Under the pieces are notes generated by a model that did not search any database, was not told the origin of the DNA, and was given only the letters and a program-made list of their open reading frames with translations. A program made the translations under genes and the position numbers. A stretch of DNA of 64,000 nucleotides, taken from positions 1 through 64,000 of the IMG/VR virus record IMGVR_UViG_3300025383_000015; one strand, given 5' to 3'. How positions within the stretch are numbered: the stretch's first letter is position 1; every line of letters begins with the position of its first letter. Below are positions 1-64,000 of this stretch, piece after piece. The DNA is from a virus.

Positions 1-707
1 TCATTTACATAGAAGACTACGCCATCTGCTACTGCAATATCATTTGCGGTATTAGAGGTTGTCTTATAGCGGTCAGAGTGACCGTCTGTACCTTGAGCAC
101 CATCGGTACCTTGAGTACCTTGCGCACCATCTACACCTTGTGTACCTTGTGCACCCTGTGTTCCATCAGTACCTTGGGTTCCTTGCGTACCTTGTTGGCC
201 ATCAGTTCCTTGTGTGCCTTGAGTACCCTGGGTTCCGTCTGTTCCTTGGGTACCTTGTGTGCCGTCTGTACCTTGAGTACCGTCTGTACCTTGGGTTCCT
301 TGTAGTCCTTGTGCTCCTTGTGTGCCGTCTGTTCCTTGGGTACCTTGTTGACCATCAGTTCCCTGAGTACCTTGAGTTCCGTCTGTGCCTTGTGTTCCCT
401 GGGTACCTTGAGTTCCTTGTGTTCCTTGAGTTCCCTGTGTACCTTGAGCACCATCAGCGCCTACATAACCTGCAGTTCCTTGTGTACCTTGTACACCGTC
501 AGTGCCCTGAGTTCCCTGGGTACCTTGTGGACCAAATGCGATCCAAGCAGTTCCATTCCATTGCTTGATGTACTTGTCGGTTGTGTCATAGTAAATCTGA
601 CCTTCGACAGGGCTTGCTGGAGCATTTGATGAAGAGAGGTTTTGGATTCTGGCATTTTGAAGTTCAAGTTTGCCAAGATCAATCGGTGTTAAAAACTTAC
701 GTGCCAT
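1..707 (-). CDS. Collagen-like tail fibre/appendage protein, 3' end outside window
   Basis: An open frame starts at ATG 707 and runs off the left edge without a stop (at least 235 codons). The N-terminal ~60 residues form a short globular segment with [17 protein letters not shown], a pattern common at the base of phage fibre proteins. About 150 residues of Gly-X-Y triplets follow, mostly GTQ, GTD and GAQ, then a non-repetitive segment begins before the edge. Gly-X-Y repeats form collagen-like triple helices, so this is probably a trimeric fibre or capsid appendage. It follows a second collagen-like gene by 12 nt. The opposite strand shows long spurious frames because of the repeat. The C-terminal, probably receptor-binding, part is missing. 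Confidence 0.85.
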
Positions 708-719
708 TCGGTTATCTCC

Positions 720-1283
720 TTAAGATAAGTAGGCTTCGCCTGAAAACGCTGTTGCAAATGTAACTGTTAAGGAGTCCGAATTAGTATATGTGATCTCGCC
801 TTCGACTATATTACCAGCCGAATCTTGCACTGTAATGTTAGGGTAAAAATGTAGATTATGCGTGATAACCCACGTGTTATTTGCTACCCCTTGGGTATGA
901 ACATACGCCACTCTTTGTGGAGTAAAGTAAAGGTTTGTTACGCCTTCTGTTAGGTCGTCTGTAGTTCCTAATGAAGTACCAGAAATACCTTGAGTACCAG
1001 GATCTCCTTGTGCACCCTGTGTGCCTTGGGTTCCAATGCCTGTAGCACCCTGTAAACCTTGTGCTCCTTGTAACCCTTGGGTTCCTTGTGCACCGCCACC
1101 AGGACCAATAGGTCCTTGGGCTCCCTGTAAACCTGTTCCAGTTGCTCCCTGAACACCCTGTGTTCCTTGAACACCGCGAGCACCGCCTTGACCAGAACCT
1201 ACAACAATTGTTGGTCCTTGAACTCCTTGAGACCCACTACATTGACCGCAACTACAACCTACTACGTGTACAACGCGTGTCAT
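720..1283 (-). CDS. Collagen-like fibre protein with C-terminal beta domain
   Basis: 187 residues. The N terminus carries a Cys cluster (GCSCGQCSG, residues ~9-17). Gly-X-Y triplets rich in GTQ, GAQ and GLQ span roughly residues 18-105. A fibre-type motif [17 protein letters not shown] and a beta-rich C-terminal domain containing [19 protein letters not shown] follow; such modules recur at the ends of phage fibres. The start overlaps the stop of the upstream gene by 4 nt, so the two are probably translationally coupled. Likely a virion appendage; whether it binds the host or decorates the head cannot be told from sequence. Confidence 0.82.
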
Positions 1284-2329
1284 ACTGTGGCCTCCCGTGT
1301 AACAAACATGGCTCCTCGCATGAACGTTTGTTCGTAACCTGAATCATCCGTAGCAGTTGCTTGGATATCCCAGAAACAAAGGTCTGGAAGAATTTCTGTT
1401 TGTTGACTTGTAAGATTTAAGGTCAACTTTGTGTTGTCCCCATCTACGAACTCAATGTCAAACGATGCAAGAGGAATTCCATCACCAAATTGCATGTGAA
1501 TTTCAGACTTCCAAGTATACGCGGTCACATCAAATGGGAACTTTAAAGTTGCTTCAAATGAATCTCCTTGATATGCGTTTAAATCAAATGTAGGAACATC
1601 TGATGGGAACTGTTGAGAGCCATAAGTAGGCATTGGAAGAAGCGCCCTTTGAGGCATTGAACGATCATCCACTTCTTGAGGAAGAAAGATAGGTACATAA
1701 CGGTTACTAAACTTAGCGATACGACGTAGTTGGAATACGTCGATCTTGTAAAGTCCAATACCTAGTTGTGAACATAGTTCAATGTATTGAGCCTTACGCT
1801 GTTGAGTCATATCCATCAATTGACGGTAACGCTCAGAACGAGGTATCTGTACTCCATCTGGAGCAGTAATATCGATGTCAAATGCTGCATCGTTAGCCAA
1901 CGTGTAGAGCGCTAGAGTAGCCGCGTATACAACTACAGGGTATTCTTCAACACCTGGAAGATTAGTGATAGTTACACCACGACCATATGGATCTGCATGG
2001 TTCTTTGTGTGTTGATTAAATGCATCGTTAACAAAGTTGCAAATTTCATTGTTTGTAAAGTAACGGTAGTACGTTCCAGCAACAACGATAGGCGCTCCGC
2101 TATTTGGGAGAGAATCAAAGGTAATGTAACCTGTTTCTTCTTCTACAAGTACAGCGTTTGAAACGTCTGAGCCGTTTACATGGATAATAAGGTTTGCCCC
2201 ATCTACAGGGGAGTATGGGATGAGGTAGCGGTTTGTAATTCCATCCGCTGTTGTCTGGTAGACAAAGGACTTACCTATATCGCCTATCTCAGAACGAAGG
2301 CGTTCCGCCAGACTGGATAAGGTAGCCAC
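1280..2329 (-). CDS. Putative head-tail connector / fibre-attachment structural protein
   Basis: 349 residues, following the capsid genes and directly preceding the fibre genes. The N-terminal ~200 residues are a mixed helical domain with repeated Tyr/Asn segments that resembles head-to-tail adaptor proteins by position and length. The last ~100 residues, from about NAYQGDSFEATLKFPFDV, form a beta-rich module like the upper-fibre/baseplate (BppU-type) attachment domains of phages. I infer a structural protein joining connector and appendages. The specific role is uncertain, and a fusion of two domains is possible. Confidence 0.6.
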   Translation of the reverse strand: MATLSSLAERLRSEIGDIGKSFVYQTTADGITNRYLIPYSPVDGANLIIHVNGSDVSNAVLVEEETGYITFDSLPNSGAPIVVAGTYYRYFTNNEICNFVNDAFNQHTKNHADPYGRGVTITNLPGVEEYPVVVYAATLALYTLANDAAFDIDITAPDGVQIPRSERYRQLMDMTQQRKAQYIELCSQLGIGLYKIDVFQLRRIAKFSNRYVPIFLPQEVDDRSMPQRALLPMPTYGSQQFPSDVPTFDLNAYQGDSFEATLKFPFDVTAYTWKSEIHMQFGDGIPLASFDIEFVDGDNTKLTLNLTSQQTEILPDLCFWDIQATATDDSGYEQTFMRGAMFVTREATV

Positions 2330-2398
2330 AAAACCTCCGAAAACTATTTGGCGTAATCATCTCGTGTTATTACGAATATGTACGCATAAAAAGGTCTA

Positions 2399-2436
2399 AC
2401 CCCCAACTGGGAGGAGGGCGGGAACCAGTTGAGGGT
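2399..2436 (-). terminator. Rho-independent terminator downstream of the 2455-2826 gene
   Basis: Read on the minus strand, ACCCTCAACTGG pairs with CCAGTTGGGGGT across a 14-nt loop. A run of T residues follows shortly after (complement of the A run at 2387-2392). It lies in the 125-nt gap between the 2455-2826 gene and the connector gene, so it probably lowers expression of connector and fibre genes relative to capsid. Confidence 0.75.
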
Positions 2437-2454
2437 CAGACTACTAGCGACGGC

Positions 2455-2826
2455 TTAGTTTGGCCGCCAAATATATCCAAGTTCTTCTAGATAGTTTGCT
2501 AGATCTGGAGATACACGGTACTTAACTCCTGCTTTAAAAGTAAGAGTGTTTCCAACTCCATAAGTCATATCGTCAATATCTGTAATTGTACGAATGATCA
2601 CTGAGTTATTTGCTGTGCTTACTCCGACGTTTTCAATCTCATCAAGAACAATCGGTGCAGTTGCATTCGTTGGATCGAATACATTGGTTTCTAGTGTCTC
2701 TGCCTCAACCTGAGCCGCAATTGAAATCTCTTCTTTGCGGTCCTGAAGTGCTTTAGCGTTCTTCTTTGCTGCTTGTTCTGCAGCACGTCCTGTTGCGTCC
2801 AATGGACTTGTTGGTGTATTTGCCAC
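2455..2826 (-). CDS. Small structural protein after major capsid protein (unknown)
   Basis: 123 residues. The N terminus is Ala/Lys-rich and probably helical or disordered. The rest is beta-prone, with a short C-terminal domain (KYRVSPDLANYLEELGYIWRPN) reminiscent of small head-completion or capsid-accessory proteins. It lies between capsid and connector genes and is flanked by hairpins on both sides. Function is inferred from position only; I do not recognise the family. Confidence 0.6.
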   Translation of the reverse strand: MANTPTSPLDATGRAAEQAAKKNAKALQDRKEEISIAAQVEAETLETNVFDPTNATAPIVLDEIENVGVSTANNSVIIRTITDIDDMTYGVGNTLTFKAGVKYRVSPDLANYLEELGYIWRPN

Positions 2827-2866
2827 GGTGATAATTCTCCTAAGTTAGTGTTGTGTTAAGTGGTGG

Positions 2867-2897
2867 CTGGGGGCCAAAGAAGGAGTATGACCCCCAG
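2867..2897 (-). terminator. Hairpin between capsid gene and next gene
   Basis: CTGGGGG and CCCCCAG form a 7-bp GC-rich stem around a 17-nt loop in the 83-nt gap after the capsid gene. No clear T tract follows on the minus strand, so it may be a weak terminator or an mRNA-stabilising 3' structure that favours capsid mRNA. Confidence 0.5.
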
Positions 2898-2909
2898 ACA
2901 CCGTTTGTC

Positions 2910-4037
2910 TTAGTTTGTGTAAACCTTGACGATAGCCTGATCGGTGATAACACCGAGGCCCCAGATTGCGTACCAAGCAAGAGCGTGCTCACGACCGAAG
3001 TCAAGAACGCCACCATCGCGAAGTTCAACTGGAAGAGCAATAGCGTGACCAAAAGCGTTGTCACCAATCATGATTGACTCGTAAACGCTTGCACTTGAGT
3101 TAACAGTGCTGTCTGATCCACCTGCTGGGTATGGTGAAGTTGAACCTTCTGGGTTACCACCTTGACCAGGAGCGGTGTTAGCCTTTACAGGGACATCGGT
3201 CTGGTATGAAGGAGCACCAACAGAAGAGGTGTAGTCAACAACTGATGAAGCAGCAAACTGCTTGACCTGTGTTGTTTCGATGAAGACTACGTCGTACAAA
3301 CGACCGATTTCACCGAGCATGAAGTTACCTGGAGCAGCGTACTTTGTAACTTCGATGAACTCTGGGTTCGAACGAATGTCACGAGACTGCTTTGGGTGGA
3401 TAAATTGAACGTAGGTCTCGCCCAAACGTGGGATGTTCTTGGAAGCGAGGGTAAGGGCAGCATCCTTAACAGCACCTGTAGACAACTTAAAGTTACCTGT
3501 TAGGTCTGAAATCTTTGTTCCCTTTGTACCTTCGTTGTACCAATCGTTTACACCTTGGAGGCTTGAACGGTCATAACCGAAGACAGCAGATGTCGCAGCA
3601 GAGAGTGTGTTGCGAGCCTGGATGTCAAGGTATTGAGCCATGTGGCGGCCAAGCAAACGTGATGCAGATGCCATGATGTCATCGAATGATGAGTTCAAGA
3701 GCAACTCAGAAACAGCAACGCCGTAACCTTGTTCTGCAACTGTGATTGCGATTTGCTCTGCTGTGAGAGCGTTTGTTGTCATACGAACACCTTCTGTAAG
3801 AGGTGTTGGATCAACAGCAAAGTTCTTGTAACGTAGGAAGTTAACGCGTAGACCAGGAGCAACTCCGAGTTCTGTCTTCTTAACAGCGAACTGTTCGAAG
3901 CGAAGAATTGGCATTGCCTGGAATAGGATTTCCTTCGACCAGATTGTTTGAATTGCTTGGTTCAGGCTTGAATTTGAGCCTGAGTAAGCGGTTGGAGCGC
4001 CCGCGAGTTGCGAGGAGCCTGTAATAGCACTTGCCAT
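2910..4037 (-). CDS. Major capsid protein
   Basis: 375 residues, with a typical length and the expected position directly after portal and scaffold genes. The sequence has features of HK97-like capsid proteins: an N-terminal helical segment (QTIWSKEILFQAMPILRF), a long alpha/beta core, and a C-terminal beta segment with VKVYTN at the end. The Ser/Thr/Gly/Pro-rich stretch around residues 270-310 may be a surface loop. The call rests on synteny and general character; no signature motif is decisive. A strong hairpin follows, as is common after highly expressed capsid genes. Confidence 0.75.
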   Translation of the reverse strand: MASAITGSSQLAGAPTAYSGSNSSLNQAIQTIWSKEILFQAMPILRFEQFAVKKTELGVAPGLRVNFLRYKNFAVDPTPLTEGVRMTTNALTAEQIAITVAEQGYGVAVSELLLNSSFDDIMASASRLLGRHMAQYLDIQARNTLSAATSAVFGYDRSSLQGVNDWYNEGTKGTKISDLTGNFKLSTGAVKDAALTLASKNIPRLGETYVQFIHPKQSRDIRSNPEFIEVTKYAAPGNFMLGEIGRLYDVVFIETTQVKQFAASSVVDYTSSVGAPSYQTDVPVKANTAPGQGGNPEGSTSPYPAGGSDSTVNSSASVYESIMIGDNAFGHAIALPVELRDGGVLDFGREHALAWYAIWGLGVITDQAIVKVYTN

Positions 4038-4073
4038 TTAGGTCAAGTCCTTTCTATAGTTAGTTGAGGGGGA

Positions 4074-4823
4074 TTAACCGAACAGTCCCTGACCGCGATT
4101 ATTGGCTGCTGTGCCGAGTAGTTTGGCGCGTTGCTTCTGATATTCCGCCATGTCCATGCCGCGAATTCCTTCGGGCGTATACGATTGTTGTCCCATTTCG
4201 TTATCGAGAGGTCCTGAAGCAGGTGCGGTTACTCGTGCACCTACCATTTGTTGCTTACTTGCTTGAACTGTCTGCATTACATCTTGCATAATTCCTGTGG
4301 ACTTATCCTTGAGTACTGCAATACTCTGTTCAATTTCTTCTGGGGTATTACCGTTGATTAAGTCAATAAGTTGAGGGACGATAGAATCGCGCTCTTCCTC
4401 AAGACGTTGTGAACGGTAAGCCATCAAATCTTGGAACTTGCGTTCCTGTTCTAGGAGAGCAAAAGCACGTTCTCTTTCAAGACGTTCATTCTCAAGTTGA
4501 GAATTAAATTCTTGCTCCTTCTTCTGGAGGAGTTCTTTGAAGGATAATTCCTTCTCAATCTTCTTTTGCTTTTGTTCTGCTTTTTTGGCTTCACGTTCTG
4601 CAAGACGAGCCTGCTTACGTGCGGCTGCTTCTTCGCGCTCTTTCTTAAGAGCAGCAAGTTCTTCAGCCATCTTTTCCATCTGTGGATACAACTTTGCCTT
4701 CTCCTGCGCACGAGCCTTTGCAAGGTCATCGGCAGTAAATCCAGGCATAACTGTCTCACTTACTTCTGGTGCAACTGGAGCCACTGGCTCTGGTGCATCC
4801 ATCACTTCTTGATTATCGGCCAT
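4074..4823 (-). CDS. Capsid scaffold protein
   Basis: 249 residues between portal and capsid genes, the canonical scaffold position. The central ~100 residues (about 45-150) are almost entirely charged heptads rich in Lys, Glu and Gln (for example EEREAKKAEQKQKKIEKEL), predicting a long coiled coil. An acidic, Pro-rich N terminus and a short C-terminal tail with Gln/Gly complete it. Such scaffolds guide procapsid assembly and are then removed. No protease domain is visible, so a maturation protease is not evident here. Confidence 0.75.
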   Translation of the reverse strand: MADNQEVMDAPEPVAPVAPEVSETVMPGFTADDLAKARAQEKAKLYPQMEKMAEELAALKKEREEAAARKQARLAEREAKKAEQKQKKIEKELSFKELLQKKEQEFNSQLENERLERERAFALLEQERKFQDLMAYRSQRLEEERDSIVPQLIDLINGNTPEEIEQSIAVLKDKSTGIMQDVMQTVQASKQQMVGARVTAPASGPLDNEMGQQSYTPEGIRGMDMAEYQKQRAKLLGTAANNRGQGLFG

Positions 4824-4888
4824 TATTGGTCACCTATTTTTCTTGTGTGTTTGTCCATATGCCTTGCGGCGTGTCCCTTGGGTTCTTA

Positions 4889-4925
4889 CGAGACTATTGC
4901 ATTACAAAATGTCGCAATTGTCTCG
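4889..4925 (-). other. Long hairpin between portal and scaffold genes
   Basis: CGAGAC and GTCTCG, extended by ATTGC/GCAAT after an A.A mismatch, form an 11-bp stem. A second small hairpin (TCTGAC/GTCAGA, 4932-4948) lies beside it, overlapping the region just past the portal stop. No strong T run follows. Probably a processing, attenuation or 3'-end structure that separates portal from scaffold expression. Confidence 0.5.
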
Positions 4926-4951
4926 ATATACTCTGACTTTTTGTCAGAATG

Positions 4952-6694
4952 CTAGTTGTCGTTGCGGTCAACGTTCCTTCGCTGCACTTGCTTTGTGCCG
5001 TAGGCGTCTTCCACTAACTGTTGACGAATGGCACCCTCGCTTTGATCTTCAAGGCTTTCATTCATCTCTTGTTCTGGGTCTTTAATGCTCTCTGGAGTTT
5101 CTGGTCCCAGAATTCCATCGCCCATGATGTCTCCATCTCCCAATTGAGTTGGCTGCATAGGGATGGCGCTATTGCCATCAGGACCAGGCATCATTCCTGT
5201 CATATCCATGATTTGCTTCTGAATCTGAATCTTAAGAAGTTGCAAAGCACCATCGGCCTTTGCATCTTCCTTCAACTCATCACGAATCTCACGAAGTTTT
5301 TCTTCTGGGAACTCTTCGCCTAAAGTACGAAGAGCACCTTCCTTGGACTCAAGGCCAGCAGTCATCTTTGCCTGAACTTCGTTCAAGACGATTAACTTAT
5401 CAAGAGGAAGTGGAGGTGGGAAATGCACGTAGTTTTGGTAGGTGATTGGATCATCAGGATCCAACATAGGAAGTTGATCTGATTTAAGTGGGCCATCAAC
5501 TTCTGGGTTATACATGAATGTCTCTGGCTCTTTAAGGGCCAAGTTACGAAGGATAAGTTCGTTGATACGCTCAATACCTTTACCGTACTGAATAACCTTT
5601 TGAGAGTAACGGTTCATCAATGGCTGGTACTGAATAGACAGAGCAACACCTGAGGTATTAGAGATTGGTTGAACTTGACCAAGAGCACTCTCTGGAATAT
5701 TCATGATTTCGTGCATAGAACGCTTGAGAAGTTCTAGGTACTGAAGAGCACCGTTGATACCTTCAGCGCCACCATCGAGGTTAAATACCTGTGCGTCTTT
5801 TGGAAGACCGCCCCATACCTTGCTTGCGCCCTTTTCAAGGTTAGAAGCCTTTGCACCGATAATAACGGTAACTGGGGCAGCGTGGTAGTTGATGATATCA
5901 GCAACGTCTGTTGCAATTTCATTGTATGTGCGGTTAATCGTAATGATGTCTTGGCAATCTGCAAGACCCCATGGAGAACCTGTTACAGGAATATTTGGAA
6001 TATGTACCACAGGAATAAGTCCTAGTGGATTTGGACGAGAGTCAATCAATTCATCGTTGATGTACTCTTCGATCATGTCGTCTGTAAGGATTTCAGTGTA
6101 AGTAAATACCTGGCGTGTTCCTTCTAACGATGTGCCCCAGAAACGGTACTTCTGCTTAAAGCGAAGCAAACGAGTACGGTCATGAGGGTGAAACTCTGGA
6201 AAACAAAATGAGGAGTTCATTGGCAAAACGCGAACACGGCCAGGGTGGAAATGTCCAGCAGAATCTGTCCATGCTTCTTCGTAAGCAACCTTTACAAAGC
6301 AGTCACCTGTAACTCCGCCTTGCTGAGCCATCTCAAGAAGTACACGCTCTTTGTCGTTGTCAACTTCCCATACGCGCTCTAAGCGATCTGGGACGATTGC
6401 TTCTGTTGCTTTAGGTGAGCGAAAGTTAACGCCCTTACCAAAAGTAAATCGAGCAAGATAATCAGTAAATGCTCGGTAATAATTGATTGTCATCTGTGCT
6501 TCGCCAGTTTCACGGCGGTAGCCCCATTGATGACCTAGGTACATCGCAAAGTTAAGTGAGTAACGGTTTAAGCGAGGACCGTGGACTTCAAACTCTTCAT
6601 CAGCAAGTTCTACTAATCCCAGTGGGGAAATAGAGATGGTTAAGTCAGATGAGGCCGCTCTGTAGGACGGCGGAGAGAAGTCAAGATATGACAT
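4952..6694 (-). CDS. Portal protein
   Basis: 580 residues, between the terminase region and the scaffold gene. The sequence is typical of phage portal proteins: an N-terminal segment (YRRETGEAQMTINYYRAFTDY), a long mixed core with NIPESALGQVQPISNTSGVAL (the first 20 residues are characteristic of portal stem regions), and an acidic, Met/Gln-rich C-terminal tail. The portal is the dodecameric vertex through which DNA is packaged and where the tail attaches. Its start overlaps the stop of the preceding small gene by 1 nt. Confidence 0.88.
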   Translation of the reverse strand: MSYLDFSPPSYRAASSDLTISISPLGLVELADEEFEVHGPRLNRYSLNFAMYLGHQWGYRRETGEAQMTINYYRAFTDYLARFTFGKGVNFRSPKATEAIVPDRLERVWEVDNDKERVLLEMAQQGGVTGDCFVKVAYEEAWTDSAGHFHPGRVRVLPMNSSFCFPEFHPHDRTRLLRFKQKYRFWGTSLEGTRQVFTYTEILTDDMIEEYINDELIDSRPNPLGLIPVVHIPNIPVTGSPWGLADCQDIITINRTYNEIATDVADIINYHAAPVTVIIGAKASNLEKGASKVWGGLPKDAQVFNLDGGAEGINGALQYLELLKRSMHEIMNIPESALGQVQPISNTSGVALSIQYQPLMNRYSQKVIQYGKGIERINELILRNLALKEPETFMYNPEVDGPLKSDQLPMLDPDDPITYQNYVHFPPPLPLDKLIVLNEVQAKMTAGLESKEGALRTLGEEFPEEKLREIRDELKEDAKADGALQLLKIQIQKQIMDMTGMMPGPDGNSAIPMQPTQLGDGDIMGDGILGPETPESIKDPEQEMNESLEDQSEGAIRQQLVEDAYGTKQVQRRNVDRNDN

Positions 6695-6933
6695 TACTTA
6701 CCTTTATTCTTTTCTTCTTTTTTCTCAAGTGGCTTACGCTTCTTAGACTCAAACTTTTTTTGTTGAATTTTTTGTCTGCGGTCTTTTTCGTGCGTCTCTG
6801 TAAATTGTCCGCCAAGTTCGATGTAGTGTTTGTGCACCCATGCGCTGGCTCCAGGAGAAGGGTATGTTGCATACTTAGCGCGTGCTTGAGCAATAACCAT
6901 TTGATACAACTTTGGATTGCTAGGCTTTTGCAT
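6694..6933 (-). CDS. DUF5872-like small phage protein
   Basis: 79 residues. The pattern KPSNPKLYQMVIAQARAKYA, followed by YPSPGASAWVHKHYIELGG, is a known conserved domain of small phage proteins (DUF5872-like, from memory). The C-terminal 35 residues are a Lys/Glu-rich basic tail that may bind nucleic acid. The gene sits between terminase and portal, as in many phages. An upstream in-frame ATG would add residues, but this ATG is the best fit to the family. Function unknown. Confidence 0.65.
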   Translation of the reverse strand: MQKPSNPKLYQMVIAQARAKYATYPSPGASAWVHKHYIELGGQFTETHEKDRRQKIQQKKFESKKRKPLEKKEEKNKGK

Positions 6934-6960
6934 TTCATCTCCTCCCTGGATAACCCGATA

Positions 6961-6982
6961 GCCCCCACACTAGTGTGAGGGC
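6961..6982 (-). terminator. Hairpin after the 7002-7397 gene
   Basis: GCCCTCACAC and GTGTGGGGGC (minus strand) pair with one G.T wobble and almost no loop (TA). It sits in the 68-nt gap after the 7002-7397 gene. Probably a transcript 3' end or attenuator; no T tract is seen. Confidence 0.4.
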
Positions 6983-7001
6983 ATACGGATGTCTGTCTAA
7001 A

Positions 7002-7397
7002 TTAGTCGTTAACGACTGTTGCAGATTGACGCTGTGTGCGTCCGCCTGATCGAGTTACTTCTTCGATCTTTGCTGCTGAGTAGTCGTTCATTGTGCCGTG
7101 AGCAAACTCTCCAAGAAATGTTGGTGCTTCAACCCATGAGGCTGAACCAACGTGAGCACGCTCTGCCATTGTCTCGGCAGCAGACTTCTCCCATACTGGA
7201 GCATTACGGTTTGGACGACCAGGTGCTGTAGCAGCGCCCTGCATCATTCCCTTTTGAAAATCGTTTGGAACGTCTGTATCTGTAGCAATACCCTCTTCAA
7301 AACGGAGTGGGCCACGACGTGTTGTGTTAGCGGCACCCTTCATCTCGTATACCTGAGGTGCACGCTCTGGGAAGCGTGGTGCTGGTGAAATTGTCAT
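7002..7397 (-). CDS. Unknown low-complexity phage protein
   Basis: 131 residues, rich in Pro, Arg, Gly, Thr and Glu and probably largely disordered. The first 60 residues hold many charged and Pro residues (PAPRFPERAPQVYEM). No domain recognised. It lies directly downstream of the large terminase, and composition resembles the unknown proteins at 43.6-47.5 kb. Possibly a minor virion component; that is inference from position and composition. Confidence 0.55.
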   Translation of the reverse strand: MTISPAPRFPERAPQVYEMKGAANTTRRGPLRFEEGIATDTDVPNDFQKGMMQGAATAPGRPNRNAPVWEKSAAETMAERAHVGSASWVEAPTFLGEFAHGTMNDYSAAKIEEVTRSGGRTQRQSATVVND

Positions 7398-7474
7398 TAT
7401 GACTCCTTAAGGATGTAAACGGAAAGGCCTTTTCCTAGTACATAGTTTCCACCCTTTTTAAGGGGTTTTGTTGT

Positions 7475-9061
7475 TTAACTAAAAAACGGATTAGAAGAAA
7501 CTAATACCTCTGGCATGACCAACTCTTGTGTAAGACTGCATGCGATAGCCAAAGAGTCTGCAAAATCGTCATGAGCATAGGTTTCGTCAGGTGCAGCGGC
7601 TGAGAAATTTGGCCCTTTAAACTGGACTTCCAAGTCTGTCATCTGTTGATAAAAACGCTTCCATGTGCGCAATCTGCGAGTTTTTGCATGGGCAGGCCAT
7701 GTGATTAGTTTGCGCTGTATAAGCGCTTGTAAATGCTTCCATCGCTTTGACTGCTCAGATTGGCTAGAGGTAAGCGCTACAACGCGAGAACGTGGCAACA
7801 GGAGAGTCAAACGTTGGGCTACTGCGTCTCCTACACCGTTACCGTCAACACCTGCAACAAGAACATCGTAGTTGGATAAGAAGTTAACGATTTGAAAGTA
7901 TTGCTCTTCCCAATCTGCCCCTTGAATTTCTAACCAGTTTAAGATCTTATGTTCAAAGTAACCAAATTCATCTGGTCGATCCCAGTCAACCCATACCACT
8001 GTCACAACTGTGGAGTCAGTTTTACGTGCTGGGTCGATACCTACAACAACAGGAGTCTTGTGCCAAGACTTAACTAACTCTTGAGATGTATCGCCAAGTT
8101 CATCCATGATGGCAGAGGTAACGAACATGCCCCGCTCAAGAAGCCACTTGCAGTTGTAAGACATTTGAAACTCATCAGAGTCCTCACCAATACGAAGCAT
8201 TTCTTTTCGAATTGCTCGTTCGTAGTTAGGGTTGTACTTAATGACGTCTTTCCAGTCCCATTGAAAGTGGTTCTGTCTGGCATTACGTCCAGTCTGTCTA
8301 CGCTTGTTTAACTGGATGGCTTTGTAAAAGTTATTTTTGCTTGTCGTTGGTGTTCCTGTTTTAACCATAGTACCTGCGTAGTACGCAAGCATTGGGGAAA
8401 TAGATTTAGATACAACAAAGTCATCTGCTTCTTGGCACTCATCAATTACGATAAGATGGAACGACTTAGATTCGATCTTTGCTCGTGGGTTAGCAGTCAT
8501 CATGGTGATGCTAGAACCAGATTTAGTAAGTTTAATTTGACGAGTAACACCGCCTACACGGGCAGCCTTATCATCGATCTCAACGTCATTCAAAATCTCA
8601 AGAGCACGCTCAGACGTAAGACGAGTAACTGCACGTCCAAATAGGGTTTCAGCCTGTCCTTCGGTAGGAGCAAATAGCCCAACCATTAATCCATCTTTAA
8701 ATTTTCCTAAAAGATCAGGGTACAATTTTGCAAGCCGTGGCAAGAGGATCATCAAAGTAACCACAGTATCGGCCACTGTTTCCGACTTGCCCGACTGACG
8801 TGCAGCCAATGCTGTGATCTCTTCTGCGTCATTGATGATGACTGATTCCATGATTCGTCTAGCCAAAGGTTTTTGGTATGGATGCAGATCGTGACCAACA
8901 AGTTCTTTAAGAAAGAGCATGATCTTATCGATCAACTTGTCTACAAACTGTTGAGATAGTTCATCAAGTTGTTCTTCTACATACTCTTCTGCTGGTTTTT
9001 CTTCTTGCAAAAAGAACTCTGGATTAATCTCCTCAAACTTGTTATCATCAAATTGTTCCAT
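7475..9061 (-). CDS. Large terminase subunit (packaging ATPase/nuclease)
   Basis: 528 residues. The N-terminal ATPase shows a Walker A-like motif AARQSGKSET (residues ~85-94) and a Walker B FHLIVIDECQEA. The C-terminal RNase H-like nuclease begins with VVGIDPARKTDSTVV, supplying the first catalytic Asp, and has a later Asp in AGVDGNGVGD. The protein drives DNA into the prohead and cuts concatemers. The acidic N-terminal 40 residues are family-variable. A small hairpin (7451-7466) lies just downstream. No small terminase is recognised with certainty; the two small genes upstream are candidates by position. Confidence 0.93.
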   Translation of the reverse strand: MEQFDDNKFEEINPEFFLQEEKPAEEYVEEQLDELSQQFVDKLIDKIMLFLKELVGHDLHPYQKPLARRIMESVIINDAEEITALAARQSGKSETVADTVVTLMILLPRLAKLYPDLLGKFKDGLMVGLFAPTEGQAETLFGRAVTRLTSERALEILNDVEIDDKAARVGGVTRQIKLTKSGSSITMMTANPRAKIESKSFHLIVIDECQEADDFVVSKSISPMLAYYAGTMVKTGTPTTSKNNFYKAIQLNKRRQTGRNARQNHFQWDWKDVIKYNPNYERAIRKEMLRIGEDSDEFQMSYNCKWLLERGMFVTSAIMDELGDTSQELVKSWHKTPVVVGIDPARKTDSTVVTVVWVDWDRPDEFGYFEHKILNWLEIQGADWEEQYFQIVNFLSNYDVLVAGVDGNGVGDAVAQRLTLLLPRSRVVALTSSQSEQSKRWKHLQALIQRKLITWPAHAKTRRLRTWKRFYQQMTDLEVQFKGPNFSAAAPDETYAHDDFADSLAIACSLTQELVMPEVLVSSNPFFS

Positions 9062-9063
9062 GA

Positions 9064-9234
9064 TTACAAGGAGCGCCGTTCTAGTTCTTGAGCGATAGCG
9101 TAAAACACTTCAGCGCCCAACTTTACTTCTCCCAGATCGTCTTTACTCTGAGTCCTTTGCCAACTGGAAATATGTTTGCCAATCGTGAACATCGACTGCT
9201 CCATCCATAGAACTAATTCTGGCGTAGAGATCAT
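9064..9234 (-). CDS. Small protein upstream of terminase (unknown)
   Basis: 56 residues from an ATG at 9234 (MISTPELVLWMEQSM...). A shorter start at 9204 is possible. It ends 2 nt before the terminase start. The frame overlaps the end of the 9143-9538 gene by 92 nt, which is long for this genome, so the start may be the later Met. The sequence is a compact, probably helical domain (GEVKLGAEVFYAIAQELERR). Candidate small-terminase-like or packaging accessory by position only. Confidence 0.5.
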   Translation of the reverse strand: MISTPELVLWMEQSMFTIGKHISSWQRTQSKDDLGEVKLGAEVFYAIAQELERRSL

Positions 9235-9538
9235 CGAGACTCTTTTCTCGATTCGACTTAAGGGGCGGTGTCCATCCCGCTTCTTCCGTAAAATCATTTT
9301 CTGTTACCATCCTTAGTCCGATAAGTTTATCAACTTCAACTGCGTCAGTTTGTCCATTCCATTTTCCCAATACTAACGCTCTATACCTAGGAAGTCTTAG
9401 TATTAGTGGAGTTGCTGTTCTGTACGGAGCCTCAGTCTCTTGAGTCCAACCACGAGTAACAACCTTCTTATTCCACTCATAGGGGAATCTAGTAATTTGT
9501 ACAAAGTATTTTGATCCGATGTCGTGCGTTTTTGGCAT
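9143..9538 (-). CDS. Unknown protein between KTSC gene and terminase
   Basis: 131 residues from ATG 9538 (MPKTHDIGSKYFVQITRFP). The in-frame extension further upstream would overlap the previous gene and looks like out-of-frame shadow, so I reject it. Aromatic and basic, with a WNGQTDAVEVDKLIGLR segment. No family recognised. Possibly DNA packaging or a head accessory, from position. Confidence 0.6.
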   Translation of the reverse strand: MPKTHDIGSKYFVQITRFPYEWNKKVVTRGWTQETEAPYRTATPLILRLPRYRALVLGKWNGQTDAVEVDKLIGLRMVTENDFTEEAGWTPPLKSNREKSLDDLYARISSMDGAVDVHDWQTYFQLAKDSE

Positions 9539-9545
9539 TGTTATC

Positions 9546-10322
9546 CTATTTAAGTGGTCGTAACTTCTTCGGGCTAAGTGAGGTTTTTCCTGCTTTAGTT
9601 GAGCCATATCTCTTGCCGTAGTGTACCTGAGCACCACGACTAAACTTGTAAAAGGCTTTACGGGCTGTGGCTGAGATCTGAGAGACATCTGCTGGACCAC
9701 GTGGTTTGAAGTCTAAATACTTGTAAATATATTGTCCCTTAGATACACGGGCTTTAAATGCAGCCCACTCTGTAGGGCTAACTTCGTAATAATTATAAAA
9801 AGTTCCATCACGAAATACTACTGTAATTTTTTCTTCGTCCTCGTCGTATCCAGCGGCTACTGTTCGTGGACGGTCAATATTGGTGGTAGATGTAGGAACT
9901 ACAGTAAGAGGTGCAGGAGACTCGTCCTCATCGTTCTGAGCGCCATATGATCCAGGAATAGAGGGATTGTCTTCACTCTCTGTAACATCTTCCCACTGAC
10001 GCTGATAAGACAACTCTGCAGGAAGTCCTGCCATATTGTTGTAGTCATAGCCTGATTGCGTTTTGTCATAGTACTTCATGACGTCTTTAAGGCCGATGAT
10101 TTCTTTAAATTCGCCAAACTCTCCAGTAATAGGAGCGGTAGGTAATCCTTGAAATGGGTTTTCTACCTTTGTAATATTTGAAATTGCGTTAGTTTGTGTT
10201 GCACTAAATCCGTATACAGAACCAAGTTGCTCTAGTGGGCTGCGTAGTTCCGCAGATGACGGCAGAGCCATGCGCGTTTTGCGCGAAGAACTACCACCAC
10301 CTGCGGGACGACGACTAGGCAT
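9546..10322 (-). CDS. KTSC-domain protein
   Basis: 258 residues. The C-terminal third matches the KTSC domain pattern: AAGYDEDEEKITVVFRDG, then FYNYYEVSPTEWAAFKARVS and the SKGQYIYKYL end. KTSC domains are short modules of unknown biochemical function found in phage and bacterial proteins, often linked to nucleic-acid processing. The N-terminal ~120 residues are low-complexity with a Gly/Ser-rich start. It sits four genes upstream of the portal with a short gap to the next gene, so it belongs to the head/packaging operon. Confidence 0.7.
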   Translation of the reverse strand: MPSRRPAGGGSSSRKTRMALPSSAELRSPLEQLGSVYGFSATQTNAISNITKVENPFQGLPTAPITGEFGEFKEIIGLKDVMKYYDKTQSGYDYNNMAGLPAELSYQRQWEDVTESEDNPSIPGSYGAQNDEDESPAPLTVVPTSTTNIDRPRTVAAGYDEDEEKITVVFRDGTFYNYYEVSPTEWAAFKARVSKGQYIYKYLDFKPRGPADVSQISATARKAFYKFSRGAQVHYGKRYGSTKAGKTSLSPKKLRPLK

Positions 10323-10326
10323 TAGA

Positions 10327-10989
10327 TTATGATGCGAAGTATGGTGTAATTGTTACAGTATCACCGATTGCTGCAGATGTACCTGCGGCAGTGCCTTGTG
10401 CGTAGATTGTGCCCGCACGAGCAGCAACCTTTGCAGTAACACCTGTGATACCAGAGTGGGCTGTAATGTCTGCGTGTGTTTGTGCCCAACGAATGTTATT
10501 AGCGTCTGGAACAACGGTAATGGTGTGTGTTCCGTTAAGGTCAGCATCGTATGCTGCACTTCCTGAGCCGTTTGTAAGACCAGCGATTGTTACAACATCG
10601 CCAACCTTGTATCCGTGAGCAGTTACAGTTACAGATGCAACGTTAGATGTAAGTGTAATTGCTGTAAGGGCTGGTGTAAATGCAGCCTGTGGAGATGCAA
10701 CAAGTTCTGCATCTTGAAGGGTGTCTGTTGCATTTGCGGTTGTAAGACCGAGAACGTTTGGAACTACAACGTAGTCAACTCCGCCAGATTGAGAACCTGT
10801 GGTGTTTGGTGTGTATCCAGGATAGCCGTTCCAGCCATCTTCTGCGATGTTGTGTGAATCCAATGTGTAATCCAACTTAGCGCTGGTTCCACGGACATCG
10901 TTTGGTTGTAGAGGCATGTTGCCCCATACAAAATCTACTGCCACATTTCCCGCTGAATCGAGAAGGTGACCATCGTTATTCGTAGCCAT
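10327..10989 (-). CDS. PASTA-like protein with inserted beta domain
   Basis: 220 residues. Residues ~72-98 (VVVPNVLGLTTANATDTLQD...) are the first half of a PASTA domain. The typical second half appears only at the C terminus (AAGTSAAIGDTVTITPYF). Between them lies an ~85-residue beta-rich insert with VTVTAHGYKVGDVVTIAG and NGTHTITVV, a pattern of Ig-like or capsid-decoration modules. PASTA domains bind peptidoglycan in actinobacteria and firmicutes. I infer a surface-exposed virion decoration or cell-wall-binding protein. The split arrangement is unusual. Confidence 0.65.
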   Translation of the reverse strand: MATNNDGHLLDSAGNVAVDFVWGNMPLQPNDVRGTSAKLDYTLDSHNIAEDGWNGYPGYTPNTTGSQSGGVDYVVVPNVLGLTTANATDTLQDAELVASPQAAFTPALTAITLTSNVASVTVTAHGYKVGDVVTIAGLTNGSGSAAYDADLNGTHTITVVPDANNIRWAQTHADITAHSGITGVTAKVAARAGTIYAQGTAAGTSAAIGDTVTITPYFAS

Positions 10990-11221
10990 TTATTTCCTCA
11001 CAATCATGATTGGTTAGTTCAGCCTCCAAAAGTACTTCTTCGCAGTCGCGACATCTGAAGAAGCGTGTATCGTCTAGTCCAACGTGTAAAGAGTCCGCGT
11101 GTGATTCGTCGTATGCCATCTTTGGTTGGGCTAGAACTTCTGATGGAAACGGGCCTTGAGGGCTGTGCGCTCCTGATGGTACAGCATGTCCCTGTACCGC
11201 GAACTTGCGAATGACCTTCAT
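10976..11221 (-). CDS. Small zinc-binding protein
   Basis: 81 residues. The C-terminal half carries FRCRDCEEVLLEAELTNHDC, a CxxC...HxC zinc-finger-like arrangement. Its ATG overlaps the stop of the next gene upstream (TAATG), so translation is coupled. It overlaps the following gene by 14 nt. Zinc binding is inferred from Cys/His spacing; role unknown. Confidence 0.6.
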   Translation of the reverse strand: MKVIRKFAVQGHAVPSGAHSPQGPFPSEVLAQPKMAYDESHADSLHVGLDDTRFFRCRDCEEVLLEAELTNHDCEEINGYE

Positions 11222-11448
11222 TATTCTGAAGGTGTTGCTGGCGTTGCCTTCTTTGTTTTCGCCTTATTTGCAAGCGCTTCTGTGGCAGCGGCTGCTTCTG
11301 CAGCGTATTGGTTAGTTGTACGAAGAAGTCCAGCAATCTTTCGTGCTTCTAAAAATGCAGGAAGATGCGGCTCACAATACGGAATTGACTTCTTTTTGCT
11401 GATGTCATAAACATACATTGCATCAGAGTTACAGTTTGCACACTTCAT
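11221..11448 (-). CDS. Small zinc-ribbon protein with Ala-rich tail
   Basis: 75 residues. The N terminus has CANC (residues 3-6) and a second pair around C25/H28 (PYCEPHL), a compact zinc-binding module. The C-terminal 40 residues are Ala/Lys/Thr-rich (KATPATPSE end), probably flexible. It overlaps the upstream gene by 4 nt. Unknown function; one of many small zinc proteins in this genome. Confidence 0.6.
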   Translation of the reverse strand: MKCANCNSDAMYVYDISKKKSIPYCEPHLPAFLEARKIAGLLRTTNQYAAEAAAATEALANKAKTKKATPATPSE

Positions 11449-11780
11449 GGATATTGCTCCAATCCTAATTTAACGTCATAACCGCCACTCATTGGCCCTG
11501 GACGTGATGGGTCGGGGAATATCCCATCAAGTTGTGCTCTCTTCTCTGGAGAGATATCTGGATGATTTGCTACGGACTGTGCCCTGTTCCAAAACTCTGG
11601 AGGATACATTCCAAAATTACGAAGTATTTGTCCCTGAGTTTTAAGGTTAGGATTAGCGCTAGAACGAATAGCAAAGTCTAAAATTTTATGATCGATAGCA
11701 CTGAGTGGAGGAGTCTTTGAGTTTACTCCTGCGTTAAAGTGCTCATACGAACTATCGTCGTGCGCTAATTGGCCAGCCAT
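11445..11780 (-). CDS. DUF3263-like protein
   Basis: 111 residues. The central segment HKILDFAIRSSANPNLKTQG, followed by LRNFGMYPPEFWNRAQSV, resembles the DUF3263 pattern of actinobacteria and their phages (a helical, possibly DNA-binding unit). Low-complexity ends. The stop overlaps the next gene's start by 4 nt. The family assignment is tentative. Confidence 0.5.
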   Translation of the reverse strand: MAGQLAHDDSSYEHFNAGVNSKTPPLSAIDHKILDFAIRSSANPNLKTQGQILRNFGMYPPEFWNRAQSVANHPDISPEKRAQLDGIFPDPSRPGPMSGGYDVKLGLEQYP

Positions 11781-11782
11781 AG

Positions 11783-12157
11783 TTACTTCTTTTTAGGCTT
11801 GGTTCCTGGAGCAGTTGGCTTATTGCCGCTTTGCTTAACAGGTACTGGGGTTACTTTTGCTCCAGTGATTGGGTGGATCGCTGTTTTGTTCTTAAGTGTT
11901 CCTGGCATTGGTGCTCCTGTAGTTGATGGATTTATTGGTCCGCGCTTACGATACCCAGGCATCGGTGCCCCAGTGTTTTCTGGAGTAGGCGTTGCCCTGT
12001 GTACGACCTGCATCGTAGAGGCATCATCAAGTTTATTCTGCTTATATTTCTCGTGCTCTAAAAGCATTTTTTTATATGAAGTCTTTTTTGCGCCCCTGAG
12101 CGTGCTTTCAATTTTATCTACTGCCCAGTCTCCTGGGTTGATTGAAGTGATGCTCAT
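11783..12157 (-). CDS. Pro/Lys-rich protein, unknown
   Basis: 124 residues. The first ~45 residues are helical and charged (DWAVDKIESTLRGAKKTSYK). The remainder is Pro/Thr/Gly/Lys-rich with two copies of TGAPMPG and ends in a basic tail (PGTKPKKK). Probably disordered and nucleic-acid or wall associated. No family recognised. Confidence 0.5.
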   Translation of the reverse strand: MSITSINPGDWAVDKIESTLRGAKKTSYKKMLLEHEKYKQNKLDDASTMQVVHRATPTPENTGAPMPGYRKRGPINPSTTGAPMPGTLKNKTAIHPITGAKVTPVPVKQSGNKPTAPGTKPKKK

Positions 12158-12171
12158 AAGGCTATCTTCCC

Positions 12172-12552
12172 CTAGTTTGCAGCGGGAGTCTTAGTATTTG
12201 TAATGCAATTTTCAATGGTAATTAGGCGATCGCCCATCTCTACAAACGCTTCAAGCAGTTTGTCTTGTACTTCTATTACTTTAGACTGGTTTGCGTAGAG
12301 TTTATCTACTTTGTCTTTGGTGGTGCTTCCACCATTATTGCTAAGTTCGCCATCTAGTTTGTTAAGGCGTTCCATCACTCCAGGAACTCGATCACGTCCT
12401 GGAGAGGCTTCTTCGCCTTCCCAATCGCGCATGAAGCGCTCCATCCAATGCACCCATCGACGAACGCGAACATAACCAGGCTTAATAAGAAATCCTAGAC
12501 TGACGAGACCGCCAGTGACACTGGCAAAAACTACCCAAAAAGTATTTGTCAC
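12172..12552 (-). CDS. DUF2746-like membrane protein
   Basis: About 126 residues. One N-terminal membrane segment (WVVFASVTGGLVSLGFLI) is followed by a basic stretch and a coiled-coil C-terminal half. This matches the layout of DUF2746 proteins found near lysis genes of actinobacteriophages. Start chosen at GTG 12552, 7 nt after AGGAGA; a TTG two codons earlier sits too close to that site. Likely a lysis-cassette or envelope protein. Confidence 0.6.
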   Translation of the reverse strand: MTNTFWVVFASVTGGLVSLGFLIKPGYVRVRRWVHWMERFMRDWEGEEASPGRDRVPGVMERLNKLDGELSNNGGSTTKDKVDKLYANQSKVIEVQDKLLEAFVEMGDRLITIENCITNTKTPAAN

Positions 12553-12571
12553 TGGCAATCTCCTGAATCAG

Positions 12572-12859
12572 TTACTTGTTGTTCTGTGCAATTGTCTTTT
12601 CAGCATCTGATGTTGCTGCTGCCACACCTTCAGCGACGACAGCCTCTGGGAGACCTGTCTTCTTAGAGATAATGTTAGCAACTGATGCTGGGTTCAACTT
12701 TGCAAGTGCTGGAGCAACCAAACCTGCTGCAAGTGCCCAAATGACTGACTTGTAGTCGTGATGGCCTGGTGTCTTCAACGTGATTCCGACGATACCGATA
12801 GCAGTACCAGCGGTTGCATATACGTAGTGCTCTACGAGAGCAAGATACTTCTTGTTCAT
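12572..12859 (-). CDS. Putative holin-like membrane protein
   Basis: 95 residues with two hydrophobic segments near residues 10-28 (YVYATAGTAIGIVGITL) and 38-55 (VIWALAAGLVAPALAKL), then an amphipathic Ala-rich tail. Size and topology fit a holin or lysis-associated membrane protein, and two other small membrane proteins lie on both sides. Which one forms the lysis hole cannot be decided from sequence. Confidence 0.6.
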   Translation of the reverse strand: MNKKYLALVEHYVYATAGTAIGIVGITLKTPGHHDYKSVIWALAAGLVAPALAKLNPASVANIISKKTGLPEAVVAEGVAAATSDAEKTIAQNNK

Positions 12860-12879
12860 GGATCTCCTAATTAGGTTGG

Positions 12880-13062
12880 TTAGTTCTTATCCTTGGGGTT
12901 ACGAAGTCGAAATGTCGCAATCCACAAGAATAAGGAAATAAGCGTAGCATCGCCTACCACAGTTTTGGCGCTACCTGTAAGTACCAACCATGCTGAGAAA
13001 AGGCCTACAAAGGTCCAAATCTGGTTAGCAAGGTCTGCCAATAGGGATTTAATGAACTTCAT
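12880..13062 (-). CDS. Small two-helix membrane protein, holin candidate
   Basis: 60 residues with two membrane-spanning segments (around IWTFVGLFSAWLVL and LISLFLWIATFRL) and a basic C terminus. Typical of small holins. The gene follows the large secreted PA14 protein gene, with its start overlapping that gene's stop. Holin function is inference. Confidence 0.6.
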   Translation of the reverse strand: MKFIKSLLADLANQIWTFVGLFSAWLVLTGSAKTVVGDATLISLFLWIATFRLRNPKDKN

Positions 13063-15884
13063 TATGACCTCTTTCTAAATCGTGCAATAGCGCCACCTAC
13101 AACGGTGACTACTAAGATCTTTTTGGCTTTCTTTCTTGTTACTGGTGACATGTCGTTACCAATGTTCTCCATGGCGGCAAATGTTTGACTTACCGCTTGG
13201 ATTCCTGGCACTGCCGCTAATGCTCCTGTTACAGGGGTAGCAACGACAGGGACGGCAATGTCAGGAGCGTTAAATGCTGTTCCACCTGGTTGTCCAATAA
13301 ATGTGTCAGTAGTAGTAATCGCTTCTGGTGGAATAGGTAGGCCAGACCCTGGAGGAGGGGGTGGTGGAGTCAACTTTCCATCTTCCCCAATTACTTGTGG
13401 GGCAGTCTTTGTTCCAAAGAACTGAATACCACCATTCTCAACTCCTGGCTTATCCACCTGAATGTGTGGAACAAGTGCTGTTACAGGAGGAAGAACAGGT
13501 GTAGTGTCAGGCAAAGAATTAGGGTTATCAGGTATTAAGTTAGGAGAAGAAGATGTCGATGGGCTTGGTGTTGGCTGCGGTGTTGGCGATTCTTGGGGTG
13601 TTGGTGTCGAAGACGGCGAAGGAACAGGGGTTGGTTGAGGTGTCGTGGTTGGTGTTGGTGTTGACTGAGGTAATGTCGGTGATGGTTCTGGCGATGGCGT
13701 TTGTGAAGGGGTAGGAGATGCAGTATCAGTTGGTGTCGGTGTTGGCGCAGGTGAAGCATCGGAAGCGCTTGGAGATGGAGTCGGGTCAGGTGTCTGACTG
13801 GGTGTTGCGCTTGGAGAAGGAGTTGGAGTTGGCGTTGGAGTCGCTGCAGCCGCACGATCAGCAGCCGCTTGAGCCCTGGCAGCAAGATCAGCAGCAGCCT
13901 TGGCTGCGGCTGCATCCGCAGCAGCCTTAGCAGCAGCAGCGTCTGCCGCTTGCTTATCAGCAATTGCTTGTTGAATTGTGGCTGTTGAATCGGAAACTAC
14001 AGTCGCAGCAGTATTAGCGTCTTGTACTGCCTGTGTCGCAGCGTCATTTGCAGTAGATAACGTTGAAGCAGCAGTTGCCTGTGCTACTTGAAGTACTGTT
14101 TGAGCAGTTGCTTGTTGTGCAACCGCAGCATCGTAGTCTGATTGCGCTTGCGCTTGTGCAACCTGTTGTGCTGATAGTTCTGTTTGAGCGCTGGTCAATT
14201 GCGCTTGTAAATAGTCAAGGGTAGATTGATCTGTGGTTAATTGGGCTTGCGCAGCAGCCAAATCTGCTTGTGCTTGATTAAAAGCATCCGTGTCTGCGCT
14301 AACTGCAGCATTTGCGTTTGCTAAGGATGTTTGAAGAGACTGCAAAGTCTGCTGATCGTTTGTCAAAGTGGTTTGAGCAGCCTGAGCAGCAGAAACTAGC
14401 ACTGGGTCTTTCACAGTTCCTGTTGTTGTGTGACTAAAGTTTTGAGCAGTAGGAGATGTAAAGTACTGGTTGTTTACAGCCCAACCTAAAGTTACTCCAG
14501 CACCACCACCATTTTCGTAGTAGTACAGGGTAATGTCTTGTGTTTTGTTGGTAGAAACGTCAAACGATTGGCTGTATGCGCTCCAGTTTAGGCCTTGATC
14601 TCTCCAGTTGTTAATGACAAGAGTTCCATCAATATAAAGACGAGCACCGTCATCTGAGTACACAGCGTATTTGATTGTGTTCATTGCAGCATCAGCCGTA
14701 ATCTGCCCAGAAAAGATGATAATGACGTGGTCAGATAAACCAGAGTTAAGAAGTTGACCACTGCCCCAGTTGTAAGAGATTTGCGGAACTACTGTGGTTA
14801 GCACTGGTACAGCGTTTGCTGATGGATACGCAGGAGATGCCCCATTAGCGGCTGCATACACTTTTGCAATAAGCCCTGGTGCTTGGACAGTACCAGTAAC
14901 TGCAGAAGCATTAGCGGCTGCTTGAGCATTTTGAAGATCGGTTGCATCCGTAACAACTGTGGCTGTAGCAGTATCTACTTGTTGAGAAATACTTGTGAGT
15001 GTGGTTTGGTCATCAGCAACCAGTCCAGATGCTGCGTCTACAACACCCTGTTGCGTATCTACTGTATTTTGACTTGATGCCACAACTTGAGTTTGTGATT
15101 GAACTTGAGCAGTAGTTGTATCTACAAGTGTTTGTGCTGCCGCAGTATTTGCAGTTTGAACTGTAAGAGTCTCTTGTGCGGCTGCAACTGTGGCGGTTGC
15201 AGAGTCAACACCTGCCTGAGCAAACGGCACAACTGCAGCAGCAGCCTGGGCGGTAGATAAGGCGTTGTTAGCCGTAGCGATAGACGCAAGTGCTGCCTGC
15301 ACTACAACGGTAGCGCTATCTACGGCGGACTGAGCAGTAGGAATTTGAGTAACTAAAACTTGTACATCAGGGATTTGAGACAGTGTTGCAGTAGAGTTGT
15401 CTACAGCAGTCTGTACTGTGGCAGTTGCTGAGTCGAGTATTGAGGAGACCGAATCCAATGTTACCGTGGACGTATCGGAAGAAGATTGCGGAGTTAGAGG
15501 AGCAGATTGAACAGTATCAGAGGGATCGGGCACAACTACTGAAGGTTGTGAAACTGATGGATCACTCGTTAGAACGGGAACAAGAGTTGACGAAGCGTTT
15601 GACAAAGAGTTTGATTGAGAAGAAGAGGAAGAAGTAGATGTTAATTGCTGTGGGTTTGATGGTTGTTGGGTTACTGTTGGTGTCTCTTGGGATGTACTTG
15701 GCGTGTTTAGAGAATCGTTGGTGGAAAGAGTTTGAGAAGGAACTGCGGAATCGCCAGGAGTAGAGTCTGCGTGAACAGGCATGCCAAAGGGAAAGCAGAA
15801 CAATGCAATTGTTCCGCCTAAACTTGCTTTGATTATCCTTGTGCGTGCTTCAGATTGTGCTGCGAATGTACGCAGTGGTTTCAA
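13062..15884 (-). CDS. Large secreted PA14-domain protein with coiled coils and membrane anchor
   Basis: 940 residues, starting at TTG 15884 with GAGGGG five nt upstream. A signal peptide is visible (basic start, hydrophobic ASLGGTIALFCFPFGM, AxA-type cut after PVHA). Ser/Thr-rich and Ala/Gln-rich helical repeats follow. A PA14-like domain occupies about residues 335-485 (SDDGARLYIDGTLVINNWRD). A second Ala-rich coiled-coil region, then a ~130-residue Pro/Thr/Ser spacer and a C-terminal hydrophobic segment (KKILVVTVVGGAIARF) ending in RKRS. PA14 domains bind carbohydrate. Likely an exported, cell-surface anchored adhesin- or shield-like protein made by the infected or lysogenic cell, though a virion role is possible. 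Confidence 0.75.
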   Translation of the reverse strand: MKPLRTFAAQSEARTRIIKASLGGTIALFCFPFGMPVHADSTPGDSAVPSQTLSTNDSLNTPSTSQETPTVTQQPSNPQQLTSTSSSSSQSNSLSNASSTLVPVLTSDPSVSQPSVVVPDPSDTVQSAPLTPQSSSDTSTVTLDSVSSILDSATATVQTAVDNSTATLSQIPDVQVLVTQIPTAQSAVDSATVVVQAALASIATANNALSTAQAAAAVVPFAQAGVDSATATVAAAQETLTVQTANTAAAQTLVDTTTAQVQSQTQVVASSQNTVDTQQGVVDAASGLVADDQTTLTSISQQVDTATATVVTDATDLQNAQAAANASAVTGTVQAPGLIAKVYAAANGASPAYPSANAVPVLTTVVPQISYNWGSGQLLNSGLSDHVIIIFSGQITADAAMNTIKYAVYSDDGARLYIDGTLVINNWRDQGLNWSAYSQSFDVSTNKTQDITLYYYENGGGAGVTLGWAVNNQYFTSPTAQNFSHTTTGTVKDPVLVSAAQAAQTTLTNDQQTLQSLQTSLANANAAVSADTDAFNQAQADLAAAQAQLTTDQSTLDYLQAQLTSAQTELSAQQVAQAQAQSDYDAAVAQQATAQTVLQVAQATAASTLSTANDAATQAVQDANTAATVVSDSTATIQQAIADKQAADAAAAKAAADAAAAKAAADLAARAQAAADRAAAATPTPTPTPSPSATPSQTPDPTPSPSASDASPAPTPTPTDTASPTPSQTPSPEPSPTLPQSTPTPTTTPQPTPVPSPSSTPTPQESPTPQPTPSPSTSSSPNLIPDNPNSLPDTTPVLPPVTALVPHIQVDKPGVENGGIQFFGTKTAPQVIGEDGKLTPPPPPPGSGLPIPPEAITTTDTFIGQPGGTAFNAPDIAVPVVATPVTGALAAVPGIQAVSQTFAAMENIGNDMSPVTRKKAKKILVVTVVGGAIARFRKRS

Positions 15885-15918
15885 CTATTCCCCTCGGAAT
15901 GTTAATTGCCTCAGTTAA

Positions 15919-16125
15919 TTATAACGGCTTCCAGTTTTTCTTCACTATGAAGTTTTCCCCACCAGAGTTTACAGACTCACCTTCAACCCCTCGGCCAGGA
16001 GATGACCAGGTAACAACAGACGGATTAGCAACCGATTTAAGTGTTGGCTGAACGTATTGGAACTCTTGTTTAACACTTTTGCGGTTATTTACCTTTAATA
16101 CTTTTCTATTAAGTTGCTTACTCAT
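15919..16125 (-). CDS. Small basic protein, unknown
   Basis: 68 residues, basic in the first half (NRKVLKVNNRKSVKQ), Ser/Gly/Val-rich in the second. It overlaps the upstream gene by 4 nt. No recognisable domain. Confidence 0.5.
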   Translation of the reverse strand: MSKQLNRKVLKVNNRKSVKQEFQYVQPTLKSVANPSVVTWSSPGRGVEGESVNSGGENFIVKKNWKPL

Positions 16126-16475
16126 GCTGGCGATCCTCCAGCAGCACCTGCAGCACTTGATGCGGCTCCGCCTTCACCCAAGCCATTAGCAGTGCTAAGT
16201 CCCATTGAATCTTCTGTAGTAGCCTGAGCAGGGTATTGAGTAGATGCATCCGATGTGGACGTTACAAGATTACCTGCAGATAGTGCACTGGTGTAAGCAG
16301 GGTACATTGTGTACGCATTACCGATTCCCACATAAGTTCCAGCAAGGCCTTCTCTCATAGAGCGGTGACGTTGCATCGCTTCGATGTCGTTGGCTTTTTC
16401 AAACTGCTTACGACTAAGATTGCTCACTGATGTTTCCTTCGTTGTAGTTTCCGTAATCTCCGTTTGGTCCGCCAT
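16122..16475 (-). CDS. Low-complexity protein, unknown
   Basis: 117 residues. Thr/Ser-rich N terminus, a short charged helix (RKQFEKANDIEAMQRHRS), and a Gly/Ala/Ser-rich C-terminal tail. Composition resembles minor virion or surface proteins. Overlaps neighbours at both ends. Confidence 0.5.
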   Translation of the reverse strand: MADQTEITETTTKETSVSNLSRKQFEKANDIEAMQRHRSMREGLAGTYVGIGNAYTMYPAYTSALSAGNLVTSTSDASTQYPAQATTEDSMGLSTANGLGEGGAASSAAGAAGGSPA

Positions 16476-16587
16476 ACATACCGTTACTTACATGGTCAAA
16501 CTGAACTGCAGATAGTCTGCTTGCTGGATGATCGTGCGAGTTGTAGTATGCAGTTGTGGTTAAGCGCGTAGGCTCATTGCTTGCCAT
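16414..16587 (-). CDS. Tyr/Asn/Gly-rich small protein, unknown
   Basis: 57 residues from ATG 16587 (MASNEPTRLTTTAYYNSHDH). Rich in Tyr, Asn, Gly and His, similar in style to the protein at 45668-46201. It overlaps the following gene by 62 nt, a long overlap that lowers confidence. No domain recognised. Confidence 0.45.
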   Translation of the reverse strand: MASNEPTRLTTTAYYNSHDHPASRLSAVQFDHVSNGMYGGPNGDYGNYNEGNISEQS

Positions 16588-16780
16588 AGTTAAACACGCC
16601 CTCTGGATCAAATACTGAGATCGACTTCAACACTAGGGGAGTACCAACTTCACGAGCATGATGCCCGCAAAAGAGCAATTCTCCTGAAACCAACTTTGCG
16701 CGAACCTTTGCTTGAGCACCGCATTTATCGCAGCGATCTTGCGCTGTAAAATCAACCTGGGACTCAAGTGTGGTTGTCAT
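16574..16780 (-). CDS. DUF7455-like zinc ribbon protein
   Basis: 68 residues from ATG 16780. DRCDKCGAQAKVRAKLVSGE followed by LLFCGHHAREV is the characteristic pattern of the actinobacterial DUF7455 zinc ribbon (CxxC...CxxH). Such proteins are usually encoded beside sigma-factor genes in actinobacteria; their role is unknown. This is a host-lineage marker. The gene starts divergently from the rightward gene at 16824. Confidence 0.7.
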   Translation of the reverse strand: MTTTLESQVDFTAQDRCDKCGAQAKVRAKLVSGELLFCGHHAREVGTPLVLKSISVFDPEGVFNYGKQ

Positions 16781-16823
16781 GGCTTTAGTTTGCCCTCTTT
16801 TTCCTCTGGTGTATGGGCATAAT

Positions 16824-16952
16824 ATGACCATAGACGCTTACACAAAATCATATTTCTGCGAGATATGTGGTACTAAGTATGTAGTACCATCGTTGGCTCG
16901 ACATTGCGAATTAAAGCACTTACATTCGGAGGAAAATAATGGCGGTATATGA
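16824..16952 (+). CDS. C2H2-type zinc finger mini-protein
   Basis: 42 residues. YFCEICGTKYVVPSLARHCE followed by LKHLH forms one classical C2H2-like finger (Cys9/12 and His/Cys ligands). No Shine-Dalgarno precedes the ATG, so the message may be nearly leaderless. The gene runs opposite to the surrounding operon and overlaps the next rightward gene. Probably a small regulator or DNA-binding protein. Confidence 0.55.
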   Translation: MTIDAYTKSYFCEICGTKYVVPSLARHCELKHLHSEENNGGI

Positions 16953-17124
16953 GTATTCATGCATTCAATGTGACACTACAGTAGACAAAGAGCGCAGCAT
17001 CCACGATCCAGAACCAGAATACTTCTGTGAATCGTGTGGCTACGCCCTTACTCGAGTCTATTCTCCGTTTGGACTTTCATTTAAAGGTGGAGGTTTTTAC
17101 TCCACTGAAAGTCGTAACGTTTAG
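16939..17124 (+). CDS. FmdB-family zinc ribbon protein
   Basis: 61 residues. MAVYEYSCIQCDTT and the second pair in FCESCGYALTRVYSPFG match the FmdB/CxxC-CxxC putative regulatory zinc ribbon, including the GGGFYSTE ending. A ribosome-binding site (GGAGGA) lies about 6 nt before the ATG. It overlaps the end of the convergent 17121-17582 gene by 4 nt. FmdB-like proteins are short regulatory proteins in actinobacteria; the exact role is unknown. Confidence 0.75.
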   Translation: MAVYEYSCIQCDTTVDKERSIHDPEPEYFCESCGYALTRVYSPFGLSFKGGGFYSTESRNV

Positions 17125-17582
17125 TTGTAGTCAGGTGCAATAACTGGTGGAACTGGTGCTGCAGTAGGAACCGCAGGATCAGCAACCACTGGAGCAGCAG
17201 GTGCTGCAGGGGTTGTATCCACTGGAGCAGCAACAGGTGCGGTTGGCGCAGCAGGTGTGATTGATCCATCAGTAGCAGAGACTGTCATATCAGTTCCTGC
17301 TTGACGTGCTTCTACGGCAAGATCAGCAGCAGTCTTAGCCTGAGTATCGACTGCAGCAAATGCTGCGTTGATTTCGTCGAGTGTCAACTTGCCGTCATCC
17401 ATAAATCCACGAGCCAACTTTTCGATAACAGTTGCACATGCGGTAAGTCCTGCAACGGTCATTGCCTTAAGAGTTGAAATGTGTGCGATAGCACCAGCAC
17501 CGATAACTCCGAGAGCGCTTGCTGTGAAGGCTGCGACTATGCGCATCAACACGTTCCAAAATAGTTTGATATTGTCTTTCAT
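17121..17582 (-). CDS. Holin-like membrane protein with Pro/Ala-rich tail
   Basis: 153 residues. Residues ~5-35 form a hydrophobic segment (IVAAFTASALGVIGAGAIA) and a second weaker one follows. The middle (DDGKLTLDEINAAFA) is a helical motif common to actinophage membrane proteins of the holin group. The last 60 residues are Ala/Pro/Thr-rich, a likely wall-spanning or flexible spacer. It lies one side of the peptidase/endolysin group. Holin assignment is tentative. Confidence 0.6.
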   Translation of the reverse strand: MKDNIKLFWNVLMRIVAAFTASALGVIGAGAIAHISTLKAMTVAGLTACATVIEKLARGFMDDGKLTLDEINAAFAAVDTQAKTAADLAVEARQAGTDMTVSATDGSITPAAPTAPVAAPVDTTPAAPAAPVVADPAVPTAAPVPPVIAPDYN

Positions 17583-17598
17583 TTCAACCCCTAGGTTG

Positions 17599-17614
17599 CT
17601 AGAGCCCCCTCTAG
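17599..17614 (-). terminator. Short palindromic hairpin after HAD gene
   Basis: CTAGAG and CTCTAG pair around a 4-nt G/C loop and overlap the end of the HAD gene. No T run downstream. Possibly a 3'-end or translational coupling structure. Confidence 0.35.
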
Positions 17615-18072
17615 TTTGCCTTTTTTGCGTCTATGCCTTCCTTGCGGAACATTTTAACATTCTTCTTCTTATCGTCATATGCCTTCTTGACTTCAAAATT
17701 AGGCAAGATTCTCTCTTCAAGAATATGTTTCTTAACTTTTTTATCTTTTTCATCGTTATCGATGGGGCGCATATACAACTGGTCGTAAGGAACGCCGTTC
17801 TTGTGTAACCAGTTCTTTGTGTCAGAGCGATAATGGGCTGACCGAGCAGTCAGAATGATGACGTCTCGTCCCTTTTGTTTTGCTTCTTTTGCCAGTGCAA
17901 CCATGTGAGGAAAAGCGGGGGCATGATCAGCAGCCTGACGAAACTCATCGCTATTAATTTTATGTAATGCTTCATAGTCTTTAATATCTGCCAGAGTTCC
18001 GTCAAGGTCGAAGATAACGGCCTTTTTGCTGCGCTTATTGCGCCCAATCTCAAAAGAGTCGTTTTTATCCAT
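17611..18072 (-). CDS. HAD-superfamily phosphatase (PNK 3'-phosphatase type)
   Basis: 153 residues. Motif I is AVIFDLDGTLADI (DxDGT nucleophile), motif II is VIILTARSAHYRSDT, and the rest resembles the phosphatase half of T4 polynucleotide kinase (NGVPYDQLYMRP). HAD enzymes of this type remove phosphate from nucleotides or from DNA/RNA 3' ends, in RNA repair or nucleotide salvage. No kinase domain is fused and no RNA ligase was recognised, so the substrate is unknown. Confidence 0.75.
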   Translation of the reverse strand: MDKNDSFEIGRNKRSKKAVIFDLDGTLADIKDYEALHKINSDEFRQAADHAPAFPHMVALAKEAKQKGRDVIILTARSAHYRSDTKNWLHKNGVPYDQLYMRPIDNDEKDKKVKKHILEERILPNFEVKKAYDDKKKNVKMFRKEGIDAKKAN

Positions 18073-18082
18073 TAGGCTATTA

Positions 18083-18394
18083 TCAATCAGCCTGAATGCC
18101 GATACTCTCTAAATACTTATCTTTCTCTGAAAGAAGGTAATCCTTAATCTCTTGCTGACGTGTTTCAATCATCTCTTCTGTCTTTGTAACCATATCTTGT
18201 TCTAATTCATCCTTGTGCTCGTTAAACTGCTCTACGGCGTAGTCCAGTACTGATTGAAATTTTGCGGCAGTAATCTGTGCCTCAGTCCAACGGTCTTCCG
18301 CTTCCTTATTACGCTTTGCAATAATCGCGTCTAGTTGGAGCGCTTGGCGCTCTTCAATCTTCTTTTGTCGGTTTGATTTATAGTAGGTTTCCAT
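18083..18394 (-). CDS. Helical coiled-coil protein, unknown
   Basis: 103 residues, nearly all charged and helical (KSNRQKKIEERQALQL; TEEMIETRQQEIKDYLL), without Cys. Predicts an extended coiled coil. It sits between the HslV-like peptidase and the HAD gene, 9 nt after the peptidase gene, so could be co-translated and act as an adaptor; that is speculation. Confidence 0.6.
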   Translation of the reverse strand: METYYKSNRQKKIEERQALQLDAIIAKRNKEAEDRWTEAQITAAKFQSVLDYAVEQFNEHKDELEQDMVTKTEEMIETRQQEIKDYLLSEKDKYLESIGIQAD

Positions 18395-18403
18395 GTCGGT
18401 ACC

Positions 18404-18976
18404 TTATCGTGTTTCTTGTACGTAAATACGTGTCTCTCCACCAGAGTAGACATCATACTCTTTAGCGGCGTCAATAGCGATCGCCATCTCTTTCTTTGCC
18501 TTTTCGATAGTGCTAAGGTCTTTCTTGTACAAAGAGCCTGCAGCAAAGTCTCCACCGCTACCAGATGAGGTAACACCGCGAATTTCACGGTCAAATGAGT
18601 AGTCCTCATCAACCCAGAAAACAACGCCCTGAACTGCAACGATAAACGCACCATCGTGCTGCGCGAACTCGCCATCGTCCTTCATGTCGTAGCCGCCATC
18701 AATAAATAACTTACGCATGGATGGAATAAATGTTCGAGCCATCCACTTGTCTAACTCATCGACAGTCATACGTGACTTGCGAGGCTTTGGTGCTTGCCAA
18801 GCCTTCTGCATCAAGTCCATACCGCGACCCATGCCACAACCAGCGATAAGAATGCCATTGTTGTTAATTACTTTGTCATTTGCCATTTGAAGGCGTTTGT
18901 ATTCACTAACGGTAGATTGGGTGTCTGCACCCATGACAACCCATCCATCTCCTTGGATTGCGGCAATAGTAGTCAA
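18404..18976 (-). CDS. Proteasome beta/HslV-like Ntn-hydrolase
   Basis: 190 residues. The sequence begins MTTIAAIQGDGWVVMGADTQ, so the Thr after Met would be the N-terminal catalytic Thr. Asp17 lies in GADTQ, a Lys equivalent to Lys33 in MANDKV, and the conserved SGSGGDFAAGSLY segment matches the SGSG loop of proteasome beta and HslV subunits. Proteasome-type peptidases degrade unfolded proteins with an ATPase partner; none (HslU, Mpa) is recognised in the window. Between the endolysin and a coiled-coil gene in the late region. Could process capsid or host proteins; role unknown. Confidence 0.85.
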   Translation of the reverse strand: MTTIAAIQGDGWVVMGADTQSTVSEYKRLQMANDKVINNNGILIAGCGMGRGMDLMQKAWQAPKPRKSRMTVDELDKWMARTFIPSMRKLFIDGGYDMKDDGEFAQHDGAFIVAVQGVVFWVDEDYSFDREIRGVTSSGSGGDFAAGSLYKKDLSTIEKAKKEMAIAIDAAKEYDVYSGGETRIYVQETR

Positions 18977-18999
18977 GAGTCCTCCTCTAGTAGTCGAAA

Positions 19000-19028
19000 G
19001 CCCCCCTAGCCTAGCAGACTAGAGGGGC
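19000..19028 (-). terminator. Terminator-like hairpin downstream of endolysin
   Basis: On the minus strand GCCCCTCTAG pairs with CTAGGGGGGC around a 9-nt loop and is followed by TTTCG. It separates the endolysin gene from the peptidase gene. Confidence 0.6.
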
Positions 19029-19056
19029 GTTCTGGTAAGTGTCCGATTTATCCTAA

Positions 19057-19851
19057 TTAGGCGTTTTGAAATATCTCCGCCCAAGTCTTAGGGCCAACAA
19101 TACCGTTTGAGTCCAAAGCATCAGATTGGGTCTGTACAGCCATGACAGCCTTCTTGGTAAGTGGGCCATATGAGCCGTCAGCGGTCAAATGGAGGGCTGT
19201 TTGGATCGCGGCTACGTTAGGGCCTGAATCTCCTGGTTGGATCGTTCCTGGGAACGGTAAAATGACTTTAGGGGCTGGTGTGGCTGGGTGTGAAGCGGCG
19301 GCTCCAGCATAGGCTGGACGGCCAAATCCGACCACGGTAGACCAGAGGTGGCGTGAGTTATTCGCCTTGTAGCCACGGACGTTAGAAGCGACTTCTCCGC
19401 CGTTATTTGGGCTGCCCTTAGGCTTGATGTCTGGAGAGGTGTTGCCCTCTACAGTGGTGATTGTGCCATCGCCATTATCCTTGAGTACAACACCTACGTG
19501 TTGAATAGGTGATGTTGGTGTGGCATTTGGAACGAATGAGAAGTAGATCAAGTCACCAGGCTGTGGGTGAGCATTTGCAGCATCTGCCCATGTGCCAGCC
19601 TTCTTGAATGCCGCAGCACCGTTTGGTGTGTAGACAGTGTTAGGGATAGTGACGCCTGCTTGATGGGCGCACCACATCATGAATGAGCCGCACCATGGTT
19701 GGAAATTAGCGCCAGTAAATGCGCCGTATGGTGTCTCGTTATCTTTTGGACCTTCAATAACACCGACCTGTGAAAGTGCTACTTCGAGGAAGCGAGCAGC
19801 AGTTCCTGGCTGTGCGTTAGTTACTGGTGGAATTGGTTTTGGGTCTGCCAT
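19057..19851 (-). CDS. Endolysin: CHAP amidase/peptidase with peptidoglycan-binding domain
   Basis: 264 residues. The N-terminal ~160 residues form a CHAP/NlpC-like papain fold: catalytic Cys in QPWCGSFMMWCAHQAG, His in PIQHVGVVLKD, and a third polar residue in TTVEGNTS. The C-terminal ~65 residues are a PG_binding_1 repeat (QPGDSGPNVAAIQTALHL, and GSYGPLTKKAVMAVQTQ). No signal peptide, as expected when a holin releases the enzyme. It cleaves host peptidoglycan at lysis. Small membrane genes nearby supply candidate holins. Confidence 0.92.
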   Translation of the reverse strand: MADPKPIPPVTNAQPGTAARFLEVALSQVGVIEGPKDNETPYGAFTGANFQPWCGSFMMWCAHQAGVTIPNTVYTPNGAAAFKKAGTWADAANAHPQPGDLIYFSFVPNATPTSPIQHVGVVLKDNGDGTITTVEGNTSPDIKPKGSPNNGGEVASNVRGYKANNSRHLWSTVVGFGRPAYAGAAASHPATPAPKVILPFPGTIQPGDSGPNVAAIQTALHLTADGSYGPLTKKAVMAVQTQSDALDSNGIVGPKTWAEIFQNA

Positions 19852-19905
19852 GGGATCTCCTTGTAGGGTTGAGCCTCAATTGTCTCAGTGTGATAGGTTT
19901 GCCAC

Positions 19906-20406
19906 ATGTCAAAAATAGTGAAATTAAGCAAAGAAGAGGTCAGAGCCTGCGCGGATGTAGCCCTTAATCGTTGGATGATGAAGTTTGGCTCTGTGGATCG
20001 CCCTAATTATGCAGGGGATAACAAACTTAAATTAGAGCCAGAGATTGCCGCTAACGTCCGATCTATCGTTGCTGAGTATGCCGTAGCCAAGTTGTATAAG
20101 CAGGCATTTACATTTCCGTTCTATCCCAACGAAGAACACCCATTTAGACAAGATATTGCCGATGTCGGAACAAATATCGAGGTAAAGTCAATTCGCACTC
20201 GTGATGAGATCCCAGTATTTCCTAAAGATATTCGACCAGGATGGTTGCTGGTAGGCGCTCGCGTGCTAGACCGTGACTACTACTCAGAGGTAGAAGTATT
20301 TGGTTGGATCAGAATGGAAGATGTACAACGAGATGAATGGCTCTATGCGCCAGAAGGTTCGTGGAGAATTCCACTCAATCAGTTTAGTGACGATCCTATT
20401 TCGTAA
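19906..20406 (+). CDS. PD-(D/E)XK nuclease-like protein
   Basis: 166 residues, encoded opposite to the late operon with only 54 nt between it and the endolysin start. DIADVGTNIEVKSIRTRDE contains the E-x-K pair of the PD-(D/E)XK nuclease fold, with the preceding Asp in strand position. The end is a beta segment. Very little leader precedes ATG 19906, suggesting an almost leaderless message; a weak TTGAGC/GATAGG pair lies upstream. Likely a DNA nuclease, possibly host-directed; substrate unknown. Confidence 0.6.
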   Translation: MSKIVKLSKEEVRACADVALNRWMMKFGSVDRPNYAGDNKLKLEPEIAANVRSIVAEYAVAKLYKQAFTFPFYPNEEHPFRQDIADVGTNIEVKSIRTRDEIPVFPKDIRPGWLLVGARVLDRDYYSEVEVFGWIRMEDVQRDEWLYAPEGSWRIPLNQFSDDPIS

Positions 20407-20505
20407 TTACTTAGCGATTTCACAGATGCACTTGCAAGAATCAACGGTGCAAACGCCGCTATCCATCTCGTGAAAGCATTTTGCGCAGGTGTACTTGACA
20501 CTCAC
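20407..20505 (-). CDS. Cys-rich mini-protein (zinc knuckle-like)
   Basis: 32 residues from GTG 20505, which overlaps the stop of the gene before it (GTGA). The sequence KYTCAKCFHEMDSGVC, followed by CKCIC near the end, holds six Cys and one His, a probable one- or two-zinc module. Too short for standard annotation. The coupled overlap and Cys pattern support a real gene. Confidence 0.5.
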   Translation of the reverse strand: MSVKYTCAKCFHEMDSGVCTVDSCKCICEIAK

Positions 20506-21089
20506 TGGTATTTCCGATCACGCTGCGCCTCTTCCATTGAGTCAAAGTGCTTAACAGGGAAGAAGTGGTTCTTAAACTGTTCAGCAGCAAGAGAGATGCG
20601 GTGATGACCGCCCAAGATTTGTGGCTTACGACTTGTACTCATAGTAGGTGTTTCTACTGATACGTGACCTTGAGGTGCACCCTTGGCCTTAGAAACAGAC
20701 TCAATAGATGATTCGGCACGGATACCTTTGCGAGCAAGGTATGGGCCGTTAAGATCACGCCATGCGCCACTGCGGTCGCGGTCAAACGCGTCCTTGCCGT
20801 AACGCTCGACACCTGTCATCTTAGATTCTTTTAACTTGCGATCCCATACTTCGTGGTCGCTCTCGCTTGCGAACACATTGTTAGGTAGCGGATTGCGATC
20901 GCCCTCAAATGGAGCATAGTGCTCTTTTAGTTCGCCACCAGTCATGAACATAGGCATATTGCCTTTAGCAATCTCGTGCCCTAGACCAAAGGCCTCCTGA
21001 CGAGATGCCTGCCTCTTACGAGTGTACGTCGCAAGACTCGACTCTGGAGCAGGGTTCTTCATTGGTTCATCTGAACCACCAATTGTCAT
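20502..21089 (-). CDS. ParB/sulfiredoxin-like nuclease-domain protein
   Basis: About 195 residues from ATG 21089 (GGAG four nt upstream). Longer starts at 21107 and 21131 exist, but 21131 lies inside the terminator hairpin. Near the C terminus, QILGGHHRISLAAEQFKNHF fits the GxHRxxAA motif of ParB-like nuclease domains. The rest is charged and probably helical. A second protein with this motif is at 23699-24199. ParB-like domains in phages act in DNA binding, nucleotide hydrolysis or modification; role unknown here. Confidence 0.6.
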   Translation of the reverse strand: MTIGGSDEPMKNPAPESSLATYTRKRQASRQEAFGLGHEIAKGNMPMFMTGGELKEHYAPFEGDRNPLPNNVFASESDHEVWDRKLKESKMTGVERYGKDAFDRDRSGAWRDLNGPYLARKGIRAESSIESVSKAKGAPQGHVSVETPTMSTSRKPQILGGHHRISLAAEQFKNHFFPVKHFDSMEEAQRDRKYQ

Positions 21090-21121
21090 CTGACTCCATG
21101 CCATGGCATAAGTATGAAACA

Positions 21122-21158
21122 CGGGGCGCATTTTTTAAGCACAAATGCTCTCGCGCCC
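21122..21158 (-). terminator. Strong hairpin after interrupted cupin
   Basis: GGGGCGC and GCGCCCC form a 7-bp GC stem with an inner AGCA/TGCT helix. On the minus strand GTGTTTC follows. It separates the cupin from the 20502-21089 gene and covers the first possible ATG of that gene. Confidence 0.6.
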
Positions 21159-21173
21159 CCAGGTTATTTCTTC

Positions 21174-21518
21174 CTAGAGTGCAGTACGACCATAATCATC
21201 ATCCAACCGCACGATGTCATCCTCACTCAATACATCACCCAGTTGCACCTCAATAAATACCAAAGGCTCACTGCCTGTATTGGCAATACGATGCGCATCC
21301 CCCTTGTCAATCACGAAGGCATCACCCACCTGGCATGGTGCATCCTGATCGTTGAATGTCACCGTTCCTTGGCCCGAAACAATCACCCAGTACTAAGAGC
21401 GATGCTCATGTGTTTGGTAGGAGAGTCGTTGGCCTGGTTCCACGGTGAGTGTCTTTACTTGGTGGTTTCCATTGTTATGGATGATTGTGTAACTTCCCCA
21501 TGGGCGGGTTTCTGTCAT
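21174..21518 (-). pseudogene. Phosphomannose isomerase-type cupin interrupted by in-frame amber codon
   Basis: The full frame starts at ATG 21518 (MTETRPWGSYTIIHNNGNHQ, then LTVEPGQRLSYQTHEHRS), then meets TAG at 21395-21393, and continues in frame as the second half of a cupin barrel (VSGQGTVTFN..., then GDAHRIANTG). Family members normally have a charged residue (often Glu) at that place, so a single GAG-to-TAG change is the simplest explanation. The ATG overlaps the preceding gene by 4 nt. The second half alone could restart at GTG 21386. TAG serves as a normal stop elsewhere in this genome, and no suppressor tRNA is seen. A real mutation, an assembly error or readthrough cannot be told apart here. 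Confidence 0.7.
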
Positions 21519-21691
21519 TTGTTATCCTCTTGATTCTCTGGGGCGGTCTCTGGCGTGTAGCGATCTTCCAAATAAAAGATATAGTCGGTGATTGTCTCGA
21601 TCTCATGCACCAGTGCAGGATCATGGCTGACCATTGACTTGAGAGTCAGTAGTCGTTCTAGTACGAGTTTCTTATAGTCCATCTGGCTCAT
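21515..21691 (-). CDS. Small helical protein (58 aa), unknown
   Basis: 58 residues starting MSQMDYKKLVLERLLTLKSM and ending PENQEDNK. Predicted helical, acidic. Its stop overlaps the cupin start (ATGA) and its start overlaps the coiled-coil gene before it. An alternative ATG lies three codons in. No family recognised. Confidence 0.6.
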   Translation of the reverse strand: MSQMDYKKLVLERLLTLKSMVSHDPALVHEIETITDYIFYLEDRYTPETAPENQEDNK

Positions 21692-21827
21692 CCTGAATCG
21701 TGGCCTTCTTTAACTTCTTCTTTAGTTTGTCATTTTTCTTCTTGAGGCGCTTGTTCTCCTCATAGAGGCTGACTAACTCTTGCAGGCGGGCCAATTCTGC
21801 TGATGATGGCTCGATCATATCTGTCAT
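21672..21827 (-). CDS. Leucine-zipper-like mini-protein (51 aa)
   Basis: 51 residues. ELARLQELVSLYEENKRLKK is followed by a Lys-rich heptad run, predicting a short basic coiled coil. ATG overlaps the previous stop by 4 nt. Could be a small DNA-binding or scaffolding peptide; unknown. Confidence 0.6.
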   Translation of the reverse strand: MTDMIEPSSAELARLQELVSLYEENKRLKKKNDKLKKKLKKATIQDEPDGL

Positions 21828-21979
21828 GCTAGGTCCTTCTCACAGAGGAGACAAAATACTCTCTCTGATACTTGGCTGATTACTTTGCGGTGTAATCCTA
21901 GGGCGCACTCTACTTTGTGAAATAGATGGCGATACTTTGTTGGGATTGCTAGGGCGATCTTTTCTCGTGTGCGGATCAT
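21824..21979 (-). CDS. Small CxxC protein (51 aa)
   Basis: 51 residues with a basic helical start (MIRTREKIALAIPTKYRHLF) and a C-terminal VFCLLCEKD. Overlaps the next gene by 4 nt and follows the previous gene's TAG stop directly. Single CxxC suggests a zinc or redox site shared in a dimer. Unknown. Confidence 0.55.
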   Translation of the reverse strand: MIRTREKIALAIPTKYRHLFHKVECALGLHRKVISQVSERVFCLLCEKDLA

Positions 21980-21980
21980 G

Positions 21981-22223
21981 CTAACTCCTTCTCAATAGGT
22001 TAAGTACGTCTTCTACAATATCGCCAGAGTATAGGTGAGCATATCTAGTTCGATAGTTGCGCCAACTTCTACAGGCATCATCGGTGCAGGTTTCCTTATC
22101 GTGGCCCTTAATGGTAGGGCCATGGCTCATCCACATACCGCAATCGCAAAAATCCCCACCATGCGGGCCAATGCCCCAATCGGTGCTTTTTGGGTAACCG
22201 TGCCTATTACAAAAATCGCTCAA
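21981..22223 (-). CDS. Cys/His-rich small protein
   Basis: 80 residues. The first 60 contain CNRHGYPKSTDWGIGPHGG, CDCGMW and CTDDAC, giving several Cys/His pairs likely to bind zinc. Coupled to its upstream neighbour by a 4-nt overlap. No family recognised. Confidence 0.55.
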   Translation of the reverse strand: MSDFCNRHGYPKSTDWGIGPHGGDFCDCGMWMSHGPTIKGHDKETCTDDACRSWRNYRTRYAHLYSGDIVEDVLNLLRRS

Positions 22224-22468
22224 GATAACTCCTTCTCAATGGCTTGGATGGTAGGGCAGGGGTATGGCATTTCAATTACTGAAATTGAACAAGCCTTACA
22301 CAGTTTGTTATTAGGCTTATGCATTTCCACCACTTTTTGAAGGGCAAAATAACTCTGCTGTATCAATATCCTGTGTTCTGTACCTGCATCAGACTGGTCC
22401 ATAGAGTTGTGGTTAAACATCTTCCAGTAACGCTGTTCTAGTTTTGCTAGCAATTGATCGTGTGTCAT
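22220..22468 (-). CDS. Small CxxC/YPCPT-motif actinophage protein
   Basis: 82 residues. The C-terminal LCKACSISVIEMPYPCPTIQ followed by AIE is a motif I recognise from small actinobacteriophage proteins (CxxC...YPCPT). The N-terminal half is helical. Function unknown. Confidence 0.6.
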   Translation of the reverse strand: MTHDQLLAKLEQRYWKMFNHNSMDQSDAGTEHRILIQQSYFALQKVVEMHKPNNKLCKACSISVIEMPYPCPTIQAIEKELS

Positions 22469-22641
22469 GACTTCTTCTTATCTGTGCCGTCACCTTTGTA
22501 TTTGCCGAGTACCCAATCGACATTCTGATTAAGGAGTGGATACAGAAACTCTTTAGGACTTCGTATAAAGAAGTCGTGTTGCATCAATACAGTAAATACT
22601 TGGAGGCGGACTTCTGCGATGAACTTATCGTCGTACTTCAT
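22465..22641 (-). CDS. Small unknown protein (58 aa)
   Basis: 58 residues from ATG 22641, which overlaps the preceding stop (ATGA). MKYDDKFIAEVRLQVFTVLM is a helical start; ends basic (KGDGTDKKKS). A longer start at 22659 exists but the overlap favours 22641. Unknown. Confidence 0.55.
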   Translation of the reverse strand: MKYDDKFIAEVRLQVFTVLMQHDFFIRSPKEFLYPLLNQNVDWVLGKYKGDGTDKKKS

Positions 22642-22817
22642 AGGTTTTCCTTTGCCCATTCTTCCCAGTACTCCCAGAACTCAGTGATATCAAGTGATTG
22701 ATCCGCTGACAACTCTTCAAGATATTCGAAGAAGTCATCATCTATCAGAATGATAGGCAGATCAATTAAATCGTTTGGTGAGTCATATAGATGCAAGACA
22801 GGTTTTACGGCAGCCAT
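22638..22817 (-). CDS. Acidic small protein (59 aa)
   Basis: 59 residues, strongly acidic (LIDLPIILIDDDFFEYLEEL and FWEYWEEW). The start overlaps the upstream stop (TAATG). Highly acidic small phage proteins often mimic DNA or bind host enzymes; here that is only a possibility. Confidence 0.6.
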   Translation of the reverse strand: MAAVKPVLHLYDSPNDLIDLPIILIDDDFFEYLEELSADQSLDITEFWEYWEEWAKENL

Positions 22818-23011
22818 TATGGTTTGACCGTCTTCTCTAGATACTCGATGACTTCGCAGTCAACATCGCATAGGTCGTTACTAATGATCTCGGCGACATA
22901 GGTAGATGCCACAGATTGTCTAATAGCCTGAACTAACTCTTCTCCCAGGTCTAATTGCCAGTTGTGGTACTTAGTCCAAGGCTTGCGCAGTGTGTACCCA
23001 AAGATTCTCAT
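22817..23011 (-). CDS. Small unknown protein (64 aa)
   Basis: 64 residues with WTKYHNWQLDLGEELVQAIR and two Cys in DLCDVDCEVIEYLEKTV. 4-nt overlap with the HNH gene. No family recognised. Confidence 0.55.
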   Translation of the reverse strand: MRIFGYTLRKPWTKYHNWQLDLGEELVQAIRQSVASTYVAEIISNDLCDVDCEVIEYLEKTVKP

Positions 23012-23457
23012 TCTCTTCCCGCCTCTATCTCTTGGCGTGTGATACGCCGTTTATATGTCCGAATACGATGGTGATTGGCGCAGACTATATCGCATTTGTC
23101 TAACTCGTCGAGTGTCTCTTGGATCGTGTTGGTGCGATACATCTTGGATATCTCGGTCAATTTGACGCCCCTGACATGGTCGGCGTCTAATACATAATAG
23201 GGGTGCTTTCCTGGATAGCCCTCATCGCGGCAATCCTGGCAACCCTTCTCTTCCTTGTACTTATTGACAAAGTCTTTGAGATTGGCGCGGTATGTGCGAC
23301 TGCGCTTAATGGTCTTATCTTTCTGACCTGGAGAGAATATATAGGAGAGGCTGGATTTAGATACGCCAACTATCTCTTGTATCTTGCGAAATGACTTGCC
23401 CTCTTCTCTCAGTTTGAGAATAAGGGCGCGTTTTTCTTCTGGTAATTTCTTTGGCAC
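23008..23457 (-). CDS. HNH endonuclease with N-terminal HTH
   Basis: 149 residues. Residues ~1-40 form a helix-turn-helix (EGKSFRKIQEIVGVSKSSLS). The C-terminal half has the HNH core: GCQDCRDEG (first zinc Cys pair), LDADHVRG (catalytic DH) and CDIVCANHHRIR (second pair with His). Probably a homing-type or host-nicking nuclease, or a packaging-related HNH. It lies next to tRNA-Gln, at the head of the small-gene operon, a usual site for such freestanding nucleases. Confidence 0.8.
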   Translation of the reverse strand: MPKKLPEEKRALILKLREEGKSFRKIQEIVGVSKSSLSYIFSPGQKDKTIKRSRTYRANLKDFVNKYKEEKGCQDCRDEGYPGKHPYYVLDADHVRGVKLTEISKMYRTNTIQETLDELDKCDIVCANHHRIRTYKRRITRQEIEAGRE

Positions 23458-23504
23458 TGGATCAACCTATACCAACGGTATAGACCTAACAGTACGAAAC
23501 GCCG

Positions 23505-23575
23505 CTCCCAGGCCTGGACTCGAACCAAGATACTCGCCTCCAAAGGGCGATGTCCTACCATTAGACGACCTGGGA
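23505..23575 (-). tRNA. tRNA-Gln (anticodon UUG)
   Basis: A cloverleaf folds on the minus strand: acceptor TCCCAGG/CCTGGGA with discriminator G, D arm with GTCTAATGGTAGGAC, anticodon stem TCGCC/GGCGA around the loop CTTTGGA (U33, anticodon TTG, G37), and T arm with TTGGTTCGAGTCCAG. No CCA is encoded. G37 after UUG is the pattern in actinobacterial tRNA-Gln, so position 37 fits. Codon CAA is decoded, a codon used heavily in the collagen-like fibres. Confidence 0.92.
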
Positions 23576-23588
23576 TAGGAGAGTGATC

Positions 23589-23699
23589 CTAGCCCAAACT
23601 GTTGGCGGCTACAGGTGTATCTGTTGGGGCAGTTCCGATGTTGTCTGACTCAGTCCGCATATCCTGCATATGGTTTTGAAACTGTTCTCTAGAGAGCAT
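23589..23699 (-). CDS. Small unknown peptide (36 aa)
   Basis: 36 residues (MLSREQFQNHMQDMRTESDN...). Its ATG overlaps the stop of the ParB-like gene (TAATG), which supports translation by coupling. Ends just before tRNA-Gln. Unknown. Confidence 0.45.
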   Translation of the reverse strand: MLSREQFQNHMQDMRTESDNIGTAPTDTPVAANSLG

Positions 23700-24199
23700 T
23701 ACATCAACTGCTTGAAGTGTCCTGGGTGGATATTGGTAGGAACGTAATCCTCTGTCTGGGGCGTTCCACGTCCGAAGTCCGTCATCATGGCTAGGTGACC
23801 GCCGATGCCCTGCTCTTTGTGTTCGGCTAGGTTACCTTGCCTATAGACCGTTACGGGGACGTGGGTTGCACCTGCCTGTATAGCGGCAGCCATTCTATGG
23901 TTGCCCTCACCGATGTAACCCCACTTGTTCTTGTGGTCATATGCCACCATGATGGGATTAGTAATGCCCTTGCCTGACTTGATATCCGAAGCGATGCTGT
24001 TGACGACCTCTCGGCTATTGGAGTGGGCATGCTCGCCCAGACGATCAAACTCCATCAACGGCTTTAACGAGTGAACAGAGACCATACCTGTAGCACTCTC
24101 GGTGGGGTCACCCTCTAGATGTCCCTTTCCTCCCGCATACTTCTGCTCCACATTCTCTGGGACAGGAATCCTAAACTGTTTGGAATTGAGGGCGCTCAT
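23699..24199 (-). CDS. ParB-like nuclease-domain protein
   Basis: 166 residues. GYIGEGNHRMAAAIQAGATH, followed by VPVTVYR, is a well-preserved ParB-like (GxxNHRxxAA) motif. Two upstream segments (NPIMVAYDHKN and SDIKSGKGI) fit the ParB_N fold. Member of the ParB/sulfiredoxin-like superfamily, which binds nucleotides or cuts DNA. The second such gene is at 20502. The role in the phage is unknown. Confidence 0.7.
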   Translation of the reverse strand: MSALNSKQFRIPVPENVEQKYAGGKGHLEGDPTESATGMVSVHSLKPLMEFDRLGEHAHSNSREVVNSIASDIKSGKGITNPIMVAYDHKNKWGYIGEGNHRMAAAIQAGATHVPVTVYRQGNLAEHKEQGIGGHLAMMTDFGRGTPQTEDYVPTNIHPGHFKQLM

Positions 24200-24429
24200 G
24201 GGTTCTGTTCCTTGTGTGCTTCCCAGGCTTCTTTCATTCCTTTTTTATCTGTCCAATTCCAAGATTGAATTGGTCCAAACTTATTAGTTTTAGTTGGATG
24301 TTTAATAGCGTAATCATCGCAGTGTTCGCATCCAAGGTTAACTCCGCCACGGTCAGTAAACTTAACCATCTTGTGGCGACGCTTGCCTGACTTGGTAAAT
24401 TGCTTGCCTAGGTTTTCTTCAGCGCTCAT
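24196..24429 (-). CDS. Small zinc-type protein, unknown
   Basis: 77 residues, basic, with GCEHCDDYAIKH as a CxxC-H-type zinc-binding segment and an aromatic tail (SWNWTDKKGMKEAWEAHK). Overlaps the next gene by 4 nt. Unknown. Confidence 0.55.
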   Translation of the reverse strand: MSAEENLGKQFTKSGKRRHKMVKFTDRGGVNLGCEHCDDYAIKHPTKTNKFGPIQSWNWTDKKGMKEAWEAHKEQNP

Positions 24430-24533
24430 TTCACGTCCTTACAGGCCTTGCAGCCACATTGTAGGTTGACACATGGGCAATCCTCGTCAGATTGCAGTAA
24501 ACCGCTTCCTTTGCACCATTCACATGCGTTCAT
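24426..24533 (-). CDS. DnaJ-type zinc mini-protein (35 aa)
   Basis: 35 residues. MNACEWCKGSGLL matches the CxxCxGxG pattern of the DnaJ central zinc repeat, then CPC, CGC and CKAC complete eight Cys. It overlaps the next start by 4 nt (ATGA) and begins next to the ART stop. A short isolated version of a DnaJ zinc repeat. Confidence 0.55.
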   Translation of the reverse strand: MNACEWCKGSGLLQSDEDCPCVNLQCGCKACKDVK

Positions 24534-24890
24534 TTAGTCTTTAATCTCTTCCATAGTGGATGGGTGGTGCTTACTCAAGACGACAGCCTCGCGGAAATGG
24601 TAGGAAATGCCAGGGATGCGGTGGCGACGAACTGCTTCCTCGTCCACTCTCTTCTGTCCTACGGGCTTTACCTTGTAAATGAAGCCTGATGGACCTGATT
24701 CTGTGGTATCTCCCTCTTTCCAAGCGTAATTTTGGGCTACAAATGCGTGGGGAGTGGCATAGACGCGGTCAGGCTTGTAGTAAGGGTTGTCAGGGCGTGG
24801 GTTGTCTACCCCACGAGCAGCAGGTGACTGAATGACATCTCCTGGCTTTAGGTGCTCTGTAGACCCGTGGAAGAACTCTGAGGCGCTCAT
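24534..24890 (-). CDS. Arr-like ADP-ribosyltransferase-fold protein
   Basis: 118 residues. FFHGSTEHLKPGDVIQSPAA (residues ~6-25), then DRVYATPHAFVAQNYA and GFIYKVKPVG, match the architecture of rifampin ADP-ribosyltransferase (Arr): an N-terminal His in FHGS, a Tyr in VYAT and a terminal beta core. Arr modifies rifampin with NAD. In phages, small ART-fold proteins commonly modify host RNA polymerase or other host targets. First gene of the leftward operon, transcribed away from the regulatory region, which suggests early expression. Target unknown. Confidence 0.65.
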   Translation of the reverse strand: MSASEFFHGSTEHLKPGDVIQSPAARGVDNPRPDNPYYKPDRVYATPHAFVAQNYAWKEGDTTESGPSGFIYKVKPVGQKRVDEEAVRRHRIPGISYHFREAVVLSKHHPSTMEEIKD

Positions 24891-25067
24891 AACCTGATTT
24901 TAGGGCTACTGCCTGCCTTTGTACCCCTCAACCATGTCTCTGCCCTGGGCCTCTCCCTCGTGCGATCGCGTTTAACCATGGGGGGTGGCAGGGGGTGGCG
25001 GTGTTACCAATTTGTACCTCATTACAAGTCATGTACATCGGTGTTAACACACGCGTGAATGCGTGCC

Positions 25068-25292
25068 TGCATGCCTGCTTGGTGACAATCTTGGTGACAC
25101 GATCACTCTGCAGGCTCGGCTACTGTCGCAGAATGTTGCATGCCTGCATCGGTACGACCAGACGATCAGGTGTGCCACCCCACTAATAACAGATACGTGC
25201 ATGCGTGCATCGTTGCATCGTTGTCGCGTTGCATGCATGTGCGAATACATCGGACAACTGCACATGCAATCAATCAATACAACTCTGCATGC
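25068..25292. repeat. TGCATGC/TGCATCG repeat cluster
   Basis: Nine TGCAT-type words in 225 bp: TGCATGC at 25068, 25137, 25198, 25230 (with an overlapping second) and 25286; TGCATC at 25145, 25206 and 25214, the last two as an 8-nt tandem. TGCATGC contains the palindrome GCATGC, so a dimeric protein could bind. Candidate origin iterons or operator sites for an unknown regulator. Confidence 0.55.
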
Positions 25293-25312
25293 ACTGCAAC
25301 AGATCATCACGA

Positions 25313-25352
25313 ATCTATCTCTCTCTTCTTATTCTTCTTCTTCTCTCTCTAT
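25313..25352 (+). other. Polypyrimidine tract
   Basis: About 40 nt in which nearly every base on the plus strand is C or T (CTCTCTCTTCTTATTCTTC...). Such asymmetric tracts melt easily and often accompany origins. It follows the TGCATGC cluster directly. Confidence 0.5.
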
Positions 25353-25572
25353 TTGATTATCAAACTCTGGAAGAAAAAACACTTGGCGCGATTTCACGCG
25401 ATCACGTGCCTCACGATCGTTTAACTTTCAACTAACTAATTGAATCTTCAACTAATTTTATCAATCTACTTATATCGGACATTGTGGACACGATGACTGG
25501 TCAAAGTTACTTACACCCCACAAAATATGCATATAAATCGGACATATCGACCCAATAAATGCGTGCGCCTAT

Positions 25573-25601
25573 TTGACCTTGTCCTATAAATACGGAATAG
25601 T
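25573..25601 (+). promoter_or_regulatory. Sigma-70-like promoter upstream of structured RNA
   Basis: TTGACC (25573-25578) and AATAGT (25596-25601) are separated by 17 nt. Predicted transcription start near 25608, six nt before the first helix of the structured RNA. This is the only good promoter-like match I see upstream of the rightward operon. Match to consensus is four of six bases at each box. Confidence 0.5.
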
Positions 25602-25607
25602 GCTCCT

Positions 25608-25945
25608 TGTACACACGCGGTAGCGATTAGATCAGGTCAGAATCCCCTAGGGGCACCGATCGAAATCAAAGCCAGAAGTGGTAAAGGGTACAGATACACA
25701 GCAGTTAGTCGGTGTAGTGGGCAACAGTCATTAAATCCCTAGGGAACTGACCCGCGTGACGAAAACCTGCGAGGGGTATCGAATTACATAGAGAACTCAG
25801 AACACAATTAGCGGGGCTGGTCATGGACTGCCACTCAGGTGCAGGCGGTAATCAATCCGACCGACAGAACAGTGACACCAGCCCCTACTAATTGCTCCCA
25901 GAACTGTCCATGACTCGATCGTGGGCGGTTCTGGTAGCAATCTGG
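25608..25945 (+). ncRNA. Candidate structured non-coding RNA / long structured leader
   Basis: Several helices fit. Domain 1: CACGCG 25614-25619 with CGCGTG 25753-25758; GGTCAG 25635-25640 with CTGACC 25747-25752; CCCTAGGG 25645-25652 with CCCTAGGG 25737-25744; CACCGA 25654-25659 with TCGGTG 25709-25714. The 3' strand 25737-25758 is almost fully paired. Domain 2: AATTAG/CTAATT plus GGGGCTGGT/ACCAGCCCC (806-821 with 877-893). Domain 3: ATTGCT-c-CCAGAAC with GTTCTGG-t-AGCAAT (25891-25941). Part of domain 2 (25820-25828) is exactly complementary to the domain 3 loop (25906-25914), a possible kissing contact. No protein gene, no match to tmRNA, RNase P or cobalamin riboswitch that I can make. Confidence 0.6.
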
Positions 25946-25973
25946 TGCTATCTCTACATGAAGGGCAAATCCA

Positions 25974-26102
25974 ATGACAAAGAAAAATAAATCATGCAGT
26001 CAACATGCAATCTGCGTTTCCTCCGATAGCAACTTGCCAGAGTGCAAGTGCTGGTGTGCAGAGTGCCGTCAATACTTCCGCAATCTTCGGAAGGGTGCGT
26101 AA
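25974..26102 (+). CDS. Cys-rich mini-protein (42 aa)
   Basis: 42 residues. CSQHAIC near the start and ECKCWCAECRQYFRNLRKG near the end give six Cys in two clusters. First gene after the structured RNA. Weak ribosome site (AGGGC). Zinc-binding likely. Coding potential is supported by the following gene starting 2 nt after its stop. Confidence 0.55.
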   Translation: MTKKNKSCSQHAICVSSDSNLPECKCWCAECRQYFRNLRKGA

Positions 26103-26104
26103 TC

Positions 26105-26356
26105 ATGACACCACGCAAACTCACATACGATAAGGCGCGAATCGCTCGCGAATTCGCTTGGCAACGCAATTCCTGCACAACACAAGTTGAAACCGATCTT
26201 CTTGACGTGATGATCGAACGCCTTGCATTCACAATCTTCGGCAGTCGATCACGTTTTCAACGCAACGAATTCCTACGAATCGCAAACTATAAGCGCGACT
26301 TCGACGGCAAATCTTTACTTGAGCAGTACGCATCATTAGTGCAAGGAGGCAACTAA
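26105..26356 (+). CDS. Unknown protein (83 aa)
   Basis: 83 residues from ATG 26105 (MTPRKLTYDKARIAREFAWQ), with GGAAGGG about 11 nt upstream. Charged and helical. Longer upstream starts overlap the previous gene in another frame. No family recognised. Confidence 0.6.
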   Translation: MTPRKLTYDKARIAREFAWQRNSCTTQVETDLLDVMIERLAFTIFGSRSRFQRNEFLRIANYKRDFDGKSLLEQYASLVQGGN

Positions 26357-26530
26357 ATGGGACTCAAGGTTCAGGGCAAGATCAGGCGCGAGTGGTCAGC
26401 CGATCACGAGATCGTGGACTACTCATACATCATCGACACAATTGACGATCTTGAGGACTTTATTGCATACAACAGGGCATACCTCGTGTCCATGGAATTT
26501 ATTGGGCAATTGAATCGAGAGAGCGAATGA
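26357..26530 (+). CDS. Unknown acidic protein (57 aa)
   Basis: 57 residues (MGLKVQGKIRREWSADHEIV...). GGAGG lies 8-9 nt before the ATG. Overlaps the next gene by 4 nt (ATGA). Acidic helical C-terminal half. Confidence 0.6.
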   Translation: MGLKVQGKIRREWSADHEIVDYSYIIDTIDDLEDFIAYNRAYLVSMEFIGQLNRESE

Positions 26531-26628
26531 GCAAAGACATATTCGGCTTCGAGTCAGCCATTCAGATCGATCACTTAACAGAAGATCAACTTCAGCAAGT
26601 CGCAGAGATATTGAAAGGATTGAAGTAA
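26527..26628 (+). CDS. Unknown small protein (33 aa)
   Basis: 33 residues (MSKDIFGFESAIQIDHLTED). Coupled to its neighbours by ATGA overlap before and direct abutment after. Helical tail. Unknown. Confidence 0.5.
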   Translation: MSKDIFGFESAIQIDHLTEDQLQQVAEILKGLK

Positions 26629-26739
26629 GTGGAACTTAACAACATCGACAACGATCTTGAAGTGCTACGTCATTCTGTAGCCCCTTCTCTCTATGCATTC
26701 CTTATCAGTCAACTAACGCCAGAGGTGGTAAACGCATGA
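26629..26739 (+). CDS. Unknown small protein (36 aa, GTG start)
   Basis: 36 residues from GTG directly after the preceding stop. Mainly helical (NNIDNDLEVLRHSVAPSLYA). Overlaps the next start by 4 nt. Unknown. Confidence 0.45.
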   Translation: MELNNIDNDLEVLRHSVAPSLYAFLISQLTPEVVNA

Positions 26740-26846
26740 ACAAAGTAATCATCACAGTTTCAGGCGGTGTTGCAGAAGTAACCCAGTGTCCTGCTGGTAT
26801 TGAGGTTGAGATCATCGACTATGACAATCTGGAGATCAACTCATGA
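26736..26846 (+). CDS. Unknown small beta-rich protein (36 aa)
   Basis: 36 residues (MNKVIITVSGGVAEVTQCPA...) with two predicted beta strands. Same overlap pattern as its neighbours. The short Ile/Val-rich beta-sheet form is typical of phage accessory proteins. Unknown. Confidence 0.5.
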   Translation: MNKVIITVSGGVAEVTQCPAGIEVEIIDYDNLEINS

Positions 26847-26992
26847 AAACACTTGCAGTAATAATTCTTGCATTAATCATCGGTGTCTGGGGAGTCGCAT
26901 TCCGACTCACTCACCACCCTGTCTACAGAGGGTGTTCATGGCAGGCAGAGGGCTATGTCTGCAAACTCGTAAAGTGGGAGGGCAATAAGTGA
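26843..26992 (+). CDS. Small membrane protein (49 aa)
   Basis: 49 residues with one N-terminal hydrophobic segment (LAVIILALIIGVWGVAF) and a Cys-containing extracellular tail (RGCSWQAEGYVCKL). Could be a signal-anchored protein with a disulfide. Overlaps both neighbours by 4 nt. Confidence 0.6.
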   Translation: MKTLAVIILALIIGVWGVAFRLTHHPVYRGCSWQAEGYVCKLVKWEGNK

Positions 26993-27303
26993 GCACGCTA
27001 TACAAAGAGGTTCAGGGCAAGCGCACCAGCAATTCAGGTGCACTCGAATACATCGCCAATCGCCAACCATTCAAAGCCAATTCCATGGCTGGTATCTATC
27101 CGAATTCCGATTACATCGGATATGGCAGGTTGCAGAGTGATCTCGTAGCACTTCTCAATAGCCAGCAACCCCACTACATCGTCTACTCCTATGGCACGCC
27201 TATCGCGTGGCATCACTCTGGTGGCTGGGAGATACCAGCCGTCAGGTACTCAGTCACTACTAGCAAGCACCAATCACTCGTCAGAAGGGCAGTCTGGTCA
27301 TGA
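26989..27303 (+). CDS. Unknown conserved phage protein (104 aa)
   Basis: 104 residues from GTG 26989 overlapping the previous stop. HYIVYSYGTPIAWHHSGGWE and YSVTTSKHQS are strongly patterned: a motif (YGTPIAW...TTSKH) I recognise from small phage proteins of unknown function. Single beta-rich domain. No Cys. Confidence 0.6.
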   Translation: MSTLYKEVQGKRTSNSGALEYIANRQPFKANSMAGIYPNSDYIGYGRLQSDLVALLNSQQPHYIVYSYGTPIAWHHSGGWEIPAVRYSVTTSKHQSLVRRAVWS

Positions 27304-27428
27304 TCGCGTTCTTATTTATAACCTGTATAGCAGTCACACTCTTCGCGGTGTGGCTTGATCACTTACTTACTCCCGACTCAGAACTACTCCGTCAAACTCT
27401 AGAAGAGGAAGAATCCAATGGGCTCTAA
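27300..27428 (+). CDS. Small membrane protein (42 aa)
   Basis: 42 residues. One N-terminal hydrophobic helix (MIAFLFITCIAVTLFAVWL), then an acidic tail ending in EEEESNGL. Overlaps the previous gene (ATGA) and the next by 11 nt. Membrane peptide of unknown role. Confidence 0.55.
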   Translation: MIAFLFITCIAVTLFAVWLDHLLTPDSELLRQTLEEEESNGL

Positions 27429-27693
27429 TTTCGCGCAAGACCTCGCCTCTGGCGAATTCGTACAATCGATTGATCAACAAATCTCAATTCACTTCGCTGG
27501 TAACTGCTATCCACCAGTACCGCAATTCATGGTCGAGCCAGCAGTTAAGGCGATCAATCAGATCAACGAGGGTGACACCACTACCGAGATCGAACTACCT
27601 GCTGGTGTCGAATTCAGGAACTCATCAACCTGTACACCATGGGAGATAGTCAATGCTCTACGACTCAATGCGTGGATTAACGAGGAGGACTAA
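27418..27693 (+). CDS. Unknown protein (91 aa)
   Basis: 91 residues, compact and acidic. Middle has VKAINQINEGDTTTEIELPA. AGAGGAAG lies before the ATG. Followed directly by the next gene's GTG start. No family recognised. Confidence 0.6.
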   Translation: MGSNFAQDLASGEFVQSIDQQISIHFAGNCYPPVPQFMVEPAVKAINQINEGDTTTEIELPAGVEFRNSSTCTPWEIVNALRLNAWINEED

Positions 27694-27954
27694 GTGTACG
27701 AATTCGAATTAGATGAACTAGGCATCATGGGTGCCATGCTTGATAAGTCGCTGGAATTCGCCAACGAAACTGGTGCACCCATAGTCATAACTGCAACTCT
27801 TGAATCTGCACTCACTAAACTCAAAGCAATCATCGAGCATAGGTTAGAAGAGCACAACACATTCGTAGATATCGCTAACTCGTTAGATGATCTCTTCGAT
27901 ACATCGCAAGCAATCATCAAAGACCCAGAAGTATCTACACCCGACTACAACTAG
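27694..27954 (+). CDS. Unknown acidic helical protein (86 aa)
   Basis: 86 residues from GTG 27694. Acidic, helical (FELDELGIMGAMLDKSLE and LDDLFDTSQAIIK). Precedes the AAA+ ATPase by 9 nt, so may work with it. Unknown. Confidence 0.6.
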   Translation: MYEFELDELGIMGAMLDKSLEFANETGAPIVITATLESALTKLKAIIEHRLEEHNTFVDIANSLDDLFDTSQAIIKDPEVSTPDYN

Positions 27955-27963
27955 GAGAACAAC

Positions 27964-28836
27964 ATGCACTCACTCAATCAATTAATTCCTTCAATAGCAT
28001 CACAAGATCACTACGTAGATCGATCATTCTGTGGAGTCACAGGTGTTCAGATCGCAGACTTCGCACTAAAGAATAAGATCAACATTCTCAATGCTGGTCA
28101 CGCTGGTACAGGTAAGACATCGTTCGCGCAGTACTACGCAAGCCAGAGAGGACTTCCCTATGTATCACTTCCGTCAAACTCAGCACTTAGTGCTAACGAA
28201 TTACAAGGCAACTGGGTCACACAGGACGGCAAACTCGAATGGGTCGACTCAATCTATGTCAAAGTATGGCGTGAAGGTGGAGTGCTCAATCTCGGTGAGG
28301 TTGATCAACTCGCAAAGAATGCTCAGTACTTTTTCCATGAAGGTACAGATCACCGCCGTACACTCACACTCACAGCACACGATTACGAAGTCGTACATGC
28401 TCACCCAGACCTGCTTATCATCGGTGACTGGAACCCAATGTACCGAGGTCGACAACCTCTCTCAGAGTCGTGGGCTGATCGCTTCCAATTAAAACTTCGT
28501 TACGAATACGATCGTGACATCGAAAGCAAGTTTATTCGATCAGGCTCTCTGCTTGATCTTGCATTCGGTATGCGATCACAATCTCGTGGCGTTGATCTAG
28601 GACAAGCAAGCAAGTCCACAGTATTCGAGACACCGATCACTCCACGCATTCTCAAAACGTTCGAATTAGTAGCACGTGAATTGAACTTCGATCTTGCGTG
28701 TGAAGTGTTCGCTAACAACTTCAATGATGAAGAACGACCAGCAGTAAAGATGCTCCTAGAGGGCGCATCATTCAATATCAAGGACGATCTAGGCATCGAT
28801 CAAGAGCAAGTAACACCAGAGTACGAGACAGTCTAA
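27964..28836 (+). CDS. MoxR/CobS-like AAA+ ATPase
   Basis: 290 residues. Walker A AGHAGTGKTSFA (residues ~45-56), a Walker B position written GGVLNLGEVDQ where the usual Asp is Gly, sensor 1 in IIGDWNPMYRG and an arginine-finger region in SESWADRFQLKL. Resembles AAA_5/MoxR and CobS-type ATPases. These use ATP hydrolysis to drive a VWA partner, which is the next gene. MoxR partners remodel or load metal or cofactor into enzymes; CobS is the cobaltochelatase partner. Paired with the gene at 28847. Biochemical target unknown; activity may be reduced by the changed Walker B. Confidence 0.8.
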   Translation: MHSLNQLIPSIASQDHYVDRSFCGVTGVQIADFALKNKINILNAGHAGTGKTSFAQYYASQRGLPYVSLPSNSALSANELQGNWVTQDGKLEWVDSIYVKVWREGGVLNLGEVDQLAKNAQYFFHEGTDHRRTLTLTAHDYEVVHAHPDLLIIGDWNPMYRGRQPLSESWADRFQLKLRYEYDRDIESKFIRSGSLLDLAFGMRSQSRGVDLGQASKSTVFETPITPRILKTFELVARELNFDLACEVFANNFNDEERPAVKMLLEGASFNIKDDLGIDQEQVTPEYETV

Positions 28837-28846
28837 GGAGCACGTC

Positions 28847-30796
28847 ATGAGCGAGATCAACATCACCGATCTAGGTAAGATCTTCGAAGAACTACAAGAG
28901 ATAAGTGAAGAGCAGAAAGAACTAGAGGCTAAACGCCAGCGTATCGAACGATTTACTGGATTCTTCTCTCGAGTTAACTCTGCCTTCTCATTTCGACCTG
29001 TAACAGTTAAGGTCGAGACTTCACCAGTCAAAGCACCAGCGTGGTCTGGGGCTAGTGAAGTGTTCTTCAATTCCAATGAGATCGGTGATCTTGATACGCC
29101 AGAGTCAATCGCTAGCATCAAGGGACTTGATCTTCATGAAGTAAGCCATATCCTTTACACCAGCCGTCAAGGTAGCGATCTCGTTGAGCGAGTGATCGAT
29201 AAGAGCATGTGGACTGCATTCAATGCGTTAGAAGATCAACGTATCGAGTCATTCTTCACTGCTAAGTATCCTTCAACTATCCCATGGTTCGTGTCTATGA
29301 TCTTGATTCACTTCAAGAACAACCCAGAAGTATTCGAGAACTCATACCCACTTCTCTGTGGTCGCAGATACTTGCCAGTCGAGATTCGTAAAGAGTCTCG
29401 TGCGCTATATCCGCATCAAGATAAGATCGATCAATTCAAAGCGATCATCAATGAATACCGCACCCTTGTATTCCCTACAGATACAGATCGTGGAGTCGAA
29501 TTAATCGAGCAGTACTACAACCTGCTACCAAAGAGCGAAGGTGGTAATGGTGAAGAGACTGGTAAGCCAAAGTACAAGGCAGTCAAAGATGACGGCACAG
29601 GTACAGGTACACCAATCAAAGTAATCGACCCATGTGGTCATGGTGCTCGACCAACAGAAGGTATCGAGTCATCAGTCAACTCTCGCCCAGTCCCACCACG
29701 TCAGCAGGAGAAGGAGCGCGATCGTCTTAATAGCCAATCAAAAGATATCGATGATGATCTACCAGAGATTAATGCAGAAGATATTGATTGGTCGGAATTC
29801 AATGGTCAAGATCAAGAGCCTAGTGATCAAAAGTCTGATGATGAGATCACCGACTCTGAAAGTGGAGATGCTCAAGAGCCAAGCGATAACGTGAACTCTG
29901 GAGAAGGTGCTGGCAATACTGCTGGTGAATTAATCGAGACAATCCTCGGTGAGATTCTTAGCCAGTCTGGTATTGCTCAAGAGATCAACGACATGCTACG
30001 AGTGATCAATGGCAAGCCACTTCTGGATTCGAATAACGAAAGCGAACCAATACGTGCTAACTGGAAGGAGTTAGTCCCAGACAACGTGACAGTAGAAGCC
30101 TCTCGATCATTCGGTCGTGAACTTGAACGCTTGCGTGCATCATTCGAACCTGCTTGGGATACCTACGAGAACTCAGGTCGACTCAGTATCGGTCGTTACG
30201 TTAGGGGCGATGACTTCGACACTATCTTCGATCAATGGAACGAAGGTCGTGAAGATGCTACAGATATCGAGTGCGTAATTGTGCTTGATAACTCTGGCTC
30301 AATGAGTGGACAGAAGATCGCAAACGCCAATCGTGCGATGTATGCGATCAAGCGTGCACTCGATCGTATCGATGCAAGCACAACAGTAGTCACGTTCTCT
30401 GACGAAGCACGCCTTCTCTACCATGCAACTGAGAAGTCGAATTCATTCATCAGAGATGCGTTCAGCAACGGCGGTACAGAACCAGATCAAGCGATCAGGT
30501 ATGCAACCAAGGTTCTTGCTGAAAGTAATCGCAAGATCAAGATCTTCTTCGCGATCACTGACGGAGTGTGGTACGGCGATCAAGACACTAACAATGAAGC
30601 GATCGAACGTATGGCTCGCTCTGGTGTGCTGACTGCCTTTGCCTACATTCCAGAGGGCAACGAAGAGATAGAACTGACTGCAAATAAAGCACACAAGTGT
30701 GAGATCGGTGCAGTAGTACGTAATCCATTCGACCTAATTACCATGGCACGAGCGATCGTTAAGTACGCGATCTCTCGCAGACTAACTAACGCATAA
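28847..30796 (+). CDS. VWA-domain protein with zincin-like HEVSH motif (CobT-like)
   Basis: 649 residues. An N-terminal part (about residues 85-140) has LDLHEVSHILYTSRQGSD followed about 25 residues later by NALEDQRIESFF: HExxH plus a downstream Glu, the pattern of putative metallopeptidase/CobT-type proteins. The middle (200-370) is a very acidic, Ser/Gly/Asp-rich region (DIDDDLPEINAEDIDWSEF). A C-terminal VWA domain carries the MIDAS in IVLDNSGSMSGQKI, the Thr in NGGTEPDQAI and Asp in FAITDGVW. It sits 10 nt after its ATPase partner. Same layout as CobT/MoxR-associated proteins, but combined metallopeptidase and VWA is notable in a phage. Confidence 0.8.
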   Translation: MSEINITDLGKIFEELQEISEEQKELEAKRQRIERFTGFFSRVNSAFSFRPVTVKVETSPVKAPAWSGASEVFFNSNEIGDLDTPESIASIKGLDLHEVSHILYTSRQGSDLVERVIDKSMWTAFNALEDQRIESFFTAKYPSTIPWFVSMILIHFKNNPEVFENSYPLLCGRRYLPVEIRKESRALYPHQDKIDQFKAIINEYRTLVFPTDTDRGVELIEQYYNLLPKSEGGNGEETGKPKYKAVKDDGTGTGTPIKVIDPCGHGARPTEGIESSVNSRPVPPRQQEKERDRLNSQSKDIDDDLPEINAEDIDWSEFNGQDQEPSDQKSDDEITDSESGDAQEPSDNVNSGEGAGNTAGELIETILGEILSQSGIAQEINDMLRVINGKPLLDSNNESEPIRANWKELVPDNVTVEASRSFGRELERLRASFEPAWDTYENSGRLSIGRYVRGDDFDTIFDQWNEGREDATDIECVIVLDNSGSMSGQKIANANRAMYAIKRALDRIDASTTVVTFSDEARLLYHATEKSNSFIRDAFSNGGTEPDQAIRYATKVLAESNRKIKIFFAITDGVWYGDQDTNNEAIERMARSGVLTAFAYIPEGNEEIELTANKAHKCEIGAVVRNPFDLITMARAIVKYAISRRLTNA

Positions 30797-30806
30797 GGAG
30801 GACAAC

Positions 30807-31415
30807 ATGAAGCAAGCAGATCTTAAAGTAGGTATTAAATACGGAGTCATTCCTTCTTGGGAGTACTCATCAGCAAATAAGAAGAACCCAGAGTCAGTAG
30901 AGCGTAGAGATCTTGCTAAAGCAGAACTCGTAAGCCTCGATAAGTATGAGTACGTTGTCTACAAGTCAGACACTCCAGACAACCCTACCTTCAAACGAGC
31001 ACCACAGGGCTCGCGCTCTGTGGGATACCTCGTCAAGTCATACTCCTATGGTGTAGAGCCTATTTACTGGGTGTCACGTGCACAGGACATCGTCTCTGAT
31101 TATGAGTCACTAGAGACTCGGTGGAATATCGCTGAGGAGATTGCATTCAAGCGTGCTGAAGAAGCACGTCTTGCACTTGAAGAACGTCAGCGCAAAGAGC
31201 GTGAGCAACAGGAGCGTGCAGATCGATTGGCTAAGGCAGTCAAAGATTCACTTCGTACGATCATTGGTGATCGCGTTGAGTCAATCTCTATGTCCTCTCG
31301 TAGCAAGCGCAACTCATTAGGTGAGTACACACCTACTTACTTATTCGAGATTGATACATCAGTCATGCAGGTAATAGTAGAGAAGGTTCTAGAAGCAAGG
31401 GACATGGTGAAATGA
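30807..31415 (+). CDS. Unknown protein with central coiled coil (202 aa)
   Basis: 202 residues. Beta-rich N terminus (VGIKYGVIPSWEYSSANKKN), a charged coiled coil about residues 115-150 (EERQRKEREQQERADRLAKA) and a short C-terminal domain. AAGGAGG precedes the ATG. Fourth in the ATPase/VWA cluster and probably cotranscribed. No family recognised. Confidence 0.65.
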   Translation: MKQADLKVGIKYGVIPSWEYSSANKKNPESVERRDLAKAELVSLDKYEYVVYKSDTPDNPTFKRAPQGSRSVGYLVKSYSYGVEPIYWVSRAQDIVSDYESLETRWNIAEEIAFKRAEEARLALEERQRKEREQQERADRLAKAVKDSLRTIIGDRVESISMSSRSKRNSLGEYTPTYLFEIDTSVMQVIVEKVLEARDMVK

Positions 31416-32158
31416 CAGACTCATTCTACTTAACGCGGTTAAAGCACTACTACGAGAACAACCAGTACTCAACCAAACAAGGTGACGTCACTTACTCTAC
31501 TTATATCAATCGTAAACACTTAGGTAACACTGCAGAGATCAAATACTCCGAGATCTCCTACAGCGAAGAGACATACAAGGGTCATCAATTGATCATTCGT
31601 AAGGTCACTACCAACTGGGCATTCGTTCTTGAGAATGGTCACTGCGGTAGGTTCAGTGAAGATCAAGCAAAGGCTTTACCAGATCGTGGAGAGTGGCAGA
31701 CAGAGACAAGTTATTCAGCCTATGCATGGCGCATTCGAGATCGTGACGTTGAACCAGAGATACTAGATCATCTTTGGGGAAATGACCGATTCATCGTGGA
31801 TAACTACACAACTAACTCGCAGAAGCAGACAACGAGCAAAGCAAAGAAGCGCATCGATATTGAGGCGGTTCTTCTTGATCACAAGTCAGTGCTTAACGAG
31901 TTAGCAGGAAATCTAGTGTGGGGTAAACCAACTACTCAGCCTTACAACCTCAAGGTGCATGACTGGGTATGGATTCAAGCGCATGGCAGATTACGCAACG
32001 GCGTAGTTGTAGGCACTCAGGGTCGCAGGTTCATCGTAGGCTACACGACTCCCAGCAACCCTCACACCATGAAGTACAAGACACTCAACCTCTCTGACAT
32101 ATATGTTGTAGAGGGAGATCTCATCGAAACACAGGCACACAACTTCGTAAGAATATAA
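31412..32158 (+). CDS. Unknown protein (248 aa)
   Basis: 248 residues. Overlaps the previous gene by 4 nt. N-terminal aromatic/Tyr-rich beta segments and a C-terminal SH3-like beta segment (VHDWVWIQAHGRLRNGVVVG and RRFIVGYTTPSN). Short RNA/DNA- or protein-binding SH3/KOW-like folding is possible. No known family. Confidence 0.65.
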   Translation: MTDSFYLTRLKHYYENNQYSTKQGDVTYSTYINRKHLGNTAEIKYSEISYSEETYKGHQLIIRKVTTNWAFVLENGHCGRFSEDQAKALPDRGEWQTETSYSAYAWRIRDRDVEPEILDHLWGNDRFIVDNYTTNSQKQTTSKAKKRIDIEAVLLDHKSVLNELAGNLVWGKPTTQPYNLKVHDWVWIQAHGRLRNGVVVGTQGRRFIVGYTTPSNPHTMKYKTLNLSDIYVVEGDLIETQAHNFVRI

Positions 32159-32173
32159 GAATAGGAGCATGAC

Positions 32174-32428
32174 ATGAAAGTCAAAGAATTAATTGCGCAG
32201 TTAAATCGCGACCTCAAACCAGATGAAGAGATCATCGTGGCGTACTGGGACAAAGCAACAGTCGAGAGTTATGCAGAAGTAACTCTTACCGATAACCAAT
32301 GGACTGACATCGTTGCTGAGCAAGACAGATACGAGTCAATCGAACTTGATCGATTCGGTGAGCAACTTCAAGAGACCGCTACGGAAGTCGGTAAGTCAAT
32401 CTATGAAGAGGAGGAAAGTAATGCCTGA
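32174..32428 (+). CDS. Unknown acidic protein (84 aa)
   Basis: 84 residues. N-terminal KVKELIAQLNRDLKPDEEII is a conserved small phage module; the C-terminal half is acidic. AGGAG before the ATG. Unknown. Confidence 0.65.
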   Translation: MKVKELIAQLNRDLKPDEEIIVAYWDKATVESYAEVTLTDNQWTDIVAEQDRYESIELDRFGEQLQETATEVGKSIYEEEESNA

Positions 32429-32585
32429 CAGCATTCATGCAGGGATAGTGCACGACTTAGAGGCAGAGGAGTATCACTACACATGCTCTACCTGTAGCAC
32501 ACAACTCTATGCACCCACTAAGGTTGAGATTCAAGATGCAATACCCAGACATACTAAAAGCAAGGACTGCTTAGGAGGCTATTAA
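32421..32585 (+). CDS. Small zinc-binding protein (54 aa)
   Basis: 54 residues from ATG 32421, overlapping the previous gene by 8 nt. YHYTCSTCSTQLYAP, then HTKSKDCLGG, gives CxxC and a His/Cys pair. Stop overlaps the next start (TAATG). Confidence 0.6.
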   Translation: MPDSIHAGIVHDLEAEEYHYTCSTCSTQLYAPTKVEIQDAIPRHTKSKDCLGGY

Positions 32586-32839
32586 TGAACCCCCCATACA
32601 ACGGCACGCAACTCTGTGCTCAAGTAGACCCAGAGGTGTTCTTCCCAATCAATAATTTTGAAAGGGCAGACAACATCGCTACGGCAATAAGTATCTGTAT
32701 TCAATGCCCACTTCTAAAAGAGTGTAGAGAGTATGCAGATTCACTGCCAGAGGTCTTTGGTGTATGGGGTGGCAAGATGTACGAAGTAAACATGTGGAAG
32801 AAAGAGATCACAAGGAAACCAATAGGGAGGGCTTCATAG
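32585..32839 (+). CDS. WhiB-like transcription factor
   Basis: 84 residues. Four Cys (in QLCAQ, and ICIQCPLLKECREYA) with the canonical C-x2-C-x5-C spacing bind a [4Fe-4S] cluster, and FGVWGGKMYE is the WhiB GVWGG turn that contacts the sigma factor. WhiB-like proteins are specific to actinobacteria and their phages. It probably switches host or phage transcription. It lacks the basic AT-hook tail of some homologues and keeps a short basic end. Confidence 0.88.
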   Translation: MNPPYNGTQLCAQVDPEVFFPINNFERADNIATAISICIQCPLLKECREYADSLPEVFGVWGGKMYEVNMWKKEITRKPIGRAS

Positions 32840-33009
32840 TGGGCTATGCAGAAGTAATACGAGTAACACCAGAGCAATTAGATCTCTGCGACTCATGCAG
32901 TAACCAAGGCATGATCGACTCAGGTCACACTATCTATAGCAACTCAGGTGAGAGGTTGATCTTTATCTGCTTCAATTGCAAAGAAAAGATTCAGCGAGGA
33001 GAAGTATGA
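32839..33009 (+). CDS. Small zinc-ribbon protein (56 aa, GTG start)
   Basis: 56 residues from GTG 32839 overlapping the WhiB stop. LCDSCSNQGMIDSGHTIYSN and FICFNCKEKI give two CxxC pairs of a zinc ribbon. Likely regulatory; unknown. Confidence 0.6.
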   Translation: MGYAEVIRVTPEQLDLCDSCSNQGMIDSGHTIYSNSGERLIFICFNCKEKIQRGEV

Positions 33010-33326
33010 GCCAAGAGGCAACCGAGTTAAAAAAAGCACTGATCATTGCCAGTGAGTTTATTAAGATCGCTCGTGGATTCAAGGTTGAGTCAGAGCGTGC
33101 TAATGGCTTACCGCCAGAGATCACAGAGCATTTAGCAAACGATCATCTTGATCGCGTTCTATCAGAGAACAACATAGAGCCAGAGATGATCATCTGGGGG
33201 CTGATGAAGATTATTGAGATTCTTCTTGCCTACACAGACCAATCAGTAGAAGAACTAACTGAGACTATCGATAAATTTGTCGAATACCTAAAGTCACAGG
33301 AGACAACCAATGAAGATCAATCTTAG
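33006..33326 (+). CDS. Helical protein, unknown (106 aa)
   Basis: 106 residues from ATG 33006, overlapping the previous gene by 4 nt. Mostly amphipathic helices. No domain recognised. Between zinc ribbon and excisionase-like gene. Confidence 0.6.
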   Translation: MSQEATELKKALIIASEFIKIARGFKVESERANGLPPEITEHLANDHLDRVLSENNIEPEMIIWGLMKIIEILLAYTDQSVEELTETIDKFVEYLKSQETTNEDQS

Positions 33327-33340
33327 GAGAGTAATCAAGC

Positions 33341-33523
33341 ATGAGCGAATGGCTTACATATACAGACATCGCAAAATTAACGGGTCTAAAGTACGACACG
33401 ATCTACAGACATCGAAAGCGAAACACCCTTCCAGAGCCAGATCTACAGATCGGCAACAAACCACTCTGGAGCAAGTCAACGATTGATACATGGATAACCA
33501 AACGAGAGAGCAAAGGTAACTAA
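33341..33523 (+). CDS. Excisionase-like HTH protein
   Basis: 60 residues. MSEWLTYTDIAKLTGLKYDT followed by IYRHRKRNTLPEPD and WSKSTIDTWI is a winged-helix/MerR-like HTH_17 domain, the form of phage excisionases. It lies 270 nt before the integrase on the same strand. Likely helps the integrase excise the prophage; a regulator of the attachment-site region is also possible. Confidence 0.65.
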   Translation: MSEWLTYTDIAKLTGLKYDTIYRHRKRNTLPEPDLQIGNKPLWSKSTIDTWITKRESKGN

Positions 33524-33524
33524 C

Positions 33525-33689
33525 ATGGCAACCCGATACGAGATTGACGTTGATGTCATGGTTGATCGCATTCGAGTCAACCTGTTCGATAAGAAGAGCA
33601 AAGCGGTAGCAGTAGGTAGTGGCACCACGATCGTAGAAGCATTCACTGATGCCTACGATCTCATCACCACTCAAGTACTGGAGGTATAA
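33525..33689 (+). CDS. Unknown small protein (54 aa)
   Basis: 54 residues (MATRYEIDVDVMVDRIRVNL...). Starts 1 nt after the previous stop. A small beta-alpha sequence, with the acidic Asp/Ile-rich beginning. No family recognised. Confidence 0.5.
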   Translation: MATRYEIDVDVMVDRIRVNLFDKKSKAVAVGSGTTIVEAFTDAYDLITTQVLEV

Positions 33690-33741
33690 CTAACTTCTGG
33701 GTTCTCTATGTATCTCGATACCCAGACTTTGACTATCGATC

Positions 33742-33768
33742 TACTGGTGGGTAATGTACTGACCAGTA
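33742..33768 (+). other. Inverted repeat upstream of integrase
   Basis: TACTGGT and ACCAGTA form a 7-bp inverted repeat around 13 nt, in the 94-nt gap before the integrase. It could be an integrase/excisionase binding site (attP neighbourhood) or an operator. No tRNA 3' fragment that would mark attP was found here. Confidence 0.35.
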
Positions 33769-33789
33769 ACAGGCTACGAGGAGGTGGCT

Positions 33790-35067
33790 ATGGCTTATGT
33801 AGTGCAACGCGGTAAGCGATTTACCGCCTATTATCGTCTCAACGGCAAACGCCTCTCGGCTGGCACATGGGATTCCTATGCCAAGGCTGAGGCTTCGGCT
33901 ATGAAGGCTGAGGTTCTGGGCTTCTCAGAGCCTTCTGGGGCTGATTCCAGCCTTGCCACATACTTCACCAAGTGGCTCAAGACGGCTGATCTTATGCCGA
34001 TCACCAAGAAGCACTATGAATTAACTTTTCGAACATACGTTCTAAATCGCCTAGGCTCTCATGAAGTAACTTCCATTTCGGCCAAACAGATTCGAAAGTT
34101 ACTTAGTGATCTTAGACTCGAGGGCGTTAAGCCTGCCACGCTGGGACAGATCAAAGCATGCCTAGGGTCAGCCTTCGCCTCTCTCGTGGAGAATGAGGAG
34201 ATAGCGGTCAATCCCACCCATGGCATCAAGGTCAAGGTCAACCAGCCAGACCTGCACAATGTCCTAGAGCCTGCCGAATTCAAGAAGATACTAAGTAACT
34301 TACCTGGCGGAACCGGTTCCGGTGCAAAGTTACTTGCCAAGATGCTCGTTCTTTCTGGTGCTCGCTTTGGTGAGGCTACAGAACTCAGGGTAAAAGACTT
34401 CAATTTTAACTCTGGCGAGGTATTTATCCAGAGACGCGTGAGTGAATTGGGCGCAACCTACAACTCTGGCGAGAGATTCAAGGTTATAGATGCCACCAAG
34501 TCGGGCAGAAAACGCTCAATAACACTCTCAAAAGCCCTATTACATGAGATTAAAGCGTATGTCCTAGCAAAAGACCTACAAAAAGATGACCTACTCTTCC
34601 CAAGGAGCATCGTGTTAACGGCAGGTAAACTAGAACCTTCACGCGAGATCGATACTTCGCAGCCATACGCTGCGGGGGGAAAACGCTTCAAGCATGGAAC
34701 GCTATACTCCTACACCCATGGTGGCTGTAGATGCCAAGCCTGCAGGGAGGCAGTGCGAAAGCACCGCCAAGCCAAGGCAAGGTCAAAGGTAAAGCAGACC
34801 ATGACCAACGATAAGAGCCACTTACCGCGTGGAGTCTGGAGAACTACATGGAACCAAGCAATAGCCAAGTCAGGAATTGGCTGGACTCCTAGAACCCATG
34901 ACCTCCGTCATGCCAACGCCACCCTGTTGTTAAAGAACGGGGTAGACGTACATGAGGTCAAGGAACGTCTAGGTCACCAGTCAATTAAAACAACGGAGAG
35001 GTATTTACACCGCCTCCGTCACCAGCAGTCAACGGCAGGAGAACTCGCCAATGACTTTATGGAGTGA
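33790..35067 (+). CDS. Tyrosine integrase with inserted GCRC-motif domain
   Basis: 425 residues from ATG 33790, five nt after AGGAGG. An N-terminal arm-binding domain (KRFTAYYRLNGKRLSAGTWD), SAM-like domain, then a catalytic domain with Arg in SGARFGEATELR, HxxR in THDLRHANATLLLK and Tyr in SIKTTERYLHRL. The insert FKHGTLYSYTHGGCRCQACR occupies roughly residues 298-320 between catalytic motifs. This short HGT...GCRCxxCR pattern recurs in actinobacterial proteins. Integrates the genome into a host site; the att core is not identified. Confidence 0.9.
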   Translation: MAYVVQRGKRFTAYYRLNGKRLSAGTWDSYAKAEASAMKAEVLGFSEPSGADSSLATYFTKWLKTADLMPITKKHYELTFRTYVLNRLGSHEVTSISAKQIRKLLSDLRLEGVKPATLGQIKACLGSAFASLVENEEIAVNPTHGIKVKVNQPDLHNVLEPAEFKKILSNLPGGTGSGAKLLAKMLVLSGARFGEATELRVKDFNFNSGEVFIQRRVSELGATYNSGERFKVIDATKSGRKRSITLSKALLHEIKAYVLAKDLQKDDLLFPRSIVLTAGKLEPSREIDTSQPYAAGGKRFKHGTLYSYTHGGCRCQACREAVRKHRQAKARSKVKQTMTNDKSHLPRGVWRTTWNQAIAKSGIGWTPRTHDLRHANATLLLKNGVDVHEVKERLGHQSIKTTERYLHRLRHQQSTAGELANDFME

Positions 35068-35074
35068 TGAAACT

Positions 35075-35695
35075 ATGAAAGCAATATCAAAAGCAAGAGT
35101 CATGCTGGGAACTATCTCAGCATCGGCAGTAGCACTATCGGTTATGATCGGGTTTTCAGCCCCAGCCATAGCCCCAAGCAACGCACAAGCACTAGAGGCA
35201 AAGATGCTCGTCCTCAAGCAGTACGAGAACGTGGCAGTCTTTCAACCTACTCAACTAGTCAGCCTCTTGAAAGCCACAGGTTTTCAAGGACAAGCACTAG
35301 AAGATGCTTGGGCGATCGCTATGAAAGAATCACATGGAAATGCGCTTGATTACAATGGCAACATTCATACTGGAGATAACTCGTATGGACTGTTCCAAAT
35401 CAACATGCTTGGCTCTATGGGCGCAGATAGAAGAGCCTATTATGGTTTAGCGTATAACGCTCAACTGCTAAATCCTGTGAGTAATGCCAAGGTTGCTTAT
35501 CTTATGAGCAATGGTGGCAAAGATTGGAGTGCATGGAAAGGTCTGCATACTCAAGCCGTAAAGACTTGGTTAGCGCAGTACCCATACAAAGCGACACCTC
35601 AGGTACACAAAGCAGTAGCAAAGGCAAAAGTAAAGATCAAGACTGTAGGTCATCAGATCAAAGCAAGTCGCAAGACAAAGCCTAAGAAGAAGTAG
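35075..35695 (+). CDS. Secreted lysozyme/transglycosylase-like protein
   Basis: 206 residues. A signal peptide (VMLGTISASAVALSVMIGFS, cut after APAIA or nearby) is followed by an SLT/lysozyme-like domain: the catalytic Glu lies in WAIAMKESHGNALDYNGN, then GDNSYGLFQINMLGSMGADR. The last 40 residues are Lys/Arg-rich (KASRKTKPKKK). Start at ATG 35075 is chosen because it gives a clean signal peptide. Probably hydrolyses peptidoglycan in the host envelope, possibly for superinfection exclusion or cell-wall remodelling in a lysogen. Confidence 0.75.
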   Translation: MKAISKARVMLGTISASAVALSVMIGFSAPAIAPSNAQALEAKMLVLKQYENVAVFQPTQLVSLLKATGFQGQALEDAWAIAMKESHGNALDYNGNIHTGDNSYGLFQINMLGSMGADRRAYYGLAYNAQLLNPVSNAKVAYLMSNGGKDWSAWKGLHTQAVKTWLAQYPYKATPQVHKAVAKAKVKIKTVGHQIKASRKTKPKKK

Positions 35696-35705
35696 GAGCA
35701 CGAGA

Positions 35706-35723
35706 GCCCCTCGCAAGAGGGGC
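35706..35723 (+). terminator. Hairpin after lysozyme-like gene
   Basis: GCCCCTC and GAGGGGC pair around a GCAA (GNRA) tetraloop, directly after the gene. No obvious T tract. Very stable; may end or stabilise the transcript. Confidence 0.55.
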
Positions 35724-35746
35724 ATCTCATCACATCGGAGCACACT

Positions 35747-36157
35747 ATGAGTACTAATTGGAATTACCAATACCACGAGTGGAAGAAAAAGCGCCAAGAT
35801 ACAGAGCGCAGAGTTAAGAGTCAGTGGGTGCAACCTGAGTTGCCATACAACACTGTAAGTCCCCACCAGCAATCTGCTCAAGAACAATTTTTTAGTCACG
35901 TATCTAAATCCAACAGAATAAGCGATAGAGACTTTCATGATTTATTCTGGAATCATCTTGTGCACGTAGGTTGGCGAATAGATACAGACAGTTGCATAGT
36001 ACTTACCTGTCTAAAATGTGATCAGTCTCTATTTTCAGTAGACATCAACACAATTGACAAAATGGAACAAACAAAGACTTCTTATTTAAGAAACCCAAAA
36101 GAGCACATTAGTCGGCATACATGCAAAGAGGAGGGCAATGATGCAGTGCGGGAATAA
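35747..36157 (+). CDS. Unknown zinc-type protein (136 aa)
   Basis: 136 residues. A long basic N terminus (NYQYHEWKKKRQDTERRVKS) and a C-terminal zinc motif with TCLKCDQSLF and HISRHTCKEEG. Resembles phage proteins of unknown function. Overlaps the next gene in another frame. Confidence 0.6.
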   Translation: MSTNWNYQYHEWKKKRQDTERRVKSQWVQPELPYNTVSPHQQSAQEQFFSHVSKSNRISDRDFHDLFWNHLVHVGWRIDTDSCIVLTCLKCDQSLFSVDINTIDKMEQTKTSYLRNPKEHISRHTCKEEGNDAVRE

Positions 36158-36347
36158 AAAAGCCTATCCAACCAAGTACAAGGCAGATAGAGCCTTAGGT
36201 ATCATTTGGAAGGTAAGCATCAGTACACAATCAACACGAACACGACCTTGTAGGTCATACCAGTGCAGTGAGTGTCATAAGTGGCACTTAACTAGCAGGT
36301 ACGATGTTGATCTCAAGGTAACGCAAGAAAGCCCTACCAAAAGGTAG
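36141..36347 (+). CDS. Phage zinc-finger protein (68 aa)
   Basis: 68 residues from ATG 36141 (GGAGGG 6-11 nt upstream); a second ATG at 36138 is in frame. CGNKKAYPTKYKADRALGI and PCRSYQCSECHKWHLTSR form a Cys/His finger pattern common in actinophage small proteins. It overlaps the previous gene by 17 nt and ends inside the bidirectional terminator. Confidence 0.6.
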   Translation: MQCGNKKAYPTKYKADRALGIIWKVSISTQSTRTRPCRSYQCSECHKWHLTSRYDVDLKVTQESPTKR

Positions 36348-36352
36348 GGCTT
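36329..36352. terminator. Bidirectional terminator between convergent operons
   Basis: AAGCCCTACC and GGTAGGGCTT form a 10-bp stem around AAAA. T-rich downstream on the plus strand (TTCTTGTT) and A-rich/T-rich reading on the minus strand (AAAGAACG region). Exactly between the rightward genes and the leftward NrdH gene. Confidence 0.8.
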
Positions 36353-36356
36353 CTTG

Positions 36357-36578
36357 TTATTTAATTAACTCGTTAAGTTTATCTAGCCTAAAGCCTGACC
36401 ACGAGTCGGTCTCAGTGACCACTACAGGTGCAGACCTGTAGCCTTTCTCTTCAATCAACGGCATGATTTCAGGAGAGTCTGCAATCATCTTTGCCTCAAA
36501 CTCTATGCTCTTCATAGTAAGAAAGCGCTTAGTACTTTCACACTGAGAGCAATTTGGATTACTGTAAACAGTGATCAT
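36357..36578 (-). CDS. nrdH: NrdH-like redoxin
   Basis: 73 residues. VYSNPNCSQCESTKRFL has the redox C-x2-C (Cys9, Cys12) and YRSAPVVVTETDSWSGFRLD the cis-Pro and FRxD-type end of NrdH redoxins. It overlaps the reductase gene by 4 nt and thus is its likely electron donor. Reduces disulfides of the ribonucleotide reductase. Confidence 0.85.
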   Translation of the reverse strand: MITVYSNPNCSQCESTKRFLTMKSIEFEAKMIADSPEIMPLIEEKGYRSAPVVVTETDSWSGFRLDKLNELIK

Positions 36579-38590
36579 TGATTATCCTTCACAAGTTTAA
36601 TCTCACATGCATCAGTAGTGCAGTAAGCCTCACCAATAGCATCAATAGCCATACCAGCATAGACACCAGCGAAGTCGATTGGGAAGAGAGCCTTACAAGC
36701 CTCCTCGTACTCTTCCTCTGTGATCTGTGTGTACGGCATTTGTGGGTAGACATCATTCATCATAGGCAAGAATGAGACAGTCTTTAGTTGTCCGTCATAC
36801 ATGTGCAAAGCCGTACCAATAGCAGATGCCTCTGTCTCTGGGTCAAAAGATACAGTGACAGATACAGAGTTATCTGACCAGTATCGTTGAGCCGTAGCAG
36901 CAAGAGCCATCTTCTCGTAAATAGATACGTCCTTCTCAGAACGCTTGGCTTCGCTCTTGATTGGGAAGAACACAACAGAAGTTCCCTTTGGATCTTCATT
37001 GGCTGGCTCAATACGATAGTTAGCCATAGTAAAGAGAGCAAGCATTGGGTCGTTATTACGGAAGCGGATTGCACGATTGAAGTACTGACCGCCAACAGTC
37101 CAGTGAACTCCTGGAGATTCACCTGCGAGGATAGAGACTGTGCCTGATGGCTTTACAGTTGTAGTCTTAATTGACTCACGAATACCAAGCCATTCAGAGT
37201 AAGACTTGTCATAGCCCTGAATAACTTTGTAGCCCTCGTCCATCCATGAACGAAGAACTGGCAAGCCCTTGTTATCTGCAAAGTTAGCAACGCCAGAGAT
37301 CGATGTACCGATACGGCGATTGCGTTGCATGATTGCGTTGGTCTCTTCCCAGTGGGTAGGGAGAAGAGTGACAGTCTTTGCATAGAGGTAAGCAAACTTA
37401 AGAGTGCGCTTGAAGTCCTCAAGATCGGTATGACGATTGAGGTATGTCTCAACCAAAGTACAGCACTCATAAGACTCAAGAGATTGTTCGGCGCATGGGT
37501 TATAGCCTGAGATGCGCCAGTCTTTGTTGTTCTCTGGATCTGCAAGTCGTCCATACTTACGAGAGACATCCATCCAGATAACTCCAGGCTCTCCGTTACG
37601 GGAAATTCCCTCGATGATAGGGGAAAGATCCTGACCTACTGATACTTCTACAGAGTTGTTGGACATCCAGCCATAGGCAGCACGCTCTGGATACATCTCA
37701 TAGTTCTTAAGGTTCAAGAACTTCTCATCATCAATACGACCCATAAGAAGTTCTGCAGAACGGCGAACGTTTCCAGAGACTACGCATACACCGATGCGGT
37801 TACCGATATCTGCAATATCCGTGCGAGTAAGTAACTCACCAGCACGGCCCGCAAACATAGAAGTTACTTCTTTGTGGAACTCGATGAGGGAGTCGGGGCC
37901 AGCCGCAGTTCCGCCAAATGTCTTGATCGGCTCTCCTGCTGGTCGGATTTGGCTGTAGTCAAAGACAGGCCTCTTCTGATCTGGCTTAAGGAAGGAATTG
38001 ATGAGGGCGGCTGATGACTCGACCCAGCCCTCGCGTGTGTCGGGAATGATGTAGTCGTATTCGCCTTGTGGCTCATAGATTGTGAACTCCTTATCTGCGC
38101 CCTTATCATCGAAGCCAACGCCCACACCGAGCATTGAGGCTTCCATAAGAAAGGCAAATGGTTTTGCTGGATCTGTCTTTGTCATCGAACCTGTCGAGAC
38201 AAAGGCGCAGTTCTGCAACGCTGCAGAGTTACGTTGTTCGTTAACAATAGGTGTACCCATAACCCAGAGACCACGTCCTGGAGGTGTCCACTTCAATTCA
38301 AATAGGCGATCGAACGCTTCCTTAGCCGAGGCTGCAGCCTTGGCATCAGACCATGGCAGGCGGTTTAACTTGGCGTGATCTTTTTGAAGGGAGTACATGC
38401 CATTGATGACTCGCTCGCATACATCTACCCATGTCTCCTTCGTACCATCTGCCTTGAGGCGTGAATAGGTGCGGAGATAGGTGATCTCACCGACTGAATT
38501 TCCTGCAGCATCTTGGTAGCCAAATGGCGCCTTCTTCGTCCTGTACGGAGCGATGAAGTCGTCAGCCAACTTGAATGAAAATAACGACAT
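36575..38590 (-). CDS. nrdJ: B12-dependent (class II) ribonucleoside-triphosphate reductase
   Basis: 671 residues. The active-site segment NPCAEQSLESYECCTLVETY matches the class II monomeric triphosphate reductase (RTPR type), where NPC supplies the thiyl Cys and E the acid. MQRNRRIGTSISGVANFADN and VKPSGTVSILAGESPGVH are further RTPR motifs, and the C-terminal CTTDACEIKL supplies the redox Cys pair reached by NrdH. Makes deoxynucleotides for phage DNA with adenosylcobalamin. The gene group is preceded by a 172-nt intergenic region with RBS AGGG before ATG 38590, where a promoter is likely. Confidence 0.9.
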   Translation of the reverse strand: MSLFSFKLADDFIAPYRTKKAPFGYQDAAGNSVGEITYLRTYSRLKADGTKETWVDVCERVINGMYSLQKDHAKLNRLPWSDAKAAASAKEAFDRLFELKWTPPGRGLWVMGTPIVNEQRNSAALQNCAFVSTGSMTKTDPAKPFAFLMEASMLGVGVGFDDKGADKEFTIYEPQGEYDYIIPDTREGWVESSAALINSFLKPDQKRPVFDYSQIRPAGEPIKTFGGTAAGPDSLIEFHKEVTSMFAGRAGELLTRTDIADIGNRIGVCVVSGNVRRSAELLMGRIDDEKFLNLKNYEMYPERAAYGWMSNNSVEVSVGQDLSPIIEGISRNGEPGVIWMDVSRKYGRLADPENNKDWRISGYNPCAEQSLESYECCTLVETYLNRHTDLEDFKRTLKFAYLYAKTVTLLPTHWEETNAIMQRNRRIGTSISGVANFADNKGLPVLRSWMDEGYKVIQGYDKSYSEWLGIRESIKTTTVKPSGTVSILAGESPGVHWTVGGQYFNRAIRFRNNDPMLALFTMANYRIEPANEDPKGTSVVFFPIKSEAKRSEKDVSIYEKMALAATAQRYWSDNSVSVTVSFDPETEASAIGTALHMYDGQLKTVSFLPMMNDVYPQMPYTQITEEEYEEACKALFPIDFAGVYAGMAIDAIGEAYCTTDACEIKLVKDNQ

Positions 38591-38762
38591 TGATATACCC
38601 TATTTCTTTACTTGTATAAATACCCTGAACTTTTGGGGCTCTAATTGTGAGGCAACGAAACATACCATGCACCTGTTAAGAAGCAAGTTTGACAAGTGCT
38701 GGGACAAAAGGGTAAACGACTACCCAGTTTCATACCTGTTAGTATGCTGTTATCAGATACTA

Positions 38763-40280
38763 CTAATCTTCGATAGATGACTGAATAATCTTCGTGACTG
38801 ACTCTTCCTTGAGAGTTTCAGGTAGTTCACGAAGTGCTTGAGCCCTATCTCCGAAGATTGCGGACAGCACTCCACCAGAAGATTGACGGCTTGCAGTGAT
38901 CTGAATGAACTCTTTATTCTGATCCATCTCGTTGACATTGCCAACCAACTTGAGTAGTCGATCGATCTCTTGCGAGAGATTTGGATCTGCGTATCCACCA
39001 TTCATTTCTTCAGCAAAACGCATAAAAGCCACTCTTTGCCCCTGCATTTCGATAATTGCAGTGAGTAACGCCTTGAGTTGATCTTTTGTTTTTACCTCAA
39101 CTGGCAGGTTGAAGGCGCACTGATTCTGGGGCTTAAAGGCTGGACAATTGCTTGCAACGAAGCAGGTGTCACACTGACGAAGGCTTGCCTGTTGGGTATG
39201 AACGACGGGGACATCTCGCAGAACATCCTTGCCGTCATCTCCTGTCTCTACGATTGTTTTGGTCTTGAAGCCAAACACTGGAAGATTTTGCATCTCTTCT
39301 GGGGCGCGTTCTACCACTTCGGAGCGTTCTTGTTTCCGCACTTCGGGAGCACTAATGTCAGATGGTGTACCCCCCATTTCCATCATTAGCCCCGTATACA
39401 GATCATCACTGTTATCAGATACTATGTCCTTTTTTCCCCCATCAATGACGTGGAAGGTAGGCGGTTTCTTCTCCATAGCGGACTCCATCTGTAGGTATGA
39501 CCAGACTGCAACTCTAGTCGATTCGAGGGTACTATCTTTAACAAACTCAGAATAGTCTAGCCCAGCACGCTCTACGACAGTCTTGTAACGGATGCGGGCT
39601 TGGTCTTTCATGCGCTTGGGATAGCGCTTGATCTGCTTGCCGTCCCAGACGATCGTCTCGCCTCTACGCATAGGTGAGAGCCACGACAATGTGCTGGCAG
39701 AGCCAAATGGTATCTGTCGAAGGTTGTCTGGCTTGGCACAGCCAAGGGCGTGGAAAGTGGTTCCTGTCTGCCGTGCAAGACCGCGTGTGACACCTGACAG
39801 GTTAGTTACCGACTCAATCTCAGAGTTAGGAATAAGTATGTTGGGATAACGGCCCGCAAGTTCTCGCAAGTTACTTATCCCGTAGGATTCATGCCAGACT
39901 ACCCATAACTTTGGATCGTTCTCAAAGAAAGGACGCTGGGCTTCAATCCACTCTCTACCTAATACCTGTGAGTCAAACTCGTGGAAGGCTAGGGCGCGAT
40001 CTGCGTTGTTGACAAGAAACTCTTGGTATTCAGAGGCTAGGGCGAGTAGTTCCTGCCTTGATAGCCCAGCCTTATCCGCTTGAGCAGCACCTGACTCAAT
40101 GATGACTTGAGTCTCAGGAGTGAAATGTTCGCTAATCAGCCAGATCTTAGTCTTAGGCAACCCACGCTTACGAAGACCCCAGAAGTTGAGTCCCATCGCC
40201 TCAACTTTCATACCTTCTAAGAGCGTGCGGTTAGAGCCTACTTCGGCTCCTGAGAATACGATCTTAGTCAGAGTACTCAC
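38763..40280 (-). CDS. TGT/DpdA-like protein with C-terminal Cys cluster (tentative)
   Basis: 505 residues. TTFHALGCAKPDNLRQIPFG and ASTLSWLSPMRRGETIVWDG resemble the TIM-barrel segments of tRNA-guanine transglycosylase-like (DpdA) proteins. The N-terminal half continues with barrel-type strands. The last third holds CDTCFVASNCPAFKPQNQC (four Cys), likely a zinc or Fe-S site. TGT/DpdA proteins exchange a guanine for a 7-deazaguanine in tRNA or DNA. No preQ0 or queuosine synthesis gene is seen in the window. Assignment is tentative; DNA/tRNA modification would be exciting but unproved. Confidence 0.5.
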   Translation of the reverse strand: MSTLTKIVFSGAEVGSNRTLLEGMKVEAMGLNFWGLRKRGLPKTKIWLISEHFTPETQVIIESGAAQADKAGLSRQELLALASEYQEFLVNNADRALAFHEFDSQVLGREWIEAQRPFFENDPKLWVVWHESYGISNLRELAGRYPNILIPNSEIESVTNLSGVTRGLARQTGTTFHALGCAKPDNLRQIPFGSASTLSWLSPMRRGETIVWDGKQIKRYPKRMKDQARIRYKTVVERAGLDYSEFVKDSTLESTRVAVWSYLQMESAMEKKPPTFHVIDGGKKDIVSDNSDDLYTGLMMEMGGTPSDISAPEVRKQERSEVVERAPEEMQNLPVFGFKTKTIVETGDDGKDVLRDVPVVHTQQASLRQCDTCFVASNCPAFKPQNQCAFNLPVEVKTKDQLKALLTAIIEMQGQRVAFMRFAEEMNGGYADPNLSQEIDRLLKLVGNVNEMDQNKEFIQITASRQSSGGVLSAIFGDRAQALRELPETLKEESVTKIIQSSIED

Positions 40281-40755
40281 CTATATCGGTGGGTGGTCGA
40301 GACCTTTCCACAGAACGGGCAATGTTGGCTCTATTTACTGCTTCTTCAATCTCTGCCCATGTGCGATATGGCTTAGGAGCATCTGGGCGGTTTTCTACCT
40401 TGGCATATGAAGGATGAGAGAACAGAAGTGTGGCAACTCGTTGATTCTCAAACACCCATGCACACATGGCTGGGTCAGAGTCTACATAGAACTCTACAGG
40501 GGCTTGGCTACGGAGTAACTTGAATTGGCGTTTTTTTAGGTCGTCACCTTCAAGATGTACCTCATCGCAAACAAGGTCGTCATAGCCAATAATTCCATGG
40601 CTAAACAGCCATTGTTCTGCATCAGCCTTGGTGCGGGAAGTTAGAAGTGCAACACGATTGCCGTTGTTGAGTGCGTAATACACCGCAACTCCTGCTCGTA
40701 TTGGTTCTCCTGTATCAGAACTTAGTACCCCGTCTAGTGATAGTAGTATATTCAA
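40264..40755 (-). CDS. Degenerate HAD-like protein
   Basis: 163 residues. The motif I segment is NILLSLDGVLSSDTGE: the nucleophile Asp of the usual DxDG is Ser. Motif II is VALLTSRTKADAEQWL; a later VEFYVDSDPAMCAWVF fits the HAD acidic motif. With the missing Asp it may be inactive or act by binding. Overlaps the TGT-like gene by 17 nt. Common degenerate HAD type in actinophages. Confidence 0.6.
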   Translation of the reverse strand: MNILLSLDGVLSSDTGEPIRAGVAVYYALNNGNRVALLTSRTKADAEQWLFSHGIIGYDDLVCDEVHLEGDDLKKRQFKLLRSQAPVEFYVDSDPAMCAWVFENQRVATLLFSHPSYAKVENRPDAPKPYRTWAEIEEAVNRANIARSVERSRPPTDIGEYSD

Positions 40756-40768
40756 CGTTTATCCTTGT

Positions 40769-41800
40769 CTAAATGCCTGATTCTCTTCCATATAAATGCG
40801 CATTACTTCCTGAAGGATGTGGGTAATTAACAGAAGGCTTTTGTATTTGTGGTTTTGGTATGTTTGGTTTAGTGCCATCAAGGTATGTACGGTTACCTAC
40901 ACTGTCAATTAAGTGGCTAGGTCCTTCTACTTTAAAACCCTTAGGAGAAGTAAAAACAGAAGAACCTTCGTTTGTAACTGCAGAACTATCCAGTGGAGAA
41001 ACTTTGTGAACTACTCCAAACAACGACTGTTGTTGAGCATGTCCTGGAAGAGATCTCGTTCCGCTCATAGAGTCTTGAGCATACATTTCTGCAGTTTTAG
41101 GCTCTGAAGTAGAAAATGCTGTTCCTTGAGAAGTGGCGCCACCAGGCCTAATTACTTCTCCTGGTTTCATGGCTACATTGTTTCCATGGTACAACTGAGG
41201 TGTACTAGACGGTTTAAATTGTGCTGGGTTTGTAACTGTGTGCGAATCTGGAAGGATATTACTTGCAGGTTTAGACATTCTTTGAGCAGCACCGCCAAAC
41301 ATATCTAGTTGCTCTACGTGACCTGCACCAGATAGATGACCAGCATCAGAACTAATGCGAGCAACACTGCCTACAGAATCTGCACTCTTAAGCATGTCTC
41401 CGCCCTTAACAGCAGCATTTAGACCAATATCTAATCCTTTAATTCCTTCACCAATTCCAGGAACAACCATCGCCGCTGTAGAGGCTGCGTTAATTCCTCC
41501 CATAATTGAGTGGCCAATACCACCAGCAATACCGCTAAATCCACCTCTAGAAAAGTCTTGTCCTGCTTGCCTAAAATCCGTGGCACCAGTTGTTGATGAA
41601 ATGGCATTACCTAATGCGTTTGCTTTATAAGGGGAAAATGTGGTTCCACCCGAAGTGGTTGCAGGAGTTGATGTAGTCGCAGTTTGACTTGCCATTGAAG
41701 GTGCTGTTGGGAGTGTGAACCCTCCAGAAGAGCCCATAGATGAACCTGCTGAACCAGAAGTAGAGGGACCAAACTGACTACCACTTAATGATGAGGCCAT
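40769..41800 (-). CDS. Virion-like protein with C-terminal ART-like domain
   Basis: 343 residues. First ~200 residues are Ser/Gly/Ala/Thr-rich and disordered, with a hydrophobic Gly/Ala patch around residues 105-125 (AASTAAMVVPGIGEGIKGLD). The last ~140 resemble the Arr-like fold seen at 24534: TPQLYHGNNVAMKPGEVIRP, GTAFSTSEPKTAEMYA and VVHKVSPLDSS. ART domains may be injected with DNA or act in host takeover. Adjacent to the nucleotidyltransferase-like gene. ART assignment is by visible pattern only. Confidence 0.55.
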   Translation of the reverse strand: MASSLSGSQFGPSTSGSAGSSMGSSGGFTLPTAPSMASQTATTSTPATTSGGTTFSPYKANALGNAISSTTGATDFRQAGQDFSRGGFSGIAGGIGHSIMGGINAASTAAMVVPGIGEGIKGLDIGLNAAVKGGDMLKSADSVGSVARISSDAGHLSGAGHVEQLDMFGGAAQRMSKPASNILPDSHTVTNPAQFKPSSTPQLYHGNNVAMKPGEVIRPGGATSQGTAFSTSEPKTAEMYAQDSMSGTRSLPGHAQQQSLFGVVHKVSPLDSSAVTNEGSSVFTSPKGFKVEGPSHLIDSVGNRTYLDGTKPNIPKPQIQKPSVNYPHPSGSNAHLYGRESGI

Positions 41801-42738
41801 TATCGTGTACTCCTGTAAGTTGCTGCTCTTCTAATAAGGGTCTGAGTATCTGGTAACTGTACGCCGTAGTTCTCTTCGGCAGTTCCTTCTTTGTACGCTT
41901 GCAAGTAGTCGTGCATCTGGCGAAGTGCTGGAATGGTTCCGTATTTCTTTCCTGCTTGCCAACGATAATTGTAGAAATCTGAATAACCTTCGCCGTTTTG
42001 GTTAAAGGCGTATCTACGAGCATGGTGAATATCATCAAACAACGCTGAACCTTGAGATAACGATGCTTGCAAACGTGTTTCGGCATTTCTGCGTGCTGCA
42101 TCGTTTTGAGCACCTTGTAAATCTGCAAGGGCTTTGGAGTAACGTCCGACAATATCTGAGGCTACATCACGATCACGTTGCGCTAACGCTTCCCATACAG
42201 GACGATAAGGTGCACTCTGTTGTTGTGGGTGTACAGTCCACTCGTTGTGCGTAAGATCGTATGCAGCGTATGGGTTGATTGACGTAATGTCTGTTGCGCC
42301 AGGATTAACGTAGAAAGTTACTTCAAACCCATTCCAGTTTTCTGTCTCTGGTTGTAGGTAGGTGCGAAAATCTTCGTTGAGCATTTGGCTGATTTCTGTA
42401 TCGCCAAGTCCAAGGTATTCAGGGTTGGCTTTACGGAATTGAATATAGTTTACTCCGATAAGAACATCTAGATCTCCAGGCTCACGAGCAGCAGACCATT
42501 GGTATGAAACGCCAGAACCAGCAATCCATACATGTGCCCATAGATCGGCATGACGATACTTTTCATGCAAGAAGTCAAACAGCAACTGCATCAAGCCAGA
42601 ACGAACCCAACCTTTAAGTTGGTTGCCTGAAAATAAACGAGGATCTAAATCGTGTTCAGGGGTAGAAAAATAGGACGTGGCTCTGCCTTCTAAATTGATA
42701 GGTTGAACAAACCTATCGAGACCATCAGAGCGATTCAT
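41800..42738 (-). CDS. Nucleotidyltransferase-fold protein
   Basis: 312 residues. HVWIAGSGVSYQWSAAREPG followed by DLDVLIGVNY is the GS...DxD core of polymerase-beta-type nucleotidyltransferases (residues ~66-96), with another Glu/Asp strand in GFEVTFYV. The C-terminal part is helical. Such phage enzymes may transfer nucleotides to tRNA, protein or small molecules; the target is unknown. Overlaps the ART-like gene by 1 nt, suggesting joint action. Confidence 0.7.
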   Translation of the reverse strand: MNRSDGLDRFVQPINLEGRATSYFSTPEHDLDPRLFSGNQLKGWVRSGLMQLLFDFLHEKYRHADLWAHVWIAGSGVSYQWSAAREPGDLDVLIGVNYIQFRKANPEYLGLGDTEISQMLNEDFRTYLQPETENWNGFEVTFYVNPGATDITSINPYAAYDLTHNEWTVHPQQQSAPYRPVWEALAQRDRDVASDIVGRYSKALADLQGAQNDAARRNAETRLQASLSQGSALFDDIHHARRYAFNQNGEGYSDFYNYRWQAGKKYGTIPALRQMHDYLQAYKEGTAEENYGVQLPDTQTLIRRAATYRSTR

Positions 42739-42750
42739 GCCCTAAGTCTA

Positions 42751-43026
42751 TTAGTTTTGAGACGGTTCTATGCCTCTATCGCTTAATGCATCTATGATTT
42801 TTGCACGTATTTCTGCACTAGGATCAGTGGGGCGCATACCATTTATTACCAATTTGGCAACGCGTTCAGCCAAAAGTTGGTTATCAATCTCTGAAACCAA
42901 TTCTTTGCTGGACTGGTAAATATCAAAGGTAGTGGCTTGTCGAGAAACTCCTTCGCCAGCAGCCTGAGAAACAGTGGTAATTGAACTATCGTCATTAATA
43001 GTTACTGTGTAGATTGCTTGAGCCAT
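42751..43026 (-). CDS. Unknown protein (91 aa)
   Basis: 91 residues, beta-rich N terminus (AIYTVTINDDSSITTVSQAA) and helical C terminus. Starts next to the 43027 gene's stop. Unknown, maybe a regulator of the ART/NTase pair. Confidence 0.55.
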   Translation of the reverse strand: MAQAIYTVTINDDSSITTVSQAAGEGVSRQATTFDIYQSSKELVSEIDNQLLAERVAKLVINGMRPTDPSAEIRAKIIDALSDRGIEPSQN

Positions 43027-43572
43027 TTACTTTCCCATCAACTTGCGTTTACGTTGGGCTACACCAACTGCTACAGGGCAAAAATCGCATAGGTAAGTTT
43101 TTGGTCCTGGTGCATCGAGGTAACTGCCCATACCTTCTGCTTTTCTTTCTTTTTGTGTTTTAGGAATTAGCAAACGATCTTTTGCGTGCCAATCCAAGCA
43201 ACCTTCTTTTGGCTTATTATGTTTGCTATAGCACTCCATTGCACCTTCCATGAAGGTAGAACGGGAGTCATAAAATGAGTCATCGAACTCTGCAAGACCA
43301 GCAGATCCTCCACCCTTAATCTGGCGAATGATCTCTCTCTTGGACTCTGTAGATGCCCAAACCCTAAGAGGAAGAACAAATAACTTGCCCTTGTGCGGTT
43401 CGCCTGAGGGAAACACATGTACTTCACACGCAACTGCAAGAAGATGATCTAATTCAACTGGGCCGTCATAAGGCGGTAACTCTTCTAAAGTTCCGCAGAC
43501 AAGGCAATAAAGGAGCCGAAACATTGGCTCATTTTCAGATTTGCGTTCTCCAAGTAGTGGTACGTTTGACAT
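43027..43572 (-). CDS. Cys-rich unknown protein (181 aa)
   Basis: 181 residues. Cys pairs in LLYCLVCGTLEELPPYDG and YLCDFCPVAVGVAQRK, plus single Cys/His in CYSKHNKPKEGCLDWHAK, suggest two zinc sites. A hairpin (AACCC/GGGTT) lies just after the stop. Unknown. Confidence 0.6.
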   Translation of the reverse strand: MSNVPLLGERKSENEPMFRLLYCLVCGTLEELPPYDGPVELDHLLAVACEVHVFPSGEPHKGKLFVLPLRVWASTESKREIIRQIKGGGSAGLAEFDDSFYDSRSTFMEGAMECYSKHNKPKEGCLDWHAKDRLLIPKTQKERKAEGMGSYLDAPGPKTYLCDFCPVAVGVAQRKRKLMGK

Positions 43573-43629
43573 AGTGCTCCCTTGTTAGGGAACCAACCTA
43601 CAAAACCCTAAACGGGCTGTGGGGTTAAA

Positions 43630-43854
43630 CTAGTTGTTTTTTGGCGCTTTAGGACTGTTGTCGTACTCAGGCATTGCCCATCCACCCATGTGAGGCATAT
43701 GCTTTTTTAACTCTGAGCCGTGAGGTTGACCTGAACGATAACCTTTAGGACTTAACCAACGAACATCAGCAGTATGGCTGTAATCACCGTTTTCGTGATA
43801 AAAGTTTATTTTACGCTTTGGGTTGTCTCCACGATCAGGAACCATTGTTGGCAT
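43630..43854 (-). CDS. Unknown small protein (74 aa)
   Basis: 74 residues, rich in Pro, His, Lys and Gly (MPTMVPDRGDNPKRKINFYH). Probably disordered. Similar in composition to neighbouring genes. Unknown. Confidence 0.5.
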   Translation of the reverse strand: MPTMVPDRGDNPKRKINFYHENGDYSHTADVRWLSPKGYRSGQPHGSELKKHMPHMGGWAMPEYDNSPKAPKNN

Positions 43855-43856
43855 GA

Positions 43857-44063
43857 TTACTTACCTGGGTTTACCTTATTAGGCATTTCAGAGGTAATAA
43901 ACCCATAACCTGAGAATGGGTGAAGTGACTCGCGGTTACGCATGGTCTCTTCGTGACCTTGTCCTGGGATAACCTCTGTGTTAGGGCGAGCCTTGCGGTA
44001 CTTGCCGTCAGTTGCACCCTCGTCAAGTGAACGGTTCATTGAACGTGAAGAGTTAACTGCCAT
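43857..44063 (-). CDS. Unknown small protein (68 aa)
   Basis: 68 residues, charged and Ser/Asn-rich (RSMNRSLDEGATDGKYRKAR). Followed directly by the 43630 gene. Unknown, maybe a virion component. Confidence 0.5.
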   Translation of the reverse strand: MAVNSSRSMNRSLDEGATDGKYRKARPNTEVIPGQGHEETMRNRESLHPFSGYGFITSEMPNKVNPGK

Positions 44064-44065
44064 GA

Positions 44066-44245
44066 TTACTTCTTTCCCTTTAAGGTTGCGTCTAAGGCTT
44101 GTGCTGTTCGGGCATAACGCTCTTTACGAGAAGTGTTTTGCCACAAGACACTGTCTTTGGTATTGGCTACATTATGGACGATTGCTCGTTCTTTAGCACT
44201 CTGAACACGGGTTCGTCTGCGATCGTTGAACCAATTTGCAATCAT
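44066..44245 (-). CDS. Small basic helical protein (59 aa)
   Basis: 59 residues (MIANWFNDRRRTRVQSAKER). Basic, helical. ATG overlaps the zinc-ribbon stop by 4 nt. Probably nucleic-acid binding. Unknown. Confidence 0.6.
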   Translation of the reverse strand: MIANWFNDRRRTRVQSAKERAIVHNVANTKDSVLWQNTSRKERYARTAQALDATLKGKK

Positions 44246-44442
44246 GCCATTTTTCCTTTAATTCGGCTTGCCTTTGCCTGACTTAGGCAGTTGAGGCATT
44301 TACCTTGGTTATACATAAATTCTACTGGGTTCATAATGACTCCACAGGTTGGACATGGAGCAGATCCACGATAATGCATGGCATTTTGCATGACCTTTTT
44401 GGCTTGCAATTCCATTGTCTCAGCGCCGTCGCCATCAAACAT
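44242..44442 (-). CDS. Zinc-ribbon protein (66 aa)
   Basis: 66 residues with SAPCPTCGVIMNPVEFM and KCLNCLSQAKASRIKG: two CxxC pairs of a zinc ribbon, followed by a basic tail. Stop overlaps the next start. Unknown regulator. Confidence 0.6.
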   Translation of the reverse strand: MFDGDGAETMELQAKKVMQNAMHYRGSAPCPTCGVIMNPVEFMYNQGKCLNCLSQAKASRIKGKMA

Positions 44443-44804
44443 TAGTTAGTCCCCAAATCGTTACGGCTGCTACCAGTGTAGCCAGCAGGAGATCCTGAGT
44501 ACCAAGAAACTCTAGGCTCATGATAATTGCGATCTACGCTTACGACATCCTCAATTCCTGGCTGAACACTTGGGCCGTAACCATACCGATCAGGAAACAA
44601 TCTAATCTGTGGAAGAGGTGGACGTACCATTGTTTGAATGTCTTTTCCTGGAATACCCATCACCATAAGTGCTTGAGATGTTAAACGTTCCATGTTGCTT
44701 GACCAAGGGCCGTTATACGACCAACGTTTTGCTACTTGATCAGGCTGTACTGGTGCACGCCATGGTTTGGTGTAGTCGTAGTTGCCGTCAAATGTCTGTG
44801 TCAT
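44442..44804 (-). CDS. Tyr/Pro-rich unknown protein (120 aa)
   Basis: 120 residues, rich in Tyr, Pro, Arg and Gly (PPLPQIRLFPDRYGYGPSVQ). Overlaps both neighbours by 1 nt. Composition like minor virion proteins. Unknown. Confidence 0.55.
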   Translation of the reverse strand: MTQTFDGNYDYTKPWRAPVQPDQVAKRWSYNGPWSSNMERLTSQALMVMGIPGKDIQTMVRPPLPQIRLFPDRYGYGPSVQPGIEDVVSVDRNYHEPRVSWYSGSPAGYTGSSRNDLGTN

Positions 44805-45028
44805 TAGAACAACTCCCCTTTGTCATGGTGCTTTTGCATGTGCTCTTTTGCAGCCCGCAGTGTTGGGTAGTACAGCCCAGTTGGGTGAGATGAGAACCAC
44901 ACTCTTCCTGTTGGAGTGTTAGACGCATCTACTTGCAACCCACAACAACCCGTGTATGATCCTGCAAAGTTTTTCTTTACGCTAAATTTGTGACCACTAC
45001 CATGATCAAATTCTTCAGATTTGGTCAT
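44804..45028 (-). CDS. Unknown small protein (74 aa)
   Basis: 74 residues from ATG 45028 overlapping the upstream stop (ATGA). YTGCCGLQVDASNTPTGRVW and YYPTLRAAKEHMQKHH are patterned; double Cys and two His could bind metal. Unknown. Confidence 0.55.
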   Translation of the reverse strand: MTKSEEFDHGSGHKFSVKKNFAGSYTGCCGLQVDASNTPTGRVWFSSHPTGLYYPTLRAAKEHMQKHHDKGELF

Positions 45029-45666
45029 CCGATTGCTCCTCGATGTTGTACCCACGTTGTGGCTTGTACCTTGTGCGGTAGTTCAATACCTAGTTCGTTT
45101 GATGCGTGCTTATACGCCTGCTCAAAATGCTTGTAACGACCCATAGCACTTAATCCAAGATCAACGTTTGCTTTTCCTGGCATGTTCTCTGGTGTGGCTG
45201 TGCCACGGAACGGAATACCTACCGCAATATCGTGAGCATGGCGATCAATCGTTACAGGGTTTGGATTGCTAGGATCAACAATGTTCTCGTAAAAACTACG
45301 GACTTTATGTCCACCAAGAACTGTGCGCGGATCTTCTCCTGCATGAATTCGTAATGCTTTGTTTAAGTTATCTTCTGTGTGTGATGCTGTACCGTGATGA
45401 AACAACTCGGTTGCTAAGTCAATGTTACGACCCCAACCAGTCTGGGGTGAAAGGGCTGCAATAACTCCTGCGCCTCTTTCTACATTTCCTTTTCCTAAAG
45501 TGTTTGCAATATCGTGAGCACGCTCGTACCACTCGTGTCCGCCTTTTAACATCTCTGGAGATGCTTGGCGATACTTGTCCATGATGTTACTTACATGGGC
45601 TTGAAACTGCTGTTGAGCAAGGTTCTTATCCCAACGACCGTGTGGATCTACGCCAAATTTAGCCAT
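45025..45666 (-). CDS. Conserved phage protein, DUF7178-like (tentative)
   Basis: 213 residues. GAGVIAALSPQTGWGRNIDL, then GGHKVRSFYENIVDPSNPNP and VTIDRHAHDIAVG, form a conserved phage pattern that I associate with DUF7178 from memory. The helical shape and TIDRHA end loosely resemble helix-hairpin-helix DNA glycosylases. Enzyme role unproved. Largest member of this small-gene cluster apart from the ART/NTase proteins. Confidence 0.6.
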   Translation of the reverse strand: MAKFGVDPHGRWDKNLAQQQFQAHVSNIMDKYRQASPEMLKGGHEWYERAHDIANTLGKGNVERGAGVIAALSPQTGWGRNIDLATELFHHGTASHTEDNLNKALRIHAGEDPRTVLGGHKVRSFYENIVDPSNPNPVTIDRHAHDIAVGIPFRGTATPENMPGKANVDLGLSAMGRYKHFEQAYKHASNELGIELPHKVQATTWVQHRGAIG

Positions 45667-45667
45667 G

Positions 45668-46201
45668 TTATGCCCACGCAGGTCTCAAGTAAGCAAGCAT
45701 CGCTTGACGGCGTGCATTAATCTCTACAGGTTCGTTAGCCATTGTGTTGGCTTTACCATCGTTAACAAGGTGTGGAGCAGGAGCCAACTGGGTTTGTGGT
45801 GCAGCCCTTGGAACTTTAAATACCATACCGCCATCAACATCAACCAACTTGGCTTTCATTTGACGCTTAAGACCGCTCTCCATGTTGACAGAGTCAGGCC
45901 AAAAATACATAGACGGCTCAATGCGCTCACCTTTGTGGACGCCACGTTGGTATGACTTCTGATTGACACGATTCTTGATTGAATCCAATAGGCGATCATC
46001 GCGACGTGAACGGATTGTGCCTAAATAACCGTCAGGATATTCTGCTGATGGGATACGTCCAACACCAATACGAGACTGGTCTAAGGAATCGCGAGCAACA
46101 GGGGTACCAGCACCTGTTTGGTTGTTGTACCCATACATGCCACCAGCGCCAAGAGACTGCCAGTTCTGTTGCGGAGAAAAGTTGTTATAACCGCCAGCCA
46201 T
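45668..46201 (-). CDS. Asn/Gln/Gly-rich unknown protein (177 aa)
   Basis: 177 residues. N terminus NNFSPQQNWQSLGAGGMYGY is low-complexity; a central charged region (YLGTIRSRRDDRLLDSIKNR) and a C-terminal helical piece follow. Possibly a minor virion protein. Unknown. Confidence 0.5.
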   Translation of the reverse strand: MAGGYNNFSPQQNWQSLGAGGMYGYNNQTGAGTPVARDSLDQSRIGVGRIPSAEYPDGYLGTIRSRRDDRLLDSIKNRVNQKSYQRGVHKGERIEPSMYFWPDSVNMESGLKRQMKAKLVDVDGGMVFKVPRAAPQTQLAPAPHLVNDGKANTMANEPVEINARRQAMLAYLRPAWA

Positions 46202-46797
46202 TATTCACGACCGATCACTTTACGTTGCTTCATAGCGCGGTTTGTGTTGATTGTTTGAAGCACTTCACCAAACTTATGTCCAGAATCTGACGTCTTTTCC
46301 CAGTCTTTGTTCTGGTATTCAGACTTGGTAAAACTTCCCTTGCCACCCTTCATATCAAGAGCGCCAGGACGGTAATTAGGATCTACATCGTTCTTACCAA
46401 ATTGACCCATGTGAAGAAGAACTGCACCGCCGTTTGGTCCAACAGTTGCACCCTTTTTGTTTACTGGAGTGTGTGGCAATCCGTAGGATTCCATTTCACC
46501 AACAGTTGTACCCATGGAACGAGCAGCATTTGGCGTTGGAGCCTTTACTGAAATGTCTTGAGTACGTCCCCATGCTCCGTGAATTGCTCCAGGAACATTT
46601 GCTGCTACAGCAGCATTTTTATTGTGAAATGACCCAATGTCTTCACTCGTCAAATCGTGCTCTGAAGTATGTTCTGCTTCAGGAATTGCTGCAGTCATAA
46701 ATCCACGACCAGTTACAGGCTCACGGCTAAAATAGCCGATAGATCCGCCACCGTGCTCTTTAACGTGTGCAGCAAACTCATCGTTGCTTAGTGGCAT
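46201..46797 (-). CDS. Unknown protein (198 aa)
   Basis: 198 residues. Overlaps the next gene by 1 nt. YFSREPVTGRGFMTAAIPEA and MGTTVGEMESYGLPHTPVNK are the main ordered segments; the rest is Gly/Lys-rich. No family recognised. Head-associated candidate. Confidence 0.5.
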   Translation of the reverse strand: MPLSNDEFAAHVKEHGGGSIGYFSREPVTGRGFMTAAIPEAEHTSEHDLTSEDIGSFHNKNAAVAANVPGAIHGAWGRTQDISVKAPTPNAARSMGTTVGEMESYGLPHTPVNKKGATVGPNGGAVLLHMGQFGKNDVDPNYRPGALDMKGGKGSFTKSEYQNKDWEKTSDSGHKFGEVLQTINTNRAMKQRKVIGRE

Positions 46798-46799
46798 GG

Positions 46800-47039
46800 T
46801 TACTCCTTGACGTCTGGCAATGAAGATTTATTATCTTCAAATTTGTAAACTGTACCTGCAGTCTTTGCTGAGTATGGCATAGTACGTCCTTGACCCAAGG
46901 AACGGTTAGACCACGCTGTGGCTGCTCCGCTGCTTGTGTTCGTTGATGAACTCAAGGAAAGTGGTGCAGGTGTTTCTTCATGGTGCTGAAACATCTGTCC
47001 GCTTTTCATGTTTTCACCGAACTCGGACATTGACAACAT
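46800..47039 (-). CDS. Unknown small protein (79 aa)
   Basis: 79 residues from ATG 47039, two nt before the previous gene's stop ends. Ser/Thr-rich (ETPAPLSLSSSTNTSSGAAT). An apparent long extension upstream overlaps the previous gene in another frame and is rejected. Unknown. Confidence 0.5.
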   Translation of the reverse strand: MLSMSEFGENMKSGQMFQHHEETPAPLSLSSSTNTSSGAATAWSNRSLGQGRTMPYSAKTAGTVYKFEDNKSSLPDVKE

Positions 47040-47040
47040 A

Positions 47041-47499
47041 TTAGTAAGACTCACCCATTGCAGCGTTGAAATCAGGTGCTTGACGTCCCATGACTGATGG
47101 GATTGTCTTTGCATTACGCATTGTTGCAGATGCTTCGATTGAGTGCACTGCTGGGAACTTAGCGCCAATCTCGTAGCGAGCGCCCATGCGTTCTGATTGC
47201 GCTGCTGAACCAGCAAGTTTGTTCTTGCGGTTAGCCTTGCCACCAGCAGTTGGATCTGCTGCCTGTGTGTTCTTGCGTGGACGTGACATTGTGTTGCCAG
47301 GTTCCGCAGATACATTCTCAAACTTGTTTGCTTCCATGCCCATATAACGGCGTGGTGAGTTCTTGTGCTCTGCTGAAGAGATTACGTCTTCTGGAGTTGG
47401 GATGTGAGATTTCATTGAGGCACCTGTCGCTTCGAGATGAGATGAAGGAGCACCCATGCGACGGCGCATCGCGTGTCCTAGTGATGTCCAAGATGGCAT
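47041..47499 (-). CDS. Unknown low-complexity protein (152 aa)
   Basis: 152 residues, basic, Ala/Ser/Met-rich (MPSWTSLGHAMRRRMGAPSS). Composition resembles the 7002-7397 protein. Probably disordered; possible virion or DNA-associated protein. Confidence 0.5.
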   Translation of the reverse strand: MPSWTSLGHAMRRRMGAPSSHLEATGASMKSHIPTPEDVISSAEHKNSPRRYMGMEANKFENVSAEPGNTMSRPRKNTQAADPTAGGKANRKNKLAGSAAQSERMGARYEIGAKFPAVHSIEASATMRNAKTIPSVMGRQAPDFNAAMGESY

Positions 47500-47535
47500 A
47501 TTGACTCCTTAGTTTGAGTCTATGATACGGCGGTT

Positions 47536-47823
47536 TTAAGACGCTGTAATGTGAAATACGATGGCAGAAATTGCCCCATCACGAGAGTCGATGGTGGTAA
47601 ATCCTGGCTTATCTGTTAGATCCATGCCACGAGGTGCAACATAGCCACGAGCAATCGCAATTGCTTTTACTGCCTGATTTACGGCTCCAGCACCTACTGC
47701 ACGAAGTTTTACTTCACGCTTGTCGTAGCATGCATGGGCGATCGCTGAGGCAACACTCTGAGGGTTGGAACTAGCGCTTACTTTGAGAAAATCTTCTCCA
47801 GATGGTGGAGTTGGTGTAGTCAA
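47536..47823 (-). CDS. SpoVS-domain (Alba-like) protein
   Basis: 95 residues. LKVSASSNPQSVASAIAHAC and LRAVGAGAVNQAVKAIAIAR followed by GYVAPRGMDL are the clear SpoVS signature. SpoVS proteins have an Alba-like fold and regulate development in Firmicutes. In the phage it may bind DNA or RNA. Lies between the disordered cluster and the RuvC-like gene, with hairpin 47832-47870 upstream. Confidence 0.85.
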   Translation of the reverse strand: MTTPTPPSGEDFLKVSASSNPQSVASAIAHACYDKREVKLRAVGAGAVNQAVKAIAIARGYVAPRGMDLTDKPGFTTIDSRDGAISAIVFHITAS

Positions 47824-47831
47824 TTTGTAGT

Positions 47832-47870
47832 CCTTTGTGTCGAGTTAGTGCGCCGCTCCCTACACAAAGG
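47832..47870 (-). other. Hairpin between RuvC-like and SpoVS genes
   Basis: CCTTTGTGT and ACACAAAGG pair perfectly over 9 bp around a 21-nt loop containing a GC-rich segment. It lies in the 55-nt gap. Function as terminator, processing site or leader is open; no T run. Confidence 0.45.
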
Positions 47871-47878
47871 GTACATAC

Positions 47879-48466
47879 CTACAGTCTTGGTTGGTCCCTA
47901 TACTTGGAATCTTCCATTTGTGTGACTACTGCCTTTTCGACCGAATCAATTGAGATTTTTCCAACGAGCCTTGCTAAAGCGTACGAATCGGCTGCATTGT
48001 CGTCGTTGAATTCGATACCCCATCTTTTGTAGATTTGCAGCAGCATCTCTTGCTTTTTAGCGTTTCCTTTGCCTGATGCATACTTTTTCAATGTCATAGG
48101 AGGAACTTTTAGTGGGAACTTACGAGGGTCTTCTTCATCGTAATGGTCAAAAATAGTTAGACGGACAACAGCAGACAATTCTCCAAGAACAAGGGCTGCT
48201 TGACTTGCTAATACTGTTCCTTCTAATGCCAGGTCTTCAACATCCCAATGTTCATCCGCGTAGTAAAGGTTATCCGATAACCATTGACGAATATCTGCCA
48301 GTCTTTCAATCCCAAAATACGGGGACTTGTATACCCATGTGATGTAATTGCTTGGAAGGGAAATGTCTAAAATCGTTAGGGCAAAACCCGTAAGGGACTG
48401 ATCAATACCTATAGATACTTTTGAGCCTTTTGGTATTGGGTTACCTTCAATTAGTTTTGTTGGCAA
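47879..48466 (-). CDS. RuvC-like Holliday-junction resolvase
   Basis: 195 residues. SIGIDQSLTGFALTILDI has the first catalytic Asp, LALEGTVLASQAA the Glu, and NDDNAADSYALARL the last Asp pair of the RuvC/RNase H fold. The basic PMTLKKYASGKGNAKKQEML matches the DNA-binding region. Resolves recombination or replication branch points before packaging. Overlaps the dNMP kinase gene by 20 nt. Confidence 0.85.
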   Translation of the reverse strand: MPTKLIEGNPIPKGSKVSIGIDQSLTGFALTILDISLPSNYITWVYKSPYFGIERLADIRQWLSDNLYYADEHWDVEDLALEGTVLASQAALVLGELSAVVRLTIFDHYDEEDPRKFPLKVPPMTLKKYASGKGNAKKQEMLLQIYKRWGIEFNDDNAADSYALARLVGKISIDSVEKAVVTQMEDSKYRDQPRL

Positions 48467-49022
48467 TTAGGTCATCCATTCGTTGTCGGACTAGTAACTC
48501 TAGATCCTGCATGGTTCCCTCGTTGCTTAAAACTTGGTCTACATCGTAACCCTCTAAATCATGCTCAGATATGTGACCATTAATTGCTTTTACTCCTGGA
48601 CGTTCTACACGCCACAGTTGTCCATTCATTTGTTTCAACATAGTTGCTTCGTTTTTAAACCGAACGTCGGTAATAACGTAATCCGTGTCTACGTCATGTA
48701 ATTCCTGAAGAACAGAGATTACCCAAATATCTTCACCTAAAACTTTACGAGCACCTACTCCTAAGTCTTGAAGAATTCGACGAAGTTCTGGCTCTTTTAC
48801 TTTAGCCCTGTCCCAACCTTTTTCGTCTACCCATTCCCTTAAATACACGGGATTAAATACGTCGTCGTAGTCATAACCTTCAACAATTGGATTTAATTCG
48901 TAGGCTAACTCACGAATTTTGTCAGCAAACGCTACACGAGTAAACCCGTACTCACTGACAAGGATACTTGCGACAGTATCCTTGCCAGATTGTGCGTAGC
49001 CAGTTAAACCTATGATAGCCAT
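48447..49022 (-). CDS. Deoxynucleoside monophosphate kinase
   Basis: 191 residues. Walker A at residues ~7-15 (GYAQSGKDTV), followed by FTRVAFADKIRELAYELNP typical of phage dNMP kinases (T4 gp1 type). WVISVLQELHDVDTDYVITD supplies the base-binding strand. Phosphorylates dNMPs to dNDPs for phage DNA synthesis, complementing NrdJ. Confidence 0.85.
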   Translation of the reverse strand: MAIIGLTGYAQSGKDTVASILVSEYGFTRVAFADKIRELAYELNPIVEGYDYDDVFNPVYLREWVDEKGWDRAKVKEPELRRILQDLGVGARKVLGEDIWVISVLQELHDVDTDYVITDVRFKNEATMLKQMNGQLWRVERPGVKAINGHISEHDLEGYDVDQVLSNEGTMQDLELLVRQRMDDLIANKTN

Positions 49023-49906
49023 GGGAGAGAAATAAATTTTCCAGTCAAATAGGAATTATTTGTAGGTATAGATTTAGAAACCATCCAGTTGTAGGTTGAT
49101 TGCCATGTTCCTTGATTGTTTAACGCCCACCATGCAGACATTGCTGCTGTGGCATTTGATGTTCCTACCATGAACTTTGTAATACCTGTTGGCTCTTTTA
49201 CATACCAACGAGCATTAAGATAAAAACTTGTTTGAGCGTTTCCATTGCTGTAATTAGCGATGGTTGGCTTGGCGTTAACATCGTAAGGCTTGCCTGATGA
49301 TCCTGGATCTGGATTATCTGTTGCTCCTACAGAAACCACATCTGGCAAACATGCGATTGAGTTCATCATTGTTCTGTTGGAATTGTTACCTGTAGCAGCA
49401 ATAACCGCCACGTTTGCAGCCTTAAGAGCCTCTACATCATCTGCTGTTCCAGTAGGAACCTGACAGCCAGCAAACAAGGCTCCTTGTGACACATTTACAA
49501 CTGTAATGTTGTATTTTGCGTGGTTTGCAACCACCCAATCAAGTGCCATTTTTACGGCATTGTTTGTGTATAGGTACGGAACGTTAGGACTAACAATTCC
49601 AATAATACGAATAGGAATGATATTAACTGATGGATTTACTTTTTGGATAATAGAGACCATCTCATCTCCATGAACCAAGTTAGCGTTAGTTGCGGTGTTA
49701 CCTGTATTTGCTGCGCCAATTCCATCCATAAACTTTTGCCCATTAGGACATGTTCCATACTCAAGAATGCATACTTCGTCCACAATATGTGTGACTTGCG
49801 AGGTATTGATTCCTGAATCAATGACTGCGATCGTTTGTGGTGCATCTGCATGTGCTGGGCTCATTAGCCCTAAAAGTAACGTTGATGCTAGTAATACTTT
49901 TTTCAT
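49010..49906 (-). CDS. Secreted subtilisin-like serine protease
   Basis: 298 residues. Signal peptide KKVLLASTLLLGLMSPAHAD. S8 catalytic triad: Asp in IAVIDSGINTSQ, His in ANLVHGDEMVSI and Ser in VGTSNATAAMSA. The oxyanion Asn lies in VIAATGNNSNRT. No large propeptide. A full secreted protease within the recombination cluster of a phage is unusual. Possible roles: degradation of competing phage or surface proteins, nutrient release, or virion release. Overlaps both neighbours (13 nt with the kinase, 4 nt upstream). Confidence 0.85.
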   Translation of the reverse strand: MKKVLLASTLLLGLMSPAHADAPQTIAVIDSGINTSQVTHIVDEVCILEYGTCPNGQKFMDGIGAANTGNTATNANLVHGDEMVSIIQKVNPSVNIIPIRIIGIVSPNVPYLYTNNAVKMALDWVVANHAKYNITVVNVSQGALFAGCQVPTGTADDVEALKAANVAVIAATGNNSNRTMMNSIACLPDVVSVGATDNPDPGSSGKPYDVNAKPTIANYSNGNAQTSFYLNARWYVKEPTGITKFMVGTSNATAAMSAWWALNNQGTWQSTYNWMVSKSIPTNNSYLTGKFISLPWLS

Positions 49907-50349
49907 ATGTCCCGCCTCATTCTCTCGGATGTTCTCCGAGTTATTTCCCTCGAAACTAGAGTGATGTCCCGCTCTTGATTGTTTAACAGCATCTCTAGCA
50001 ATTTACGATAAGCATACTTCTCATCGGCCACATCACGCAAACTGTTGATTTCTGGGTCGATGTCTATTTGCGCCTTCATAAGGGTCACTGTCATGCCTTT
50101 AGGGGCGTTCGTTACCTTGGTGACCATAGCCATGCTTTCGGCGTACTCAACCTCTCGTATAGCCTTTTTTTCGGCAATTTGAGCCTGGGCTAACTGAGCG
50201 GCTATGTAGTCTGCCCATCCTGTAAGCACTGTAAACATCTCAGCCAGTTGTTCTCCTGTGAGAACTGTGATATCGGGAGGCAAAACCGCCTGATTGTAGG
50301 CAGGCTTTGGAAGGTCTACGCTTGTGCTGAGAGTGGGATCGAGTTGCAT
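49903..50349 (-). CDS. Unknown helical protein (148 aa)
   Basis: 148 residues. Long helices around residues 45-75 (QLAQAQIAEKKAIREVEYAE) and 100-148. Between the subtilase and the Cas4-like exonuclease in a recombination block, so perhaps its partner. It overlaps the exonuclease gene by 34 nt. No family recognised. Confidence 0.6.
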   Translation of the reverse strand: MQLDPTLSTSVDLPKPAYNQAVLPPDITVLTGEQLAEMFTVLTGWADYIAAQLAQAQIAEKKAIREVEYAESMAMVTKVTNAPKGMTVTLMKAQIDIDPEINSLRDVADEKYAYRKLLEMLLNNQERDITLVSREITRRTSERMRRDI

Positions 50350-51173
50350 GACTTACAACCTTTCTTAGGATCTACGTTACATTCAGGCATAGTGCCATCT
50401 TCAATATACTTGAGAATCTTTCGTACTTTGTTAAACACTGGCTCTACAACTTCATAGTTAGCCTTGACTGTGAACTCTTTATACGATTGATCGGCCTTTA
50501 GTTCATACAAAAATACAATCTCATTAGGGGCTTCACTGCTGAACATGCGCTTGGCTAGTTCTAAATACATCTGTCCTTGAAGCATGTGACTGCGAAATGG
50601 TCGTCGAATACTCTTAAACGCCTGAGTTACATCGTTATCAGCATCCAGTAATAACTCTGGCGCTTCAAATCGAAATGTGCCTGCACCAATAGATTTAATT
50701 TCAATGAGGCAATCGTCTCCGATGCCTTTGATCCAGCCATCAGTGTGTCCAGCAATTCGTAGTTCTTCATCTTTAAGGGTAACTTCTCTATATTCCATTG
50801 TCTTAGAAGTACCGCACTCATCACACTCAGGGGAAGTAGCAGTTGTCACTGTATTGCAGGCTACACACTGAAACTTTCCATAAAGAACTCCCATATCCTG
50901 AAAGCGCTTTTGCCACTTAGCGTGGATGTAATGTCCTTCATCAAAGATGTTCTGTAGTCGTAGGTTTGGTTTATCGATAGTCTTTTCTCCCCCTGTCATA
51001 AGGTGGTAAGAATATCGGTGGCAAAAATCATGCTTGATGATTTCAGACGGATGAAAAACAGTTGAAGATCGAGGCTCTGGCTCACGCTTAAGCATGTACC
51101 GCTCAACGTCTCCAAGCAAACGGGTTGGAACTTTCTTAGCGTCTAAAAATTTATCAAGCATTGAAGATGTCAT
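50316..51173 (-). CDS. Cas4/RecB-like PD-(D/E)XK exonuclease
   Basis: 285 residues. HPSEIIKHDFCHRYSYHL holds the first Fe-S Cys, AGHTDGWIKGIGDDCLIEIK has the catalytic HxD...ExK signature and LQGQMYLELAKRM the QxxxY motif; the C-terminal KKGCKSCNSI supplies more cluster Cys. A zinc-ribbon insert (QCVACNTVTTATSPECDECG) sits before the nuclease motifs. Member of the Cas4/AddB-type exonucleases common in phage recombination, not linked to CRISPR here. Confidence 0.85.
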   Translation of the reverse strand: MTSSMLDKFLDAKKVPTRLLGDVERYMLKREPEPRSSTVFHPSEIIKHDFCHRYSYHLMTGGEKTIDKPNLRLQNIFDEGHYIHAKWQKRFQDMGVLYGKFQCVACNTVTTATSPECDECGTSKTMEYREVTLKDEELRIAGHTDGWIKGIGDDCLIEIKSIGAGTFRFEAPELLLDADNDVTQAFKSIRRPFRSHMLQGQMYLELAKRMFSSEAPNEIVFLYELKADQSYKEFTVKANYEVVEPVFNKVRKILKYIEDGTMPECNVDPKKGCKSCNSIPLSAQA

Positions 51174-51177
51174 GAGC

Positions 51178-51522
51178 CTATCTTTCCTGAGCGAATATGT
51201 AGTCCTTTAAAGTCAACGTAGTTTTACGAGACTTCTTATCTTTTCTGTACTTCCTGTGTAAGGCGTTTCGCTCACGATGGCTTAGGCCTCCCCAAATTCC
51301 GTGAGGTTCATCTCTACTTAATGCATCCCACAAACAGTCGAGTCTAACAGGGCATGGATTCTTACCTGTTTCTCCAAAACAGTACACCTTTGCTTTTGCA
51401 GCAATTTCTTTGTACTTTTGTTTATCTCTAGGGGGATAAAAAATATCTTCTTCTCCTTGAGATTTTGGAGCGGCTCCGTAACAACGAGCATTAGCCCACC
51501 AAGGTGTCTCGTCATCATTCAT
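51178..51522 (-). CDS. WhiB-like protein with expanded Cys spacing
   Basis: 114 residues. First Cys in WWANARCYGAAP, then VYCFGETGKNPCPVRLDCLW: the usual C-x2-C is widened to C-x8-C, followed by x5-C. HGIWGGLSHRERNALHRK is the GxWGG turn with a basic tail. Second WhiB of this genome, in the replication/recombination operon. Binds a [4Fe-4S] cluster and the sigma factor if the spacing still allows; probably a regulator of phage or host genes. Confidence 0.85.
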   Translation of the reverse strand: MNDDETPWWANARCYGAAPKSQGEEDIFYPPRDKQKYKEIAAKAKVYCFGETGKNPCPVRLDCLWDALSRDEPHGIWGGLSHRERNALHRKYRKDKKSRKTTLTLKDYIFAQER

Positions 51523-51835
51523 GTGTCGTAAGTTTCTCCCGAAGTTCTAAGTAATCATCTTCGGTAAGAATGACGTAGTTTTTATCGTTCAAACTAAGAC
51601 CGAAAACTGGCGTTCGACTTTCCAAGATTGCGTGAGTTACATTCTTTTCTAGGTCAATTGCTTTTAGTGTGTATGTTTTTTTACCTGTGTACTTGTGTTC
51701 GATAAGCAGATCGTCTGACCTAACATCTCCTTTTCGTGACCAAAAGGAACCTGAGCCAGCATTACGAGAACCGCCAATTGCTTTGGCTAATCTCTTTTCA
51801 TGCTTTAACGATTGCTTTTGCCCTTCAGTCTTCAA
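51515..51835 (-). CDS. PD-(D/E)XK resolvase-like nuclease
   Basis: 106 residues. GSRNAGSGSFWSRKGDVRSD followed by DLLIEHKYTGKKTYTLK is the Hjc/VRR-type G...D...ExK signature. Small holliday-junction or nicking nuclease. Overlaps WhiB by 8 nt and the 51825 gene by 11 nt. Confidence 0.65.
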   Translation of the reverse strand: MKTEGQKQSLKHEKRLAKAIGGSRNAGSGSFWSRKGDVRSDDLLIEHKYTGKKTYTLKAIDLEKNVTHAILESRTPVFGLSLNDKNYVILTEDDYLELREKLTTHE

Positions 51836-52070
51836 GTTCGATCTTGCCTTCCTCGTAACCCTTTAGCAGTTTAGGTACAAGGAAAAACAATGCTTCTCTC
51901 CAAAAACATTGAGAACATCCACAAAATGGTTCTCCTGATTTTGTTTCAATAATCTCATCATCAGAACTTTCCCAAACAGCCTCAAAAAGCATGTCTGTGT
52001 ACTCTTCGACGCCCTTCTCAAGTTCATGAGCCCAGTCAGAGTCATTGACAACAAATTCCTGCTTACTCAT
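51825..52070 (-). CDS. Unknown acidic protein (81 aa)
   Basis: 81 residues from ATG 52070. Acidic, helical; CGCSQCFW is a short Cys cluster. Overlaps RecA by 8 nt. A RecA modulator is possible but unproved. Confidence 0.55.
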   Translation of the reverse strand: MSKQEFVVNDSDWAHELEKGVEEYTDMLFEAVWESSDDEIIETKSGEPFCGCSQCFWREALFFLVPKLLKGYEEGKIELED

Positions 52071-53109
52071 CGATTGATTCTCCCATAGGTAGGTCTGATG
52101 TTTCAAATACTTTCTTTTGGATTTCTTCCTTTAGGTCTACTTCTTCACGAATACTGGCGATAGCAGACTCAATACCTTGCCACTTGCGATCTCCGTAGTA
52201 GTACCATCCACCCTTACGAGTGATGATGTCTTTTACCACTGCAAGTGAGGCTACTTCTTTTGCAAAGTCAAACTCTCCTGGAGCACATTCGCCACCTTCT
52301 GCAAAGTAAAAATCAAAGTAAGCAACACGTTGTGGAGGGGCGCTCTTATTCTTGAGTGTTCTTACCTTAATACGTTGACCAACTCTAACTTTGTTGTTTC
52401 CTGAACCAACTTCAATCCACTCATCACGCTTTACTTCGCAACGAGTAAAGAATGCGTAGTTCTTTCCTTCTCCACCAGGGGTAGTGCGAGGGTCACCGTG
52501 CATGACTCCGATCTTCATGCGGTATTGGTTGATGATCAGACCAAGTACTGGTCGCTCATCTTCAACAAGTGAGCGCTTCATAGCAGTTCCTACAACGCGA
52601 AAAAACTTATTAGTGAGTAAAGCGCCCCGTCCCACAGTCGCTTCAGACATGTCCTTTTCCATTTCGGGTGCGGGAGACAGAGCAGGAAGAGAATCAATGA
52701 CAATCGCATCAACAGATTTAGATTCCGCAAATTGAATAACGGCTTGATACGCCTCTTCCATGATTGAAGTTTCGACAACGATAACACGATCAGTATCTAC
52801 CCCACACATCTCTGCGTATTCTGGAACCCATTGCTCTGCAGCAACCCATACTGTGGTGTGATCAGGATTTACTTGTTGATTTGCTGCAATCGTTTTAAGC
52901 GCAAGCGCTGTCTTGCCATGCGACGGCTCACCAATGAGTTCGTTCCACTGGTTACCAGGAAAACCCCCTCCAAGAACATAATCAAGGGTAGTACTACCGC
53001 TAGTAATACGGGGAATAAGATCAGAGCGAATGTCACTTGCAAGAACAACAACGTTATCTCCAAACTTTTTGTTAAGAAGTGCGATAACTTTCTTTGCATC
53101 ATCATTCAT
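52063..53109 (-). CDS. RecA-like recombinase
   Basis: 348 residues. LGGGFPGNQWNELIGEPSHG precedes KTALALKT (Walker A GEPSHGKTA), and VDAIVIDSLPAL is Walker B. Motifs L1 and L2 equivalents around MKRSLVEDERPVLGLIINQY and GEGKNYAFFTRCEVK. Shorter than bacterial RecA at the N terminus. ATP-dependent strand exchange in phage recombination-dependent replication. Confidence 0.88.
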   Translation of the reverse strand: MNDDAKKVIALLNKKFGDNVVVLASDIRSDLIPRITSGSTTLDYVLGGGFPGNQWNELIGEPSHGKTALALKTIAANQQVNPDHTTVWVAAEQWVPEYAEMCGVDTDRVIVVETSIMEEAYQAVIQFAESKSVDAIVIDSLPALSPAPEMEKDMSEATVGRGALLTNKFFRVVGTAMKRSLVEDERPVLGLIINQYRMKIGVMHGDPRTTPGGEGKNYAFFTRCEVKRDEWIEVGSGNNKVRVGQRIKVRTLKNKSAPPQRVAYFDFYFAEGGECAPGEFDFAKEVASLAVVKDIITRKGGWYYYGDRKWQGIESAIASIREEVDLKEEIQKKVFETSDLPMGESIDE

Positions 53110-53483
53110 TAATTCACTCTTCCAATAATGTTCTGTGGGTTGTAATTGTTTGTTGTGTCATTTCCTCGCGCTGCTTTAGCAGAGCCTTCAATATGTGCGC
53201 CTGCCAGTGATCCGTATTTACTACCTGACTGTTCTACTGGATAACCACAATCCATGCAACGTGCTTTTGCACCCTGTACAGACATGTACTTATCTGAACC
53301 ACAATCTGGACACGATCCCGTCTGTGTAGAACTTGGCAGTCGAGGACCTACAGGTGCTTGTGTTGGTTGAGGCATCTGTGTCATTGGCATCTGCGATGGG
53401 GCTATAGGCATATTTGCAGGACGTGGTTGAACTGCAGGCTGTTGTATTTGTGTACCTAACTTCTTGGCCCAAAAATCACTCAT
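53109..53483 (-). CDS. Pro/Gln-rich zinc-ribbon protein
   Basis: 124 residues. First half is Pro/Met/Gln/Thr low-complexity (RPANMPIAPSQMPMTQMPQP). GSCPDCGSDKYMSVQGAKAR and CMDCGYPVEQ give a zinc ribbon in the second half. Between polymerase and RecA; both overlaps are short (1 and 4 nt). Perhaps a polymerase or RecA accessory. Confidence 0.6.
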   Translation of the reverse strand: MSDFWAKKLGTQIQQPAVQPRPANMPIAPSQMPMTQMPQPTQAPVGPRLPSSTQTGSCPDCGSDKYMSVQGAKARCMDCGYPVEQSGSKYGSLAGAHIEGSAKAARGNDTTNNYNPQNIIGRVN

Positions 53484-55480
53484 TTGGCTTCACCCCATTT
53501 ATCTACAATTTTTACATCTGCAATAAGAGGAACTGTAATCTGTGGAAAAGAAATTCCTTCCATCGACACACGGATTGCCTCTGCTACCTCATCTGCAAGA
53601 TGTTCTGGGGTAACAGTAACCAGTTCATCGTGCACAGTCAAGAGCACGTTTACCTCTGGTTCGTCTAAGAAGCATGAGTGTGCCCTAACAATGGCTAATT
53701 TCATGATGTCTGCAGCAGACCCTTGAATTACGGTGTTAAATGCCTGTCGTTCTGCCCTGGATCTAAGGCTTTTCTCATTACTACGTAACTCTGGAAGATA
53801 ACGACGTCTTCCTAGGAGAGTTTCTACATATGGGGTTGGGCGCTTATTTTCGGCTAAACGCACAACTTTGGCCTTGTACCGAGCAATATCGTGGAATCTT
53901 CCTGTAAAATCCTCAAGAAGATCTTTGGCTTCTTTTAGACTTAAACCTAGTTGTTCAGCGATCTTATCTGGACCTACACCATACGACATGGCAAGAACCA
54001 ATACCTTACCTGCTTTACGATTAAGTCCGACTGTGTCACCGATAGTGGTGTACACATCCCCACCTTCTAAGTAGTTCTTCATCAAAATAGGGTCGTTAGA
54101 AAATGCTGCAATAATCCGTGGCTCAATTTGAGAGTAGTCAGCAACAACTAACTTGTATCCCTTGGGTGCGATGAACAAGTTACGAATAAGTTTTCCGTAC
54201 TCACCTCCGCTTGGAATGTTCTGCAGATTTGGTTCAGAGGAAGAGAACCGACCTGTTTCAGCACCATGCGCTTTGAAATTTGTATGAACTTTGCCTTTAA
54301 CAAGGAGTGAGTCTTTCTTGATGATCTTAGACTTTCCTAGATTAGTTCGGGTAATGTCTCCACCAAGATATGGCATCACATATGTTGTCATCAACTTATT
54401 TAAGTCCTGGTAATCCAAAAGAGCATCTACGAGATCGTCTGTGCCACGAAACAACTCAAGAGCATCAGATGATACTGAGTAATGCTGAATTCCTAGCGGC
54501 TCTCCAGCGTTCTTTTGAGCGTAGCCTTTAGGAGTAAGTGCGATCTTCAAACGGGTATTTGGCTTTAATCCTCGTCCACCTTCGCTCTTTGGGCTAAACA
54601 ACATCTTCTGTTTTTCAGGTATGGAGTTAAGAGAGAAGGCTTCACCCGTAATCTTCCACGCACGTGCCTTTGCATCATCTAAGTCTTTATCAATACGTGT
54701 TTTTAAAGTTGTTAATTGTTCTGTGTCGATCGTTGCTCCTGCTAATTCCATGTCGCAGAGAGCAGCAACTACGTCCATCTCCAACTTCCACACTGCTTGA
54801 AGACTGCCTTCAAGTCGTGGGTCTAACGCCTTGTACAACTTCCAAGTAACTTCAGCGTCAATTCCTGAGTATTTTGCAACGTCTTCAAACGAGTGAACTT
54901 CTACCTGTGCTCCAACACCTTTTTCAACGATGATACCTAGTTCCCGTTTGGAGCAGTCAGCAAGACCAAGTCCTAGACGATTGCGGTTATCAATAATGAA
55001 TGAGGCCATCAAAGTGTCAAAAAAAGGTTTAGTAGGAACTATTCCTCGGTAGTACTTTGCAATCGACTTAAGGTCAAACTTGACGTTGTGACCGATCTTC
55101 AACTTATCACTAAAGAACAACGGCTTAAGAGCCTTAAAGACGTCACCAGGAAGAAGTTGTTTAGGTGCTGGACCAAAGACTGGTCTCCAGTTTGCTTTGT
55201 TCTTAGAGTAATCAGCATCGGTAAGTTCTTTACCTTTTGCAAGTTTGGCTTGACCGCCTTTAAGAAGGTCTTTATCCCAACGCAAAAACTCACCATTTGG
55301 ATGTCCCATGGGAATGACATCAACGCGACCTTCTGTCGCTAACGAAATCCACAAAACGTCGTTGACTACAGGTTGGATTCTATTTTCACCAACTGTTTCG
55401 ACGTCAAATGCAAATGCATCTACCTTGGAGTAATACTCAACAAGGTCTTCTAACTGTTCTTTTGTTGTAATTATGTTCAT
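53480..55480 (-). CDS. Family A DNA polymerase with 3'-5' exonuclease
   Basis: 666 residues. Exonuclease motifs: AFDVETVGENR, GHNVKFDLKSIAKYY and YSGIDAEVTWKLY. Polymerase motif A LVVADYSQIEPRIIAAFSND, motif B RKAGKVLVLAMSYGVGPDKI and motif C LLTVHDELVTV. Lacks the 5'-3' exonuclease domain of bacterial Pol I, as usual in phages. Main replicative polymerase. Hairpin 55503-55530 lies before it. Confidence 0.95.
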   Translation of the reverse strand: MNIITTKEQLEDLVEYYSKVDAFAFDVETVGENRIQPVVNDVLWISLATEGRVDVIPMGHPNGEFLRWDKDLLKGGQAKLAKGKELTDADYSKNKANWRPVFGPAPKQLLPGDVFKALKPLFFSDKLKIGHNVKFDLKSIAKYYRGIVPTKPFFDTLMASFIIDNRNRLGLGLADCSKRELGIIVEKGVGAQVEVHSFEDVAKYSGIDAEVTWKLYKALDPRLEGSLQAVWKLEMDVVAALCDMELAGATIDTEQLTTLKTRIDKDLDDAKARAWKITGEAFSLNSIPEKQKMLFSPKSEGGRGLKPNTRLKIALTPKGYAQKNAGEPLGIQHYSVSSDALELFRGTDDLVDALLDYQDLNKLMTTYVMPYLGGDITRTNLGKSKIIKKDSLLVKGKVHTNFKAHGAETGRFSSSEPNLQNIPSGGEYGKLIRNLFIAPKGYKLVVADYSQIEPRIIAAFSNDPILMKNYLEGGDVYTTIGDTVGLNRKAGKVLVLAMSYGVGPDKIAEQLGLSLKEAKDLLEDFTGRFHDIARYKAKVVRLAENKRPTPYVETLLGRRRYLPELRSNEKSLRSRAERQAFNTVIQGSAADIMKLAIVRAHSCFLDEPEVNVLLTVHDELVTVTPEHLADEVAEAIRVSMEGISFPQITVPLIADVKIVDKWGEAK

Positions 55481-55502
55481 TTATCCCTCAATAAATAGAT
55501 GG

Positions 55503-55530
55503 AGAGAGCCAGTGATAGGGCTGGCTCTCT
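55503..55530 (-). terminator. Perfect hairpin between SSB-like and polymerase genes
   Basis: AGAGAGCCAG and CTGGCTCTCT form a perfect 10-bp stem around an 8-nt loop. The strand after it (CCATCTATTTATTG) is T-rich but broken. Partial terminator or mRNA processing site that separates SSB from polymerase levels. Confidence 0.6.
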
Positions 55531-55544
55531 ACCGTGATTGGAAG

Positions 55545-56216
55545 TTACTCTGATTCGCGAGCGACTTCAAGTAGTTCTGAGCGAGGGGATTCTCGAACTA
55601 CCTGTGCTGCTGTGTATGGCACAGCATTCGCTACTAGAGCATTGACCTGATCAAGGTCTAACTTCCAGTCCTCAGCAAGATCACGAGCGCGAACAAAGTT
55701 AAAACTGTATTGAGTTGTTCGGCCCATTCCCATGCGAGAAACTTCCCAGAACTCTCTTGTAAGAGGTCCTTTGCGCTCATCCTTGTGGGATGCAACGATT
55801 TGACGTGCTAGAACTGGAGGCGCAGTAAGTACTTGTACTGACTGTGTATCACCGCTAAGAACCAAGACGTTCCATGCGAACTTGCCGCGTGGCTTGTCTC
55901 CTAGGATGTCGCAGAGTGGGCAACCATTTTCTGAGTTGGCACTGCAAACAAAGGATTTACGACCCTTTGGGCGTTCGATCCAGTGTTGCTCATATACTGC
56001 AAATGGCTCATCTTGCAGGAACTTGATGAGTTGAGATGACTCCGTAAACTTGAAGTCAGTTGGGTATTCGCTAGATGTTTCTGGCTTTAGCAACGCTTCA
56101 AGAGCGCTCATACCAGATTGGATTGTTGTTCCTACTTTTGGTGTAGCGTCTTCTTGATCTGGATCAAGTGCAGCGCTATACGCGTCAGCAGCAACTGTTG
56201 GTTGTGTGATAGGCAT
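55545..56216 (-). CDS. Putative single-stranded DNA-binding protein
   Basis: 223 residues from ATG 56216. RPKGRKSFVCSANSENGCPL followed by CDILGDKPRGKFAWNVLVLS is a zinc-containing OB-fold pattern like T4 gp32-type proteins in actinophages. The Glu/Arg-rich tail ends acidic (ELLEVARESE), typical for partner binding. Position beside polymerase supports the role. A start 8 codons earlier is possible. Confidence 0.65.
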   Translation of the reverse strand: MPITQPTVAADAYSAALDPDQEDATPKVGTTIQSGMSALEALLKPETSSEYPTDFKFTESSQLIKFLQDEPFAVYEQHWIERPKGRKSFVCSANSENGCPLCDILGDKPRGKFAWNVLVLSGDTQSVQVLTAPPVLARQIVASHKDERKGPLTREFWEVSRMGMGRTTQYSFNFVRARDLAEDWKLDLDQVNALVANAVPYTAAQVVRESPRSELLEVARESE

Positions 56217-56268
56217 GTGTTTTCTTTCTGTAAGGGGCACGGCATAGGCTGTTGTACATAGACGTTGC

Positions 56269-56739
56269 CTAAGTCTGGCTCTCGGTTGTTGTGATTTCCT
56301 TCCAACGCTCTACTAGAGCCTCTGTAAGGTCATCGTGTTCGTTCCACTCAATACGAGCGGAACCAAGTAAGCCACGCTTTGAGAATTCCTCAATAGCGGA
56401 CTCGATGAGGGAGCGGGTATACACCCGATTTCCTCCAGTCTTTTGACCTTTTAAAGTCTTAGACCGTAGTCGATACGGGGCACGTGGGATATACCCTTTG
56501 CGCTCCCACATTCGGATGGTAACAATGGTTTTTTCTAATGCGTGTGCTAGTGCACCGATAGTAAAAACCTCTGTCTCTTTACCACCAAGCATTTTAATGA
56601 TGGGATTTTCATCCCAGCCATTACTCTCACCGCTTTTACGGCGAGAAACCTTTGGGTCTAACTCGCGACGCTTACGCTTTGATCCAGGAAGATATTCAAG
56701 GTCGGCAAAGGCTGCCTCGATCTCTTCGTCGCTGCGCAT
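56269..56739 (-). CDS. MerR-like HTH regulator
   Basis: 156 residues. EVFTIGALAHALEKTIVTIR followed by MWERKGYIPRAPYRLRSKTL is a MerR-type winged helix at residues ~55-95. Basic N terminus (KRKRRELDPKVSRRKSG). Candidate regulator of replication genes; no repressor of other kinds recognised. Confidence 0.7.
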   Translation of the reverse strand: MRSDEEIEAAFADLEYLPGSKRKRRELDPKVSRRKSGESNGWDENPIIKMLGGKETEVFTIGALAHALEKTIVTIRMWERKGYIPRAPYRLRSKTLKGQKTGGNRVYTRSLIESAIEEFSKRGLLGSARIEWNEHDDLTEALVERWKEITTTESQT

Positions 56740-56749
56740 GTATTAGTCC

Positions 56750-56932
56750 TTAATGATTGTGTGGGTTTGGAATTAACTTACAGAAAGTCTTTCCATCAAA
56801 AGCAGTTTTCCAATCGTGATGGATTCCTTGTGGGTCAACACACACAAATCCAGAAAGATTAGGGGTTGTTGACGCGTGCGCTGGAACTACAGACGCTGCA
56901 AGAATAATTGCAGTAACAGTTAAAATCTTCAT
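56750..56932 (-). CDS. Small secreted Cys peptide
   Basis: 60 residues. Signal peptide KILTVTAIILAASVVPAHAS. The mature ~40 residues have two Cys (SGFVCVDPQGIHHDWKT; FDGKTFCKLIPN) that could form a disulfide. The fourth predicted exported protein. Possibly blocks superinfection or binds host surface. Unknown. Confidence 0.65.
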   Translation of the reverse strand: MKILTVTAIILAASVVPAHASTTPNLSGFVCVDPQGIHHDWKTAFDGKTFCKLIPNPHNH

Positions 56933-56934
56933 CT

Positions 56935-57375
56935 TTATCCCTTATCCATTACTAGTGCCCATGATATTTGTTGTGGATACATCTCGTCAATTTCTTGTTC
57001 AGTAAGTTGGTCGCTGTACAAAGCAGCCATCAAAGCATCTTCGTCAATAACACGAATAGTCTTGTAGAGTTGATCGCCAAGATTCTTTGCTTCAATAATT
57101 TCTTCTGCTTTTGCTTCGTTAATTTTACGAGAAACACGGCGTTGCTTTTTAAAACCAACAACACCATCTACTTCATCAGGAAGTTCTAGGATTACATGAC
57201 CATCAGTGTCTGTTTCGCCAACTTCATCAATCTTTTCAAACAACTTATCGCGTAGAGTTTTTACTTTAGACTCAAAATATTCAATCTGTTTTTTAGAAAA
57301 TATGTACTCTTTTGCTTGAGTAGTCAACTCATCTTCAGATGCGATTCGTGGTTCTGTTGGCTTTACCCTCGCCAT
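56935..57375 (-). CDS. Coiled-coil phage protein (146 aa)
   Basis: 146 residues. Long helix KKQIEYFESKVKTLRDKLFE and a central beta strand (DGHVILELPDEVDGVVGFKK). Resembles uncharacterised actinophage proteins between helicase and regulator genes. Unknown. Confidence 0.6.
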   Translation of the reverse strand: MARVKPTEPRIASEDELTTQAKEYIFSKKQIEYFESKVKTLRDKLFEKIDEVGETDTDGHVILELPDEVDGVVGFKKQRRVSRKINEAKAEEIIEAKNLGDQLYKTIRVIDEDALMAALYSDQLTEQEIDEMYPQQISWALVMDKG

Positions 57376-57383
57376 TGTGCCTC

Positions 57384-58934
57384 CTAGTTTCTTCCTGTAA
57401 GGAAACTTATCAAACTTCCAACTGTCATGTCAATTCCGCCTTTAGAATTGATTCCAGCCCCATCAAGGACTGCATCTGCTACGGCGTTCTTTTGTTGGAG
57501 CATGTCATGTTGTCTTACTTCTATTGAGTTTTCCATGATCATGTCTTGAATAATCACAGTTGGCCACCTGCTAGATGCTCTTTTGATTCTTCCGTTTCGT
57601 TGTACAGATAGTCCTGCACTCCATGGAAGGTCGTAGTTAATTAGTAGGTTGGCATTTGGCAAATCTACACCATAACCACCCGCATCAGAGGAAATGAACA
57701 CGCGACACGCGGGATCAGTTAAAAACTTCTCTTTACTAGCCTCTTTTTCTTTGGCATCCATAGACCCTGTGTAAAGGGTGCCACCCACTAACTCCTGAAT
57801 TTTTACAAGCATTCCTACATAGGAGGTAAAAATAACAACTTTGGCATCTGGATCAGTATCTAAGTGGTCTTGGACATACTCTTTAAGAACCATCAATTTA
57901 TGGGATTTTTTAGAGTTCAACAACTCTCGTTCTTTTAGGCTATAGGCATAAGCACTGCCTTCCCCATTTTGCTCTTCAAACTTGGTGGCGCTATCTATGA
58001 GTAGTTCTGGATGATCACACAACATTCTTAGTGCAGTAATTTTGCTCATGATAGAACCCCGCATAGCATCCGCTGGTCCACTTTGTTTGTTTTCGTGGCC
58101 ATAGTGCGCCATCAACGAAAAGTTTGCTCCCAACAACTGCTGGGCCTCAATTAACTCGTTGCATAACTCTTCTGATATGTACTTGTAAAGTTTTTTGTTG
58201 TCACTATCAAACGGAACAACTATAGGATCTCTGTAAATAGTGTCAGGAAGATAAGGGGCTACATCTTCGTCTGTTTGTGTTTTTCTTACTGAAGCCTGCT
58301 GAACCTTTTGGTGAAATAAAGGTAAATTTCTATAGCGTTGTACACCTCCAAAATGATTTCGCACGATAAACGTCTGATCAAAAAGGTCAAATCTTCCAAG
58401 TAGATTAGGATCGACAAATTGCATAATCGAGTACAGTTCTTCTGGGCGTCCGTTCTCAATAGGTGTACCAGTCAGCGCAAACCTAACCTTTACATCTTTT
58501 GAGAGTTGTTTGACCTTCTTGGCCCTTTGGGAACGGAAGCCTTTTATAGCGGTTGCTTCATCACATACGATTGCATCCCAGTTAATCTTGCTAACGATAT
58601 CCCAGTCATTAACTATGGCTTCGTAGTTGCATATTAAGTAGTCAGTATTTTCAGACCATTGTTTTTCACGTTTGATTTTTGACCCGTCAACTACTGTTGA
58701 AGATGAATCAGAAAACTTTGCTATTTCTTTTTGCCACTGGTATTTAAGACTTGATAAACAAATGATTAATGTTGGTCCTGTTATATCTTTGTTGTCTCGA
58801 AGTTGTTCTATCGCAGCAATAGACATCGCTGTTTTTCCAAGACCCATTTCATAGGCAACTAACATGGTTTTGCGATCAACCATCTTGGCTACTGCCTCAA
58901 CTTGATATGGTTTTAAAGATTTTTTAAAAGACAT
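57384..58934 (-). CDS. SNF2-like DEAD/DEAH helicase
   Basis: 516 residues. Walker A-type VAYEMGLGKTAMSIAAI (residues ~25-41), DEAx box WDAIVCDEATAIKG, motif III FALTGTPIENGRPEEL, motif V GYGVDLPNANLLINYD and motif VI SVQRNGRIKRA. Complete SNF2/SF2 ATPase core without accessory domain. Remodels DNA-protein complexes or replication forks. Overlaps the zinc-ribbon gene. Confidence 0.92.
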   Translation of the reverse strand: MSFKKSLKPYQVEAVAKMVDRKTMLVAYEMGLGKTAMSIAAIEQLRDNKDITGPTLIICLSSLKYQWQKEIAKFSDSSSTVVDGSKIKREKQWSENTDYLICNYEAIVNDWDIVSKINWDAIVCDEATAIKGFRSQRAKKVKQLSKDVKVRFALTGTPIENGRPEELYSIMQFVDPNLLGRFDLFDQTFIVRNHFGGVQRYRNLPLFHQKVQQASVRKTQTDEDVAPYLPDTIYRDPIVVPFDSDNKKLYKYISEELCNELIEAQQLLGANFSLMAHYGHENKQSGPADAMRGSIMSKITALRMLCDHPELLIDSATKFEEQNGEGSAYAYSLKERELLNSKKSHKLMVLKEYVQDHLDTDPDAKVVIFTSYVGMLVKIQELVGGTLYTGSMDAKEKEASKEKFLTDPACRVFISSDAGGYGVDLPNANLLINYDLPWSAGLSVQRNGRIKRASSRWPTVIIQDMIMENSIEVRQHDMLQQKNAVADAVLDGAGINSKGGIDMTVGSLISFLTGRN

Positions 58935-59112
58935 TATTGTCAGGATTATCTACGGGGGTAGGGGCAGTGAGTAAGGTTCCGCAGTCATCGCATTCAGCAT
59001 CTGTAAACCATAATGCGATGTCATAGTTTTCAAACATTGCTTTTATCTTCAATACTAAATGCCCACAGTTAGGACAGGCATGTGTAGGAACTCCTCGTGC
59101 GTCTAGCGTCAT
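58924..59112 (-). CDS. Zinc-ribbon protein (62 aa)
   Basis: 62 residues. HACPNCGHLVLKIKAMFENY and DAECDDCGTLLTAP give two CxxC pairs. Between primase and SNF2 genes with 4- and 11-nt overlaps. Possibly a replication accessory. Confidence 0.6.
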   Translation of the reverse strand: MTLDARGVPTHACPNCGHLVLKIKAMFENYDIALWFTDAECDDCGTLLTAPTPVDNPDNNVF

Positions 59113-60038
59113 GCGTAGGCTTCCTTACCGTAGATCATGTGTTTAGCAGTTTCTAAGCCACGCTGTATTTGCTTTTCAGACATGTCTCCGACGTCTTTTA
59201 CGTCAATACCTGTGTAATTAAAGTACCTAAGATCAAATCCATATTTGCGAGAAAATACTAACATCTGTTCTGATGCCTTTTTTCCTGCTTGGTCGTTGTC
59301 AAATGCAGAAATGATACTTATCGCTCTGCGCATTAACTTACCTTGTTCTTCACTAATGATTGCGCCATATGTGGCGATAGCGTTGTACCCCAAGCCAGTA
59401 AGACGAACAGCGTCCAAAGGAGATTCGACAACCCATAATGGTTTAGACTCGTCAAGAATCTGTACGCCAAAGACTGTCTTAGACTTCTTTACTCCTGGTG
59501 GATAGTTTCTAAAAAACCTTCCTGTTGCGCCCTTTTCTTGCCATCCCCAAAGAGAAAAATCATCAGGCTCTCTAATCGGCAAAATCCAAGCGTTGTTTTT
59601 AGGATCCCAAAGAACTCCATGAGAATTTACTGCCTCTCGTGTGAGGAACCTCTTCTTGAGTTCTATATCTGGAACATCAGTAAACACGGCTAAACGGGCT
59701 TCTGACATGCCAATAGGCTCTTCTGGGACAATGTACTGAGGAAGGTCTTTCAAGCGCTGTAACAGGGTGTCAAGGGGCAGTTCTGTCTTCTCTTTGAGGA
59801 AGTCCTGGATATCAAAATGATCCAGCCCTTTAAGATCTCGAACAAGGGTGTACATATTGCCCTTGTACCCACAAGAAAAGCAGAGATGAACACCTGTCTC
59901 TAAGTTAACCCACCATGAAGGGCTGTGATCATCGCTACCTGTGCGAGCCTTATGCATTGGGCATAGCCCGTTAACTTCGTTGCCTCGTTGAGCAACCATA
60001 GTCACATCAAGGTTTAGAAGAACCTTCTCAACGTCCAT
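59109..60038 (-). CDS. DnaG-type DNA primase
   Basis: 309 residues. N-terminal CHC2 zinc domain: NGLCPMHKARTGSDDHSPSW and HLCFSCGYKGN. Toprim core: LWVVESPLDAVRLTGLGYNA and ISIISAFDNDQAGKKASEQM with the catalytic Glu and DxD. Compact phage form. Makes RNA primers with the DnaB-like helicase encoded directly upstream (1-nt overlap). Confidence 0.92.
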   Translation of the reverse strand: MDVEKVLLNLDVTMVAQRGNEVNGLCPMHKARTGSDDHSPSWWVNLETGVHLCFSCGYKGNMYTLVRDLKGLDHFDIQDFLKEKTELPLDTLLQRLKDLPQYIVPEEPIGMSEARLAVFTDVPDIELKKRFLTREAVNSHGVLWDPKNNAWILPIREPDDFSLWGWQEKGATGRFFRNYPPGVKKSKTVFGVQILDESKPLWVVESPLDAVRLTGLGYNAIATYGAIISEEQGKLMRRAISIISAFDNDQAGKKASEQMLVFSRKYGFDLRYFNYTGIDVKDVGDMSEKQIQRGLETAKHMIYGKEAYA

Positions 60039-61291
60039 TAGCGGTTCGCCATGTACTTAAGGCAGAACTGACATTTAGACATTTCGTCTTCATCGTGAAA
60101 GCACCCTGTTTCCCAGTTCCAGGTAATAGGAGTTTCTGTTGGAGGGCAGTTACGGCTAGAAACAATGCGAAGTTTTCTTACTTCTTCATCTTCTTCGACA
60201 GGCTCTAATCCCAAGATAACATCTGAGTCTTGGAAGAATGAGGATGAGTAACCAATAGAATCAGCAGTAACTTTTCCTCCACGCATTTTCCATAGCAAAG
60301 TCTGAGTAGTAATAATTACTGGCTTGTTAATCTTTTGCGCCAAGCGCTTTAGTCCTCGAGTAATGTTTGTAATTGCCTGTGGGGTGTTCATCTCTCCTGA
60401 GACTTCATCAAGCATCAAGTACACACCATCAACAAACACAACATCAGGTTTTGTTTGCTGAATCTTTGCTGCTAACGATGAGACTGTCAGACCATTTACA
60501 GCGTCAATCAAGTGAAAAGACTGCATAGTTTCAATTCGATTAAGCGAGGTTACATAGCGAGCATCTTCTGCAGGCTGCAACTTTCCTCGACGCAAACGTG
60601 TATGGGATATGTTTGCTCTAATAGCGTCGTGACGTTGCTGTTGTTCGTGGTTGTTCATCTCGAAGGACTGAAACATTGGAACTTTGCCACTCTCGTGAAC
60701 ATTGATCGCAATCTTCAAAGCAATTTGAGATTTACCAGTCTTTGGTGGGGCGATGATAGTGATGAGTTGTCCGCCTTGAAGTCCAGCAGTTGCTTCATCA
60801 ATCTTTTCAAAACCTGTAGGTATACCTAGAAATTCTTGGTTCTGAAGTGCTTGGTATTCCTTGTATCTTTCTTCTACGTTTTTAGAAAGATCAATCTCAT
60901 GTGTACCAAGAACACCTTGCTCGCTTACCTTTGTAAGCGTTCCCTCCATAGCGATGAGGGCTGCTTCGTGGTTGTTTTCTTGCAAGTTCTCAATCGCAGA
61001 CTCTAACCCTTGACGAGTTATTAGGTTGCGACGAAACGTCACCATCGTGTCTAATAGGTAATCAATGGTGTCTTCTACATCTAAGACTTTGTAATTTGGG
61101 TAGTGGTCTTTTACAACAACAGCAGTAGGCACTTCGTTGTACTCGTTGTAGTGCTGTACAACAAATTCCCACACTCTGCGGTTATCGTCATCAAGAAACC
61201 AATTAGGTTTTACATTTCGTTGGAGGGCTGGAGTTATATCTCTGTCTCGAACTACTTTACTTACTAAACGATGCTCATTATCTGCTGCCAT
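60038..61291 (-). CDS. DnaB-like replicative helicase
   Basis: 417 residues. LQGGQLITIIAPPKTGKSQI has the RecA-fold Walker A (APPKTGKS); PDVVFVDGVYLML is Walker B. N-terminal helical domain, C-terminal tail with CQFCLKYMANR (CxxC), a small addition. Hexameric 5'-3' helicase loaded by the DnaC-like protein at 62020. Confidence 0.9.
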   Translation of the reverse strand: MAADNEHRLVSKVVRDRDITPALQRNVKPNWFLDDDNRRVWEFVVQHYNEYNEVPTAVVVKDHYPNYKVLDVEDTIDYLLDTMVTFRRNLITRQGLESAIENLQENNHEAALIAMEGTLTKVSEQGVLGTHEIDLSKNVEERYKEYQALQNQEFLGIPTGFEKIDEATAGLQGGQLITIIAPPKTGKSQIALKIAINVHESGKVPMFQSFEMNNHEQQQRHDAIRANISHTRLRRGKLQPAEDARYVTSLNRIETMQSFHLIDAVNGLTVSSLAAKIQQTKPDVVFVDGVYLMLDEVSGEMNTPQAITNITRGLKRLAQKINKPVIITTQTLLWKMRGGKVTADSIGYSSSFFQDSDVILGLEPVEEDEEVRKLRIVSSRNCPPTETPITWNWETGCFHDEDEMSKCQFCLKYMANR

Positions 61292-61301
61292 TACGCCCCT
61301 C

Positions 61302-61718
61302 CTACAAGTTTTCTAGTTCTACTCCCCAAGATCCATACCGAGCGACTCTACCAGGTAAATCAATTACGCCTTTAAAGTTTGCTCTATACGGAAGATCATC
61401 AATAAAGTTATCGATGTCTGCGTACAACTCAGCGTAGTTAAACGGGTTAGCACCACGCCTATCTAGCCTCGCCATAAAGTTATCTAAGTGTTCTTGAGTC
61501 CAGTCATCGGTCTCATACGCCGCTAGTTCAAGCGATAAACCGTACTTGTTTCCCAAATCCCACAATTGCTTTAACGCCAAAGCGTTAAGCCTTGTTATTT
61601 TTCTTTCTTGTGTTGTCCTAAGAAGTTTCTTTGTTTCCACCAACTCACTGACAGCAACAACGTCAATAAGGACAATAACACGAGGAGGCGTTTCGTTCGA
61701 GATGTCACCATTTTTCAT
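61302..61718 (-). CDS. Unknown protein (138 aa)
   Basis: 138 residues. The N-terminal RVIVLIDVVAVSELV and LAAYETDDWTQEHLDNFMAR loosely resemble the HAD fold but lack its DxD. Ends VIDLPGRVARYGSWGVELEN, a segment I have seen in actinophage proteins. Unknown. Confidence 0.6.
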   Translation of the reverse strand: MKNGDISNETPPRVIVLIDVVAVSELVETKKLLRTTQERKITRLNALALKQLWDLGNKYGLSLELAAYETDDWTQEHLDNFMARLDRRGANPFNYAELYADIDNFIDDLPYRANFKGVIDLPGRVARYGSWGVELENL

Positions 61719-62023
61719 ATAACCTCAATAGTAGAGTACTTCAAAACCAGTTCTCTAAACTTTACAGGATCTTCTATTGCATCAGCAACAGCCTCTTCAC
61801 TAACCCCTTTAGGAATGCTGATGGCGTAACGTCCATTGTTGATTTTGCTTTTTACATTTACGTACTGAGTGTGCTTGCATGACCCACGCTTACCCCATAC
61901 AGGGCATGTGCATCGTGTGTCTTTGGTTTCAGTATCGATCTCAACCTCAAACACACCCGCACCTTGATCAGAGATGAACATTTGGATAGTACGCCAGGTA
62001 GTCTCCATGCTCATCCCTTTCAC
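61715..62023 (-). CDS. SWIM zinc-finger protein
   Basis: 102 residues from GTG 62023, overlapping the loader stop by 4 nt (GAGG 7 nt upstream). RCTCPVWGKRGSCKHTQYVN is a clear SWIM finger (CxC...CxH). SWIM domains bind DNA or protein in recombination contexts. Beside the helicase loader. Confidence 0.75.
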   Translation of the reverse strand: MKGMSMETTWRTIQMFISDQGAGVFEVEIDTETKDTRCTCPVWGKRGSCKHTQYVNVKSKINNGRYAISIPKGVSEEAVADAIEDPVKFRELVLKYSTIEVI

Positions 62024-62736
62024 TGTTGGCCTCGCAAATCTGAACCAATGATAGGAACCTGTACAAAGGCTTCTTGAGCAAAACTTGCCATAGCCTCAGA
62101 GTACTTGGCTTCCCAGTTCTCAAGTTTAACATTTGTAGTCACGATTGTTGGTAAAGCCTTGTCGTATCTTAGGCGAAGAATCTCATCAAAAGATGCGTCA
62201 TCGTACTTAGATCCGTACTCTTTACCTAGATCGTCAATCACAAGGATGCGAACATTTAACCAGTCAAACTTAGAACGACCATGAAATCCGTCTAGTTCAT
62301 CAAGAACTTTTTGATCTGGATCATTGCCAAAAGTAGATTTCTTTAGTGAAAGAAACTCTGGATAAGTTAGGTAATGGATAGGGCGAAAACTCATACCAAA
62401 GTCTGAGTTTTTAATCCCTAAGATTTTGCAGACTAGTTCATCGTCATCAGGTAAGCGCCTAATAACCTCCATAGCAGCAACAACTGCATGGGTTGTCTTA
62501 CCGATTCCTGGACCTCCGTCGAACAACAGACCGACTCCGTTAGTTCCAAGGTTGCCGATGTTCTTTACGGCATGACCTTCTACAACAGAGTCGATCCAAT
62601 CCTTAATCTCATCAGGAAAGTATCCAGTCTTTTGAACTATGTCAGATGGCTCTAACCCAAGAAGTCTGCGTGGGATATTCGAAGTGCGAAGTAGCCAGTG
62701 TCTCTTAAGAGAAGATAGTTGGTTGATGTCGTACAT
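62020..62736 (-). CDS. DnaC-like helicase loader (AAA+)
   Basis: 238 residues. Walker A LLFDGGPGIGKTTHAVVAAM, Walker B LVIDDLGKEYGSKYDDASFD with LPTIVTTNV as sensor 1. Matches DnaC/IstB-type loaders. Loads the DnaB-like helicase at the origin. Ends with a short Gln/Arg tail. Confidence 0.85.
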   Translation of the reverse strand: MYDINQLSSLKRHWLLRTSNIPRRLLGLEPSDIVQKTGYFPDEIKDWIDSVVEGHAVKNIGNLGTNGVGLLFDGGPGIGKTTHAVVAAMEVIRRLPDDDELVCKILGIKNSDFGMSFRPIHYLTYPEFLSLKKSTFGNDPDQKVLDELDGFHGRSKFDWLNVRILVIDDLGKEYGSKYDDASFDEILRLRYDKALPTIVTTNVKLENWEAKYSEAMASFAQEAFVQVPIIGSDLRGQQ

Positions 62737-63045
62737 CTAGGCCTTGAAGTTTAGTTCGCCGTAAAATGAAACAGGCTTTCCTTTGGCGTCTAGTTCTTCA
62801 CCAGCAACCATTTTGACACTCTTACGAGGAGTCATCTCAATCACCTTTGCTTTGATCCAACGCTTACCTGCTGATGCGTTCTTCCATGCGGTTTCAAAGG
62901 AGGCTGCTTCTGAATCAGGAATTGAGTTAAGATTTTGAAAACCCTGCAGTGGAGTAACGAGACTGACATTTGCCAACCATGCACCACCCTGTTCAGTGTT
63001 GAGTTTTAATGTTGCTGTAAATGTCTTTGTTACTTTCTTAGCCAT
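62737..63045 (-). CDS. Unknown conserved phage protein (102 aa)
   Basis: 102 residues, beta-rich with VTKTFTATLKLNTEQGGAWL and a basic helix (NASAGKRWIKAKVIEMTPRK). GAGGAG 5 nt before the ATG. Position between initiator and loader suggests a replication accessory. Unknown. Confidence 0.6.
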   Translation of the reverse strand: MAKKVTKTFTATLKLNTEQGGAWLANVSLVTPLQGFQNLNSIPDSEAASFETAWKNASAGKRWIKAKVIEMTPRKSVKMVAGEELDAKGKPVSFYGELNFKA

Positions 63046-63122
63046 GGTGCTCCTCGTGTGATTAGGTGAATCGATAATGCTGTGGTTAGTACTACCAAAA
63101 TATATCCAAAGATATCTTTCAT
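63030..63122 (-). CDS. Single-pass membrane peptide (30 aa)
   Basis: 30 residues (MKDIFGYILVVLTTALSIHL, then ITRGAPWLRK). ATG 63122 overlaps the initiator stop by 4 nt and is preceded at 7 nt by GAGGGG, a strong ribosome site. One hydrophobic helix. Its end overlaps the next gene's start by 16 nt in another frame. Likely a real micro-protein that conventional gene finding misses. Confidence 0.6.
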   Translation of the reverse strand: MKDIFGYILVVLTTALSIHLITRGAPWLRK

Positions 63123-64000
63123 GTGTTTGCCCCTCTTAAACGCTTTTCATGACGTTCATACTGTGCACGACCTGCCATTGTGTTTTGGAATACACGACCG
63201 TCGCTTGCAGTGAGGACACTAGCAGACGGTTTCTTACTTTCGTCAAACTCGTTGCTGGAGATGCGTGGTAGACCAAGGTTCTGCCGTGCTTGGTTCATTT
63301 TAGTGCGGAACGATGCAAGGAAGCGCTTGTATAAAAACGGCGCTTCATCTCCAACATCTCTAAAGTTCTGCTCATCCGCCATGAACAGGCGCAAGAGTTC
63401 TAACTCTAGGAGTGGGGTGGTTTGATACTGACTTCTGAATTTGGCAAGTGCTCCTGAGAGTTGTTTGACGTTAACGGTTCCTGGTAGGAGCGGGAACTTG
63501 CGGCCAACTCTGTAAGAGAACTCAGCAGCAACGTCCATCGCAGTCCACTCATGCTCTGGTCGCTTTCCACGGGTTCGTGGATCTGTTTTTCTGATCTTAG
63601 GCTGTGGCGTATCTCGACTTTCAACGAGGCCAAAACCTGCGAGATCTTCACCGTCGTCATAGCCTTTCATAGGAATTAAGATTTCCCTTCGAATCGTAGA
63701 TTCAAAATCTTTTAATTTATTACTACTTGTAGTACTGCTATCTTGTATATCTACAGTATTACTATCTGTCACCATATCAGGTGAGAATGGGTAATCTACC
63801 GTCAGTTGGGAAACTTCAGATGGGTAGTTTACCGTCACCTTAGATGGGTAATCTGACGTTAGTTGGTAAATGTTTTTTCCCTTGTAGCCATTTGCCCGCT
63901 TGGTGTTGGTGACTGTGAAGAACCCCTTGGCTTCTAGGGCCTTAAGGGCATCTCTGACGGTTCGGTCAGATGCTTTGCCAGTCTGACTACCCAACTCGGC
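63119..64000 (-). CDS. Replication initiator-like winged-helix protein, 5' end outside window
   Basis: At least 293 codons open to the right edge; any start shown within the window would be arbitrary. The available N-terminal part KASDRTVRDALKALEAKGFF followed by TVTNTKRANGYKGKNIYQL is a winged helix. A low-complexity middle with repeated NYPS/DYPS units (DNA repeats) follows, then a C-terminal helical domain (LLELELLRLFMADEQNFRDV) like phage initiators. Located beside the loader and helicase, as lambda O next to P. Likely binds the origin. Confidence 0.7.
   Translation of the reverse strand, partial: AELGSQTGKASDRTVRDALKALEAKGFFTVTNTKRANGYKGKNIYQLTSDYPSKVTVNYPSEVSQLTVDYPFSPDMVTDSNTVDIQDSSTTSSNKLKDFESTIRREILIPMKGYDDGEDLAGFGLVESRDTPQPKIRKTDPRTRGKRPEHEWTAMDVAAEFSYRVGRKFPLLPGTVNVKQLSGALAKFRSQYQTTPLLELELLRLFMADEQNFRDVGDEAPFLYKRFLASFRTKMNQARQNLGLPRISSNEFDESKKPSASVLTASDGRVFQNTMAGRAQYERHEKRLRGANT
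63788..63865. repeat. Three near-identical ~21-nt repeats inside the initiator gene
   Basis: TGGGTAATCTACCGTCAGTTG (63788; listed here only by its first bases TGGGTAATCTACC), a second copy at 63821 (TGGGTAGTTTACCGTCACC) and a third at 63845 (TGGGTAATCTGACGTTAG). Start-to-start spacing is 33 and 24 nt, both multiples of three. They encode NYPS/DYPS-type repeats. Candidate iterons within the initiator gene, as in lambda O. Confidence 0.6.

What the first reader, a model, noticed from the sequence alone, without database searches (positions are those of the whole stretch)
25608..25945. Candidate new structured RNA of about 340 nt with a loop-loop contact
Seen: seven helices, including GC-rich and mutually supporting ones, in a gene-free stretch directly after a promoter-like site. 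The 3' strand 25737-25758 pairs successively with three separate upstream segments, and 25820-25828 is exactly complementary to 25906-25914 in the loop of the next hairpin. Inference: a functional ncRNA or structured leader of the rightward operon. I can exclude obvious tmRNA, RNase P and cobalamin riboswitch signatures by eye only.
Basis: partly seen in the sequence, partly recalled or inferred. Interest (0 to 1): 0.85.

Follow-up and report, generated by a model that had tools for sequence, protein, structure and literature searches.

The report
Phage RNA matching site beside integrase
A family of freshwater phages carries a large folded RNA, absent from the RNA catalogues, that contains a stretch (in some phages two or three separate stretches) complementary to a short site about 8-10 kb away beside the phage's integrase gene; RNA and site have changed together through evolution, which points to a new kind of built-in guide or antisense RNA.

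Summary
It is the leader of the rightward operon (about 25602-25973, before a 42-aa ORF), not in Rfam. Sixteen integrase-bearing phage loci (window included; integrases 55-100% identical) carry it 8-10 kb upstream of a tyrosine integrase. Its core is supported by compensatory change: 13 of 16 pairs change on both sides, covariation 0.76 versus 0.26 shuffled. Segment 25774-25802 is the reverse complement of 33695-33723, between the stop codon of the last operon gene and the integrase. This complementarity recurs in seven classes of site with different sequences. In five the RNA's match is split into two or three pieces around RNA domains, together covering a contiguous 34-37 nt site. Every leader matches its own class best. 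In most lineages the site sits 1-15 nt before an intrinsic terminator. Relatives that lack the core also lack the site, while keeping an 89% identical integrase. Best reading: a guide/antisense leader that pairs with the 3' end of its own operon, at the terminator guarding integrase; RNA-level pairing and its effect are inferred. A guide acting on attP DNA is not excluded. The claimed 25820-25828/25906-25914 contact is not conserved.

The parts
25573..25601 (+). promoter-like site of the leader transcript (TTGACC-17-AATAGT)
   Evidence: about one such site is expected by chance, but the surrounding DNA is well conserved in L008/L006
25635..25657 (+). twin hairpin 1: GGU-[CAGAAU]-CCCCUAGGGG-[C]-ACC, asymmetric internal loop
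   Evidence: same motif with different compensating outer stems in L008, L006, L049, L057, L083
25725..25749 (+). twin hairpin 2: CAGU-[CAUUAAAU]-CCCUAGGG-[A]-ACUG
   Evidence: outer stem compensates in L008, L006, L016, L045, L049, L057, L086
25774..25802 (+). guide: reverse complement of the site 33695-33723 (29 nt, 26 identical)
   Evidence: conserved complementarity in seven site classes
25813..25885 (+). core: P_a 25813-25820/25878-25885, P_b 25827-25830/25870-25873, P_c 25831-25839, conserved strand UGCMGRCRGUANYCAAUCYGAYC
   Evidence: alignment A5, pair counts; model R2 finds it in every locus that holds the leader; single copy in the 100-kb record
25898..25934 (+). 16-bp hairpin of the 3' part
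   Evidence: one double and three single-sided pair-preserving changes, three pairs broken in some rows
25935..25973 (+). conserved leader 3' end with small hairpin UAGCA/UGCUA (from 25935) and ribosome-binding region AAGGGC
   Evidence: nearly invariant in L008, L006, L016
25974..26102 (+). first ORF of the operon, 42 aa, Cys-rich; replaced by unrelated ORFs behind the same leader in relatives
33695..33723 (+). site complementary to the guide, just after the stop codon of the last operon gene; can itself form hairpin TCTGGGT/ACCCAGA
33729..33757 (+). integrase promoter-like TTGACT-17-TAATGT downstream of the site (by eye; below the scan's threshold)
   Evidence: sequence; TTGACT-17-TAAGGT at the same place in L016, L017, L020; not reported by the scan
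33784..35067 (+). tyrosine integrase with intact R..HxxR..Y and a Cys-rich (GCRCxxC) insertion in the catalytic domain
   Evidence: PF00589 E 6e-24; alignments

Best explanation
The element is the structured 5' leader RNA (about 370 nt in the window, up to about 600 nt in relatives) of a long rightward phage operon. SHOWN: a conserved, covarying RNA core and two twin hairpins; a guide (one piece in the window, two or three pieces around bulging RNA domains in relatives) complementary to a 27-37 nt site at the far end of the operon, usually directly before the intrinsic terminator that separates the operon from the integrase gene; co-evolution and co-absence of core and site. INFERRED: the guide acts by base pairing with the operon's own 3'-end RNA, in cis through the tethered transcript or in trans as a processed leader RNA. 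Pairing beside the terminator would set how much transcription stops there or reads on into the integrase, or fix the mRNA's 3' end. It thus works like an antisense/attenuator pair such as CopA-CopT, or the P4 and P1 c4 immunity RNAs, but with a multi-part guide and a partner 8-10 kb away in the same transcription unit. The twin hairpins at the start of the transcript would suit a cis-acting anchoring or antitermination (put-like) role.
For: Covariation of the core: 91.6% of cells paired vs 66.1% shuffled, 13 of 16 pairs changed on both sides, score 0.760 vs 0.263, 0 of 500 shuffles. Guide-site complementarity in seven site classes, each leader best with its own class; 8 of 11 leaders beat all 300 Markov nulls, L045 and L090 were equalled or beaten once, L081 alone is weak (15 of 300). 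Split guides: L006 (20+17 nt), L053 (22+13), L045 (14+13), L093 (18+17), L090 (13+9+14), each covering a contiguous site. Duplex energies within the W clade: cognate classes -39 to -55, non-cognate -13 to -29 kcal/mol. L006/L017 and L028/L038 are 94-98% identical over most of the operon but differ in guide and site together. The site ends 1-7 nt before a terminator stem in L017, L053, L090, L057 and L020 and starts within about 10 nt of the stop codon in W, L016, L017 and L020. Core and site are both absent in L086/L092 although the integrase is 89% identical to L057/L081. Integrases of L021 and L020 differ at 4 of 422 residues but have unrelated sites, which argues against the site being a protein-read att core.
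Against: No transcript data. Whether the leader and the site lie in one transcript is unknown. W and L016 have no separate strong terminator after the site. Guide pieces are not consistently unpaired in predicted folds (L090 and L093 last pieces are mostly paired). Mismatches (A-C, U-U) sit inside some duplexes. The same data would fit an RNA acting on the site as DNA. The site's place next to int, between repeated motifs, is also what an attP would look like.
Confidence: 0.5

Rival explanations
1. The site is the attP core and the RNA is a guide or regulator that pairs with attP (and perhaps attB) DNA during integration or excision; in the strong form the RNA, not the protein, sets the att specificity of the tyrosine integrase (bridge-RNA logic).
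For: The site is next to int in all classes; a CYATGTR-like motif recurs in most classes; repeats flank it (AGTTACT/AACTAACTT on one side, TACTSRCSAGTA on the other); nearly identical integrases occur with unrelated sites that follow the RNA; two- and three-part guides cover the whole site.
Against: L086/L092 keep the integrase but lack site and core. No attB match was found: the one genome-contig scan gave a single chance hit inside a coding gene. The integrase looks like an ordinary tyrosine recombinase. No integrated copy was seen.
Confidence: 0.25
2. The leader and int-proximal copies are two DNA recombination sites in inverted orientation, and the integrase flips the 8-kb segment.
For: The two copies are inverted repeats flanking the operon, beside a site-specific recombinase.
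Against: No inverted junction was seen among the contigs that hold the sites. In L006, L053, L045, L090 and L093 the leader copy is split by 100-340 nt, which a recombination site would not tolerate. The central positions differ between copies in W. It does not explain the covarying RNA core.
Confidence: 0.05
3. The guide's real target is a host RNA or gene, and the int-proximal site is a sponge or a carried-along copy of that target (for example a host gene 3' end used as attB).
For: The guide is identical in W, L016 and L028 although their sites vary, suggesting constraint beyond the site; site plus terminator could be the 3' end of a host gene, as in many attP sites (own knowledge).
Against: No host gene with the sequence was found in the one exact-pattern scan of 84,980 species genomes. 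In L006/L017 guide and site changed together.
Confidence: 0.12

Closest known systems
Antisense RNA pairs of plasmids and phages (CopA-CopT of R1, P4 CI RNA, P1/P7 c4 RNA; from own knowledge)
   Same: A short structured phage or plasmid RNA, in P4 and P1 from the leader of the regulated operon, pairs with a complementary segment near a termination or translation control point.
   Different: Here the partner is 8-10 kb away at the operon's 3' end by the integrase; the guide is split into up to three parts around folded domains; there is a large conserved core with no Rfam match.
IS110/IS1111 bridge RNA (seekRNA), PMC11187229
   Same: A structured noncoding RNA of a mobile element whose guide matches a site at the element's own recombinase locus and varies with it.
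   Different: The recombinase is a tyrosine integrase (PF00589), not a DEDD transposase; no second guide for a target was shown; DNA targeting is not shown.
put RNA of phage HK022 (processive antitermination; from own knowledge)
   Same: Two hairpins with conserved internal loops near the 5' end of an early phage transcript.
   Different: Different sequence and size; antitermination is not tested.
Large ornate phage-associated RNAs such as GOLLD and ROOL (from own knowledge; represented in Rfam)
   Same: Large structured noncoding RNAs found in environmental phage sequences.
   Different: No Rfam match; no guide complementary to an integrase-linked site is known to me for those.

Membership tests
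Any Rfam 15 family | score above the family's gathering threshold | tested here: not met
   (only a tRNA elsewhere in the window); one search shows chance-level matches only
tmRNA | tRNA-like domain and tag reading frame | tested here: not met
   ARAGORN: one tRNA-Gln at 23504-23575, no tmRNA
IS110/IS1111 bridge RNA system | DEDD-type transposase gene beside the RNA | tested here: not met
   the linked recombinase is a PF00589 tyrosine integrase, and it lies 8 kb away
IS110/IS1111 bridge RNA system | guides complementary to both donor and target DNA | tested here: inconclusive
   one site (donor side, next to int) is matched in seven classes; no target/attB was found
Antisense/attenuation regulatory RNA | conserved complementarity to a transcribed control region | tested here: inconclusive
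   complementarity is conserved and the site lies at a terminator; transcription of the site was not measured
Antisense/attenuation regulatory RNA | effect of pairing on termination, stability or translation | not testable with these tools
   needs an experiment
Tyrosine integrase attP core | crossover with attB at this sequence | not testable with these tools
   no lysogen or host sequence available; the site is absent in L086/L092, which keep int
Structured RNA (as opposed to chance folding) | compensatory base-pair changes | tested here: met
   13 of 16 pairs changed on both sides; slid controls 1-8 pairs

The most novel reading that the evidence does not exclude
The RNA is a multi-part guide that directs a tyrosine integrase to, or at, its att site DNA: an RNA-guided tyrosine recombinase in temperate freshwater phages, in which att specificity changes by changing the RNA and site while the protein stays the same.
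Probability: 0.12. Interest if true: 0.97.

Novelty: categorically new. Interest (0 to 1): 0.85.

Why it matters
Even in the conservative reading this is an RNA class absent from Rfam, shared by many freshwater phages, with a programmable-looking, split, covarying match to a fixed site 8-10 kb away. That is a long-range guide or antisense relation tied to the lysogeny gene of phages. If it controls the terminator before int, it is a new way for a phage to couple early transcription to integration. If it acts on attP DNA, it would to my knowledge be the first RNA-guided tyrosine recombinase. Both readings give sharp, directly testable predictions: for every new phage, the leader predicts the site.

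Tried and rejected
Rfam at gathering and relaxed thresholds and tmRNA/tRNA detection: nothing. Similar DNA in cultured phages or plasmids: nothing convincing (the short Listeria, Erwinia and other matches have E of 0.07 or worse). Nearest cultured relative of the phage, Streptomyces phage BRock (capsid about 60% identical): model R2 does not find the RNA in it (L041-L043). Operon protein 26042-26356 as bait: no relatives. DNA inversion by int: no inverted junction seen, and split leader copies argue against it. Excess of G-U over A-C differences in the duplexes: counted by hand (about 9 vs 5), too few and biased by the search, not used. Guide accessibility in single-sequence folds: mixed, no support either way. 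Papers: no report of an RNA-guided tyrosine integrase or of this RNA was found in the held library.

Full report
WHAT WAS CHECKED. The window is part of a 100,324-base uncultured virus record. The phage is temperate-looking: large terminase, portal, capsid about 60% identical to Streptomyces phages BRock/LuckySocke, tyrosine integrase, so an actinobacterial host is likely but not shown. The stretch 25608-25945 folds significantly better than shuffled sequence on the + strand (z -3.43), holds no ORF of 60 aa, and matches no Rfam family.

COMPARATIVE STRUCTURE. Close relatives (L008/L028, L006/L017, L016) keep the leader right up to the start codon at 25974, after which the first gene differs between phages. 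Distant relatives were reached through the integrase: 69 loci at 49-100% identity. A conserved core (window 25813-25885) was found 8-10 kb upstream of int: helix P_a, AUGG, helix P_b (AYUG/CARU), hairpin P_c, then UGCMGRCRGUANYCAAUCYGAYC and a 3' strand. On alignment A5 (11 sequences, 10 distinct) 91.6% of pair cells are standard, 13 of 16 pairs have changes on both sides, and the covariation score is 0.760 against 0.263 for shuffles (0 of 500 as high); partners slid by 1-3 columns give 0.04-0.28. These sequences are related, so the shuffle count is not a probability, but the slid controls and the number of double changes are hard to explain without structure. A covariance model (R2) finds the core in the window and every int locus that holds the leader at E 7e-15 or better, and once in the record of this phage. 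Upstream of it, two twin hairpins with asymmetric internal loops (CAGAAU..C and CAUUAAAU..A) keep their form while outer stems change on both sides.

The contact 25820-25828/25906-25914 is not conserved: the second strand is unrelated in L008, L016 and L006, where it keeps pairing within the 25898-25934 hairpin apart from a few broken pairs. The successive pairing of 25737-25758 is replaced by a local hairpin.

THE GUIDE AND ITS SITE. Segment 25774-25802 is the reverse complement (26 of 29) of 33695-33723, which lies just after the stop codon of the last operon gene and about 60 nt before the integrase gene. The same relation holds in seven classes of site whose sequences differ: {W, L016, L028+L038}, L006/L017, L045, L053, {L049, L057 and siblings}, {L090, L081} and L093. 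Each leader scores best against its own class; 8 of 11 leaders exceed all 300 Markov-resampled leaders, L045 and L090 were equalled or beaten once, and L081 alone would not be convincing (15 of 300). L028 and L038 are taken as one phage (1,798 bp overlap, 100% identical). In L006, L053, L045, L093 and L090 the guide comes in two or three pieces, separated in the leader by 100-340 nt of other RNA domains or by the core, yet together covering a contiguous 34-37 nt site; L006 gives 18 and 17 nt of perfect complementarity. Close relatives L006/L017 and L028/L038 differ in guide and site together, including what aligns as a 2-nt insertion in each.

CO-ABSENCE. L086 and L092 (99% identical to each other) keep the twin hairpins and the 3' end of the leader but lack the core, and at the int end have about 12 nt where L057 has about 45 nt with the site; their integrase is 89% identical to that of L057 and L081. 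The 74.8- and 94.5-kb records behind L095 and L096 also lack both. These virus records may be incomplete. The other int loci with enough upstream sequence have both.

WHERE THE SITE SITS. The site ends 1-7 nt before the stem of a terminator-like hairpin in L017, L053, L090, L057 and L020 (by eye also in L049, L045 and L081, and about 15 nt off in L093, where the scan found none); W and L016 lack a separate terminator. An int promoter-like TTGACT-17-TAAKGT follows by eye in the W clade (the scan did not list it in W). So the site is, by position, the 3' end of the operon that begins with the leader.

HOW IT MOST LIKELY WORKS. Best-supported reading: the leader RNA pairs, in cis or in trans, with the 3'-end segment of its own operon, next to the terminator that insulates int, and thereby controls termination, read-through into int, or mRNA 3'-end fate. 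Shown are structure, complementarity, co-evolution, co-absence and position; inferred are transcription of the site, pairing as RNA, and the effect. Main rival: the site is the attP core, and the RNA acts on attP DNA. For it: adjacency to int, flanking repeats and a recurrent CYATGTR motif. Against it: int persists without the site in L086, and near-identical integrases go with unrelated sites (L021 vs L020, 4 of 422 residues). The second observation would, however, be expected if the RNA rather than the protein set the specificity, which is the novel case.

KNOWN SYSTEMS. It works most like antisense leader RNAs (P4 CI, c4, CopA-CopT; own knowledge) and shows a formal likeness to bridge/seek RNAs (PMC11187229, abstract), but it fails the defining DEDD-recombinase feature of the latter. 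It matches no Rfam family. No paper describing it was found in the held library, which is not complete.

LIMITS. No expression data, no host genome, no lysogen. Structure counts rest on 10 distinct core sequences, of which four belong to the window's own clade.

Noticed in passing
33740-33780 and the same place in most int loci: Two to four copies of a 12-mer TACTSRCSAGTA between the terminator and the integrase start; could be operators or integrase arm-type sites. They persist in L086 without the site.
   Followed up: no
L049:9765-9854; also L056, L061, L081: Inverted repeats AACTAACTT...AAGTTAGTT (about 34 nt) upstream of int and again thousands of bases away in the same phages.
   Followed up: no
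25060-25240: Five copies of a 15-mer like TGCATGCCTGCATCG and other short repeats in the divergent intergenic region; may be an origin or regulatory region. By gene order the matching place in BRock is the genome end.
   Followed up: no
33784-35067: The integrase catalytic domain holds an insertion HGTLYxYTHGGCRCxxC, conserved in all relatives including those without the RNA.
   Followed up: partly
25974-26102 and L008:3765, L006:2792: Unrelated small first genes sit behind the same conserved leader and ribosome-binding region; in L006 a copy of the leader end (GAAAGGCAAATCCAATG) recurs at 3159-3198, further down the operon.
   Followed up: no
L006:2419-2606, L053:677-836, L045:152-279: An extra domain X between guide pieces, ending in GATCTACGA-like sequence in all three; looks homologous but was not modelled.
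   Followed up: no
27964-30796: ATPase plus VWA/CobT-like pair in the operon; the VWA protein has distant relatives in Gordonia phages.
   Followed up: no
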